64,000 nucleotides of DNA, from NCBI RefSeq assembly GCF_021917145.1, contig NW_025813796.1:1841411-1905410 (forward strand), read 5' to 3'. The translations under genes and the position numbers were made by a program. This stretch comes from Hypomesus transpacificus. Taxonomy: Eukaryota > Chordata > Actinopteri > Osmeriformes > Osmeridae. The notes beneath the pieces are model-generated. The model was not told the DNA's origin. It ran no database searches and worked only from the letters and a program-made list of their open reading frames with translations. Numbering within the stretch: the stretch's first letter is position 1; the number at the start of each line of letters is the position of its first letter. This document shows, one piece after another, positions 1 to 64,000 of the stretch.

Positions 1-548
1 TTAACTGTTTTCTGGGTGAATCTCAGATCGATGCGCACTCCAGTATGTCTCCTGCAATATTTGCGGCGGCTGTGATGTAATTCAACCAAAGATTCATTTG
101 AGAAATCCACCTTTTGCCACTTTTCCAGCGTCCATTCTTTAGCAGGCTGTGGGCCTTGGCAAATGCCACACGTTTTTTTTAAATTGCCTTTTGTTTAATG
201 CTGGTTTCTGGGCACTGATTCGACCATGGAGGCAATTTCGAGACAGAATTCTACAAACTGTCCTGGTTGACACGGACACTTGAGGTGACCAGGCCTGGTG
301 GAGCTCTGCTGCAGTGAAAAAGGGCTGTCCTTGGATTTTTGAGCCAACAAACCGTCCTCCCGAGCAGTTGTCTTGCGGGGTCTGCCGGACCTGGGCTCGT
401 TAAAAACATCTCCAGTCTCTTCAAATCTTTTTTTAATTCTTTGTACTTGACGCTGAGACACATTGAAGGTGTCAGCCACCTCAGCAGAGGATCTGGTCTT
501 CAGCCTCTTGACAATCAACGTTTTGGTCTCAGGGTGAATCTTAGGCAT
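1..548 (-). pseudogene. Tc1-like transposase remnant
   Basis: The likely start is the ATG at 546-548 (MPKIHPETK...). An N-terminal paired-like helix-turn-helix follows (VADTFNVSQRQVQRIKKRF), then a GRPRK AT-hook-like linker, the normal Tc1 order. The frame then breaks: sequence near 250-300 and 1-180 still resembles the middle of Tc1 transposase (for example VAFAKAHSLLKNGRWKSGKRW) but in shifted frames. One shift falls at an A-run near 171-183. The catalytic C-terminal half is outside the window. This is a decayed mobile-element gene, not a host gene. Confidence 0.75.
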
Positions 549-905
549 GTTGTCAGAGGTCAACTTGCAGTTGATGTGAAGGTCTGGTGTGCTGGGGTTC
601 TTTTTATACACACCCACTAATTGATTGATCAATTATTGATCACATGTAAGGCTGTAATCTAAGATTGGGTGCATTATATGACAAGGCCACAAGACTTTTG
701 TCTTGCCAAAATCTGACCTTTCTGTGTTCATTAAATGATCAATCTTCAGTGAAGCAAATTTATTTTAGTATATTAAACAAAATTTGGGAGGGTTTTAGCT
801 TTTATACGAGCCATTTCTAAAAATGAATTTATGACTTAAAAGTCAGGTTATAAATAGTTATTTCTACAAAATTGATAAGTGACAAGACTTTTGTCAGGGA
901 CTGTA
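1..905 (-). mobile_element. Tc1/mariner-like DNA transposon, truncated by window start
   Basis: The right-hand edge is at about 903, where the reverse strand begins CAGTCCCTGACAAAAGTC next to a TA dinucleotide, the usual Tc1/mariner target. The motif ACAAGACTTTTGTC occurs at 883-896 and again near 690-703. This is the inner and outer direct-repeat arrangement of IR/DR-type fish Tc1 elements. A transposase-like reading frame runs leftward from 548. The other end lies outside the window. The element sits in what is probably nup54 intron 1. Family assignment is secure; the exact subfamily is not. Confidence 0.8.
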
Positions 906-1453
906 CATGGTAGCATACGTTTGTCCATTTCTCCATAGTCATTCCAGTATTTCGTTTGGTGTTTGCTTTCTTCATTTCACCTCATACACACTGTATATAT
1001 CTGTCCAGTGCCCAGGAACGTGATTTTCTCACAGATGTTTGCATGATGCCTGTTGTTGATGGAAACAACCTGTAGAGTAGATAATGTGCTGTTGAATTCA
1101 TGGTTTTTAACTCATAATTTTGACTTTTTAAAATTCTTTATAAAACCTTGGACTTGCCTGGTTTTCACCACAACAATTATTTCATGTATTTTATTCGAGT
1201 TACGTTCTTGAGGAGTTGTGTGACAGGGTTTGTGGGCCAATAATTTGAATACTCAAATTCAGAGTAAAAAAAAGAAAGAAAAAGTGATTTGACAAGATGA
1301 CAGTGAGTTCTGCTCACACATCTTTTGCACATCGCCTTAATTTCCGAACTGATCGCGACCCCCCCCCCCCCCCCCCCCCCCCCCCTTCTCACACTCCTCT
1401 TCACCTCATCCATCTCTCGTCGCCCTTCTCTGACGGTTTACTCTGTTACCCAG
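906..1453. other. Non-coding interval, presumed nup54 intron 1
   Basis: No exon is recognisable between the Tc1 edge and the first nup54 exon in the window. The sequence is AT-rich. It ends in a 27-base poly-C run at 1359-1385, about 70 bp before the nup54 acceptor at 1452-1453. I looked for the short first nup54 exon (human protein begins MAFNFG) and did not find it, so it probably lies upstream of the window. Confidence 0.6.
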
Positions 1454-4400
1454 GTGCTTTTGGGGCCTTTGGGACCACCACCACATCCGCTGCGCCCGGC
1501 TCCACCTTCAGCTTTGCAGCTCCTTCAAGCACCACAGGTTAGACTCAGGACCAGAACGGCTGGCTGAGCCAAGGGGGGGGGGAATTAGGGGCCCCGGCAT
1601 GGGGGACAGACAGACAGATGGGGGGGACTGAGCCCAATCATCCAGTAAAGCCAGCCTCCCTGTCTCCCAGCACACCTCAGACACTCGTCTCACTATCTGA
1701 AAGCATTGTGGAACATCGATTTGACTGTTCAGTGCTCTGAAACTGCTGGAAGGAGTTTCAAAGTGGTCCTCGGGGTAGAAAGGCCAGTCCATTGAATCCA
1801 AAAGACGACCAAGGATACTGCTAGCCATAGCAAGGCCAGCTCGGAGCCCAGTGTGCTGTTCTTCACGACAGACACTAGATGGTGCCACTCTACCCTAACA
1901 GCTCACCTACCTAACTGGGCTTCTGTCAAACATTAAGCTACCCTCACCGAGCACTCACGTCTACGGATCTCACTTTGTCTCAACTGTCATTTTCAGGGGG
2001 CCTGTTTGGGAACACCCAGAACAAAGGTTTTGGGTTCTCCTCTGGACTGGGCGCTGGAACCGCCCCAGGGACGACTGGGTTTGGAACCGGGCTTGGAACG
2101 GCCACTCTGGGTGGAGGCTTTGGCGGCTTCAACATCCAGCCAACGCAGCAACAGCAAGGTGAGACCTTTTTCACGTCCAAGTTATTTCTTCCAGAAATGG
2201 CGTGCATCATTTTGAAAATGTTGACGATCATATATCTTATCACATGGAATATATATACAGTACCAGTCAAAAGTTTAGACACATTTTCCCATTCCATGTG
2301 TCAACTTTTGACTGGTACTGTACGTGATGTGAACAACGTGATACTTTGCCAACCTGTGTTTTGCTTGTGTGTGTGTGTGTGTGTGTACAGTACCAGTCAA
2401 AAGTTTGGACACATGGGGAAAATGTGTCCAAACTTTTGACTGGTACTGTACATTATCATTTTGTGGTTGTTGAATGTATCACGTAGCGCTTCCACTGGGT
2501 GGACGAACGCCCCTATTCATGTCACGAGAACAGAGAATGTCACGCTGATCCCGAGCCTTCTGCACTCTGCCCCCCCCCCCCCCCCCCCCCCGGTACAGGA
2601 GGCTTGTTTGGCCAGCAGCCCCAGGCCCAGCCCCAGCCCACCCAGCTGTACCAGCAGGTGACCGCCCTCTCCGCCCCCACCCTGCTGGCAGACGAGCGCG
2701 ATGCCATCCTGGCCAAGTGGAACCAGCTGCAGGCCTACTGGGGCACAGGCAAGGGCTACTACAGCAACAACGCCCCCCCCGTGGACTTCAACCTGGAGAA
2801 CCCCTTCTGCAGGTTTAAGGTGACTAAACGGGGCGGGCTCGTTTTTTTTTTGGTTTTCAGTTGGATTGCCTTTTACTTGTTAAGAAAGGGGGGCCAATGA
2901 GAGGACTTGCCTGTTTGTGTCTGTGTGTGCGGCGGGGTCACCAGGCCGTGGGCTACAGCTGCATCCCTGGCAGCAAGGACGAGGACGGCCTGGTGGCCCT
3001 GGCCCTCAACAAGAAGGAGGCGGACGTGCGCGCGCAGCAGCAGCAGCTGGTGGAGTCGCTCCACAAGGTGCTGGGGGGGAACCCCGCGCTCGCCGTCAAC
3101 GTGGAGGGAGTCAAAGCTCTGCCGGACGACCAGTGAGTCTGTCTCTCTGTCTCTCTGTCTCTCTGTCTCTGTGTGTCTGTCTCTGTGTGTCTGTCTGTCT
3201 CTGTCTGTCTCTGTGTGTCTCTCTCTCTCTGTGTCTCTGTGTGTCTGTGTCTCTCTGTCTCTCTGTGTGTCTGTCTCTCTCTGTGTGTCTGTCTCTCTCT
3301 GTGTTTCTGTGTGTTTGTCTCTCTCTGTCTGTCTCCACAGCAGACTGGGGGTTTACAGATGGGACTGGGGGGGAGAATGTTGCTTTGAGATGAGGCTTAT
3401 TTTTTTGGGGGGGGGGTGTGTGTGTGTCTCTTACCAGGACGGAGGTGATCATCTATGTGGTGGAGCGGTCCCCCAACGGCAAGCGGATCCCAGCCACCAC
3501 GCTGTACGGCTACGTGGAGCAGGCCAACGTCAAGGCCCACCTCACGCAGCTGGGCGTTCTCATGTCCGTCACGCGCACCGAGCTGTCCCCCGCTCAGTTC
3601 AAACAGCTGCTGCAGAATGCCCCTGCAGGTGTGTGCGGGTGGACCTGTGCTTTTCTGTGTGCGGAACGTTCTCCTACGAGTGTTACAGTGAAAGCAAGTC
3701 AAACACGGTTGTGCTGGAAGTGCTTCATTTTCAGTTTCTCCCTTCCCCCCCCCCCGCCCCTTCCTAGGTGTGGACCCCATCATCTGGGAACAGGCCAAAG
3801 AGGACAATCCTGACCCGGAAAAGTAGGTCGACCCACCCGAGGGACTGTCAGAAAGGGGCGCAAAAACCCACCAGAGTATCTAGTAAATAAAACCGCCCTG
3901 AATGTAAGATGTGAGCTGATGTCCATGTGTGGGGGGGGTTGTGTTGTTGTCCAGGTTGATCCCTGTGCCCATGGTGGGCTTCAAGGAGCTCCTCCGCAGG
4001 CTGAAAATCCAGGACCAGATGACCAAGCAGCACCAGACCAGAGTGGATGTGAGTTCCGGACACCCACACGCGCACACGCACGCAGGGATTCAAGTAGTTA
4101 TGGAATTGAGGGCGTGGGGCGGGGCTCTGGACCCTCCCTTAAGGGGTTAAGGAACTCCCTATTAGAGAGGGGAAAAGATCCTCTTTGAGGGGGATCTTCA
4201 TGAGGGGTTACCCTCCCCACCCTTCACCATGGGTGGAACTCGACACTGGATTCGAGGATCGAATGGGGGGAGAAAGACGCGGCAGACGGCCCGCTCGCTG
4301 GAGACAATCTCTGTTTTCAGTTGTTCACGCTGGCGCCCATCTCCCCAACAGATCATCTCCAACGACATCAGCGAGCTGCAGAAGAACCAGTCCATCACCG

Positions 4401-5244
4401 TGGCCAAGATCGCCCAGTATAAAAGGAAGTTGATGGACCTCTCCCACAGGGTTCTACAGGTAAGCACGGGCGCGCACACACGCGCTCACTCAGAACATGC
4501 GGGGGGAGGGGACGAGTTCTGCCGTTTCGGCTTTATGAAATAATACCAGACGTTTTGGCCTCTAACGAGTACGTCTTCTCTGTCCCTCCCTCCCTCTAGG
4601 TGCTCATCAAGCAGGAGATCCAGAGGAAGAGCGGCTATGCCATCCAGGTGGAGGAGGAGCACCTGCGCGTGCAGCTGGACACCTGCCAGTCTGAGCTCAA
4701 CGCTCCCACACAGTTCAAGGTGAGGCCGCGCCGCCCGCTCCAAAGAAAACCTTTTCTCGTCCGTCGAGAAGGCCTCCTCTCTTGCACGTTTGTGTGCCTG
4801 TGCCTTGTTGGGGGGATGCGTTGGCGGGTGAATGCAATATGTGTGTTTTTTTGTTTGTTGTGCAAGTCGTTAGTAAGTCTGTAACCCGGGTCTTGCTTTC
4901 CTCCAGGGGCGGTTGAACGAGCTCATGTCCCAGATCCGAATGCAGAACCACTTTGGGGCGGTACGCTCTGAGGAACGCTATAGCGTTGATGCCGACCTGC
5001 TCCGAGAGATCAGACAGGTGAGAACAACATTCAGTTCGACTGTCAGCCAATCTGTGTGTGTGTGTGTGTGTGTTTGTGTGCGTGCCTGATCAATACGCAT
5101 ATTCTATTTCCCCAGCACCTCAAGCAACAACAGGAAGGCCTAGGTCACCTGATAAGCGTCATCAAAGACGACATGGAAGACATTAAACTGATAGAACACG
5201 GTCTCCATGACAACGTACACATAAGGGGGGGCATGCTCAGCTGA
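1454..5244 (+). CDS. nup54: Nucleoporin p54 (nup54), 5'-partial, 11 exons
   Basis: Nup54 is part of the Nup62-Nup58-Nup54 complex that lines the central channel of the nuclear pore. Exons: 1454-1537, 1997-2158, 2599-2819, 2945-3132, 3438-3628, 3768-3822, 3955-4048, 4352-4459, 4600-4719, 4907-5017, 5116-5244 (stop TGA). All boundaries are GT-AG and phases join without a break, giving 486 residues; human NUP54 has 507. The first two exons encode FG-type repeats ([27 protein letters not shown]), then GLFGQQ. A conserved region follows from [23 protein letters not shown]. The alpha-helical coiled-coil C-terminus includes [30 protein letters not shown] and the terminal HIRGGMLS. Exon 1 (about 20 residues) is missing from the window. 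ppef2 lies tail-to-tail downstream, as in the human 4q21 and teleost gsdf neighbourhoods. Confidence 0.95.
2258..2320. mobile_element. Short palindromic Tc1-type MITE (hairpin), copy A
   Basis: The 63-bp sequence begins CAGTACCAGTCAAAAGTTT and ends with its near-perfect reverse complement (AACTTTTGACTGGTACTG). TA lies on each side (2256-2257 and 2321-2322). This is the form left by a Tc1/mariner element reduced to its two terminal inverted repeats. It lies in a nup54 intron 68 bp before a sister copy. Confidence 0.75.
2388..2448. mobile_element. Short palindromic Tc1-type MITE (hairpin), copy B
   Basis: This 61-bp palindrome has the same ends as the copy at 2258-2320 (CAGTACCAGTCAAAAG ... 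CTTTTGACTGGTACTG) and again has TA on both sides. It directly follows a (GT)n tract at about 2366-2386. The two copies differ mainly at the hairpin centre. Confidence 0.75.
3134..3338 (+). repeat. (CTGTCT)n-type microsatellite in nup54 intron
   Basis: About 200 bp of imperfect CTGTCTCT/GTGTCT repeats start one base after the donor G at 3133 and fill most of this short intron. The repeats leave the splice donor (gtgagt) and the acceptor at 3436-3437 intact. Confidence 0.85.
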
Positions 5245-5262
5245 CCCCCGCTCCCACTCCAC

Positions 5263-5268
5263 AATAAA
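5263..5268 (+). terminator. nup54: nup54 polyadenylation signal
   Basis: An AATAAA hexamer lies 19 bp after the nup54 stop codon. If used, the 3' UTR would be very short. No better-placed signal was noted in the next few hundred bases. Confidence 0.5.
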
Positions 5269-5599
5269 GAGACATGAATCACCACTTATGTATATAAGCA
5301 TTTTTATGATTTTTTGGTAACATTTTACTTGTTGAAATCTTTGAGTGGCGTAAACAAGTCCAACATGGTCTAATAAAATGTCGATAAAAATTGAGATCTA
5401 TTTTTCTCTAGCACAAAAACACTTCATCTGGTCATATTGGGTTCATATGGTTACGTTTAATTCCCTTTGCCCATTATTATTTGTACATTTGCCAGTTTAG
5501 ATTTAAAATGTTAAAACTCTATAATACCTTGGTGTTCACCTGATCAAATCAGCAAAGTAACCACATACTATCACTGAACCTCCACCATTTAGATAGTAG

Positions 5600-6130
5600 G
5601 CAAGGCATTCGAAAGCATCATTTACTTTTTTGTAAACATAGTGATAGTGTACCAAAAAGTTCTAATCTGTCTAAAAGATATTCTCCCTGAAGGATTTTGG
5701 CATGTTCAGGTGTATAAACTGCAATCAGGCTTTTTTAAAATTTTATGTCCTGCGCTCAGCAGTGGGATCCTCCTGAGAGGAAAAAAAAAAAAAAAAGCCT
5801 TTTATTGTGTGAGCCGAAACTGTTGGGCCTTGTCTGAAAGTCACCTTAAATCTGTGTAGTGTTGGTGTTTTCTCTACCACTTGAACAGTCTTTCGCTACA
5901 ATCTTCCATCAAGTTTTTTCTTGCGGCCATGTTAAGCTAGGTTGGCAACAGTGGCATGAACCTTAAACTTCTTGATAACATTATTCACTGTGCAAACAAG
6001 TCAAGGTCTTCAGAGGCTTGTAGCCTGAATATTGTCCATGTTGAGGCAGCCAACTTGTGAGACTTCCTTATATAGTTCTTTGGTGTTCTTTCTTTTGTCC
6101 ATGCTCTTTGTGTTACACACACTGACACAA
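5600..6130 (-). mobile_element. Decayed DNA-transposon fragment (probable transposase on minus strand)
   Basis: The phrasing of this stretch (for example TCAAGTTTTTTCTTGCGGCC and GGTTGGCAACAGTGGCATG) resembles old fish Tc1-like transposase copies read on the minus strand. It is full of stops and interrupted by a long A-run at about 5781-5797. I could not define ends. It lies between the 3' ends of nup54 and ppef2; part of it may be ppef2 3' UTR. Confidence 0.35.
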
Positions 6131-6401
6131 AACGGGAGAATCCTTTTATCTATTAAAACTGGTCGAATGCATGTTTTCATATAGCAAGCATCTTCAATTC
6201 ACCACAGCAGAGTTCAATTCCAAAGTATCTCAGAAATCCCCTGCTTGAAATCGAACTACTTCTAGAAGGTGCCAATGACATATCCGGGCCATTTGAGTAT
6301 TTCTTTGTGGAATGAGCAAACCAAATGTGAAAACAGTCAGTGTGGACATCTCTGAGTGGAGACCCCAACTACTGTGTCTCTCGTGCTCAAGGTGGAGGAG
6401 A

Positions 6402-9400
6402 TCACTGGCCCTCCTCTTCCAGGCCAGTGCCCTCAACCAGACGGAACGCCTCCATGAACTCGTTGATGTCTATGCTGCCGTCTTTGTTGAAGTCGATGCT
6501 GAGGGCCAGGTCTGAGATCGCCTCGTCGGAGATGTTGGTCTTCAGGTGGGAACTCAGAAGCTTCCAAGTTTGACGGAACTCCTCAAATGAGATGAGACCT
6601 TAGGGACCAAGACAGGCGCAGTTTAGCTGGAGACAGGCGCAGTTTAGCTGGAAACAGGCCGATGTAAAAGTGGGTTTGTGTACTTGCATCATTGTGCTGT
6701 CTGCAACAATCAAAAGTGCTGAAAAGGTGTACATTTGCAAAGTCCCCAAAAATTACAGATTGCGTATGTTCTGCCTATAAATTATACCATCGGAAATATG
6801 CTATAAGAAGCTGCACTCACAAGCATAGTGGACTGGCACCTTAATATACCAGTCATTACAATACAATACAAATACAAATCTTTGCTTCATATTTCTGACA
6901 TTGTGATATTGTCTGTTTTTCCAATAATGAGGCACTCTTGAGGGAAAGGAGAAATACCTGTGTGTGTGTTACCTCTACATGTGCTAGACGTATCACCAGG
7001 TGCTGAGAGGCTTGGGGAAATGTCAGGTGCTGTTCATTGGCCAGGGATCTGGGTTAATCTGCTTACTGACCTGAGTTGTCTGTGTCTATGATTCTAAAGA
7101 TGGTCTCCAGATTGGAGTGGTGCTTGTACATGGTCTCCAGCAGACTTGCATTGAGGACCTGTCAGACAAAACACGGAAAACATTAGTCATCAGCACAGAT
7201 GGACAGCATTGCTCATCGTGATGCGAGGGATCAGCGTAGTGTACTTGTGTCTGCGTTAGTAACTGTTTTGTGAATGACTTGCATGCGTGTCGATGTGTAA
7301 CTGCGAAAGTGCATGGGTATGAACAGCCTGTACCTGCTACTAGTGTGTGCGTATGTGTGTGTGTTGATAAAGACAACCCACTTCTTTTTTGGGCTCTGTG
7401 ATGGCGAGCTCCCCAAGCCACTGGTTGTAGTCCAGCATGCCATCCTGAGCACTGGGGACCAGCTGAGAGCGAAGCACCCTCCAGGGTAGACCCAGCCTCA
7501 ACACCCCCTCCAGGGCAGTGGCCCAGTGCTTCAGAGATATCAGCCCTGGAGACACACAGAGAGGTACCAGAGACAAATTTGAAACCATATCCTGTATTTC
7601 TAAAGATGAATACAATGTCAGTAAAGGACAGTAGAAGAGGTATTGATCTTTTTTAGTGGCACCATGCATATACATTATATCTACTTCATGTACAACGATG
7701 GGCTGACATATTGGCACACTAGCACCTTTTTCCCCCCATAATTCACCAACTTGGTATCCCCATCAATAGCACACCAAAAGGACTGTAGAAAAAGCAATAT
7801 TTTTCATATAATTTATTAATATATACATTTTTTTTATTCCATAAATAATTCATCAAATGGCCTGGACAATGCTGGCACTTTTTAGAAGAAGTTATAAATC
7901 ATTTGATTTAAAGCAGGTGGTTATTCCATACTTTGGAATCTATCTCTCCTTTAGTGAGTTCTTTGAAGGTATGCACGGTATCAAAATCACATGTAATCCG
8001 TTTGAATACAGAAAAGGACTCTTTCTCCTGTTTTGTGTCACTGTGTTTACCACAATAGGGATAAAAGAAAGAATACCAGAGGAGGCCACACACAAGATTG
8101 TAGCCAAGCATGGACAATCTCCAGGCTACAAGTTGGCTACTTGACCTGCTTCCACCGTACAAAATGTTAGCAAAAAGATTAAGGCCCATTCCAGTGTAGG
8201 CAACCTAACTGGACGAGGCCACAGGAGAAAACTTGATAAACGATTGTGGCGAACGATTGTTCAAATCCCCACCACCAAACAGATTCAAGATTACCTTCAG
8301 ATACAAGACAGTTTCAACTCGCACCATTCATGATGCACAGCATCTTTGTGTACAGAAAACAGAATCACGTTTTCAAAGAAAATAGCACTTTCACTACAGT
8401 CTAAATGGAGGAGGTTCAATTATGTTTTTGGGTTTCATTTATTGCACTCTGGAATGGTTCAAGACGAAATGCTGGACTCTTCTGAAGGGGCCAGGAATCT
8501 AAATTCAATTTAAAACATGTTGAGAGATCTGAAACCAGCAGTTAGGAGAGGGCATCCTTCTAATCTGGGAAAACGGATGCAGTTTGCACAAGAGGAGAAT
8601 GCCAAACTGCCACTGCAGAAGTGCAGGAAGCTCATTGATGGATTTAGGAAGTAATTGATAGCAGTTATTTACACCAGAGGCTTTACTGTAAAATATAAAG
8701 TGTAGGGTGTCAATAATGTTGTCAATGCCATTTATGTCCCTTTTCTGGTTTGAGTGAATTTGTCAAGTTCTGAATCCAAAACAAAAGGTTCTGTGATATT
8801 AACTGTAAAATTGGGGTGACCAAAAACTTTCAATTTGTATAGTTAGGAAAACATTGTGTTTATCTTACTTAAAGTACAAGGGTGCCAATATTTTTCATCT
8901 ATGACTGTACAGATACAACACAGGAATACACAGGATGACAAAGTGATGCATAGATAAATAATGCATCACATGTTTACATTAAACAGTACAATACATTTGT
9001 AGACCAGGTTTCTGGTTCTGCAGTTGGTGAGCATTTTAACAGCTGCTATTTTAACACAGCAATAGCTGTAGATATTACTGCTTTGTTTTGAGTTTCAACC
9101 CGGTTCCCAGTATTGCAACTACTTGTTAAAAAACAAAATTCCTGGAAAATAGTTCATTGGGTTCATAGTTGCACAGCCCCCCCTACCTATAAAATTCAAA
9201 AGAATCTTAGTAGCTTGCTTGTGGCAACACAATCTTTCACAGATTTTCTCTCATACTACCGAGCATTTCCATTCTACCGAAATACAATGAGACCCAGCTT
9301 TCATTTAATTTATTGTCACACCGAAAATAGCACTGGATCAATAAATAAACAGTATCTGAACTTCTTGGAGATCTTCGGTACACCAAATACTTCCTACTTG

Positions 9401-12400
9401 TACTACATTATCAAAACAGATTAGACATAACAAAATAAATGCCCTTGATCTTCTTTGTGTTAAGGACTAAGTAAAAGTAGACACAGCAAACAAAGTTTCC
9501 TTTTCATTGTCCTTGTCAGTTCGGCTGATGATAGGGTTTCTAACCCCTAAGAAATCATAATCAAGTACGTGTATACTCCCATAGCCACCAGAGGATGGTG
9601 AACTGCTAGTCTCGAGATGATGAGCACATTTGAGAGAGGCGAGAATGCGAAGCGATACCTGTGTTGTCGGGGTCGTATTCCTGGAAGGCGCTGACGAGGG
9701 TTGACTTGTGTGCAAACAGCTGCTCCCTCAGAGCCCGGAGAGCAGAGCGCTCCGTCCTCCCGACACTGTCACACAACGGCACACCGAATGAGCCAACGTC
9801 TCTACAACACTGGTTCACAGCTAAAAGGTGCATTTCACATTTTGAACCAGATGTGCATTGACATCCGTCTGGACTGTGTGATGCATCCACATGTTTTGAC
9901 GTTGAAATATGCGTGTGCTTTTTATTCAATTGGTAACTGTCCAAAGTGTCTTTCTGTGAGAAGTCTTCTATCATGGGTCTACACATGAGTGCTATTTATG
10001 TGTGTGAAGTCGATTTTACTCCACACGATTGAAACATCTGCCACACTCCAACACAGTTTCATTTAAAAGAATCCAACAAATGCTCTTAAAATGAAGCGGT
10101 TTGAATTGCTCTCACCGTCCAGATCCGCTACTAGTTTTACCTTTGCCTCATTGTGAACTCCCGTGTGGTGTTGCTAGCCTGGTACTGGATAAAGCGGGGC
10201 GTGAGGTCTGGGCCCAATCGGATGTAGGCTCCTCTGTTACTCCCCAACTCGTAGTAGTTTGATGCTGAGAAAATGGTTAGAACCTGCATGGACAGACAAC
10301 AGAGACCAGTGCACAGTGGTTGTCATTATTGATAAGCCATCACCAATGACTGAAGCTCTTTATCAGACCCGTATAGCGCCTCTTTGCCACAACATGGCAT
10401 AGGGAATGCCAATGTGTTGTAGTGTTGTGTTTCTGTGCTGGGCGTTTTTCTCCAGCAGACCTCCCCTCACTCTGACCCTGCGGTTGTGGCAGAACTCGTA
10501 GCCGTCCTGCTTGCACTCGTGGGAGCGTATGAGGAGCTGCAGGTTGTGTCTTCCCAGGACCTTCTCGGTCACGTCGGGACCCCAGTAGCACCCTCCGCCG
10601 CGCACCTTGTTGGGGATGCAGCCGTCCTGGGGCATGGGGTCACTCCACAGCAGGTCCACGATCTGAAGACCAAACGGAGAAAACATCTCATGCTGTCGCC
10701 ATAGTGAATATAAGGGGGGCTGAGCCCGTGTAGAGTCTTTCGATCTGAGGACATTGTCTCCTGTTCTCGTGTTGGGGATTGGTCTCCCCACGAGGGGGAA
10801 GCTTTCCTGTACCTGCTTCCACTCGTCCCCGTCCGTCTCCACAGCCTCTCCGGAATCGGAGTCGGACTCTGAGAGGAAGGAGCTCCGGAGATCGCCGTAG
10901 GACTGGTTGAAGCCGGCCTGCCGCCGTCTCTCCTTGAGCTCCCTTTCCACGCTGATGCGAGGGGAGCTGGTCTGCAGGGAGCGGCGCTGCAGGTCGGGCC
11001 TGTAGGTCGGAGTGGAGCTGCAGTGGGTCAGGGAGCGGACCCGTCGACGGCCATCGGCGTTCCTGGGGAGGTCGCCTTCGTCCTCCATATCAGAGTCTGA
11101 CCCTTGACCTTTGAGGGCGGATATCCTCTTCTTGGGAGGCCGGAGAGTTGAAACATACTGTTCACAAACACACACACACACACGTAACAACAGACTGTAC
11201 ATTACAAAACGTTTTCTGGATACATACCAATTGACATACCAGTTGACAGCTGGAAGATGTTAGGTGACACAAGTTTAGATCATTATGTGAGTTTATTCGA
11301 GACAGGCTTCGCGAGTTACATTTCGAGGTATCATTTTTCGTGTATCATTTGATCATTAGAAATGATAATTTTTTATAATAATGTCACGATTATTCGTTCA
11401 TGATAAGTGATCATTATGTGAGTTTGATGGACTGTGTTTGTCGGTGAGACGCAGAGCTCTCACTTTGTGTCGGTCCACGCGGGCGACGAGGTGAAGATCT
11501 GTCGTGTCAGAGATGCCTCCATGCAGAATCAACACCTTCTGATCGATCACCGTCGCCAGCGGCAACCAACTGAAGATCTTCTGGAGAAGCTTCAGAATTT
11601 TCTTACCGTGAACCTGTGGACACGCGAGCGTTGATGAGTGCAGATCAGATGTCCCTTTTCCGAATCGGTAGTCCCGTCAAAAACGAGGCTGATGTCACGT
11701 TTGCGGTTTTACCAGTATTTGTCTGAACCAAGATTGTTTGTCTGCCAGCTGATCAACCGCTTTTGTTCAAGCAAAGGTTGATAAGTGAGTCATCGTAGTG
11801 TTGTTACTCTAAGGAGGGTAATTCAGTCTCACTGCTGGCTGAGAAAGGTCCCCTAATCTCCTTAGGCTATACGAATAGGCTGACCCATATCCGACATACA
11901 CATTATAAGTGGCTCCTAATCTAAACACATTTAGACATTCTGCCGAGGCAAGCAAATTCTCATCAGCCTGATGGCGCATGGGATTTAACAACACTATAGG
12001 TCAACTAAGGCTTGAACGCCAGTGATTTTACTACTGAGTTTGGACTTCAGAAAACGGGACCCACCCTGTATTTCCCCAGAACTTCTTTGGTGAAGCCATA
12101 TCTGGAATAAAGAAAAGGAAATGGGATAGGTCAATATTTGGATTTCTATGAACTGTACCAGAAATACATATGTGTGTTTTAACACCCTACCTCAGGTTAA
12201 CGATGTGATCCTCATGGTTGCCCCGATTCAGGAAGACATCATTGGGATACACCAGGAGGAAAGCGAAGAGGATGAGGAGAATCTCAAGGGAGTCTTTGCC
12301 TCGGTCTACAAAGTCTCCATTGAAAACGTAGGGCGTCTCAGACGATGGCAGACCGTTCTGGCAGTGTGGAACGAGAGGAATTTGATATTTATATGACGAA

Positions 12401-14514
12401 AATGCTATCTACTATTCTTGATTCAAAAATTCAAATTCAATGATGTGAATTCAAATTCAAAAATGTATGATTACAAAACAGGGCTAATTATCAGCTTCGG
12501 TGAAAGAAAATAGCCCTTTACTTACCTTATAAAAGACCAGCAACAGATCATCAAGATGCCCATGTAAGTCTCCTGGAAAGATAAAGGAGCAAGTGACACC
12601 CTTTTTCAGCTGTATGTCAAAGGCTGCTCATAGATGAATGACTTGTGAGGCAACACTGATGCCTCTTTCTCTCCGTGGCCTGCTACTGTTCTCCTCACCA
12701 CAGATGGTAATCTCCCTGCTTTTGCAGGTGGAGACCTGATTTATGTTGGGGAGGATTCGAAGAAGCCTCCAGGTTTCCCCAAGAAGCTGAAGGACGTATC
12801 GAGAATGGAGCTGCTACTAGGAAAAAACAGAGATAGGTCGATCAGTAAGGAATCCTTTGTCTTGGAGTGGATGTGGTGACGTACGTGAGTTCTGTTAAAC
12901 CCATCTGGGATAGTGCAAGAGCTACGGCCATGCTGTGAGTAGTAGTGCCTACTTGGTGGTTCTGGAATGCTTCGACCAGCTCTGCTGCGTTGGAGAAGGT
13001 CATAGGGAAGGTGAGGTTTGGCCCGCTGTAGATATCAGCAATCTCAATGCTCTTGTAGCAGAAGTATCTCTCCCACTCAACGTCACGACAAATGTCGTTT
13101 TCACGGAACAGGTGCGAGATGAGATTTCCTGAGGGAGACACGTCACGGTTCTTAAAGGGGACGGATGGGGTCTAAGAGCACGTTCACTTGTCTGCAGTTG
13201 TTAATTATCAACTGCTAATTCATTATTATAAGTAAGAGATCATCTTACTCTCACTGCTGGCTGGGGTGAAGTGGTCCATGAGGTAGCCAAAGAAATTATA
13301 CAGCTGTGGATGAGAGAATGTACGTCTTTTATAACTGTACCTCTTATATGGGGACTTAACATTGAGGTCTAGTGCTCGAGTACCAAGCCCTATGCACTTG
13401 TTAGGCTCCATGAAGACCTGAGGTGCAATTTCCCCCCAGAAATCAACAAAGTGCTCCTCAACTGTACTCTACTCCACTCCATTCATTGAGATTTCCACAC
13501 CCAAGTACATCACAGGTAGGGCTTAGACAGTTTGATTGTATGTGGATGTGGGTATGTGGCCTTGTTTCTTGATGTCGACTGTTAGTCACCTTGATCTGGT
13601 CCTGCTCGCCTGCGTACTCGATGGACTGGAAGATGTTCCAGGTGCATCTGCGCCTCATCTCCAGCCGGGCCACGTACTGACGGTACCAGCGCTGGATCAG
13701 CAGGGCTGACCTTATGGCTGAGGGCGAGAGAGGTCAAGATGAAGGGATGAGAGGGAGTCAGGTGGCTGAGCGGTTAGGGTATCGGGCTAGTAATCTAAAG
13801 GTCGCCAGTTTGATTCCCGGCTGCGCCCAATGACGTAATGAAGTGCCTTGGGCAAGGCACTTCACCCTTCTTGCCTCGGGGGGAATGTCCCTGTACTTAC
13901 TGTAAGTAAGAGGGTCTGCTATATGACTAAATGTAATGGATGACAGTATTGAGGGTTAAAAGTTCAAGAGGGATGAGGGATAGAGGGAAACTGCTCTGGG
14001 TGCAGATGGGGTAAAGATCCATTAACTAGAATGAGATCTCGAACAGATATGATGACCATGATGATATAATATTGATATTTTTTAAGTTGTTCTTTGACTA
14101 CAGTAGAGAGTAATCGAAATGGAGAGTTCAGAATACTCACCTGTGGCAGCTTGACATCAGCAACAAGGAGAGAGTGAAGAAAGTCTTATTTAACTACTGT
14201 TTTGCTGTATATAATGTAAAAATATACATTTTTTAAAGTTAATGTTTGCTCTTGATTTCAATTGGAAAATAGAAATAGTGATTTACCTGGAACTGATATG
14301 CTGGCTGCAGAAAAATAGAAAAACAATAGCATTAGCAGAGGAATAGCTTTTACGGAGAACAATAAATTTCTGAATGTTGTGTATGCAAATTAGATTGATT
14401 TCAAAATGATTATGACTAATCAGGTTGACTGAAGTTAATAAAGAAAAAAACACCTCGATTGCATTTCTTCAGCTGCTGCTGCTGCTGCTCGGATTTTGTG
14501 AAGCCACATCCCAT
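6402..14514 (-). CDS. ppef2: Serine/threonine phosphatase with EF-hands 2 (ppef2), complete, 18 exons
   Basis: PPEF/RdgC-type Ca2+-linked PPP-family phosphatase, retina-enriched in vertebrates. Exons in coding order: 14514-14454, 14304-14287, 14149-14141, 13717-13590, 13303-13249, 13128-12953, 12813-12699, 12572-12526, 12357-12191, 12101-12065, 11613-11464, 11157-10813, 10662-10477, 10283-10141, 9765-9659, 7545-7382, 7158-7071, 6598-6402. They sum to 2193 nt (730 aa; human PPEF2 753). Order of features: Met-Gly-Cys start (possible acylation), Gln5 run, IQ motif ([11 protein letters not shown]), then phosphatase motifs GDLHG, GDFVDRG, GNHED, ILHGG and RSHE. A Ser/Asp-rich insert is encoded at 10813-11157. 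At the C-terminus are EF-hand loops DTDNSGLISFEE and [12 protein letters not shown], and a degenerate one (DPDNTGLISLKH). The N-terminal microexons are inferred from splice sites and frame only; the rest is firm. Confidence 0.92.
7693..8907 (+). mobile_element. Degenerate Tc1/mariner element inside ppef2 intron
   Basis: The right end (GGGTGCCAATATTTTTCATC... ACTG) and the left end (ACGATGGGCTGACATATTGGCAC) are imperfect inverted copies. TA lies at 7691-7692 and 8908-8909. Between them, the plus strand has broken Tc1-like transposase fragments, for example [14 protein letters not shown] and [12 protein letters not shown], with stops and shifts. The open frame at 7857-8144 is part of this remnant. 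It lies in the 2.1-kb ppef2 intron between the exons at 7545 and 9659. Confidence 0.65.
13754..13939 (+). mobile_element. tRNA-derived SINE, copy 1
   Basis: The head carries RNA polymerase III box A-like TGGCTGAGCGGTTAGGG and box B-like GGTCGCCAGTTTGATTCCCG. The body (GAAGTGCCTTGGGCAAGGCAC) and tail (GTCTGCTATATGACTAAATG) match two reverse-oriented copies at 24119-24307 and 61582-61778. It lies in the ppef2 intron upstream of the IQ-motif exon. Confidence 0.85.
14141..14149 (-). other. ppef2: Candidate 9-nt ppef2 microexon
   Basis: On the minus strand CTGCCACAG is bounded by an AG acceptor (14151-14150) and a strong gtgagt donor. It starts and ends in phase 1, so inclusion adds exactly three codons and skipping keeps frame. 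It links the 18-nt microexon at 14287-14304 to the exon at 13717. This is prediction from sequence only. Confidence 0.5.
14287..14304 (-). other. ppef2: Candidate 18-nt ppef2 microexon
   Basis: On the minus strand CCAGCATATCAGTTCCAG is preceded by tttttctgcag and followed by gtaaat. It is phase 1 at both ends. Joined with the exon at 14514-14454 it reads on without a stop into the IQ-motif exon. This is prediction from sequence only. Confidence 0.5.
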
Positions 14515-15479
14515 GACCTTTTGCTCTTTGGACCAACATGCAAACACAACATAGATACCATTTATTATTTCGAGCCTTTATTGAACACAATTTGTTCATA
14601 CGTTTTGAATATTATGGCAGCCGTAGTCGTTTTCTGTCCACTGTGGGCTTACCAAATGATTAAGCAAGTGCAAGGCTTACCATGTGAAAGTCTCATTTCA
14701 ATAAGAACCGGATGGGTTTTAATCAGATCATTCTGATCCCACCCCCCACCCACCTCCTGGACTTCTATGATTGGCTTCTATATCCTGCTTCAGCTCCAAG
14801 TAAATACAATGAACTACTGGACAAAAAGTACAGAACATCTCTGTCGCTTCCCCCTTATACCACAATCCTATTTTCATCTGATCACGTCCTCAACACCAAC
14901 AGCACACTCATTCAAACAGTCTCCTCACCTGGCCACCTTGCCTCTCAACCCTCCTCAGAGCTCCAGCATCTCAGTTGCGTTGCTGCCCCCAAATGTTCTT
15001 TGCACGGTCCTTGCCCGCTTCCGGGTAGCACTAAGACACGAGACCACGACACCTTGGAGACATATTCGCTGTTAAACCGGGCGACATCTACTTCCAGTTG
15101 TTGCCTCTCTGGCTGCCTCTATATAGGATATGCAGGGCCTTGATCATGCCGATTTGTGCAGCTGCTGGCTCTCTGTCTCAGGTTAGTAAGCAGCCAGCAT
15201 GGCCTCAAGTGTCTTGGCTGAGCCTCGTGACCACTTAACCAAAACAACAAGATGCAAGTGGATTAGGATTAAGCCTTACTATGGCTGGCATCTACTCTGA
15301 ATAAACGGATAAAGGTTCTGATAAAGGGCAACAGCTGGGAAAAAGACAGATTTAATATGGAACTCAGTCACGCGGCACTGAGGTTCATTCAAGAGATTCC
15401 ATTCTGTTTTGTTGTTCAGAAATGCCTCAGAAATGTAATATACAACAATAATTTCCATAACATCCTCCTTGAAGGTTTT

Positions 15480-16740
15480 TGGACTGGTTTCGCAGACACG
15501 TATTTATGGAGGAGTAAATGTGCCATAAATAAATACATAAAAAGTAAATAAATAAAGAGACATCTCTTCAGTGATGTGAAGTTGCATGTCTTTCAAAATA
15601 AATATACATTTCATTTAAATTATGCAACACATTTCAATTTAAATGAAAAGGGGCGGGGCATAAACTATTACATGATGGAGCTGTCCTCATGTGCTTGGAG
15701 CATTGTGATTGGACACTTGAGAGCAAACTGTCAGACCTGAGCGGTCAATCAGGTAGCAGACATATAAGTTTCAATCATATTGAAACACAATTGGGCCACT
15801 TTGAAAACGATTGAACCAGATATGTTATTGTTAACATGTGGCCTGTTCTCAGTCTCAGGCCCAGAGGGCCCAGAGGGACCAGAGAGACCAGAGGGCCCAG
15901 AGGGACCAGAGGGTCCAGAGGGTCCAGAGAGACCAGAGGGACCAGAGAGACCAGAGGGACCAGAGGGACCAGAGGGTCCAGAGGGTCCAGAGAGACCAGA
16001 GGGACCAGAGAGACCAGAGGGACCAGAGGGCCCAGAGAGACCAGAGGGACCAGAGGGCCCAGAGGGACCAGAGGGACCAGAGGGCCCAGAGAGACCAGAG
16101 GGACCAGAGGGACCAGAGGGACCAGAGGGCCCAGTGGGCCCAGAGGGACCAGAGGGCCCAGAGAGACCAGAGGGACCAGAGGGCCCAGAGGGCCCAGAGG
16201 GACCAGAGGGCCCATAGAGACCAGAGGGACCAGTGGGCCCAGAGGGACCAGAGGGACCAGTGGGCCCAGAGGGACCAGAGGGACCAGACGGACCAGAGGG
16301 CCCAGAGGCTCCAGGCTGTGAATTGTACGGATAGTTTAACTGCAAGCCCACGCCTCCGGATGGACATTTTCTTAGCAAAATGGACACCTGTTATAATATA
16401 TCTGTTAAAATGAACATTCTGTTGACATTTGACTGGACAAGCTGGATTGAATATGTAACTATGTGAACCCATTGGGATGACCCTTCTGCCAGTTGTGTTT
16501 TCTTTTTCTTTGGTCTATACTTGTATTATATACTATTTTTATATTACTATATTGTTATTATAATTGTATATAATATTGTATGACATGCTGTGTGAGACTC
16601 ACTGTCAAGGAACTTGTTCTAATAAATGTTCACAAAAAGAAAAACTTGCAACTTCACATCACTTAAGAGATATCTATACTTTTTTTTATTCATATATATT
16701 TTTTTTATCTAGCTATGGCACATTTAGTCCTCCATACATA
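15480..16740. mobile_element. Inverted-repeat-flanked segment carrying a minisatellite
   Basis: The left arm at about 15508-15600 (GGAGGAGTAAATGTGCCATA ... CAGTGATGTGAAGTTGCA) is repeated in reverse complement at about 16640-16735 (GGAGGACTAAATGTGCCATA ... AAGTGATGTGAAGTTGCA on the minus strand). The arms are roughly 100 bp with indels. Between them lie about 250 bp of AT-rich DNA and the 9-bp minisatellite. The structure suggests a non-autonomous DNA element or MITE that captured or grew the minisatellite. No transposase is present and the family was not recognised. Confidence 0.55.
15856..16312. repeat. 9-bp minisatellite (GAGGGACCA variants)
   Basis: About 50 units of 9 bp with a few variant forms (AGGGACCAG, AGGGCCCAG, AGAGACCAG, AGGGTCCAG). 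Because the period is a multiple of three, several frames stay open for about 460 bp. On the minus strand one frame reads as collagen-like Gly-Pro-Ser/Gly-Leu-Ser triplets (15749-16387). No splice context, signal peptide or collagen flanks are visible, so I treat it as a non-coding tandem repeat. Confidence 0.85.
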
Positions 16741-18069
16741 TTAAGCCTAGTCTAGGACAAAAAAACAAGCTCAATGGAGTTTTCTATTGAATTCGATTTT
16801 CTGGTTCTAGAATAAACTTAATCTCTATCTGCACAACCGGCCCATGAAGTTCTTTTGAACTGTTCCCCACTTTTCCAACTATTTTCAGGGTAATTTCCAG
16901 TAGACTATAAGACTTAATAAAACTAAAGGACTTTTGGATGTTGACAACAGTCTGATTATTACCTCAACACCCTCAGATATCGGTATGTTGTTGTCTAAGA
17001 AAGACAATCAAAGAATGTTGTCTGTGTCTACTTTTCAAACACCTGCAACCCACACCCTCCACACGACCTCGATGTGGCATAGAGAGTCTTTGTGATTCAT
17101 AGTGATGGTGGCCAGTAACAGCTGCCTGTGCTGGAACTCCCTTAGCCACTGTGTGAGGTGGGAGATGACCAACACTCAAGGACTCCAATTGTTTTGATAA
17201 AAATCAAAAAATCTAAGCCCCCTCTCAATTTCACAGTTATTTTAGGAACAACATTCTTTTTCACACATCAACATTGAAGCTGCCCCTTTCCCTTTGGCTC
17301 CCTTGCAAATATGCTGGCGTACAGCTGTCCCGTCCACATAAGTTAGAAGAAACCTGGTGACACGTTGATCCTTGAATGTTTCAGAGAGCAAAATCGTTTT
17401 TTTTTCAATATATTTATTATATATTTACTATAAAGTTAAACATTTTGCCTATATAATACTCTGTATAGAACAAACCTCCCTGTCTTTGATGACCACCACC
17501 CTGTTATATTTAGCTGTTAACCTTTCTTTAAACTTCTCATATCCTGACATTATCAGCGTGCATTGTTCTGGGGAATTATAAGGAGCAATAGACTAACTGC
17601 ATGCATTGTAAAAAGCGCCCCTTTTCTGCATAAACTCCAGTTAACACCACACTAACCCAACATCTTAATCAACAGCTACATCATGGGCTTCAACCCCTCA
17701 CCTGACTATGTATCCAAATAACTTATTTCTTTCAGTTGAAAATGTGTTTTAAAATATTCTTGGTGTGGCCGAAAGGTTATTGAGTCATTGAGATTAGCAG
17801 CTCTTTATTAACTAATAGACGACTCTTGGTAACATTGCTCGGACTCTTCAAAAGACAGAAAGGTGGTTTCTTCGATAATTCAGAGTTTTAAAAAGAGCTT
17901 GGTTTCTCCACCACCTCTCTGGCAAAGAATCAACCATTAGCAAACATGACCTTTTCCTCTAATTTAGATTAGAAGTAGGAGATGGACACTACATCATTTA
18001 TAGAGTTTAACAATTAAACATATTAATCTGAAACACGTAACCAGCCAATTAAAAAAACAAATTCATTCT
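16741..18069. other. Intergenic interval between ppef2 side and gsdf unit 1
   Basis: AT-rich sequence with only short, unsupported reading frames. No exon, RNA gene or complete repeat was recognised. It ends where similarity to the second duplication unit begins (about 18070). Confidence 0.5.
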
Positions 18070-18328
18070 CTCTCTCCATCTCACAGTGAGGGAACAGCAA
18101 TGTTAAATATTCCAAGGCCAAGTTGGTGAATGCGGAGATAAAACGTAGGTTCCCAGACAACTACAAACAATAGATGCTCTCTTTCTGAGTAGAGTAGCCC
18201 CACTCAAAATCCTGACTGATTTCAAAAACGTCCCTGTCAGTCTCATCAAGACTGCAGGACCAATATCTCTCTCTATTGTGGAACCACATCTAGTTCATAC
18301 AGTTGCATTGTGATATTTCTTTCTACCT

Positions 18329-18360
18329 CTGTATAAGAGCGTCTGCTAAATGACTAAATG
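18329..18360 (+). mobile_element. SINE-tail insertion upstream of broken gsdf
   Basis: A 32-bp insertion (CTGTATAAGAGCGTCTGCTA...) matches the 3' tail of the SINEs in this window. It is bordered by a TACCT direct repeat (18324-18328 and 18361-18365). The corresponding place in unit 2 (near 27027-27031) has a single TACCT and no insert. It lies 24 bp before the ATG at 18385. Confidence 0.7.
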
Positions 18361-18384
18361 TACCTGGCTTACTAGGTATCCAAA

Positions 18385-20596
18385 ATGTCACTGGCGTTGT
18401 TTGTGATGTTTGTTGTCTTTGGTTGCTCACTTGGGGGAACATTTGTTCCGCAGCCCTCTGAGAAGGACTGAACGTCAATCTCAGACACTCCTGCTATCAC
18501 CTACCTTTTACAATCTGTGAGTCAAACTACTCAAGAAGCAGCAAATATCTGATTTATTTGGCTAATGTTATTGTGCAACAACCAATTAAAAAGTTATGTG
18601 TTTGTATTAGAGGATTAGATAACATGCCACAAAGGTTCACGTACAAAGGTAGTTGCGGAGGTTTTCCGAGGCTTCTTCAAATTAATAGGTTAAATGATGG
18701 GGAAAACATTTCTATTCCCTCTTTCAGATCAGTGTGGGATGCATAACCTGGATTTGTACCAGCCGTATGTTAGCTCTCGTAACAGGCTGTTCTGCTCAGA
18801 CATTAACAATGCAATAAATCTTTGTCAAGCACTCCTTACTTTGCACTGTGGAGTATAAAAAGACCCTTTAGGTCTGCAAAACAACTTCAAAAGCACAGAC
18901 AAATACTACACACACTACACACAGAGAGATATAGTTCTGCTATTGTAATGACACAAATAATGTGATATATTGTGATTAATAATATAGCTGAGTTGTAAGC
19001 AGTTTGTTTCAACATGGTCACTTCAAAATGCCCAATCCTGAAGCCAAAATTTAGTTTCAATTTGAAAGCCAAGTAAAACCACATGCTTGTACGGAACACA
19101 AATGGCTTTTGAATTATAGCTTCTCAGGTTGCACTGTCTCTGTAATTATGGAACTGTAAACACAAACTGTTGTGGGCACTCTCCTCTAACCTCAGCGATG
19201 TCAATAGAGTCAATACATTCTATTAATGTGATCATGTTGGCTTTATGGAATGCTTCAAGAGCACAGATTTTGTGAAAATAAACAAAATGGATGTGAAAGT
19301 GAAGGTGATGATACAGTGCTCTCCAGGTGGCATGAACAGTCACTACAAAGCATGAAGATGACCATCCTTGGTGGTCTGAACCTGCAGATGGAGCCCCAAC
19401 TGCCTTCTAGTGGACTGACTGGCATCCGAGAGCAGTGGAAGGCTGTTTTCAGCACCATCTCCCATACCCCCCGGGAAAGAGCAGGTGGGCCAGAACAGAA
19501 CCAGGGATGTAATTCAAACCGTCCTGTATTAAATGCTTAGTTGTACACAGTGTGTTATTTAGGAGTGCTCAATGTTTGTTTCCTGTCTCCTCAGTGCCTG
19601 AGGTCAACTCTGAGGGCCCCATGGCTGTCAACGGCACAGAACAGAAGTGCTGTCAGAAAGCTTCCCAGATTTTCCTGAAAGGTGAGCAGTAGGGACCATC
19701 AAACTCAAACAGAAACAACAATATGTGTGTGTGTGTGTGTGTGTTGGTAAAGTGTGCATTCTGACTCAACTATGTCTATGTCAAAACAATCTCTAATAGA
19801 TCTTGGCTGGGAAAACTGGGTCATTTATCCAGAGAGCTTCACTTTCATCCAGTGTGTCCCCTGCAACCTCCAACTGAACCTGAGCAACACCCATTCCCCA
19901 GCACACTCTCTGAACCCTCCTAACACTCCCTTGCCGGTAACGCTTGCACACCCCATATCATATGGAATTGAAAAGTACTGTGTAGACATTCTATACACAT
20001 CTACTTTATAGATGTGACACCATGTTTCATGGCTGTCTGTGATAGGGATATTATTTACATCGAACTATAAACAAACTATAAACTATCATCCATATGAGTC
20101 CAAAAGAGTGTATTTTTAATTCTGTGCATAATGGTCCTCGTTCCCACCAGTTTTATTTTATTTGGTTGAGACATGATAAAATCCCTGTTTCCACAGAGTT
20201 TTATATGTAGTTATGAATGTTTATTGTAATAAAGAAAAACCTAATGTGAGAAAACAGAATTCTCTAGTCTATGTGATCAAATATTGTGCTTTATCTATCC
20301 AGCTGTGGAAATAGAATTTTTTAATGTTCAGGACAAGGGCCACATGCAAGGTCGCCTGTGAGAAACACCAATTAAACCGGTGATTTGGTTGAGATTAGTG
20401 CTACAGCTGTGGTAATGTTTGTTAATTCCCACCATTTCTGTCTCTTGTCCTATTGGTGCAGATGTCATGCTGCCAGACGATCTCACAGGAACTGTTGCCT
20501 TTCCTGTACATGGATGAACAGCGATCCCTGGTCATATCTTCTGTTGAGGTGACCAATCTGTGGCCGCGGGCCAGGAAACCAGCCTTTCCCCAGTAA
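18385..20596 (+). pseudogene. gsdf: gsdf-like gene copy 1, disrupted
   Basis: The gene is homologous to the intact copy at 27048-29570. Exon 1-like sequence 18385-18468 encodes a signal peptide (MSLALFVMFVVFGCSLGG) but hits TGA at 18469-18471 where copy 2 has TTT. The exon 1 splice donor is also lost (CTATCACCTACC versus CTAACAAGTAAG in copy 2). Exons 2-4 (19327-19484, 19595-19681, 19800-19936) are intact and nearly identical to copy 2. Exon 5 (20462-20596) keeps CCQ and LLPFLYMDEQRSLVISSV. A 2-bp deletion, compensated by a 1-bp deletion 20-odd bases later, replaces the family-ending Cys-Gly-Cys with Trp-Pro-Arg. Loss of both the start region and the cystine-knot end argues for a pseudogene. 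Transcription from another promoter or exon cannot be excluded. Confidence 0.8.
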
Positions 20597-21934
20597 GGAC
20601 TGAGCCCCTAGCACCCACCTGCTAGAAAGCTGTCTTTTTGGTCGAAGAATTATACACTTCAAGTAAGTGTATAACTGCCGCTGTCTTATCATCAAGCCAG
20701 GCATGTGGCCTCATCCTTCCAAAATACCTTGTGACTCTGAAAATACATCAGGGAAAAGCTCTTTTTTGTAATCCCAACAAATCCAATTTATGAAACAAAA
20801 ACTCAAAAACTTCTGAAAATCTGTAACAATATTTTCTAAAAGAGGGAGCTAAATGGGAGCTATTCATAACGTTTGATGGTTAATAGATAATAAATGTTAG
20901 TGTTGGACTAATAAAACATGATATGCATTCTGAACTATTTTTAAATAGCAATGTTTCCCACTGCATGACTGGCAGTGGATTAAAGACATGCTTCTGAGTC
21001 TTCTCCCCAAAAATGTGAACTCTGGCTTAACATTCAGAGGCCAGAACTCTCTGAACTCTCTCTGAGCAGTGTTACCAACACTGGAGCTTTTAATACATTC
21101 AGACGGAAAAGGTTAATTATAGTATACTTTAAATACGACTCCTTTTCATAGTATTTTATTATCTGGATTATATTCAACAGCCAGATAATCTCTTCTCTCC
21201 GAATTGTGTTCCACTTTGTGTTTTTGCTTTGTCAACTCTGCTGTAGTTTTCCATGAACATCGACTATCCCAATTGGCTAAACTCCATATTTCATGTTCCA
21301 GGAAAGGCAAATGAGGAACATTAGTGCTCCAGTTTTTCATCAAACCAAGCACCTTTCTTCTGTGAAGAGATTTGGTTAATAAATTCACATAAACCAACAT
21401 ATGATTGTGACGATTTCCCCTGTTTGTCACATCATGTATAACAGGATAACTCTGTTTTGAGTATTGTGTCTAATAGTATTTCAGAGTACTGCTGTGGGAA
21501 CCCTTCGATCTTTTTATCTGGAATGTTTTTCCTGTATTTCATATACAGTTTACCTTGCAATTCCTTTACTGCATGTCACATTTTGTATAGTCATGGTAAT
21601 CTTCATCACGTATATATATACAATTTGTAAGCCTTTTGTATTCCAGTACTTTAATAACAATGTTTTAAATGTATGTCATCATGTGACCATGTTGTTTCTT
21701 TGGTGGCCAATGTCAATAATGCATCTATCAACTGCATTATTACGTGTTTAAATTCTTGGAATAAAGCCATCCAAAGATAATTTAGTTGCTTCAGACTGCT
21801 TTTCATCTGAAGTATGTAAATAGTAACCTTAATATTTTGATTAGCCAAGAATGATCTCTAACTGCACCTTAGACTATGTAAAATAGATTAAGTATACAAT
21901 TTATGGCTCTAACAGCTATTTAGTTGATCTGTTC
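20597..21934. other. Spacer between gsdf copy 1 and secreted-protein gene copy 1
   Basis: No gene recognised. The interval is alignable in pieces to 29571-31257 in unit 2. That interval additionally has the LTR-like insertion at 30846-31050. Short open frames here are not conserved between the two units. Confidence 0.5.
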
Positions 21935-22309
21935 AGTTCCTATTAATGACATGTGTTTAGGATCTAGAGTGCAGCGGAGGCCAGAAAGAGGGTGGAGGGA
22001 AACGGTTGGAGAAATGTTGGCACTCTGTTATGGAAACGCACCCCAGAGATAAGCATCAATGTTGCGCACTTCTAAAAAACGGCTCCAGCATTTCAGTAGC
22101 AGTGCATGGATTTTCTTTCTTAAAATTCACTCTTTTTTTCCCTGGTTCTTTGGTGAGTGTATGTTTGTAACTTGGAATGTGGAGTTATGTAGCCATTTCA
22201 GATAATCCCAGAGGATTGAACCAAGTTACATCAACTGCTGGGAACGGCACTGGCAGGAAAGGCTGCATCTACACTTTCTGCAAAAACTTTTGAGTTTTCA
22301 CAGGTCAAA

Positions 22310-23172
22310 ATGGCGAGCTCCTTTTTTTGGCTTTCCTGTGATATTCTGTTTGCTCTGCTCTTGATGATCGGAACTCTTGGGGTTGGTGCTGAGTGTGGGG
22401 CAGTGACTTCTGTCAAAACTCTGGAAGAGATGGACAGAGATCTGACCAATCCATCCAAATGTTTGCTGGACTGCACTACAGGGACCTACGTGAGAAAGCT
22501 GCAGGTCCGAGACACTCAGACGATTCGCTTCAAAGACTCATCAGCAGGTGAGAAATATTTTTTGATCATAATAATTGTATCTCTCTCATACACTGTACAG
22601 TATTTGTGAATACATAGAGTAGGTTAGTCCTTAATTAAACTTTACTTTATCAGTGTACATGGCTACTGGTAGTAAGGGTGTGCTTTTCAGATTGTAAAAG
22701 TCATCCTTATGAAATGTTTTACAAAGTCAATTAAGATCACAGACATATATAGCAGACTTAACCTGTACCGGGATGCGTAAAAGCATGATCCTTTTCCTCA
22801 GATGACCAAGGAGAATACTGCTGGTCAACACAGATTAAGTGTGAGGCTGGAGAACATTTGGAGCGTGCTTACATCCTGCTGCCTGTTGATAAATCTCAGC
22901 TGGAGGAGTCCATGGGACTGAAGATGACTCTACCCCCCATTACAGATGCACTGTGGCCTCACCGCCAGCAAACACTACTCCCCAACAACTGTGGCCTTCA
23001 ATTCGACATCACGCCCCATTTTTCCACAGGACCGAGGGAGCCAAAGCTTTGTGTCAAGGCCAATTTCCAGGAGAGCATTGTGGGAAATGGAGTCCTCAGA
23101 TGTCCCCCTTTCATGGTGACAATGTGGCAGAAAAAGCAGAATGACTCACCGACAAGTCAAGAAAGAGGGTGA
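22310..23172 (+). CDS. Uncharacterised small secreted Cys-rich protein, copy 1
   Basis: Two exons: 22310-22547 (ends in phase 1 at gtgaga) and 22802-23172 (stop TGA), 202 aa. The start gives a clear signal peptide (hydrophobic FALLLMIGTLGVGA) followed by Glu-Cys. Past the signal region I count eight cysteines, three in exon 1 and five in exon 2, in contexts SKC, LLDC, YCW, IKCEAGEH, NNC, LCVK and LRCPPF, which would fit four disulfides. The C-terminus is polar with no membrane anchor. I do not recognise the family. It follows gsdf in the same orientation and was duplicated with it. Both copies are open, which implies selection or recent conversion. AGGTCA sits directly before the ATG. Confidence 0.75.
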
Positions 23173-23830
23173 ATGAACATGAGATAATTTGACAACCATT
23201 CAAATTACTGGTTGGTAACAAGCTTGGTGTGCTATTGCCTATCAAGTTACTTCAATTGTAGTCCACAGCGTTAATAAGTCAGCATTTATGAAAATTTGCA
23301 TCTGAACCGTACAGCATTGCTAGACTCATGCCTATAATAGAAATCTAGTCAGCAGCATTTTGCTTTTAAAATCATTGGCATTCTTCCACAAAGGCTGTGA
23401 ACTAAGACCGTGAGGTTCTGTGACCTGAAGTATAACTAAAGTGGACTGTCAAACGGACAGCGTAGCTTGGACTGAATGTGGGGATGATTTACAACAGTCA
23501 TTGGTGCCAGAGGTCATTGTGAAGTGAAAGGAAATTGTAGTATTTCATTTCTTGCAAAATGACAATGTCATCTTTAAATAAGCTGTATGAGTTTAAGCTA
23601 TTGCTCTCTTGTAATAATAATTCTTTCAAGACATTCAAAAAACTTTTGGGATGGCACATTTCAGCACAGAATGCTTGCTTTTGATTAAATACATACTGAA
23701 GTGTGTGAATCTGAAATGCTGCTCATTTAGAGTTGTATATACCATACAGTTTGTTAGACTGACTGAATGGCAATAATATTAAAACAATTTTACATGGTTC
23801 AAGACGTGTCTCTTTTACAATTAAGTCACT

Positions 23831-26744
23831 CCCATACATGTTATGAACTACAGGAGATCTGAGAGAACCATACAAATGTGTTACAAAATGTATTATTGTA
23901 ATTGTACCTACTCTTAACATAATTATTGTAAATCAGAGAGCGAGAACAATAGCAAGACAAAGAGGATTGAACTCATGAAGAAGAGGGAGAACCATGGTCA
24001 CATTCCCTCTTATTCAAAAACATTTCTGTGAGAATCTAACTGTAAATAATAAATAAATATATATGTGAGATAACAATGGTTTGTGCTCGCCAAAGGCAAG
24101 CACACCCCAATTAGACCACATTACATTTAGGCATTTAGCAGACGCTCTTATCCAGAGTGACTTACAGTAAGTACAGGGACATTCCCCCTGAGGCTAGTAG
24201 GGTGAAGTGCCTTGCCCAAGGACACAATGTCATTTGGCACAGCAGGGAATCGATCCAGCAACCTTCTGATTACCAGCCCGACTCCCTCACCGCTCAGCCA
24301 CCTGACTAACATCTTGACCTTAATTTATCAGTGTACATGGCTACCTATAGCATAGGAAACCACACAATGAAGTGTGACAAACATCATGCTGAATTTCATC
24401 CAGAAACTCATGTCTTTTGCATTTAAGACTGCATTTTATTTTGTGTGTGTGTGTTTGTGTGTGTGTCCCACCAATTTTATCACGGGCACTGCACTATATA
24501 TAGTTTTAAGTCATCTGTATTTGTGTGTTTCACTGGCATCTTAATCACCAACTGCATCACAGGCATTATGCACTACTTTTATATTAATATAACATTATCA
24601 ATATTGTATACTTGACTATTTTACACAAGACCAGACTACTAATAATTTTAAACAGGACAAAATCAAATCCATCACAAAGGTGACCATTGAGAGTTAGAGC
24701 TGACAATTCACATGCAATTTTTTTAATAAAAAAAAAACTTTCTATGTAAGGAATATTTTGGACTTCAAGAGAAATAGGTGTGTGTCTGGTGGGTGAAGAC
24801 GGGTTTGATTACTCTGACATACATTAGAATCCTGCACCGGGTCTGGTATACCAGAGGTTCCCCGCAGGTAACCCGCTAAAATATAATCTTTGGGGTTAAG
24901 GCTTGCGGTTCATAACTATTGCAGGTCGGAAAAGTTATTAAAATAAAATGTTTCAAGATGTGTTTAATGTTGTAATTGGCATGATACTCAAACAAGGGAG
25001 TTTGGTTTGAACATTGGTGGTACAGTGTTACCATTCTGTTATCGATGCTCCTGCCTGTTGCTAAAAGCATGAGCAGAAAGCGTCTGTGTAAAAAAAAAAA
25101 AAACACACTCACATGCACACGATTCTGCATTACATACAATAGTGCCACAAAATTTATAAATGCTTAAGCGACATCACAGGAATATTGGCCAACGTTTGGA
25201 GTCTAAAACACTTAAATAAATCTATTCCTCTTTTTAACGGGAAAGGAGTCGGCTCTCAGAACAATTAAATGCGGTTGGTTCGGGGGAAAATCTGTCCTCA
25301 TGTCGGGTGTCGGTGTGGTCTCGGAATTGAAGTTGTCGGCGTGGTTCGGTTACGGCTCCAAAAACGAAACCGTGCAGGACTCTAACGTACAGTAGCCTGC
25401 CCTAGATTGCACTGTGTATACTTTTGCAGGAGAAACAAAATAGCAGGAACATTAGCACATAAGCTTATCCCAGCTTATGGTTTTTGGTTTTGTCCCAGTA
25501 TTACTTCACATTTCATATTTGAGGCTCAGACCAGACTTCAGCTCAGGTCATACAGGCTGATGTAACGTTTCAGGTGATCAAGTTCAGGCCCTTAGCAAAG
25601 AGAGGGCACCTGAGGACGTGAAGTTGCCCTTCCACCACGCATGTCTGGAACAGTTGATGCTGCTTTGCTTTTTTCAATCAATGCTGCAACAGTCTTCATT
25701 ATTGTTACATTTTAGTTTTCGGTCTGGAATTCATGTCCTTGAATGGCAGGTGCAAAGCATAAATATTATTCAGAGGTTATCAGTCAAGATTGATGCGTTT
25801 CATGTAGGTCCAAACGTAAGGGGAGGTAATTATGGGAGTTGTACAACTTCCCTTCAACAAGAACTGCATGGCTATCAGCCCCTGGTGTTCAGACCTTGGC
25901 ATTGGCAACATTATAATTTTGTTACACTGACTCTCCATGTTGTGGCGTACCCAGAATATTTTACATATGGGTGGCCACTGGCCAGATGTGTCTAGTTGTT
26001 ATTTCAGGTGGGCATAAACACAAAAACACCTATAGTATTGCTGTTCCTGCGGGGACACATTATTGAGTCCCATTAACACTGCTGTTTTCTTAACACCTAG
26101 CCTTGAACTTCACATTAACCTTGACCCTAACCCAAAATTCTAACCCTGATTCTAGCTCAGTCTAAACCTTTGAAGTAATCCTAACCCTAAAACTATTTCT
26201 AACCCTAACCTCCCAACTCCAACCAGACTGATTCTGACCCTAGAAATGCTCTTGATCGTGTGGGTGGAAACCAACTAAAGTCCCCACAAGGAAAACATTT
26301 CTGTTAGTATCCAAAATCTGTGAACACGTCTTCAGATAGCTGAGTTTTTGATTCAACCACATATTTCCCTGAATTATCTAGAACAAATTAAACTAAGGGT
26401 GTCAAAAATGTAAATTACACGGTTTTATTTGGAAAACTGTAAGGTACCTGGCTATTCAGGTCGCTCAAAAAATTACAGCACAACACTAAGGCATAGGGCT
26501 GTCTAGCAAAACACTTAGCTAGTCTATAGGTGCCGAGATGCTGGTTAGCGTGTTAGGTGTCATTTATTTGAAAGCATATCTTGGCCTTGTCCCGAGCGCT
26601 GAATAAATCAGTACAGGTGCAATGCCTTTAACATGTCACATTCTGTTGAAACTAGGATGTTGTAAAAAAATACTAAAAAATCACTTCCTTTTACTCAATG
26701 GAAATGCAGTCAATGTTTTTGTCTTGGTAATCGGGATCTCTCGC
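23831..26744. other. Spacer between the two duplication units
   Basis: Holds one SINE (24119-24307), a short GT repeat (about 24440-24467), a poly-A run near 25089-25102 and a stretch rich in CTAACC/CCTAAC (about 26095-26220). The frame at 25618-25995 has no recognisable domain or splice context. No gene is supported. Confidence 0.5.
24119..24307 (-). mobile_element. tRNA-derived SINE, copy 2
   Basis: Reverse-oriented copy of the SINE at 13754-13939. It begins with the tail (CATTTAGGCATTTAGCAGAC) and ends with the tRNA-like head (CCGCTCAGCCACCTGAC). It lies between the two duplication units and so marks DNA outside the repeated segment. Confidence 0.85.
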
Positions 26745-27047
26745 TCTCTCTCCATCTCACACTTGCAGGATAACAATGTTAAATATTCCAAGGCCAAGTT
26801 GGTGAATGCAGAGATAAAACGAAGCTTCCCAGGCCACCACAAACAATAAATGCTCTCTTTCTGAGTAGAGTAGCCCCTCTCAAAATCCTGACTGATTTCA
26901 AAAACATCCCTGTCAGTCTCGTCAAGACTCCTCTTCCTCTGCCACCAAGCCTGCAGGACCAATATCAGTTTTTCCTTTAAAATCCCATCTAGTTCGGACA
27001 GTTGTATTTGGGATATTTCTTTCTACCTGGCTTACTAGGTATCCAAA

Positions 27048-29570
27048 ATGTCACTGGCGTTGTTTGTGATGTTGGTTCCCCTTGGTTGCTCACTTGGGAG
27101 AACATTTGTTCTGCAGCCCTCTGAGAAGGACTTTACTTCAACCTCCGAAACTCATGCTAACAAGTAAGTTTTAAAATCTCTGTTTTTTTCAATATTTGTG
27201 CAATTTAGATCAACTTGGCTAGTTGCTACACATTTACAATCCACAGGAAGCAACTAAGATCCATTTAAATGGAAATCCAAATTTAGGCTCTCCCACTCTC
27301 TGATCCTGTTTTTGTTGTTGTGTTTTTTAAGTAGGGTGCTTGGAAAATGTGATGTCAAGTGTTTAAAAACTGAACATGTAAATAAAAGTAAGGGACACTC
27401 ATATGTATATTGTCTATGGGTGTGTATCAGAAGGAAAATTATCTGGATGCCATCAAAGTTGCTTGGTTGATTTCACAAGCCAGACAAAGAGAGACAAAGT
27501 TATTAGCAGGGTTGAAATTCCCTTACTGGAAGGTCATTTTATTAAACTCTATTTAGCATACAGTTACCCTTTGTAGATGAGGGTAGTCAACTGTATATGC
27601 TCACAGTCACAGGCCAGACACACCGAAAGGCTTGTGGTTGAAATCTTCAAATTCGCAAGTCATTTTTATTGGGGAACATTCCCATCCCAAATTTTAGATT
27701 GGAGGGAAAAGCCTATGGCCTGGAGTTTCATCAGCCGTGTCAGCTCTTGTAACAGGTCGTTTTCCTCAGGCATTAGCAACATAATCAATCTCTCCCTGTC
27801 AAGCACTCAAAAGATTGCACTGTGGAGCACAAAAAGGTCCTTTTGGTCTGCAAAACAACTTTGAGACAAATCCTACACATAGGTCAGATACATTAGGATA
27901 TTGTTTTGAAACAAACATACTTATCAAATCAATTTGGGCTATTTGTGTGATGAGTGAAGCTGGGTTGTTAGCAGTTTGTTTCAGCATGGTGATTTAAAAA
28001 TATCCATTCAGGAAAACAAAATGGTCATTTTGAAAGCCCGATTTGAAACCATGCGCTTGAATGGAACACAAGCATTCAGCATTGACTCCATAACTAACTG
28101 TGATCACTAACATAAAAAAAAAAAAAGGCAGCATTTTTTTAAATTACCATTAACTGTTGTAGGCACTCTCCTCAAACCTCAACAATGTCAGTGGAGTCAA
28201 TTCAATTACTCGATTAATGTGATCACGTGATTCATGTGAGCTTCTTAGAATGTTTCCCGAGCTAAAGCACTCATTTCTGACAACAGAAAATGTATGTGAA
28301 GTTGATGATGATATTTTGCTCTCCAGGTGGCATGGACAGTCACTACAAAGCATGAAGATGACCATCCTTGGTGGTCTGAACCTGCAGATGGAGCCCCAAC
28401 TGCCTTCTAGTGGACTGACTGGCATCCGAGAGCAGTGGAAGGCTGTTTTCAGCACCATCTCCCATACCCCCCGGGAAAGAGCAGGTGGGCCAGAACAGAA
28501 CCAGGGATGTAATTCAAACCGTCCTGTATTAAATGCTTAGTTGTACACAGTGTGTTATTTAGGAGTGCTCAATGTTTGTTTCCTGTCTCCTCAGTGCCTG
28601 AGGTCAACTCTGAGGGCCCCATGGCTGTCAACGGCACAGAACAGAAGTGCTGTCAGAAAGCTTCCCAGATTTTCCTGAAAGGTGAGCAGTAGGGACAATC
28701 AAACTCAAACAGAAACAACAATATGTGTGTGTGTGTGTGTTGGTAAAGTGTGCATTCTGACTCAACTATGTCTATGTCAAAACAATCTCTGATAGATCTT
28801 GGCTGGGAAAACTGGGTCATTTATCCAGAGAGCTTCACTTTCATCCAGTGTGTCCCCTGCAACCTCCAACTGAACCTGAGCAACACCCATTCCCCAGCAC
28901 ACTCTCTGAACCCTCCTAACACTCCCTTGCCGGTAACGCTTGCACACCCCATATCACAGAAATACCACATCTACATAGTACATAATGTATGTGAAACTGT
29001 ACATGTCTTAAATGGGTATCTGTGTTAGGCATTTTATCCATAGCTTTACAACGTGTATACAATCATTTAAAAATGTATATTTTTCCCAGTCTGTGTATAA
29101 TGAGCCTCATTCTCACCAGATTTTACTTGTGTGAGACACGATAAAAGCACAGTTTCCACAGGCTTTTACTGTACATTTGTAATAAACGATGAGAAAAGAG
29201 AGTGCTCTAGACTCTGCCCAAATAGATAACAGTGCTTTGTCTATCCAGCTGTGGAAATAGAATGTTTTAATCTTTCAAGACACGGGCCATGTGCAAGGTC
29301 ACCTCTGAGAAACACCAGTTAAACTTGTGAGACAGTATAGACTACTGCTACCCACAGTACAGCTGTAGTAACTTTGTTACATTTCTAGAAATTTCTCTCA
29401 ACCTCTCTCGATCTCTTGTCTTATTGGTGCAGATGCCTTGCTGCCAGCCGACCTCACAGGAACTGTTGCCTTTCCTGTACATGGATGAACAGCGATCCCT
29501 GGTCATATCCTCTGTTCAGATGACAAGTTTGTGTGGCTGCAGCCCAGGAAACCAGCCATTCCCCCAGTAA
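27048..29570 (+). CDS. gsdf: Gonadal soma-derived factor-like (gsdf), intact copy 2
   Basis: Secreted TGF-beta-superfamily-like factor expressed in Sertoli/granulosa cells of fish. Exons: 27048-27163, 28327-28484, 28595-28681, 28796-28932, 29433-29570 (636 nt, 211 aa, stop TAA). A signal peptide (MSLALFVMLVPLGCSLG) starts exon 1. The cystine-knot region begins at KCCQKASQIF in exon 3 and continues with DLGWENWVIYPESF and QCVPC in exon 4, and PCCQPTSQELLPFLYMDEQ and CGC in exon 5. The usual TGF-beta Cys-x-Gly-x-Cys is C-V-P-C, lacking the glycine, which fits what is known of GSDF. N-glycosylation sequons NGT and NLS are present. The exon 4 end is uncertain: donor gtaacg at 28933 is in phase and precedes the point where the two copies diverge, but gtatgt at 28987 is also in phase. 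Context nup54-ppef2-aff1 supports the call. Confidence 0.85.
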
Positions 29571-30845
29571 GGACTGAGCCCCTAGCACCCACCTGCTAGA
29601 AAGCTGTCTTTTTGGTCGAAAATGAATGCCTTTCAAGTAAGACTGCTGCTGTTATCATAAAGCCTGATTGGCATGGGGTCTCATCCTTCCAAAATACCTT
29701 GTGACTGAAAACACATTAGTGAGAAGTTATAATCCCAACAAATATAATTTAGAGAAAAACTTTTAAACATTGAAAATCTGTAGACATTTCCAAAAAACTG
29801 TGTAAGAGCCAAATTCAAGTTTCTTTCAACTTCCTGGAATGGGATTGCAGAGAACAGTGGGAGCTATTAATAAAGTTTGACAGTTAATAGATCTGTTTTG
29901 ACAGTTAATAGATCTAGAATAGAAGTGTTAGTCTTGGCTTAATCTGATATGCATTCTGAACTATTTTATATAGCAATGTTTCCTTCTGCATGACTGGCAA
30001 CTGGCAGTGGATTAAAGGCAAGCTTCTGAGTGTTCTCCCCAAAAATGTGAACCCTGGCTTAACATTCAGAGGCCAGAACTCTCTCAACTCTCTCTGAGCA
30101 GTGTTACCAACACTGGAGCTTTTAATACATTTAGAAGGGAAAGGTTGATTGTAGTATACTTTAAGTCCAACTCCTTTTCCCAGTATTTTCAAACATTGGA
30201 TATTCAATATATTTTCCTAGTTTCCAATAGTTCCTCACAGTTTTTCTTTTTTTTTTTTACTATGCTTTGCCAACTCTGCAGTAGTTTTCCTTCAACATCC
30301 ACTGCCAATGCCCTGATTGGCTATGCTCCATATTTCATGTTTTGGCTAGTTGGAAAGGCAAATGTGAAACAATAATTCTCCAGTATATAACAAAGCCCCA
30401 TTTTTGTAAAGATATTTTGTTCTGTTCATAAATTCAGATGGACCAACCAGTAGTTGCCCTACGCTACTGGGATCAACGTGTAATAATTACAATTTCCCTA
30501 TTTGATATTTGCCACATGATAAACAACAGGATGACTCTGTTGTTTGCTCTTTGCTCTTGACGTGTTTACTTTGAGCAGGGTGTGTCTTAACCAGATTTTA
30601 AACATCCAGAGTACCACAGAGGGAACCTTTCTTTTTATCTGGAATGTTTTTCCATTTATTTTATGTAAATATTTACTTCACAGTTCCCTTTCTTCACGTT
30701 GTATTATCAGTATAATATTGATCACATATACTGCATATACAGTGTGTAAACCTATTTTATCTCACTCTTTGACTAACAATGTTTTGTTAAGTGTATGTCA
30801 TCATTAACCATATTCTTACTTTGGTGGCCAATGTCAGCAATGTAT

Positions 30846-31050
30846 TGTAGCGACCCTGGAAATTGTTTAAGTGCATTTCTTTAAGTGCTGTTCTCGGCTT
30901 GGTGGGCAGGGGCTCTCTGTATGGCTCCACTCCCGTGTGTGTGCAAGAACGTGTATCTGCAAGAAACTAGCAAATTTAATAAACCTCATCCAGTGTTCTT
31001 TATCTCCCATTCCATTATCCTGAGTTAGCATCCTGGCTAGGGGTGTCACG
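30846..31050. mobile_element. Solo-LTR-like insertion in unit 2
   Basis: A 205-bp segment starting TGTAGCGACC is present in unit 2 and absent from the matching place in unit 1 (near 21722). It is flanked by GTAT on both sides (30842-30845 and 31051-31054). It contains an AATAAA at about 30978 followed by GT-rich DNA, as in the R/U5 part of LTRs. No internal coding region accompanies it. LTR identity is inferred from shape only. Confidence 0.5.
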
Positions 31051-31630
31051 GTATCTATCAACTGCATGATTATCTGTTTAATTTCTTTGAATAAAACCAT
31101 TTAAAAAAAATCAGTTGCTTCTGACTGTTTTTAATGGAAACGGTATGTAAATTGAAAACTTAATATCTGATGAGCCAAGAATGATCTAACTGCACCGTAG
31201 ACTTCAGATTAAGTATACAGTTTATGGCTCCAACAGTTGTTCAGTTGATCTATTCAGTTAATATTAATGACATGTGTTTAGTACCTAGAGTGCAGCGGAG
31301 GCCAGAAAGAGGGTGTGGGGAAACGGTTGGAGAAATGTTGGCACTCTGTCATGGAAATGCACCCCAGAGATAAGCATCAATGTTGCGCACTTCTAAAAAA
31401 CGGCTCCAGCATTTCAGTAGCAGTTCATGCTTTTTTCTTCTTAAAATTGACTCTTTTTTCCCTGGTTCTTTGGATTTGTGTATGTTTGTAACTTGGAATG
31501 TGGAGTTATGTAGCCATTTAAGATAATTCCCGAGGATTGAACCAAGTTACATCAACTACTGGGAACGGCACAGGCAGGAAAGGCTGCATCTACACTTTCT
31601 GCATCAACTTTTGAGTTTTCAAAGGTCAAA

Positions 31631-32665
31631 ATGGCGAGCTCCTTCTCTTTTTGGTTTTCCTGTGGTTTTCTGTTTCCTCTGCTCTTGATAATGGGAACTT
31701 TTGGGGTTGGTACTGAGTGTGGGGCAATGGCTTCTGTCAAAACTCTGGAAGAGATGGACAGAGATCTGGTCAATCCATCCAAATGTGTGCTGGACTGCAC
31801 TACAGGGACCTACATGAGAAAGCTGCAGGTCCGAGACACTCAGACGATGCGCTTTAAAGACTCATCAGCAGGTGAGAAAAGATACATGTTGCTGATAACA
31901 TTATCTCTCCATCTCTTGACAAACATTTTGAACTTCTTTGTCATTATTATTATTTTTTTTTTTTTCTTATTTTATATTTGAGATATTACATTGTATAGTA
32001 TTGTTTTAGAATTATTTAGACTGTTGTACTTTTTCTACTTTTATTTAAGATTCTTACATGGCAAATATGGATAATTTTGAGTCTGATTCTGATTACAGTA
32101 CAGTATTAGTAAATAGGTAGAGTAGAGCAGGCCACTGCTTCATTAAACCATAGTATTAAGGGTATGCTCTTTAAATTGTGAAATGTATGATTTATCACAA
32201 TTATTATTGTGAAATATTTCAAAAAGTGAATGAAAATCTGAGGCACAGAGTTCACCTGTACAAGGATGTGTAAAAGCATGCTCCTATTCCTCAGGTGACC
32301 AAGGAGAATTCTGCTGGTCAACACAGATCAAGTGTGAGGCTGGAGAACATTTGGAGCGAGCTTACATCCTGCTGCCTGTTGATAAATCTCAGCTGGAGGA
32401 GTCCATGGGACTGAAGATGACTCTACCCCCCATTCCAGATGCACTGTGGCCTCACCGCCAGCAAACACTACTCCCCAACAACTGTGGCCTTCAATTCGAC
32501 ATCACGTCCCATTTTACCACAGGACCGAGGGAGCCAAAGCTTTGTGTCAAGGTCAATTTCCAGGAGAGCATTGTGGGAAATGGAGTCCTCAGATGTCCCC
32601 CTTTCATGGTGACAATGTGGCAGAAAAAGCAAAATGACTCACCGACAAATCAAGAAAGAGGGTGA
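31631..32665 (+). CDS. Uncharacterised small secreted Cys-rich protein, copy 2
   Basis: Two exons: 31631-31871 and 32295-32665, 203 aa. It is one codon longer than the copy at 22310-23172 (within MASSFSFWFSC). The signal peptide and all eight later cysteines are kept. Differences are scattered substitutions such as WCST-context Tyr to Phe (EFCW) and Thr to Met near the end of exon 1. The sequence 5' of the gene (31258-31630) and 3' of it (32666-32985) is also very close to unit 1, while the intron is not. Function unknown. Confidence 0.75.
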
Positions 32666-33330
32666 ATGAACATGAGATAATTTGACAACCATCCAAAATA
32701 CTGGTTGGTAACAAGCTTGGTGTGCCATTGCCTATCAAGTTACTTCAATTGTAGTCCACAGAGTTTTTGAGTCAGCATTTATGAAAAGTTGCATCTAAAC
32801 CGTACAGCATTGCTAGACTCATGCCTATAATAGAAATCTAGTCAGCAGCATTTTGCTTTTAAAATTATTGGCATTCTTCCACAAAGGCTGTGAACTAAGA
32901 CCGTGAGGTTCTGTGACCTGAAGTATAACTAAAGTGGACTGTCAAACGGACAGCGTAGCTTGGACTGAATGTGGGGATGATTTCCCCACATGATTTTGTC
33001 ATTGGTGCCAGAGGTTTGTGAGGCGATGGGAAATTGTTGTATTTCATTTCTTGCTAAATTACAATTTAATCTTTAAGCTGTGTGGATGTGAACTATTGCT
33101 GTCTTCTAATTCTTTTTTTGTGAAGACATTTGAAAACTACTGGAATGGCACATTTATGCATAGAATGGTTGCTTTTTTTTAAGAAAAAAATAAAGTTTGT
33201 GAACCAAAATGCTGCTTATTTAGAGTTGTAATACCATACAGTTTATTCGACTTATGTCTGACCAAATGCCAATAACATTAAATCTATTTTACATGGTTTA
33301 AGAATTGCGTCTCTTTTACATGTCTAACCC

Positions 33331-36300
33331 ATGGTTTGGGTGGAACCCATGTCTGCAAATATCACAATCCAGATTTGTACAGATGATTACAATGAAGCAA
33401 TAGCACACTCTACTGGTTGCCTTAGATAGATTAGTCTATTTAATGGAATGTGTCTATTTACACGGTCTAAGCTCAGGGTGGTGTTGTTAGCACATGAGCA
33501 ATAACTCAAACCACAAAACAATTCAATTTATTTCCCTGAAAACCATTGATTGTCGGAATGAAAATGTTTAAATGTTGGTCTTTTTTACTAGTGGAGACCT
33601 AACCGCTTGGTACGACTGAGGGTGATAAACACAACGATGAGGAAGAGTGCCGGAGCTTAAGCACTTCCAGGTGCCCCGTTGCTGGCAGAGAACAGGAACA
33701 GTGTGTACCTGGAGAGGGTGTAAACCAGGAGGAACATGCTATGAAGCCAACTGGAAAGAATTGATGAGATAGCAAAGCTTTGGCCTTCCGAAACAGCTTT
33801 GCACCACAAGAGGGAAGATAGACACTGGATCTACACCCTGTTTATGACATTGATCTGAAGGGCTGGAATTAAGAACACAACTCTTAAGAGTTAATAATGT
33901 CTAAATGTAATGTAATAATGTATATCTTTTTTCCCCCGGAAGACGTTTCTCCTCACACTTCATGCCTTGCCTGTTTTGCCCATGGACTTGCTTGGTTGTG
34001 ATTAACGTTCAGCCACATGATGAAATCTCTTTTACCTGCATTTAGCAAAGAGGAAGAGGTTCTGCCCCCTTTTTTCCAGCACCTAGGATAAATAGTCCCT
34101 GGCACTGACCAGTTATCCATCAGAGCTGATCAGGCCAAAGTATGCAGAAGGGAAGGCCCAGCCAGCCAGTCAGCAAGCCAGCCAGCCAGCTAGCGAGATA
34201 GCTAGCTAGCTTACCAGCTCACCAGTTCACCATCCAGCCAGCCAGCAAGTCAGTTTCTAACTGCTCCAGTGGAGGTGGGATTTCAGTCTCCTCTTGGCAG
34301 CCTGCCAACGGCAGCACCGTAGGGAGAGTGTCCAGTGTCTGACCTTTCTCCCTCAGCTGAGTAACAGGCTCCGAGGCGTATTAATGGCTGCACGTGTCCG
34401 TGCCCATGCTCCCAACACAGCTCTGGCAGACAAATCTGATTCTGCCTCTGACTAGCTTTGACTCCCTGCCAGCCAGTAGCCAGGCTCAGAGGGAGAGGCA
34501 TGTTTTTGATTGGTGCCCTAAGCCCCTGTGTTTTGGTCTGTTGCATAAACATTTTCAGGCTTGATATTTCTGTCCAGGCAAAATGTTGCTGTGTGCACGC
34601 ATGATACACAGACCTGTGGACACTTTGTGTGGCTGGATAAGAAGTTTACTGGTTTCAGGGAATCCCTCGATTGTATAATGAGAAATCAGTGGATCAAATT
34701 GGCACCAACTGGCCCTCAAAAATGTGTAAGATTATCTTTCCTTTTATACTTTAAAACCATCCGGATTCACTGTCTGCCTTCAGAGATGTACTAACTTTGC
34801 CTTGCATTCCAGAGTTGTCACACTGATTAGTGATAAAGCTCCTACATGAGACACTAAGACAAAACTACCATTGTAGCACATGGCCAGCTTCCCCTTAAAA
34901 ATCAAACTGAGTGGCCCAGGTCTGAATAAGCTTCTGCTGAGATCCCCTCACCCCCCCATCCCATCAGAGGTTCCCTGACCCCTTCCCCCACACCCATCCT
35001 CAATAGAGAGAGACTGCTGGAAATGTAGCATGAAACTATAGGGAGCCAATGATACAGCGAAACCTGGCCTCCATAGAGCTTGGGAAAAGGGAGGGGCAAT
35101 TAGTACTCTCTACAGGCAAAAAGTGCAAATGTGTACCCCCTTCCTCCCTCTCTTTCTCTCCCACACCCATTCGGTCTCACTACAGTGTAATCTAAACATA
35201 ATTTTTGCATAGCCAATCATAGGGAAGTAAAGATGGATCGAGAACAGTACATGGTTAAATGACTTTTGGATCAAATCTACTGTTTCGACGCTCAGTGCAC
35301 TAAATTATGTTTAGTATCAATGTCATTGCAGTTTTCATAGTTATATGTACAACTTGTAATGAACATGATGACCAGAATGTTGGTCCACGCGCTGGACTAT
35401 CTCTTCGATAGTCAGCTTTTAGACTACAGAATCATGTGCAGGGCTGGCACCGGGGGTCAGGGATTTCTGCGTCTCCACTGCAGGAGGCGAGGAGAGATGA
35501 GGCTTAAGGGCTTTCAACATGGTAGCCTGGCTACATCACATGACCAAAACAGCAACTGTGTAAAAAAAGGCTGTGCACGTGTTACCACAGAGACATCTAG
35601 TGCAAACGATATTGTACTGCTCCCATTTACATAGGGAAGTGTGGGTTGGCTACAGTACATCTGTGAGCAATTCAGGTCTGTGTTTGTGCATGCGTGCGTG
35701 CGCGTGTGTGTAGTGTGCATGTGAAAGAGAAGGTGAGTGAGACTTTGGACCATTATCACCACTTTCTTATCAGTTTCATGTCTCACCACACCACAGCATT
35801 ATATTTGTGAGTTTACATCTAGACTAAAGCCACCCATACAAAATATAAGACAAAATTGGGTGTTTTCATCAAATAAATAGAAAAAATCTATGTCCCTGTA
35901 TTTGTGCCGATGAATGACAGAATTCTGATATACCAGGCTGCTTAAAATGTTGTGGAGTTAAAACTAAACAGTAGCGTCTTTATGTGTGAAAATGAACAAA
36001 TCTCAGTATTTTAATTATTGATACTTGGAGTGACACTGGAGTGTTAGGGTGTAAAATGGTGATCTTTGGGATCATAGCCCATCACTGTCTCGTTTGCTAA
36101 GGCCTACTTGCACCTAATCTCACTTTTTTCCAGACTTTCTCCTCTTTAAGTACCCAAACCTTGACATTGTTGTTATTAGAAAACCAGTAGACAGAAGTCT
36201 TCAATCTTGATCTTAAGTGCAACATAAAGTAATGTACATTGAACATTAGGCTATACAAAATTACTTACTTGCACAATAATTATTGGCTACACAAAGGAGA

Positions 36301-36860
36301 CTGTGATTAGTGATGACTCTTCGGGTAATTAGGCCCTAAGCAAAGGAAAGTGATTGATAAAACAACGAGTAAAAACTTTTTTATAATATCCCTTGCACCA
36401 GTTTGTGTAGAAAAACATGTCCAAAAAAGGATCGATGTGGCTGTACCATGTCTAGCTCTCGGGGGTTGAATCTAAACTTTCGTTAAAATCTATGACATGA
36501 AACCGATTGAAATTTATTTTGGAGAACTATATGCCTAATCAAAGAAGAACTGGATGTGCAATGTAGGTACGTGGAACATATATTCATTGGCTTTCTACGC
36601 GTTACTTTGGAGTGTGTGCGAGAATGAGCCTATCACACTCAGCTGGATCCCCCGGGTGAGTGCACGGAGTAGAACAATCCAGTAGGCTGCGAGACAAGAC
36701 CCTGAACGCACTAATACTAGCAGTGAACTATGAAAGAACAATGTATTGACAGCTATTTCATTTTAAAAACTCGATGGCATTTCACCGGTAAACAATGTGA
36801 TCAATAGGGGCAACTATCCTGTTTCGGATTGTCATAACCACATGGCAAGCAACTTGAAAT
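33331..36860. other. Intergenic interval between gsdf units and aff1, includes aff1 upstream region
   Basis: No gene recognised. A short CCAG/CTAG-rich tetranucleotide tract lies at about 34155-34255. Open frames at 34283-34609 and 35359-35634 have no conserved motif. The last few hundred bases before 36880 are presumably aff1 promoter and 5' UTR; I see no TATA box or strong CpG island. Confidence 0.5.
34155..34255 (+). repeat. CCAG/CTAG tetranucleotide-rich repeat
   Basis: Imperfect CCAGCCAG, CAGTCAGCAAG and CTAGCTAG units occur in succession over about 100 bp. This is a simple microsatellite-like tract with no coding indication. Confidence 0.6.
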
Positions 36861-36879
36861 TTGCTTTATGAGGCGCACT

Positions 36880-39800
36880 ATGGCATCTCAGTCAAGGTAA
36901 GCAGACAGCGAAATAGCAGCTTAGCTTGAGCCAACGCAGGCTAACCAATCAATTGACAGCATGTAGCTAATGTTAAATAGCCTCGCGAAAAGTTACATTC
37001 TGACTTGCAACTTGATAAGTGACATGAAGCTATGTTTGGTAAATCATTTCAGATTGGTTCGTCACAGTTTGTCAGAGCTTTAAAGGGAAAAGTGTGTCAA
37101 CGACTGCTAGTTAGCCATAGCTTTGCTTTCAGCAAGCAAGTCGAAGAAGGTGGAATCAGCTGGAACTAGCTTGAGCTCACTCCCACAGCCACAGCTGCTG
37201 CTGTGTCGTGGTGTGATTTCGTGAGCTGGCCGTGGTAACAACAGTGTTAGCAAGTCGGGGCTCCAGCTGATCTTACAGATCTAAACTTTGACGATGTCTT
37301 CGCAATTTACTGAACCATGTTTATATTTGTTCTTCGGGTATATTCTGATAGATTTGATGCGCACTTTTTGTTTACAAAAGGCTATTTGATGGCCAGATGG
37401 CCTGCTTTTCTTGTATATCTTAATGTTGATAATTGTTTAAGAAACCACTCCTTATCATGGTCATTACATTTTTAAAGTTGGCTTTTTCAAATGATCTTGC
37501 AAGTATATTTGTTTTAACCGTGTGTTTTTATCCAAAAGTCAAAAAGTCCATGCAGTCTGTACTTAAGTATACTTCAACACCATGCGTTCATTTGAGAAAA
37601 AAGTTATTGTGTTAAAGAATGAAAATGAATGGAATCCACCGGGGTTGTAGGCCTATTACTCAAATATCCTAGCTGTAGCAAATCTGCAATCAAAGATACA
37701 GAAGCCATCAGGCCCTGAGCATTCTGCCACTAGTCCCTGCTCTTGTGAAGCCTGGATTTGAAAGGCCTTCGAACTAGCCTATTGCAGGGAGACGAGCTCT
37801 TATCAGTCTGTTTACAACCATTTTGTGTTACTATAACAGATGTGTGAATAGGAATGAAGTTTGACTGTAAGAAGGACTTCTTGACTGCAGCATTGACTTC
37901 CTGGATTCTCTTCTGTCCTCATTGGATGCAAAGTCTGCCAGTTATGCTCTTTATGGATTTGGTTAGCAACAGCCTCCTTTTAAAGGCTCCATGTTGACTT
38001 AAATCCTCTGCTTCTATGCATTAGGGAGAACGAAGAAAAGAGTGCAGAATGTGTTGAGAGAATGGGACTGCAGCCTTCTAGAGTCTAGCCCCTCCCCCAC
38101 TCAACCCTATCTTTTGGTTGAGGTCAGTTCATCGCAACTTGCTTGCCACAGGCCAGCCTAGCCCTGCCTCTCCATAGAGAAGCCCAAAGCCTGCCCTCGA
38201 CTGACCTTTGTGGTTTGCAGGAATTTGAATAAAGATGTGAGGTATGGACTGACAAGGTTTATTAAGGATTACCTAGTTGTTGCAATTTCCCCGATTTTTT
38301 TTTTCGGCCTGGGATCTGGCCCACTTTTCTTGGGACAGTAATTGGCCATTTTTCAAATATGCAGAACTTGCGTCCTTTTTGAACTGCTGAGGCTTTCTGC
38401 AGTTGACGAAAATACATCTTTGGCATAGATACCCCATAAGTACCCCCCACCCCCCAGTTATGTAATTATCTTCCTTCAGAAATATGTGTTTCTGTTGACA
38501 CTTCTCCAGATTCCGTTCTTGGCAGGAATTAAACTCTATATAGGCTTGTTGGCCTACCTTAAGACAGGTCTTAAACTTCTGATTTGGCCACTGGGCCGTT
38601 TTATATTAACCTTCATTCACTCACTGAAGTGAATGAAGGTTCACTCATCCATCCACCCATCCTTTCTCCCTCTGTAGATTTGACCATGTGACAGAGCAGG
38701 GTCTGGCAGTCAACCTGTTTAGTTGGCCTGGCTTTTTACAAGAACAAGATCCAAGGAGTGTGATGAGGAAGGAATCTCCTACACTGGTCACAGTGAAAGT
38801 TTGGCTACAGTTGCAAATCATTTGCACTGACAAAGATCATCACATGGCAAGTAGGACCAACACGTGGGATGTCTAACAGCAGATTATTGGTCTGCACATT
38901 AGGATGAACACATTTTAAGATCTCATTCTCAATCTAGGACCTGGATAGTTTGGTATACGTCTTGTTAGGAGTGCCTGGAAAGCTTTGGTCAATTGATGAC
39001 ATGAAATGGGCCCATTGTTCAGCTCACGTAATTGTCTATTGGAATAGGGCTTGTTTCTGGGCCTGTCTACCCTTTGCTTGTGTGCTGTCATTGGAACTAT
39101 ATGACACACATGAGACCAATAACTAATAATGTTCAGTTGTGCAACATTGTATGGGGCTACTAGGCCACCACAGTGCATACTTGTTGTCACACCCGTCATG
39201 AAAGCATCAAAATGGGATCAGTCACCGATATTGCAAGCTATTGTCGACAGTGCTAGAACAAAGTTTCTCGCTCTCTCCAAAACAGACAATAGTCAGTGCA
39301 AGCCTAAAATAGTCATGCAAGCCTGGGTTCCTTTATGGAAAACTGACTTAAACGTAGCCATAAGCGATTGCTTATTTACCCATTTTGCATTTACCTGGGG
39401 CGTATTCCGTGGGGAGTGTTTGGAACAGATGTGATTGTTGTGTTGGGGACAAACCCAAAGGAGTCCTGTCTGTCATGTCTATAATTGAGCTTGTCTGTCT
39501 AAGATCAACACAGGACACACTCTGTTCTCCCTAAAGATGGGCAGTGCTCCCTTTGGTGTAGCTATCGCTTTCTTGGCCTGCAGGGTAATGACAAATGACA
39601 AATGACTTAATTTAGCATCTAAGTGTACAGTCTTATTTTTTTATTTATTTTTTATCCGAAGCTGGTCTTGGACTTCTTATTTTCCCAGCATCCCCATGCA
39701 ATCACGTTTTGTAATCGATCCAACTTACCTTATATCGGTTGGCTACTTCTTATGGGCCTGAACTCTGTATCTATTTTCTTGTTGAATTTGTGTTCTGGTG

Positions 39801-42800
39801 AATCTCCTGTACACTCATTCTCCCCCCCCCCCCCCCCCCCGCAGCTTGTACAATGAAGAGAGGAACCTCCTTCGGATCCGAGAGTGGGAAAGGAGAAACC
39901 AGGAATCGCTCCAGGAAAAGGAGTTCAGCCAGGAGAATGTTCCTCTCTTTGGGGAACCCTACAAAGTGAGTTTTTACCTAGTTTTTTCCTATGCTTCTGT
40001 TGTTGTTTTTGTAAACAGGATATGCGTGCTTAGCACACTGGCTCCTGATGATCATGATTTTTCTTTTTTTTTTGGGGGGGGGGGGGGGGTACTTTGTCAA
40101 TTGCTCTCTGCCCCTCATGAGTGTGTGTCTGCCTAGTCCCAGCTGTCATTAGAAACAAACACCTGAGAAACTCCTGTGTTGTCCTGGCAACGGGTTGCAG
40201 TGGGAGTGGTGACCTGTCTACGCCTGTCTGTGTGTTTCGACCAAGCTACAAGTTCTTGTTGCATAACCACAGTGCAAGTGAAGGCTGAAAAGTACCCTGT
40301 AAACCTACAAACGGGCAACCCTCCACTCTCCCCCCTTGCCCAACGCTTGTCAGCATGGTCGCACTGATATTTGGAGAACACGCACTTAATTAGGCTTCCC
40401 TGGAAAACAGGAGAGAGGCTGGCCTTAAAATAACTTGTGGTGAGACTATTTATTTCTTTTGTCTGCCGCTGAGCTAAGCTGAGCCCAGTGGGTCATGTAC
40501 AGCCAAGGGGCCGGGCTATGTTTACTAACACTTCCAGACTTCCATACAGGAAGTATTTTTTTATTAATTAATACATTTTTTGGCTTGCTATACTAGCCTG
40601 GGGAGTTCCTCCTTGTCTTCCTCACGTTCACCCTGCTTTTGCGTCATTCTGCCAGTTTCTCACTGACTCTCTCCACTGCATTCGGAATTTCCTCTCGTTC
40701 GCCCCCTCCAGTAGGATAGGGTAGTCCTCCTCTCAATCCCTATCCATTGATACTTGGCTTGAGTTGATTGATTTGTTTGCGCCGCTAAACGAGAGGTGGC
40801 ATTTCCCCTTGATCTGCCGGATCGAATTACTCCTTGTTTCCAAGGCCGACTGCCGTAACGAATTTGGCTCCACCCAAAGCCACTTCAAAAGCCGCCCTTG
40901 TAGTCGCTGTTGTTTCAGCTTGGCTTGTCCCTACAGATCTTTTGTGCCTCCGTCAGCTGGGCCTGCGTGCAGTGTAGAGCTCTCCAGGTGAATGCTCCAG
41001 GTAACTGAGCTGTCAGGGCTATGCCAGGATTAGATGGGGATGGGGGGGAGGGGGGCTGGCGGGCGTTGCTACCGTTGGTGGCGTAACCACCTCGAAATCA
41101 CAAAGCCACTGTGTGGCTGTATTGACCAGAGGGGCAACCACAGCAGGCCCTGTCGGAGACAGCCATTGTAAGGTGCCACTCTGGCAAAGGATTGGCTGGT
41201 TGGATGTGGGGGGTCTGATAGGCTTGTTGAAGTGGTCTGGAGACGACGCTCCAGCAGGAAGCATTTCTTTCTTTTTTTTGTGTTCTTTTTTTGTTGTTGT
41301 TGTTGACATAAGTAGTATTTTCGTCTGTCTGCCCCCAGTCTCCAAGGTTTCTCCTCAATCTTGTTTCGCAAGAAGGGTCTAATGCTCCTTGAGTTCTCAG
41401 AGTCTGGCTTCCTGAGGAGATGATCTAAATTAAGAACTCCCCCCCCCCCCCCCCCCCCCCCTTTCCGAAAAAAAGCCTTTTCGGAAGATTCCGTGGACAT
41501 GCACAGTGATTAGCTCCAAAACCGAAGGGGGTTACTGTGAGAGAGAACATTGGGTTCTTCCTGTCCGTTCCTTCAAAGGTCACGTCGACTGGTTGTCACA
41601 AACAGCTGGTCGTCATTGATGTCTTTGGTGTACATGCACAGAGACACAAAGGGCACTGATAGACCTACACTTGATTAGTTGATCTTTTTGAGGTAGGTCT
41701 GATATCATCTTGGGAACATAGCCCTGCTTATTTTATTGTGTGTGGAATTGCCAATGATATCATTTGGTTTTGATAAATAAGCCGTTGGAATATCTTAAGA
41801 ATCCTTAAAGGTTTGAGTTACTTTTGGGTTTGTCCATAGGTCGACTGTTTCGATGGCTTATGGCTTCCCAGTTTCGTGAGGCCACCTACTTCGTGATAAA
41901 AAATATTTGACACTGTTTTCAGTCTTTACAACAATACAGAATTTCAGTAACTTTTTCTTCTTATTTTTTTTAGACAAACAAAGGCGATGAGCTGTCCAGT
42001 CGCATCCAAAGAATGCTGGGTAGTTACGAGGACGTGAATAACCCCCACCCGTGTTTGGACAGCTTCACCAAGGACCCTTCCTCCTCCTCCTCCTCCTCTC
42101 ATGTCATGTTCGGACGGTCCTCACACGTCCGACCTGCTCACACGGACAAAGCTAAGCCTCCATTCCAGGGCCAGAACACTTCCCAGTATGGGTCGGGCCT
42201 CAGCGGTAGCAGCAGCAGCAGTGGTAACCCCAGTAGCAGCCACTCTCCTCAGTCACTGAAGAAGCTTCCTGTCCCTGAACCCTACGGCCCCTCCCCCCGA
42301 TATTCACAACCCTCCCTCGGCCACAGCCAGGGCAGCCCCCCAAACCCCCACCCGAGGAAGGGGGAAGCCTGGGTCGACCTCAGGGAGTGCACCAGCCTTC
42401 CTCCGGTGCTGTCCGCCTTCTCCCCCCCGGCCGAGCCCCTCTCCCCCCTACATTCCAGTGACCCCAGCGACTCGGAGCCCCAGGACACCGACGACAAGGA
42501 CACCCCCGAGAGGCATCAGGGGTTCGCCGGGCACCCGGAGTCCCCCGGCAGTGCCATGAAGTTGTCCCCCCTGGACCCTCAGAGAGACACTGCTCCTCTT
42601 CCTCCTCCTCCCCAGGCCAACAAGGGCACCGTGCTTCCTTCACAGACCTTTCCTCCGCCGCTGGCCTCCAAGCCACCGAACTTGGTCATGCCTCCGAAGC
42701 CCACCGCTTACGTCAGGCCCATGGACGGGCAGGATCAGGTGGTGAACGAGTCGCCGGACCTGAAGACCTCTCCCGAAGGCTTTCACGGTCAGCCCTATGA

Positions 42801-45800
42801 ACCTTTACCCGAGCTGAAGACCAGCAAGCCCAGCCTGTCCAAACTGAAGATCCCATCGCAGTCTATAGAGGTAATCGAGAGTTTCCGGGCCATAGGGGCC
42901 TAGTTGTGGTCTGAAACGATCTGTTGATGTTGGTTTCAATGTGTGCTCTTTTTCTGTCTTGTGCATTTGTCCAATGTCTTTGAAAGTGGGAAAAATACTT
43001 GAAATGTGTCAATTTCAGGCCTTGTGTTGCTACTAGTCTGTGCGAGAACTAGGAGTTTGCAACAGTCACACTGAACACACAAGTGAAGCAGATTGAGTTT
43101 GAACAGACTGGGATGGTGGACTTTAGATCTATCACTAAGAGTTGTTCAGCAAAAAGAAGCTTTATGTAACATCTCTATCATACCTTGAACTCCGCTTGAA
43201 GGTAACTGTTAGGCATATCTTGCTCACGGGTTAATATAAAACTTGTTGCGGTCCGTCATCTTGTTTTGGTAAGTAATAAGGTTGGCCAACTTTTTGTACT
43301 GTTACTGAATAGTAGCCTAGTTGGTGAACTTGATATTTGTGTACATGCAAAATGATGGAATGGCAATTGCCAGATTTGCATGCTCTAGTCTTCGTCTCCA
43401 CTTTATCGTTCTTTTATCATAGCTAGGCAACAATTTGAATGTATTTGGGATGTATAGAATCGACCTATTGAGGTTCACCTATCTTAGCCTGGTGGTGTTT
43501 TCGAACCAAATCATTGCACAACCTTTCCTTGTGCTTCTTCTTAGTTTGGATTGGCCGGCACTGGGGAAATTAATTTCCCTCTAAGCACCTCAAGTAGTCC
43601 CCCTTCTATCCATGGCAGATCCGAATATATTGCCTGTTGGGATGCCTTCTTAAAACCTGAAAGTCATCTAAAGCTAATATGCCCCAGGGTAGTTTTCCTG
43701 CGGTGACAGCTTGATGATGCTAGATGGCTATTCTAGTCCACAGCTGGGGATAGTGTCTGAGGGAGTTTCTCATAGTTTGACTCCTCTACATGTCTGCTTG
43801 TCCAGATGTATGAAAAAAAGAAGGCATGCTGTGTTATGAAGGATTTGACTGATCCCCCCCCCCCCCCGTTCCTACACACACACACACCTGCAGCAGCAGC
43901 AGTCCCTCTCATGGGGGGAGGGGGGGAGGTGCTGGCACACGTTGCCCACCTCCCCCAACACACTCACGCATGCCCCCCCCCCCACACCACTCCCTGTAGC
44001 AGCAGTGCTGAATACGCAAGCGTTTTCAACACTGGGGCTAATCCAGCACAGGATAGCTGTGCAGTGACTCACCTCCCCCCCCCACCCCCACCCCTCCACC
44101 CCACAACCTGTTTTACGCATGCTTGCTTCCCAGGCTTATAAGGATGACGAATGTCTCTCTCTCGTTCTCTCTCGTTAGTTTTCAAGATGGAGCCGCGAGT
44201 AAAGATGTTAAAACCTGTGCTGCGATGTCAACATATCGGCTAGGCAAGGATTTTGTCATTTTGTTCGATGGCCCCCTCACCAGAGTCCTGTTTGTCAGTC
44301 AGCAGAGCGCTGAATGTTGTTGCATAATCCTTGAGGAATGTTGTGACGCGGGGAGGACGGTAGTATTGGCGTGGCCCGTAGCAGATCTGTGATATGCTGA
44401 CTACATCTTTAAACAGTGTTGTCCCGGCGCTCGGTTTGGCTCCTGTGCACGTCTGTCCTTATCCACCTCTCGCCGCTCTAATCTCTCCTCGGGCTCTCCT
44501 GCGACAGTGCAAGGTTTAAATCCCCCGGTGACATGGTGGACTGGAGGAGGGTAATCTCTCAGGTGACTGGCCCCTACGCAAGGGACCCCCAGGAGCCGTG
44601 AGTGGACCTGTTGCCGAGGGTAGAGGTGACTGGTCCAGGGCCCCCCTCCCCCCCTCCCTCAACTGTTGGCTAAACATGCGTGAAATGTGACCCGAAACGT
44701 GACCGGCACATTGTTCCTTCTGATAGGAAGATTCATGATTGTATTGGCGGAGGGTCCCAGTTTAGGTGAGAAAGGCTTCGTACTCGTAGATGCTGTCATT
44801 CATCTGTCTGACTCAAGCTGTAGTTCCACAAAAAAGAAAAACACACAAAAAAAAGAATCTGATCTGGGCCTGAGGCCTTAGGTCAGGGAGGAGACTGTTG
44901 CAGCAAGAGCAGTATGACGTTTTACCTCCCAAGGAACTGGTGTGTGTTTGTGTGGTATTTGCACTTGACTGAAACCTGTAAACACACAGACACTCAAGAG
45001 GTGGAAAAGGAGACGTTGATTGTAGTAGCAATCCAATATGGCCGCCGTAGCCTGAGGCAGGTCAACTCAAGGTAAATACATCTTAACTTGGCGTACTTCT
45101 TCCCTCTCTCTCACATTTAGGATAACCACGTCAACTTTGCATGCTTTTCAGGGTAGGCCACGTGCTGTTGAAGGGGTTGTGCTGTGTTTATGTTTTGTGT
45201 GGAACCTGTTACGAACCAGGGTACGTTCCTGTTTTGAGACACAGTGTACAGCCCTCTAAAGCACATCTCCCACAGTGGCGGTGACCAACTTGTTCACTGT
45301 CTGGAATGTTGTTGGGCAATAGAGTGAGCCAGGCCGTAGTACGGCACTTAGGAAAGGGCGTGTTGTCGAAGCCTCGGCAGTGGCGATGAATCATCTACAC
45401 ACACAGAGACAGAGAGACAGAGCTGGGGCCGGGGGGGGGGAGAGGGAGAGAGTTAAGAGTAACAGTAGGTTAATCACTAGATTTAGAAAGCATGCTGTTG
45501 CCAGGAAAAGAGGTTCCGGTGAGTTTAGCTCTATCAGGGTCTCTTTGGTTTTCCTGGAACCAAAGTTCTCCTTTATTACAATAGACACGTTTCCACAGCA
45601 AGTTCCCGGAAATTGTACTCGCCAGAAGAACTTTTTAAGGAACTAATAAGGGCTGCATTTCCCAGATTCGTTAAGAAGCTCTTAACGCTAAGAGCTTCTT
45701 AGGAACGTTCTAAGAGCGCTCTAGAATGCTCCTAAGAAGCTCTTGCAGTGCGTGTTCACTGCAGCAATGCAAATCGCTAGCCATCGCTCGCCTTCCCACA

Positions 45801-48800
45801 GTTCACCACGCTCGGGGGCGTTCCAAACAGATTAATGTACAATGTAGTTCTCTAAAGTCACTGTTGTAGTTTTCATGGCCAAGTGTGCAGACTTGGGTTT
45901 ACGTACTCGCAACATCGGTCAAAATACAACTTGTATACAAACTACAAAACTGTGTAATAGACATAGGCCTACACGTTGACGTGTAAAAAATAAATAAGTC
46001 TGCTACTAATCTGTCGATACGATAGGGAGTTCCAGCCGTGCTAACTAGCTAGTTACCACAGAACAAAGTTACGTAATGTGACTAAACTGAATTTGAAAGT
46101 ACAAGCACCAACAACTTCGGCATCCTTGCGCCATGCATAATTTTTTTATTAACATCTCTGCACGAATACAGCTATGTATCGTACAGGACTGGGTAAGCAG
46201 CCACACAAACAATTAGATTTTCCTCCACCTTGAAACCTAGAAAGCTAGAAATGTTCACCATGGTTGCTACGTTATGAGAAACAAGAAAACACTCCGATTG
46301 GCCATCGCTAGCGAAAATTGCTCCTCATTTGCATAAAGTTGAGAATCTCAACTCGGTCGCGTTGCTACCCGCAATGCACCACGCAAGCGATTCGCCTGGA
46401 TCCATAGAGAATGAATGGAAAACATGTTGTCGCTCGCATCGCGTCGCTGCAGTGTGAACGCACCGTTAGAGCTTTTTAACAAATCTGGGAAACGCGGCCA
46501 AGGTCCCTTCAACAAATTGTTAGCTGCTTTTACAATGCAGGAACTTTGCATAGAAGATTAGGCAAATTCATCTGCTGACGTAGGCACCGTATAATAGAGG
46601 TGTGAATTGACACTGATCTCTCTATTAGATTACGATTATCTTCTCTTTGATTAGATTACTCAATGCATCACGATGCGTCAAATACATTTTTCTATGAAAA
46701 CCATATAAGATATTTGAATTGACAGAATGCATTAAGATACTGTATAGTTCAATATAATAGTTTACTTTACTTATTTCTATAGTAATTACTGACAAAACGC
46801 TGTGACGACATGCCACGCTTAAAGACCGACTAACATGCACAATTCATAACGATTTCATAAAGGCAAAAGGTTTAACATTGAAATCATAATAATCATAGTT
46901 TTGGCTCCAACAGTTATATTTTCATCCAAAAATACAAGTACGTTGTAGTAAGATATAAATAATCGTTATTATTTAACAAAGTCTGAGCACAACAGGCAGC
47001 ATTATTAGCAGTAATGAAAACAGAGTTGCATCAATCCTTGGAGTTGCTGGCCCAGAGTTAGCGTTTTCCGCGGCAGGTGTTGTTGTTAGCAACTCAGGAT
47101 GGAAAGGGCTAACGTGATTCCTAAAGTTGGTAGTGTTCCCAACGTATTTAATTTGGGTGTGACAGGCTTTGCATATCGCATGCAATGTATCCAGTTGGTG
47201 CTTCCCAGCCTGTTGGTAAAATCCGAAATGAAGTTCCATATCTCACCTTATCTCACAACCACGCTCAGCCATTTTGATGTGGCACGTATGCGAATCGCGA
47301 AAAATTACATCAGGTAAATGAGACCCAGATGAGACAACTCTTATCATAGGTCTAGATGAAACGGGTTAAGCTACTGAGAATGTTATTTTTAATTTGAATG
47401 TTTATGCCGCGGCCGGAAAATGAACGAGCGACATCATCGCGTTATAATAGATTATGGTAGGCCACTGCATCGATGCAGCATCGTCCATGTCCGCATCGCG
47501 ATGCATCGATTATTCGATTAATTTCAATACCTCTACCGTATAAGCCTCTATAGGCTACACAAATAAATATGAAATAAAATATAAATAAATATACTTTGTG
47601 GTGTGATTTCAGCTTGCTTAATGTGCTAGAAATTTTAGAGTACTGTTCGTCATTGCGGGTCGCTGATTGCAATTACCGCTGGATTTCGTGCTCTACAACT
47701 ACCGCTGGATTTCGTGCACAGCATTTTATGTTTAATAAGGCCTGGACTTTGTCATTGGCCCATCTATTGTTCTAACATATTGTACTTGTTTACTGCCACA
47801 GAATTAAAAAAAATGGGGTTTTAGAAACTCGTATGCAATACCAATTTGTCAGTTTTAATATCGGAAATGTTCAGCGCTGCAAGTCCCACCCAAAAATTCC
47901 TGCATTTTGAAAAGTACTACCCCCAGAACAGGGACTTGGTTCCAGTGGTCGAAATGCAGTGAGTTCCAGGGAAAGTTCCTGCAGTGGAAACACAGTTAAT
48001 GAACACGGACATTGAGTCCCTTTTATTTACTAGGCTATATTGTTTATAGTATCCGTGTCCTTGTCTGTTATAAATACAGTGACCTGCTTACTCGGTACCA
48101 TAACCAAAGTCTGATGATTCACTTGTTTTGTTTTGGTCCAGTCCCCTCAGTCCTCCCCCACACCCCCAAGCTGTCCTCTCAGAACAGTAGCCAGAGCTAC
48201 TTGTCAGCCCTCTTGTCTCCTGTGTGATTTATAAATAATTATTCTTGGGGACCCTCTCTTCAACTAATAGCCTTGTCAGTTAAGTATTAAGTGGCTCTCC
48301 TCTGTTTGCACTTAAAGCACAAGGCATTGTTCCCCCAGCAGACAAACACCTTATTCTGCACTCGCTTTCTCTCTCAACACCCAATCTCTTTCTCCTCAAT
48401 CACTCTCTTTCATTCTCTCTCATTCTCTTTCATTCTCTGTCATTCTCTCTCTGTCTCTCTCTCTCTCTTTCTTTCTCTCACGTACTGTACACAGACGCCT
48501 GCACACAGACGCATGCCAAGCACACTTTAACACCAACCACACAGTCAACAAATCTCTGCCCCCCCACGACGTTGCCATGTAAACATGTCTACCCTTAGAA
48601 AGGGTCAATTACTATACGCAGCTCATATTAAGGAAGGTAGTGTATTTTGCACTGAAGCCTCCTCACCCAAGAACCCTTACCCAGACAGTCGGTAAACACC
48701 GGGTATGGCGTTTCCCAGGCACCGTTTATCTTCATCTATTGGCTGAGCGCGTGTAGCAAAATGACTGGTTGTCTTGTGTCTGTGGTTCGTCGCCCTCCCT

Positions 48801-51800
48801 TCACTTTTTGAGTTAGACTCGCTTCGTAAGCATTCTCGGGGCTGTTGTGCCGAGGGCGAGTCACGCGTCAGACGCAAACCCAAAGTAAACACTTTGAAGC
48901 CCCTTCAATTAAATTAGCGCCACCGTTATGCGACCCCTGTGTTTGTTGTGTGGTCACAGCTGGGGAAAAGGGGGTGAATTTGTGATAGGGAGAGTTAATC
49001 AGGTTGTCTGGTGTGTGGAGCAATGTTTGTTCAAGATTTGACACCCTGGTGCAAAGAGGGCCGTTTTTCTCTTCCTCCAGAAGACGGGTCCGTGTTCTGT
49101 GTCCTCAGAGGCAGAGATGAGGAATCGGTCGTTGGGATTAGAATCTCCAACTTATCTCGCTAACTTTGCATACTCGTCACCGTTCACTTACTCACTTTAC
49201 GCTCTCGGCTCCTCCACCCACTCACTCGTTCACGCCTTCTGATCTCATTCACTCGCGCACTTTTCCTACCGAACTTACCCCCTCACACGCGTTGCACACT
49301 CAACTTTTTAAGAGGCCACTCTGAGCCCAGGACAGAGCAAATGCATCTGTGCGTGTGTTTGTGTGCGTGTGTGTGTTCAGTCTCGTTCGCCGTTAGTCAG
49401 TTACAGTAGGGTCACATGGTTCCTGTGGTTTGAGCAACATTCCAACCCCTGTTCCCTTGTAGACTGCGTTGTAATCAGTCTAAACCAGCCTTAGGCCACC
49501 ACCTCCCGGTTTGGTGCCACGCTGTCTAACCCTGTTTCTTCCTCTCCTCCCTTCCAGACCCTGTCAAATGAAGTACAGTGTGTGGAGGATATTCTGAAGG
49601 TGAGTAGCCGTCGCCTATCTAGTACCAAGCCTCCCCCCCTCCTTCCCCCCCCCCCCCCTCCAACTGAGGACTCGGTTTGCGCCACAACTCGACGGTTAAG
49701 CGCCAAGCGGTCCACCCCCGGGGCCATTCTCGGCACCACCGATCTGAAGAGGGATCAACAGCGATTTTTCACATTCCTACATTCAAATCTCGCTCGTGTT
49801 TACTGCGCTCGCGTGCGTTCAGGAAGGAGGGGGGGGGGGGGGCGCGGGGCGGGGTGTTGTGGAACGCAGCGTGCGCTGTAAATCACGTTAGTTGTCGTTG
49901 CCCCCCCCCCCACCAGCCCCTTAGTCACTCTCCAGAGAGGGTACTCAGAACTACATTTCCTGCACAAGGCCACCGACTGGGCACTGTTTTGTAGGATTCA
50001 AGCCTCTAACATGTTTCTCATGTCTCTGTTTGTGTCTCTCTTCTCTTCTCCCTCTCACTCTTGTATATTCTCTCTCTGCCACACACTACTTTTGCTCTTG
50101 CCTTCCTTCGTTCTTTTGCCCCTCACTCTCTCTGTCTCTCTCTCTCTCTCGCGCAGGAAATGACCCATTCATGGCCTCCCCTGCTGACAGCCATCCACAC
50201 ACCCAGCACAGCTGAATCCTCCAAGTTCTCCTTCCCTGCCAAGGTGAGAGTCCTCCCACCTACCCAGCATGCACCACCCCACACCAACACACTCCAATGT
50301 CTAGTTCTATCACCTCCTCATGTCATGTCCATGAGTTTAGAGCATACTAGTAACATGGTCCACCAGCATAAGTATTAGGAGGCATGGCCAAACGAGGGGT
50401 GTAGAAGTCACTGGATTGGTCGGTTGGTTGATGGTAGTGGATTCCATATGAAGTGTGTTTTTAAAAGCTGGGTCTGTCTGCTTTGTCTACTCAGGAAGCA
50501 CAGCATGTTCCACCAGCATATCCTGGACAAAGTAAGTGTGTGTGGGGGGAGGGGGGGTGGGGGACCAGAAGTAGTTTGTATACTGAAGTTCAAAGTTTTA
50601 GCCCCTTCACCTCCGAGGAGAATCTTTATTAGCTCCTCGTAGTGGATGCTGTTGCTCCTCCTGCTGCACTGTTTCTGTGGCTGTAAATACCAGCAGGGTG
50701 CCTCTCTCTGTCTCTCTCTCTCTCTCTCGGTGTGTCTCTCTCTCTCTCTGTCCCTCTCTCTTAACTAGCCACAAAAACAAGTCTGCTCTGTCACTTCACA
50801 TTAGCTTCAGGAGAGAGAGAGAGAGAGAGTAAACCACCCCCTCCACTAGTCTAAACATCAAAGCAGGCCGCTTAAAAACGGTCACTTCCTTCCCCACCGA
50901 AGAGCTCTCCCCTTTCTCTTTCCTTAACAGGCTCACACACCTGCTCTCTGCACCCCCTCCCCCACACACACACACACACACACATCCCCCCCCCCACCCC
51001 CCTCCCAACACACTCCATATCTCGTACTCTTCGCCCTCATCTTTTCATCTCTGCTGGGCTCCGCCCCAAAACACTTGAGCCCTTCCACACACCCCCCCCC
51101 CCCCCTCCCCTTCCCCTCCCGCTGTTAAGAAGACATTGATCACAGTCTTGTTGTCCAACTCCTCTATAAACCAGCCCGGCCAAGAAATAATAAACCGCTT
51201 TGCCTTGCTCCCCCGTTCCAGCCAATCAGCTGCGGCCTCTGGGCCCTCTCCTAAGCTGTTATCACCCCCCCCCCCCCCCCCTCCTCCTCCTGCTCCCAGG
51301 GCTGGCCCCACGTTTCCTCTCGCAGATAGGCCCTCAGCTGTACTGCCAGGTGTCCTATCCTCTCTGCACTGTTTCACTGATGTGTTGTTGATACTTGCTC
51401 GTTCTCTCTTTCTGTCTCTCTCTCTCGCTCACTCGCTTCTCCACCCCCGTCTCTCTCTCTCTTTTTACCCAGAACCCTATGGCTCGCCTCCAACGGCGTC
51501 TCAACAAAGTTCATCATGGTGAGTCTTTTGTGTTTGTGAGCTCTCAGCAGAGGTTGTGTATCAAGACTCAGAAAGCCAGTAAATGAACCTGTGTGTCGGC
51601 CTACAGTAGTACCGGTTAGTGTGACTGTGTGTGTTGCAGCGCTTAGGCTGGTACGACCCTGGCTATTTAAAGGCCCGGTCAACCGGAGGTGTGTGATGTA
51701 ATATTCCGCGGGGAGTTGACCTCCGAGCTCTTGTCAAAGACCCCCCCCACCCCCCCCCCCCCCGTGGCCGTCGGTTCAGTTTAGGATCTGGAACAGAGAT

Positions 51801-54800
51801 GGGCTGTGTCTGAGCTCACCGTAGCTCTGCGGGAGCCTCGCAGCGCGCGCACACGCGCATCCGCCGGAGTTTCAGCGTCCTAATCTGAAATAACACTCTG
51901 CTGCTTCAAATAGAACACTACTACAGAGGGGGGGGGGGGGGGGGGGCGGGGGGGGGGGGGGGGGGGCGGGGAGACCGCCCTGTTCTGCTGGTGGTACTGT
52001 TGACCAGCTCAGTCTAGACCAGAGACTGTCGGAGCTAGCTTGAGTTCAGGTTGCAGGCTTTTTACACACACGGGGACTTGAACATTGGAACTCTTTGGTC
52101 TCTGGTCCTCGCTGTTTCCCTAGCAGCCCATCTTAGCCTACAATAAATGATCTGACCTATAAATCCTACATGCGGCTGAACGGTTATGAAGGATTTCTAT
52201 CATTTAAATCAAATGGGGAAAATGCTGAATAATTCATCAAGGCTATGTTTGTGTCGGTGTGGAGGTGGGGGCGGGTGTTGAACTGGTTGGATCAACAACT
52301 TTTTTTCGGTCGTCGTTGCTCATGAAGCCCAGTGCATGCATGAGTAGAGCCTTAAGTAGTGAGCTGAAGTCCTGGTCCTTGCATGGGTCGCGTCATATGT
52401 CATGTCGGGGGGGGGGGGGTGCCACAATCCACAATTCACCGTTACACTAGGCAGTGCCGTGTACAGCTGTCCCATCTGATCGGCCCCTTAGTAACTCCTG
52501 TTTGTTCCACTACATTCACATATAGGTTGAACATGCACGAGGTGTCTGTGTAGTAGGAGCATCATGAACGATACACATCCTAATAATAATAATAATCTCC
52601 CTCCCTCCTGCTATCTCTCCCTCTCTACATCTCTCCCTCCCCTCCACCATCCATCTCCTTCACTCCCCCCCCCCCCCTTTCCCCCCCACAGTACGGGAGC
52701 AGCAGCACATTCCAGCGGGGTGGAGTCGGCCAGCTCCAGTGACTCTGAGAGCAGCTCGGGGTCCGAGTCGGACAGCGAGAGCAGCGAAGGCGAGGAGGCC
52801 CCGCCGCCCCTGGGCGGCAGCTCGCCTGCTGTCAAGGTAACGGGAGGGAGAGGGAGGGGGGGGGTAACCCACACACACACAGCGCCCCGCACGCCCGCGC
52901 TCACCGCCGGAGCGACACGCGCGAGTCGCAGTTCCCACGCACAGTTTGAACTGATTCTTGTTTCCCCTGTGTGTGTGTGTGTCCAGGCTGAGGGCCCCAT
53001 GGTGACCAACTGGCAGCTCAACAACTGGATCCGGGTGAGCCAGCAGAACCCCAGCACAGAGAGCCAGGGGGAAGCCCCCCTCCACAGCCCCGCCCCCAAA
53101 CAGCCCCCGGGCCACGGGGCGGAGGAGGAAGGGGTCGCGGCGGCCGACCGCGGCCTCGAGTTCAGCGACAATCAGGCCAAGCCCCAGGCCAAGCGCGAGG
53201 GCACCCACAACAACCAACATGGCCGCCATAAGCCCCCCGCCGCCGTCGCCTCCTCTTCTTCTTCCTCCCACAACCCCAGCAGCCAGAGGAAGACCGTGGC
53301 CAACAAGCACCCCTCCAAACCTGCCATGTCCTCCCGCCCCGACGACCCGCGGCCTCAGGCGGGCCTGCGGGTGGAGAGCGTGGAGGTGGCTCCCCGGGAT
53401 AGAGACCCCTCGTTCACAGACAGGCCCAAGGTGAAGACGAAAATGGGGCACGGCAAGAGCGGCGCGGGGAAGATGGACGCCAAGAAGTCGGCCAAGCGCT
53501 CCTCCTCGGACAAGCGGAAGGCAGAGGCCGCCTCTCAGGGGCCCAAGGTGATGCTGGCGCCCGACTGTAAGAGGGAGGCCGACAGGGGGCCTTCCCCCAG
53601 CCCCCGTCCCGGGCCCAGCCCCGCCCCTGTGGAGCAGCCCTCCCCGGCCTCTGCCCCGGCCTCAGCCCCCAACCTGGCCCAGACAGCCAAAACCAGCAGC
53701 AAAGTACGAACCGAGACCGTTCCCCAGAATGGGCAGAAGAAGCCGTCGGGGCCCCCCCCTCCCTCCTCGCCAGCCCCCCAGCCTTCGTCCAAGCGGGGGT
53801 CCTCCGCCAAGGCCTCTGGGCGCCCTCAGTTCCCCTCCAAAGCCCTGCTGGTGAAGATCGAGTTGAGCCTCATCACCAGGGTCCCCCAGACGTCCAAGCC
53901 TTCCCAAGAGGGCCAGGACAAACCCAGGCAGAAGAGACCCCCGCCAGAGAGGAGGGAAGTCAACAAGGCCGCACCCATAACCACCAAAGTCAGCAGAAAG
54001 AGGCCGGTAAGTCGACCACCCCTACCTGTTGTGTTTAGTGACGCATTGGGCAAGAAGAGTCCTTTCCCAGAGTAGTCCTGTCCCTTCATCTGACGGTAGG
54101 TTGTCGTCCTTCAGGCTGGCGGTGAGATCAAAACCCAACCGAAGAAGAAGCCCAAACTGGAGAAGGAGGTGAAGATTCCCCCCTCGTCGTCGTCGTCATC
54201 AGCAGCCGCCGCCACCGCAGCAGGTCAAACTTCCGTCAAATCAGTGTAAGTAGCCCGATGACACGCTGTCGAATCACCGACCCCAGTGTCCCTGGTGTCG
54301 GGGTGCGACGAGGTGTGTTTCGGCTTCATGCCGCGCCCATAGGCGGCTGACTTGAAGCGGCGCATGCTGGTTAGAATTGTTGTCTCATCCAGAGCCAACT
54401 GCACAAGCTCTGATGACAGAGCTATTTCGTGATTTGGCCAGACTCGCACACAACGCATGTTTGTTCTGACACTCACATTCATTAAGGGAGTGACTACGTT
54501 TTAGTTCTGGTTGTATTATCAATCTTCAGAGTGAAGAGAGTTTAACATAGCCCAAGACAAAAAATGACCAATATAAATGCGCTGGTTCGTGCAAATTCTT
54601 GTGCGGTAAAAATAAATGTATCGCGACCACTTTGTCGGCGGTAAAGTGAGCAAAGACGGCTTGCATTTGGACACTATCTGTCAAATAAAAGGCAATTTTT
54701 CCAGTCGTATATTAAATCATTAGAAGCTTTCTTCCAAATATTGTCGTTTCATTCTCACGAGCTCAATATTGTGTATCATCTGGTGAGCTGATCGTATCGT

Positions 54801-57571
54801 CACACCCCTACTCTGTGTGTAGAGACTACTCCCTCGGGGACTAAACCGCCTCCCATCCCTAATCGGATAAAACTTTGGTGATTTCCAAAGTCAAGGTATC
54901 TTCATGCTCTCTGCCCTTATGCCCTGGAGAACAGATCGTTTCTCACATAAAGGAAAGCCCCCCCCACACACACACAGTATTCAGAGTTGAGGTCATGTGA
55001 GCGAGAGGGGGGGATAAAAAGAGACGCTCCCAGCCCCAACCCTCTAAGCCTTTTAACCAGTTCCACAGCATCGACCGTGTTCCTGATCTATTGTCGTCCG
55101 CCCGCCCCCCACCGCCGCGCCCCTCCCCCCCCCCCCCTCTCCTCCCAAAGGTAACATGTCCTTCGGTCTGCCCCCCTCCCTCAGGGCCCACGGCGCTCCC
55201 GGAGCGGCGAGGGAGAAGAAGAAGGCGAAGAAGGCCTCCCCGCAGCAGCCCCCCACCCCCCAGGACCCGGGCAAGGCGCCGGGCCAGAAGCGGCCGGCCG
55301 AGGACGGGCCCAGCACAGCGGCCCACGCTAAGAACCCCCCCGCCAAGCACAAGAAGAGCTCCGGGAAGCGCACGGAGCACTCCAAGACTGGCAAGGTATA
55401 CGCTGCCCCTCCACCAGCCGCTTCCTCGACTGCGTGTGTGTGTGTTCAGCGATTTCTTTTGTTTTGGACAGACCCTGTATGTTTTTTTTTTATTTTTTAA
55501 GATGTGCTCTTTTTTAAAGATTTGGTCGAAACGCTTGAGTAGCACGCTACCCAAATGCCATCGGTTACTTTTGAAATACTTGAAACATTGTTCGATTTTG
55601 TCCCGTCGAGAATGTCGTGCTCTGCCGGTACGCTGCTCGTTTGTGAACTTGATGGCAGCGGCGGTGAGGGCACCTAGATTTACTGGGATCACAGGGGGGC
55701 AAGGGGGGGGGGGGAAGGACTACCCTTGTTCCATAGGGAACCACACAGGTCTAAGCTGCTAACCCAATGTGTCGTCTCTCGCAGAAGGCCCCCAAGACCA
55801 GCTTTGTCGTGCCGGCAGCGACCACCTCGCTGAACGGCAGGCCTCTGCTCAAGTTTGAGGAGAGGTGAGAATCCCCCTCCCACAGTATCTGTAGTAGTGG
55901 AACCAGGCGTATACTTTCATCTTTGGATACTTCTCTGCTAACTTGGTTACTGCCCCCCCCCCCCCCCCCTCCCTCAGGCAGTACCCAGTAGAGCACCATA
56001 TGAAGGAAGCCAAAAAGCTGAAGCACAAAGCGGATGATACGGTCAGTGTTTGTTTCGGGCCACATCTCCGGAACTTTGTCTTCTCTGTGGTGTTTGTCAG
56101 TGTCACTGGACCTAACTTATATGTGTGTGTGTGCGGGCACGAATGAATGTCCCTCCAGTCTGACAAGGTCGGTAAAGCCTTCAACTACCTGGACGCGGCC
56201 ATGTCCTTCGTGGAGAGCGGCATCGCCATGGAAACGGACCCCCAGACGCCAAAGTCGGCATACACCATGTTCGCCGAGACACTGGATCTGATCAGGTGAC
56301 AGAAAGAAAGCCTCCCTCCCCCCCCAAAAAAAAAACCTCCCCTCTTGCCACCTTTGGTTACTTCTGCTTGTTACTAGGAGGGGGCGAGCCGGCATTGAAG
56401 CATGAGGTTTTGAAACATGTCATCCGCCTCACTCTTAGATTCATCATGAAATTGAAGAACTCCATGGACCCCTCCTCCCCTTCCACAGAGAGGGACTTCA
56501 CGGTCTTATGGTGAGCACGTCCCACATCTGCCTCGACATCTAAGGACGTTTTCTATTTATATGTAGCCAAATAGTTGTGACTCTTTTTAAACGACATCTT
56601 TTTACATCGTATCGCAGCAGCCCGAAAGGGATTTCTCGAATTGCTGTCTTTGTTTGCGTTCCATTCTAATCCGCTAATCCTCTTGTTCCCCTCAGTATGA
56701 AAGGCCAGTCCCTCTTGCAAATGGCTATGTTTCGCTACAAACGAGAACTCGCTCTCAAGTATTCTAGGACCCTCACCGATCATTTCAAGGTAGCTTTTCA
56801 GCATCGCCGCACCGTTCTCGAGCTGTAGTTGTCATTCTTTGGGGGGGGGGGGAGGTGTTTATGAATTTGACCCACGTGTACTTTTCTGTCTCCAGAGCTC
56901 ATCAAAGACAGCTCAGGCCCCCTCCCCCTGCATCTCAAAGTAAGTTCCTCCCTCCCTCCTCCGCAAGCTGCGCTTCACGGTGTGGGGGGAAAAAAACGCG
57001 CTTCTTCGATGCGTCGTTTGGAAAAACCCAGCCCCGAGTCTAGGACACCAGCTCCCAGTCAGATCCGATCTAACCCATTCCTTCCTCCTCCCGCTCCCCC
57101 CCCCCCCCCACAGAGGCACGGGTGCCCCGTCCCCCATGTCCCCCATGCCCTCCCCGGCCAGCAGCTCCGGCCCGGGGTCCAACCACAGCGGCGGGGCGGC
57201 TGCCAGCAACACGGTGGCCATCCCCCAGGTGATCCAGCAGGTGGCGTGCTCCTACGTCAACATCACGGCCCTCTTCCTCAACGCCCACGACATGTGGGAG
57301 CAGGCGCAGGAGCTGGCGCCAAGGGGCGGTGGTAAGAAACGTAGCCGTATCACGCCTCTTTTTTTTTAGGGGCGTTTTTGTTTGTTGTATGATGTTGTTG
57401 GTTCATTTTGCCTTGGCTCACGTCGTCGTGTTTGGGTCTCTCTCAGGTGTGCTGTCGGAGCTGGACTCAGCCCTGGGCCCCCTGAGCCTGAACTCCAGCA
57501 TGGTGTCGCTGGTGCGCTACACCCGCCAGGGCCTGCACTGGCTCCGGCTGGACACGCGGGGGACGCAGTGA
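36880..57571 (+). CDS. aff1: AF4/FMR2 family member 1 (aff1), complete, 19 coding exons
   Basis: Scaffold of super elongation complexes with P-TEFb. Exons: 36880-36896, 39845-39965, 41974-42870, 49558-49599, 50157-50243, 50495-50531, 51473-51518, 52692-52836, 52987-54006, 54115-54245, 55185-55395, 55785-55864, 55978-56041, 56159-56295, 56439-56510, 56696-56789, 56896-56939, 57114-57331, 57447-57571. They sum to 3588 nt (1195 aa; human AFF1 1210). Markers in order: [19 protein letters not shown] start; [53 protein letters not shown]; a Ser/Asp/Glu run at 52692; NWQLNNWI; long basic/proline linker; the C-terminal homology domain ([27 protein letters not shown]). An in-frame ATG lies four codons upstream (36868); the second fits the family. 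AFF1 rather than AFF4 is chosen from the N-terminus, APSPCIS...SPMPSPASS, and synteny. Confidence 0.94.
38608..38641. repeat. Perfect 14-bp inverted repeat (hairpin) in aff1 intron 1
   Basis: AACCTTCATTCACT (38608-38621) and AGTGAATGAAGGTT (38628-38641) are exact reverse complements around a 6-nt loop. No element ends or gene surround it. Confidence 0.6.
45585..47998. mobile_element. Nested transposon cluster in aff1 intron 3
   Basis: The outer arms ACACGTTTCCACAGCAAGTTCC (about 45588) and, reversed, GTGTTTCCACTGCAGGAACTTT (about 47970-47995) are imperfect inverted copies. A second pair inside (about 45648-45686 and 46464-46500) reads GGGCTGCATTTCCCAGATTCG against GGCCGCGTTTCCCAGATTTG. A hAT copy with an 8-bp target duplication occupies 46595-47535. 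Together they suggest repeated insertion into one spot of the 6.7-kb intron. The families of the outer two are not identified. Confidence 0.5.
46595..47535 (-). mobile_element. hAT element with intact 8-bp target-site duplication
   Basis: The ends TAGAGGTGTGAATTGAC and (reverse strand) TAGAGGTATTGAAATTAA are similar inverted termini. The element is bordered by CCGTATAA at 46587-46594 and 47536-47543, an 8-bp duplication typical of hAT elements. Inside, the minus-strand frame 47239-46973 encodes a BED-type zinc finger ([10 protein letters not shown]...[10 protein letters not shown]), the usual N-terminal module of hAT transposases. The rest of the transposase is missing, so it is a 941-bp non-autonomous or decayed copy. 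Confidence 0.75.
48380..48480 (+). repeat. CT-rich microsatellite (TTCATTCTCTCT)n in aff1 intron 3
   Basis: Roughly 100 bp of CTCT/CATTCTCT units on the plus strand, no coding signal. Similar CT tracts recur at 50702-50760. Confidence 0.7.
51931..51970 (+). repeat. Long poly-G tract in aff1 intron
   Basis: Nearly 40 bases of G broken only by single C residues. It lies in the intron between the aff1 exons ending 51518 and starting 52692. Comparable C or G runs are at 1359-1385, 39822-39840, 41441-41461, 51267-51282, 57903-57924 and 58053-58094. Their length may be unreliable in the assembly. Confidence 0.8.
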
Positions 57572-60500
57572 CCGTGCCTCCCACAGGCATCCCCTCCGTG
57601 GACGCTCCACCCCCTCCACCTCCCCTCGGAACACTTCCCGCCAAACCTCACACACTCGCACTGCCTGAGCCTCGCCCTGGACGAGCCCCCCCCCCCCTCC
57701 CCGTCCCCGTCGGTCCAGCTCGATTTCCAAGCGGCGCTCCACTCTACACGGGGGGACGCCGGGGGTCGTACCCGCCCGATTCTCAGCTTCTGCCCCATCC
57801 TCCCGCTATCCGCGTAAGGTCGAAAGGTTCACGGCGGCTTGGACCCGTCACAGTAGGTTCCAGTTATAGCGGACATGCCGAGTTCCGTAGTTCTGTCGAT
57901 TTCCCCCCCCCCCCCCCCCCCCCCATGGAAGGTTCACCCAACAAATCCTATCCTGCCGCCTGAACACCCTGTCCTCTTTCCTTCCCTGGATTCCGTGCCT
58001 GGTCCTGGGCATCAGTCTGGAGGCATCCCTTTTTGGGGGACGGTTCTAGAATCGGGGGGGGGGGGGCAGGGGGGGGGCAGGGGGGGGGGGGGGGCCTGGG
58101 CTGGAAGGTCTAGTGCTCCCGAAAAGTTCAGGGAGAAAGTCAGGTGTAAGGCCCGTTAGTGTCTGTCAAGTAGAACAAGGGAATCATGTCGGCTGGGTTC
58201 CATTTTTATCTGCAATGTTCTTGCATGTTCCACCTGACTGAAGAGGGCCTGGGTTCTGGTGTGGTGACAGCAGCTTCCCACTCTTCTTCTATGGTGCTGT
58301 GTGAAACCATGATGGGACACAGGATGCTTATTTATTAGCCTTATTATCATGATCTCTTGTTATCATTTATTATCAGTAGTAGTAATATATTGTCGTTGAT
58401 GTGAAATGAACTTTGTTTGATTTGAGGGGTGGTCACGGGCAATGTTTACTTCATCCAACTGGAAATGCCTGGAGAACAAAAGTGTATACCCACGCCATCT
58501 CAGAATAGTCTGCACTCACTCTATATGGCTTTTCTATCTGCATCTATCTGCAAGGGTTCAAAGAATCTTTCGCCAAATGCACCGGCCCGACTGTTCTGGA
58601 GCTCCGCTTGGACACAAGATAGGATGTTTTTTTTTTCCCCTGTAATCACTAATGTTTCTCTACCCGTTCTCTTCAAAAGAGATTGAGTATACCTTCAAGT
58701 ACAGGGTCCACTGTGTACATTTAGACACCCGATTTTTACAGCATTCGAATTGATTAACTTTTTTTTATCAATAATCATGGTTTATCTAAACAATAAGACA
58801 AGAACCCAAGTGGTCTCGCGACCGGATGTCGACCAGTGAATCAGTGACACGTTTATCTACTCAGAGTCAACTCTTAAACTCGCATGATGAGAAACCTGAA
58901 CATGCAAAGTCAAGCTCACTGAAAGGGAGAGACGACTGTTTTATGTAGACGGCGAAGAGCTAATCCCGCCTACGACGGCGCGCACACAAACCTTCGGCCC
59001 CCAGTCAGAAGACGACGTCCCTTTTTTAATATATACAATATCATGATCCCACCCGTAGCTACGTGAGAGTGTTAGCACGTTGGTTTTAGGTTGAGACTTG
59101 GTTTCAGGAGACTTGTCCCGACCCCCCAGGCTGTAGCTGGGCGCCTCCCCAGTTTTAGAGACTGAATGACATCACGCAACAGAGACACCCGTGCCTTAGA
59201 TATCGGAGACTTGAGCTTGTCATTATTATTATTGAATGTTATAGCCATCACTAGGAATCAGCTAGAAAGTCGAGTTGCAGAGACGTGATGTGAATGTGAT
59301 GGTCAGCGAGGGGAAGGGAAAGTCCAAACAAATCTGAAGTATTGCTGCTTTTTTCTTTTTTCTTCTTCTAAGAAAACGACTACCCTCCGTCGAAGCGGAG
59401 GTGAATTCCGTAATGGCGGACGGAAATCTCACCTCTGACCTTTTTTAAACCCAGTGCCCATAATTATTGAGTGCCTGTTGACATATTAGTCCACTCTTAA
59501 GTCTTACTCTTTCAGTGTGCAACGAATCACATCCCCATTTGTGGATTTAAAGAATTTAGATTTCAATTCAATTATGGGTTAGCTAACTAGAAACTGACGG
59601 GGCCACTTCTGGGAGGTAAAGAGGGGAGAAGTACCTGATCAGACTAATGCATTTCTTTGATTATTTCATGAGGATGGTCTTATCATGGACTAATAGGATC
59701 ATAAGAGATTAACTCCATTTCCTCTTGGAAAATCTGACGGTCCACATTAGCCATATATGTCTGTTCATTTGATCTCTGTAAGATGGGCTTTATAATGGTA
59801 TTACAAATGTATATTTACATCAGTGGTTATTTATTGTTTAAGACATGCTAACAAAAAAGTGTTTATTTTGTATTTATTTTTCTCTGAATCAAACCAATAT
59901 TCTGAGTTCTTTCCCATACCTTTCCACCAACTAAAAATGCTTAGGTTAAGGTTAATGGCCAATACATTTAATTTGCACTTTGGGATATTTTCAGTTTTAT
60001 TCCGTGTTCGCTGGGAACAGAATACAACGTACAGTTCTTAAGAAGGGCTAACACGAGTTGGTCTACATGACTCAGGATCTCCTGAGCAATAAACACAAGG
60101 TATTTCAAATAGTGAAATGTGTTCGGAAAGATCGACAAGCGCTGTAGACCACAATGCGTAGCTTGTAATTGAGTAAATCTGTGCCATTAGTTATCTGAAT
60201 TGTTTTATTGTTACTATTCTGTGTGAACGGGGCTCACTGGAAAACAAGCTATATTGGAGTTCAATGATACAAGGGCTGCACAGGAAATAATCACAACAGA
60301 ACAATGCGTTTGTGTATTTATTTGATCTAAAAAATTGAGTACATTGGTACCTTTAGATTTTAGGTTTTGTTGTTTATTCTTTGTTCCTGTTAAGTAGGCT
60401 GCTTTACTAGCAAGCATACTTTGGAGTTTCCTGTTTTCAATGGCAATTCTGCACATGGATGAAATTGGCATGTTGGGAGTTTGACATTTCTCAGTAGTGT

Positions 60501-61258
60501 TACATGCTGTTGTCTTTCTCATGCTATGTCATGCTTCCTTTCAACATTTTATTATGTGCTCTACATTTGGTATTCCATGTGCAACATGATCATTGTTGTC
60601 CATTGAAAAAAAGATCACACTAAAAGGACCTTCATATCTGGTCATTTACTGGGAAAATGTGCAGCAATGTTTTGTAATTCAACTTTTTGCCTTGTGAAAA
60701 TATGTAAATAGTTTGATCTGCAATGTACAGAGATGTATAAAGACTGATTGGCAGTGAATTTAGGTTATCTTTTATTCTGAGAACTTCCTTGTTTTCCAAA
60801 GAAGCTGTCCTACAGACCTTTTGTAGCTTGGCTGCTTTAGCAGAAGATGAATTGTTGAAAATGTTCGCTGGTTCAAAGGTACGTTTCGGCCATCCAGACC
60901 AGAATTCTGCTGTGTCATGTTTTGAGGCAATAAAGTTTGGGGAATACAATACATGAAGTTTGTGTTTATTCATTTAGTATCCCAATTTTGTGGATTGATA
61001 AACATCAGTCGCTATTCAATTTCTTTCAGTTTAATGTTTTATTACCAATGCATTACAATATATACAATAATACAATATACTTTATTCTTAGAAAATAAAC
61101 GAAACATTTATGAAACCCCTTCAACTTTGGTATGTACTGTATCCACTGATTTTTTAGATTTTAACCAGGTTGTGATTACACAGGGTTCAGGGTAATTGTT
61201 TTAAAAGCTGGAATTAAGTCAAAATACAGAAAATGTTTCAGTAGGCATGTCTGTTACT
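57572..61258 (+). other. aff1 3' UTR and convergent intergenic region
   Basis: After the aff1 stop there is no further coding signal up to the end of the minus-strand lectin gene. The first 500 bases contain proline-codon-like C-rich DNA and poly-C/poly-G runs (57903-57924, 58053-58094), then AT-rich sequence typical of long vertebrate 3' UTRs. AATAAA at 60088-60093 and 60929-60934 are candidate aff1 polyadenylation signals. TTTATT at 61038-61043 (AATAAA on the minus strand) would serve the lectin gene. Confidence 0.5.
60929..60934 (+). terminator. aff1: Candidate distal aff1 polyadenylation signal
   Basis: AATAAA followed by a G/T-rich stretch (GTTTGGGG and then TTTGTGTTT). It is the last plus-strand signal before the convergent gene. 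Using it would make a 3' UTR of about 3.4 kb. The alternative at 60088-60093 is equally possible. Confidence 0.4.
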
Positions 61259-63929
61259 TCAGGTTTCAGACTCTCCTCCAAAGTTGGGATTGTGGAAAGC
61301 AGGCTGCAACACAGGAGCATGGAAACCCAAGTTTAGGAACGACACGGAAACAGATCATCACCTGTACTTTCGAAGCGTGTTCGTTTTATGGCAGCTGAAA
61401 GGGCTCTTACGTACCACATCGACATCCTTGGTGGTTCTGGTTGGTAAACTGATGGTGCTTAGCTTCACTCCTCTCACAGAGAACACGTAGTAGAGAAGCC
61501 CCAGGATGAGGGCAAAAACCGCCAGGGCTCCGATGATGGCACCAGCTATCACCCCCCCTTCTAGTCAGGTAGAAGACACACATTACATTTAGTCATTTAG
61601 CAGAAGCTCTTATCCAGAGCGACTTACAGTAAGTAGGCTACATGGACGTTCCCCCCCGAGGCAAGTAGGGTGTAGTGCCTTGCCCAAGGACACAACGTCA
61701 TTTAAACACAGCCGGGAATCGAACCAGTGACCTTCTGATTACTAGCCCGATTCCCTAACCGCTCAGCCATCTGACTCCCCAGGGACCTCACACAGGTGAG
61801 GTTATGTTGTAACACGATAGGGGATGATATACCTTTAGGATACAGTGACGGGTAATCTCCCCTGAAAACAACCGTACAATGGCAATCAACTGAGGCTAGC
61901 CTTGAGTGAGAGGTCAACCTCCAGGTGTATCGGTCGAGCTACAGTGAGAAATACAACTTACGGCCGATTGCAGGAGCATCAGTCGGAATGACGATATTGC
62001 CGCTGTCGTCTGTCGTGTAGTCTGTGGGAAAGAAAATGTAAGAAGCGATTCAGTTCATTTTTTCCCACAGCTTTGCAAAAAACAACGCCTAAATTGCAAA
62101 CACAAAGCGTGGAAGCGGGCACTAGCATTCCGACTTGACTGATCTTAGCGCACCGCTTCTCAAATGTCACCCTAGGGACACGTTTGGAGAGCTGGGAGAG
62201 ATAGTACGTGGTTATCAAGCTTTTTATTTTATTTAGTAGCGCAAGTGCAAATAGTCTCACATTGGCGATGGCGGCACACAAAGCCTCTCTTCTGCACGCA
62301 GTTGTTGTCGTTCCAGTGGCCGTCGGGATACAACTCGCCACAGTTTTCCGCTCCCACCTCTCCAGGGTGGAAGGCATCGTTCGGTTCACCTGGAGCCCAG
62401 TTCAGGAAGGCCAGAGACGTCCTGTCTGTCCAGCTCCAGCCGACTGGCAACAGAAACAAATATTAGAACACGGACTGTGGATGATGGTGATCCAGTATCA
62501 ACATGAGCAGCCCACATTCCACTTGCGCTGAAAGAGTATGTTGGTATTGGCCGTGAACTCGAAATGGAATGCTCGCATTGGAAAACGAAACCCGATGATT
62601 CATTTGAGGTGAATGGGACCAGAGGATGGGGACTGCCTGCTCTAAGATTAGGCTTCTTCTAGCTAGGAAGCTAGGTAGAGCAGTTAACCATGTCGTGCCG
62701 AAATCGGTGACCTTTCGAAAACTGCGACCAGGGGGTCACTGTTCTGAAGGCTTGCCATAGGAAATGTTGGTGCCCTAACCTAACCCTAACAACTGAACAG
62801 ATTGGCAAGCCATCTGAACAGCGACCCCTGGCCACTGGCCCTGACCACCGATTTCGGTACAACAACCACAATGCAGGACTCACAGTTAATGTCCCGGGTG
62901 AGTCCGATCCAGAGGTTGTGAGCCTTGCTGTGGTTGAGGGTTCTGATGAACTCGGACTCAGCTCGGCTGTGGATGGACACCAAGTCTCCCTTGGCCAGCT
63001 GGCAGTAGTGCCTGGACTCTGGCCAGGAGAACCCCAGGGGTTCATTGTAAACAAAGTAGCAGTAACGACCGTAGGCATGCCAGCCAGGCAGGCATTTCCC
63101 ATCCCCTGGTGTCGGGGTCGGAGGGGGCGCCTCTGAGGACACACACACAGACAGACAGGCATCATGACATGGAAGAGAACGAGAGAAAACTTGATAAACT
63201 TCTACCCATTGATTTTTTGTAAAATATCGTTACTTTTGAAAAGTTGTGTCGCCGTACGTTTCCAATACAGCGCTAGAACTAAGTAATAGGGCTCGCCTCC
63301 CATTGGTTTGTACCTGAGGAGATCTTGCAGATGTAGGGCCTAGCCGAGTCACAGGCCGTGTCGTTCCACGTCCCGTGGAAATGGACGGAGCCGTGCATGC
63401 TCACGCAGCCCTCACCCTTGTGGTTGCTAGGCTCCCCCGGCCCCCAGTGGGTGAAGAACACCGGCCAGCCATCTGTCCACGAATAGGAATCCCCATCGTC
63501 CTGCAGAAACAACACGCAACAGACACTATGAAGAGAATAAGGTACCACAACCAAGATACACCAAAAAAGGTGTACCTTGGCCAAGCATTTTTTCTTTTTT
63601 TTAAGCTGTCAGTGTTTCCCTCGCTTCAGATCAGTTGTCATACGTTTTACAATTGGACCCTACTGAATCCAGCCCGTGTCCATCCACACGTACCTTGCGC
63701 CTAAGTCCAATCCAGGCGTCCGCTCTGCCTTGCAGGACCACCCCGCTGACGAAGGACTGGTCGTAGCTCATGTCAATGCTGGCCAAGTTGCCCCCTTCCT
63801 GCTTGCAGGCAGCTTGGGCATCATCCCATTTCTTGGGCTCCTCCACCAGCTTGTAGCAGTTCTTATACCAGGAGATGTACCCGGCTTTACAGGGGTTGTT
63901 AGTCGGGGGCGGAGGAGCAATGCTGCTGG
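61259..63929 (-). CDS. Macrophage mannose receptor-like C-type lectin, 3' part (runs off window)
   Basis: Type I endocytic receptor of the mannose-receptor family. Exons in coding order: 63929-63694, 63500-63314, 63132-62884, 62443-62261, 62021-61962, 61560-61415, 61303-61259; phases agree. Two C-type lectin domains are each encoded by an exon pair. The first has CYKLVEEPKKWDDAQAAC, WIGLRRK, WGPGEPSNH and GTWNDTAC. The second has CYFVYNEPLGFSWPESRHYC, NLWIGLTRD, WAPGEPND and GHWNDNNC. The second keeps EPN and WND, the mannose-type Ca2+/sugar motif; the first has EPS. A short stalk exon, a membrane segment (AGAIIGALAVFALILGLLYY) and a tail with FHNPNF follow. If the donor at 61414 is ignored, the frame stops instead at 61358. 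The gene is probably mrc1-like, but a related fish paralogue is possible. Earlier domains are beyond position 64000. Confidence 0.82.
61582..61778 (-). mobile_element. tRNA-derived SINE, copy 3
   Basis: Reverse-oriented copy of the SINEs at 13754-13939 and 24119-24307. The tail CATTTAGTCATTTAGCAGA comes first, the body has GTGCCTTGCCCAAGGACAC and the head CCGCTCAGCCATCTGAC. It sits in the intron between the stalk and membrane exons of the lectin gene. Confidence 0.85.
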
Positions 63930-64000
63930 CTGTGGTACACACAAAACACACCCCTTGAGTTTCCGGAGAGAAAGAAAATCCTAGACTTTGGCATGCGTCT

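What the first reader, a model, noticed from the sequence alone, without database searches (positions are those of the whole stretch)
18070..33330. Tandem duplication of a gsdf locus with one intact and one broken gsdf
A two-gene unit (gsdf-like + unknown secreted protein) is present twice in direct orientation between ppef2 and aff1. gsdf copy 2 is complete; copy 1 has lost its start exon and its cystine-knot end. Because gsdf has become a sex-determining gene in some fish, a duplicated gsdf locus with an asymmetric fate is a candidate for sex-linked or dosage variation. The duplication and lesions are seen directly; any link to sex is inference.
Basis: partly seen in the sequence, partly recalled or inferred. 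Interest (0 to 1): 0.88.

Follow-up and report, generated by a model that had tools for sequence, protein, structure and literature searches.

The report
Duplicated smelt gsdf-plus-partner gene pair
A fish of the smelt family carries two old side-by-side copies of a gene pair, the gonad growth factor gsdf and a little-noticed secreted neighbour; one gsdf is broken while both neighbours are intact, and the neighbour looks like the missing part of the growth factor's own precursor.

The parts
18068..23819 (+). unit 1 of the tandem duplication
   Evidence: self-alignment
18385..18500 (+). gsdf copy 1, broken exon 1 (TGA at codon 29, splice donor lost)
   Evidence: sequence
19327..19936 (+). gsdf copy 1, exons 2-4 (19327-19484, 19595-19681, 19800-19936), open
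19317..19960 (+). recent gene-conversion tract shared with 28317-28956 (641 columns, 4 differences)
   Evidence: flanking introns 66-70% identical
20462..20596 (+). gsdf copy 1, exon 5, frame open but both terminal knot cysteines missing
22310..23172 (+). neighbour (prodomain-arm-like) gene, copy 1: exons 22310-22547 and 22802-23172, 202 aa, intact
22803..23490 (+). second homogenised tract (688 columns, 19 differences) shared with 32296-32983
23820..26743 (.). spacer not shared between the units; holds an interspersed repeat with a UnaL2-type LINE 3' end at 24125-24178 (- strand)
26744..33320 (+). unit 2 of the tandem duplication
27048..29570 (+). gsdf copy 2, five exons, intact, 211 aa
28327..28484 (+). 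gsdf exon 2 of copy 2: prodomain-straitjacket-like segment
   Evidence: profile of relatives, O. mordax protein first
31631..32665 (+). neighbour gene, copy 2: exons 31631-31871 and 32295-32665, 203 aa, intact

Best explanation
An old tandem duplication, in the smelt lineage, of a two-gene module: gsdf and a conserved secreted partner directly downstream. Unit 2 is complete. In unit 1 gsdf is a pseudogene, but the partner survives. Gene conversion, most simply unit 2 to unit 1, keeps parts of the units alike (the mosaic is shown; the direction is inferred). The partner is most likely a free-standing TGF-beta prodomain arm. Gsdf keeps a straitjacket-like helix and the growth-factor knot but has no arm, and the partner supplies an arm without a growth factor. 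I infer that the two secreted proteins associate in trans to fold, hold or deliver Gsdf, and that unit 1 now adds partner dose without ligand. My odds: duplication, pseudogene and conversion 0.93; partner homologous to a prodomain arm 0.65; acts on Gsdf in trans 0.4.
Confidence: 0.6

Rival explanations
1. The partner is an unrelated secreted beta-sandwich protein that merely sits next to gsdf; linkage and co-duplication are passive.
Against: Prodomains rank first by VIA for two different proteins; collinear match to the arm and 1-2 of 300 shuffles as good; linkage seen in Dallia, Scortum and Osmerus.
Confidence: 0.3
2. The duplicated gsdf is a sex-determining or sex-linked dosage locus in this smelt.
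For: gsdf is a sex determiner in some fishes (passages of PMC5979292, and PMC8389408); one active and one dead copy.
Against: The duplication looks old, the extra copy is the broken one, and O. eperlanus proteins suggest that the duplication is shared between species. No male/female data. The O. eperlanus genome note lists sex chromosomes as not identified.
Confidence: 0.06
3. gsdf copy 1 is still active through another start, for example the ATG at 19250 that reads into exon 2, or a donor at 18517.
For: Exons 2-5 stay open; the ORF from 19250 runs into exon 2; a donor-like site lies at 18517; one O. eperlanus gene model begins in the matching intron.
Against: The 18517 donor lies behind the TGA. 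The intron start gives no obvious signal peptide (by eye). The knot end is missing. Exon 1 shows 10 nonsynonymous and 2 synonymous changes.
Confidence: 0.06
4. Assembly artefact: two haplotypes joined in series.
For: Direct orientation and near-identity in gsdf exons 2-4.
Against: Introns about 30% different with many indels, a 2.9-kb spacer not shared between the units, and a mosaic of identity.
Confidence: 0.02

Closest known systems
Tandem gsdf duplicates of orange clownfish and pinecone soldierfish (PMC12989411, abstract and passages)
   Same: Two adjacent gsdf genes from a lineage-specific duplication; in clownfish on the same strand.
   Different: Those are described as recent, with high identity. 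Here the duplication is old, one gsdf is dead, conversion is visible and a second gene is duplicated with it.
gsdfY of Oryzias luzonensis (PMC5979292 and PMC8389408, passages) and gsdf of Atlantic halibut (PMC8824383, listing and passages)
   Same: gsdf as a male-pathway gene.
   Different: Those are reported as sex-determining. Here no sex link is tested and the extra copy is broken.
TGF-beta family prodomains (BMP9, BMP10, activin A, TGF-beta1)
   Same: Predicted fold, collinear late-arm motifs, and an ORF that ends after the last arm strand.
   Different: Encoded as a separate protein without growth factor; Pfam PF00688 does not match.
Stand-alone propeptides acting in trans, e.g. the malaria SUB1 propeptide-like inhibitor (PMC6993865, search listing and start of abstract only)
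   Same: A propeptide-like protein that acts on a separate mature partner.
   Different: A protease system; analogy only.

Membership tests
Gsdf (copy 2) | TGF-beta growth-factor domain | tested here: met
   PF00019 50.6 bits against cut-off 27
Gsdf (copy 2) | No glycine between second and third knot cysteines (signature stated in PMC12989411) | tested here: met
   reads CVPC in the translation
Gsdf (copy 2) | Homology to named Gsdf proteins, and aff1 nearby | tested here: met
   78 hits, many named gonadal somatic cell derived factor, e.g. P0005 and P0007; the nearest hit, P0001, is labelled BMP4-like by its source. aff1:
Functional Gsdf (copy 1) | Intact start exon spliced to exon 2 | tested here: not met
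   TGA at codon 29, donor lost
Functional Gsdf (copy 1) | Complete C-terminal cysteine knot | tested here: not met
   both terminal cysteines missing; three salmonid Gsdf proteins lack one of them
TGF-beta propeptide (partner gene) | Match to PF00688 | tested here: not met
   0 of 22 members at E up to 5
TGF-beta propeptide (partner gene) | Arm-domain fold | tested here: inconclusive
   prodomains top-ranked by VIA, but low-confidence models and tied Z
TGF-beta propeptide (partner gene) | In one chain with a growth factor behind a furin site | tested here: not met
   ORF ends ...QERG with no growth factor
Sex-determining gsdf duplicate | Linkage to phenotypic sex | not testable with these tools
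   one assembly, no sexed reads

The most novel reading that the evidence does not exclude
Gsdf is a split TGF-beta precursor: one gene encodes straitjacket plus growth factor, the neighbouring gene encodes the prodomain arm, and the two assemble in trans. The pair arose by duplication of a full ligand gene and complementary loss of parts, and has stayed linked in several teleost lineages. The still uncharacterised signalling of Gsdf would then reflect a missing second subunit.
Probability: 0.38. Interest if true: 0.88.

Novelty: new variant of a known kind. Interest (0 to 1): 0.62.

Why it matters
Gsdf is a key male-pathway factor in fish, yet PMC12989411 (abstract) still calls it an orphan ligand with uncharacterised signalling. 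If its prodomain arm is a separate, linked gene, Gsdf made alone in the laboratory may be missing its partner, and the partner becomes a direct candidate in sex-determination work. The smelt locus would be a natural case in which partner dose is doubled without ligand dose.

Tried and rejected
The haplotig explanation was rejected on divergence. Purifying selection alone was rejected as the cause of the identical exons 2-4, because introns 2-3 are identical or nearly so while introns 1 and 4 are not. Positive selection on the partner's first exon (dN/dS 2.4, 15 against 2 changes) is too few sites to claim. Orthology of the O. eperlanus gene model P0002 to copy 1 is undecided: its exon 5 resembles copy 1 (CCQTIS) but its intron-1 end resembles copy 2. 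The exact species was not settled. No tRNA and only two Rfam matches, both LINE 3' elements, were found. Five paper searches for a separate prodomain gene, a Gsdf prodomain or propeptide, or gsdf with furin listed 4, 3, 4, 12 and 2 papers, none evidently about this (listings and abstract starts, plus passages of PMC5979292). 'gsdf' with 'smelt' gave one paper, on ayu. Nine papers hold 'gsdf' and 'gene conversion'; I saw that listing, and of these only passages of PMC8824383, found with other terms. Supplements and subscription papers were not searched.

Full report
What is there. The window comes from an osmerid smelt: the nearest Gsdf protein is from Osmerus mordax (91%) and the nearest neighbour-gene protein from O. 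eperlanus (92%). Neither is identical, so the window is probably from another smelt species; which one was not settled. Between a ppef2-like gene (weak evidence) and aff1 (AF-4 family domains) lie two direct units, 18068-23819 and 26744-33320, separated by 2.9 kb that the units do not share.

gsdf. Copy 2 has five exons and encodes 211 aa with a TGF-beta domain. Copy 1 keeps the same five exon positions. Its first exon still has the ATG and signal peptide but meets a TGA at codon 29 and has lost the splice donor. Exon 5 is open but lacks both terminal knot cysteines. A donor-like site at 18517 lies behind the stop. I therefore call copy 1 a pseudogene. A caution: three salmonid Gsdf proteins in the alignment (P0003, P0004, P0006) also lack one of the two terminal cysteines, so the exon 5 lesion alone would not be proof.

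Age and conversion. Introns 1 and 4 of gsdf and the intron of the neighbour are 66-71% identical between units (JC 0.37-0.45), yet gsdf introns 2 and 3 are 100% and 98%. A tract of 641 columns has 4 differences and scores 597 against at most 76 in 1,000 shuffles; a second tract over the neighbour's last exon and 3' end has 19 differences in 688 columns. Exon synonymous divergence is also low (dS 0.04 for the neighbour, 0.08-0.10 for gsdf exons 1 and 5). Selection on protein does not keep introns identical, so conversion is the best reading; the direction from unit 2 to unit 1 is inference. Two alleles joined by the assembler would not look like this.

The neighbour gene. It is intact in both units (202 and 203 aa, 90% identical). 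Pfam and the PDB do not recognise it by sequence: only chance-level matches. A profile search found 22 proteins in teleosts from Aldrovandia and Astyanax to perches. Four species are named in both the Gsdf and the neighbour lists. In Osmerus eperlanus, Dallia pectoralis and Scortum barcoo the two genes appear to share a contig (equal contig lengths), with consecutive locus tags in the latter two; in Aldrovandia affinis they do not. Seven unnamed proteins on contigs of 1.1-1.9 kb run without interruption across the intron position, while P0096 and P0097 carry extra residues exactly there. That suggests spliced transcripts and a conserved intron (inference).

What Gsdf lacks. None of 28 Gsdf proteins matches the prodomain model in Pfam. 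The region encoded by exon 2 aligns with the straitjacket helix of TGFB1, GDF8 and INHBA in each separate comparison (24, 13 and 1 of 200 shuffles as good), and 0 of 300 for the three together. With six prodomains it was 0 of 150, and 8 of 150 for the BMP trio. Gsdf then passes almost directly to the growth factor: the arm is missing at the exon 2/3 border.

Reading. The simplest story that joins these facts is a split precursor: straitjacket plus growth factor in gsdf, arm in the neighbour, perhaps by duplication of a full ligand gene and complementary loss. The joint duplication in smelts then copies a working module, and unit 1 now supplies only the arm. Dallia may show something similar: its Gsdf model begins with a stray piece of a second growth-factor domain (19 residues, 53%, E 3e-5) and its neighbour model contains two partial copies. 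Function in trans is not shown.

Against the literature. PMC12989411 (abstract and passages) reports lineage-specific gsdf duplications, adjacent copies in clownfish and soldierfish, and calls Gsdf an orphan ligand; the passages seen do not mention a linked prodomain gene. Five searches for such a gene or a Gsdf propeptide listed nothing evidently relevant. The tandem duplication itself is thus a new member of a known kind; the partner gene is what would be new.

Noticed in passing
window 15861-16308: About 50 copies of a 9-bp minisatellite (CCAGAGGGA), reading as Gly-Pro-Ser-type repeats on the minus strand (ORF 15749-16387), between the ppef2-like gene and gsdf copy 1.
   Followed up: no
P0033 and P0082 (Dallia pectoralis): Gene models that carry remnants of a second gsdf and a second neighbour copy, suggesting a duplication of the unit in this esociform too.
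   Followed up: partly
window 29540-29580: The last residues of gsdf copy 2 (PFPQ) differ from O. mordax and O. eperlanus (PFPSKD), pointing to a frame difference at the very end.
   Followed up: no
P0003, P0004, P0006 (salmonids): Gsdf proteins with only one of the two terminal knot cysteines.
   Followed up: no
window 24125-24178 and 61587-61640: Two UnaL2-type LINE 3' ends, one in the spacer between the units.
   Followed up: no
window 195-632, minus strand: ORF that looks like a Tc1/mariner-type transposase fragment (recognised from memory).
   Followed up: no
window 62786-63951, minus strand: C-type lectin domains of a gene that may run off the window end.
   Followed up: no
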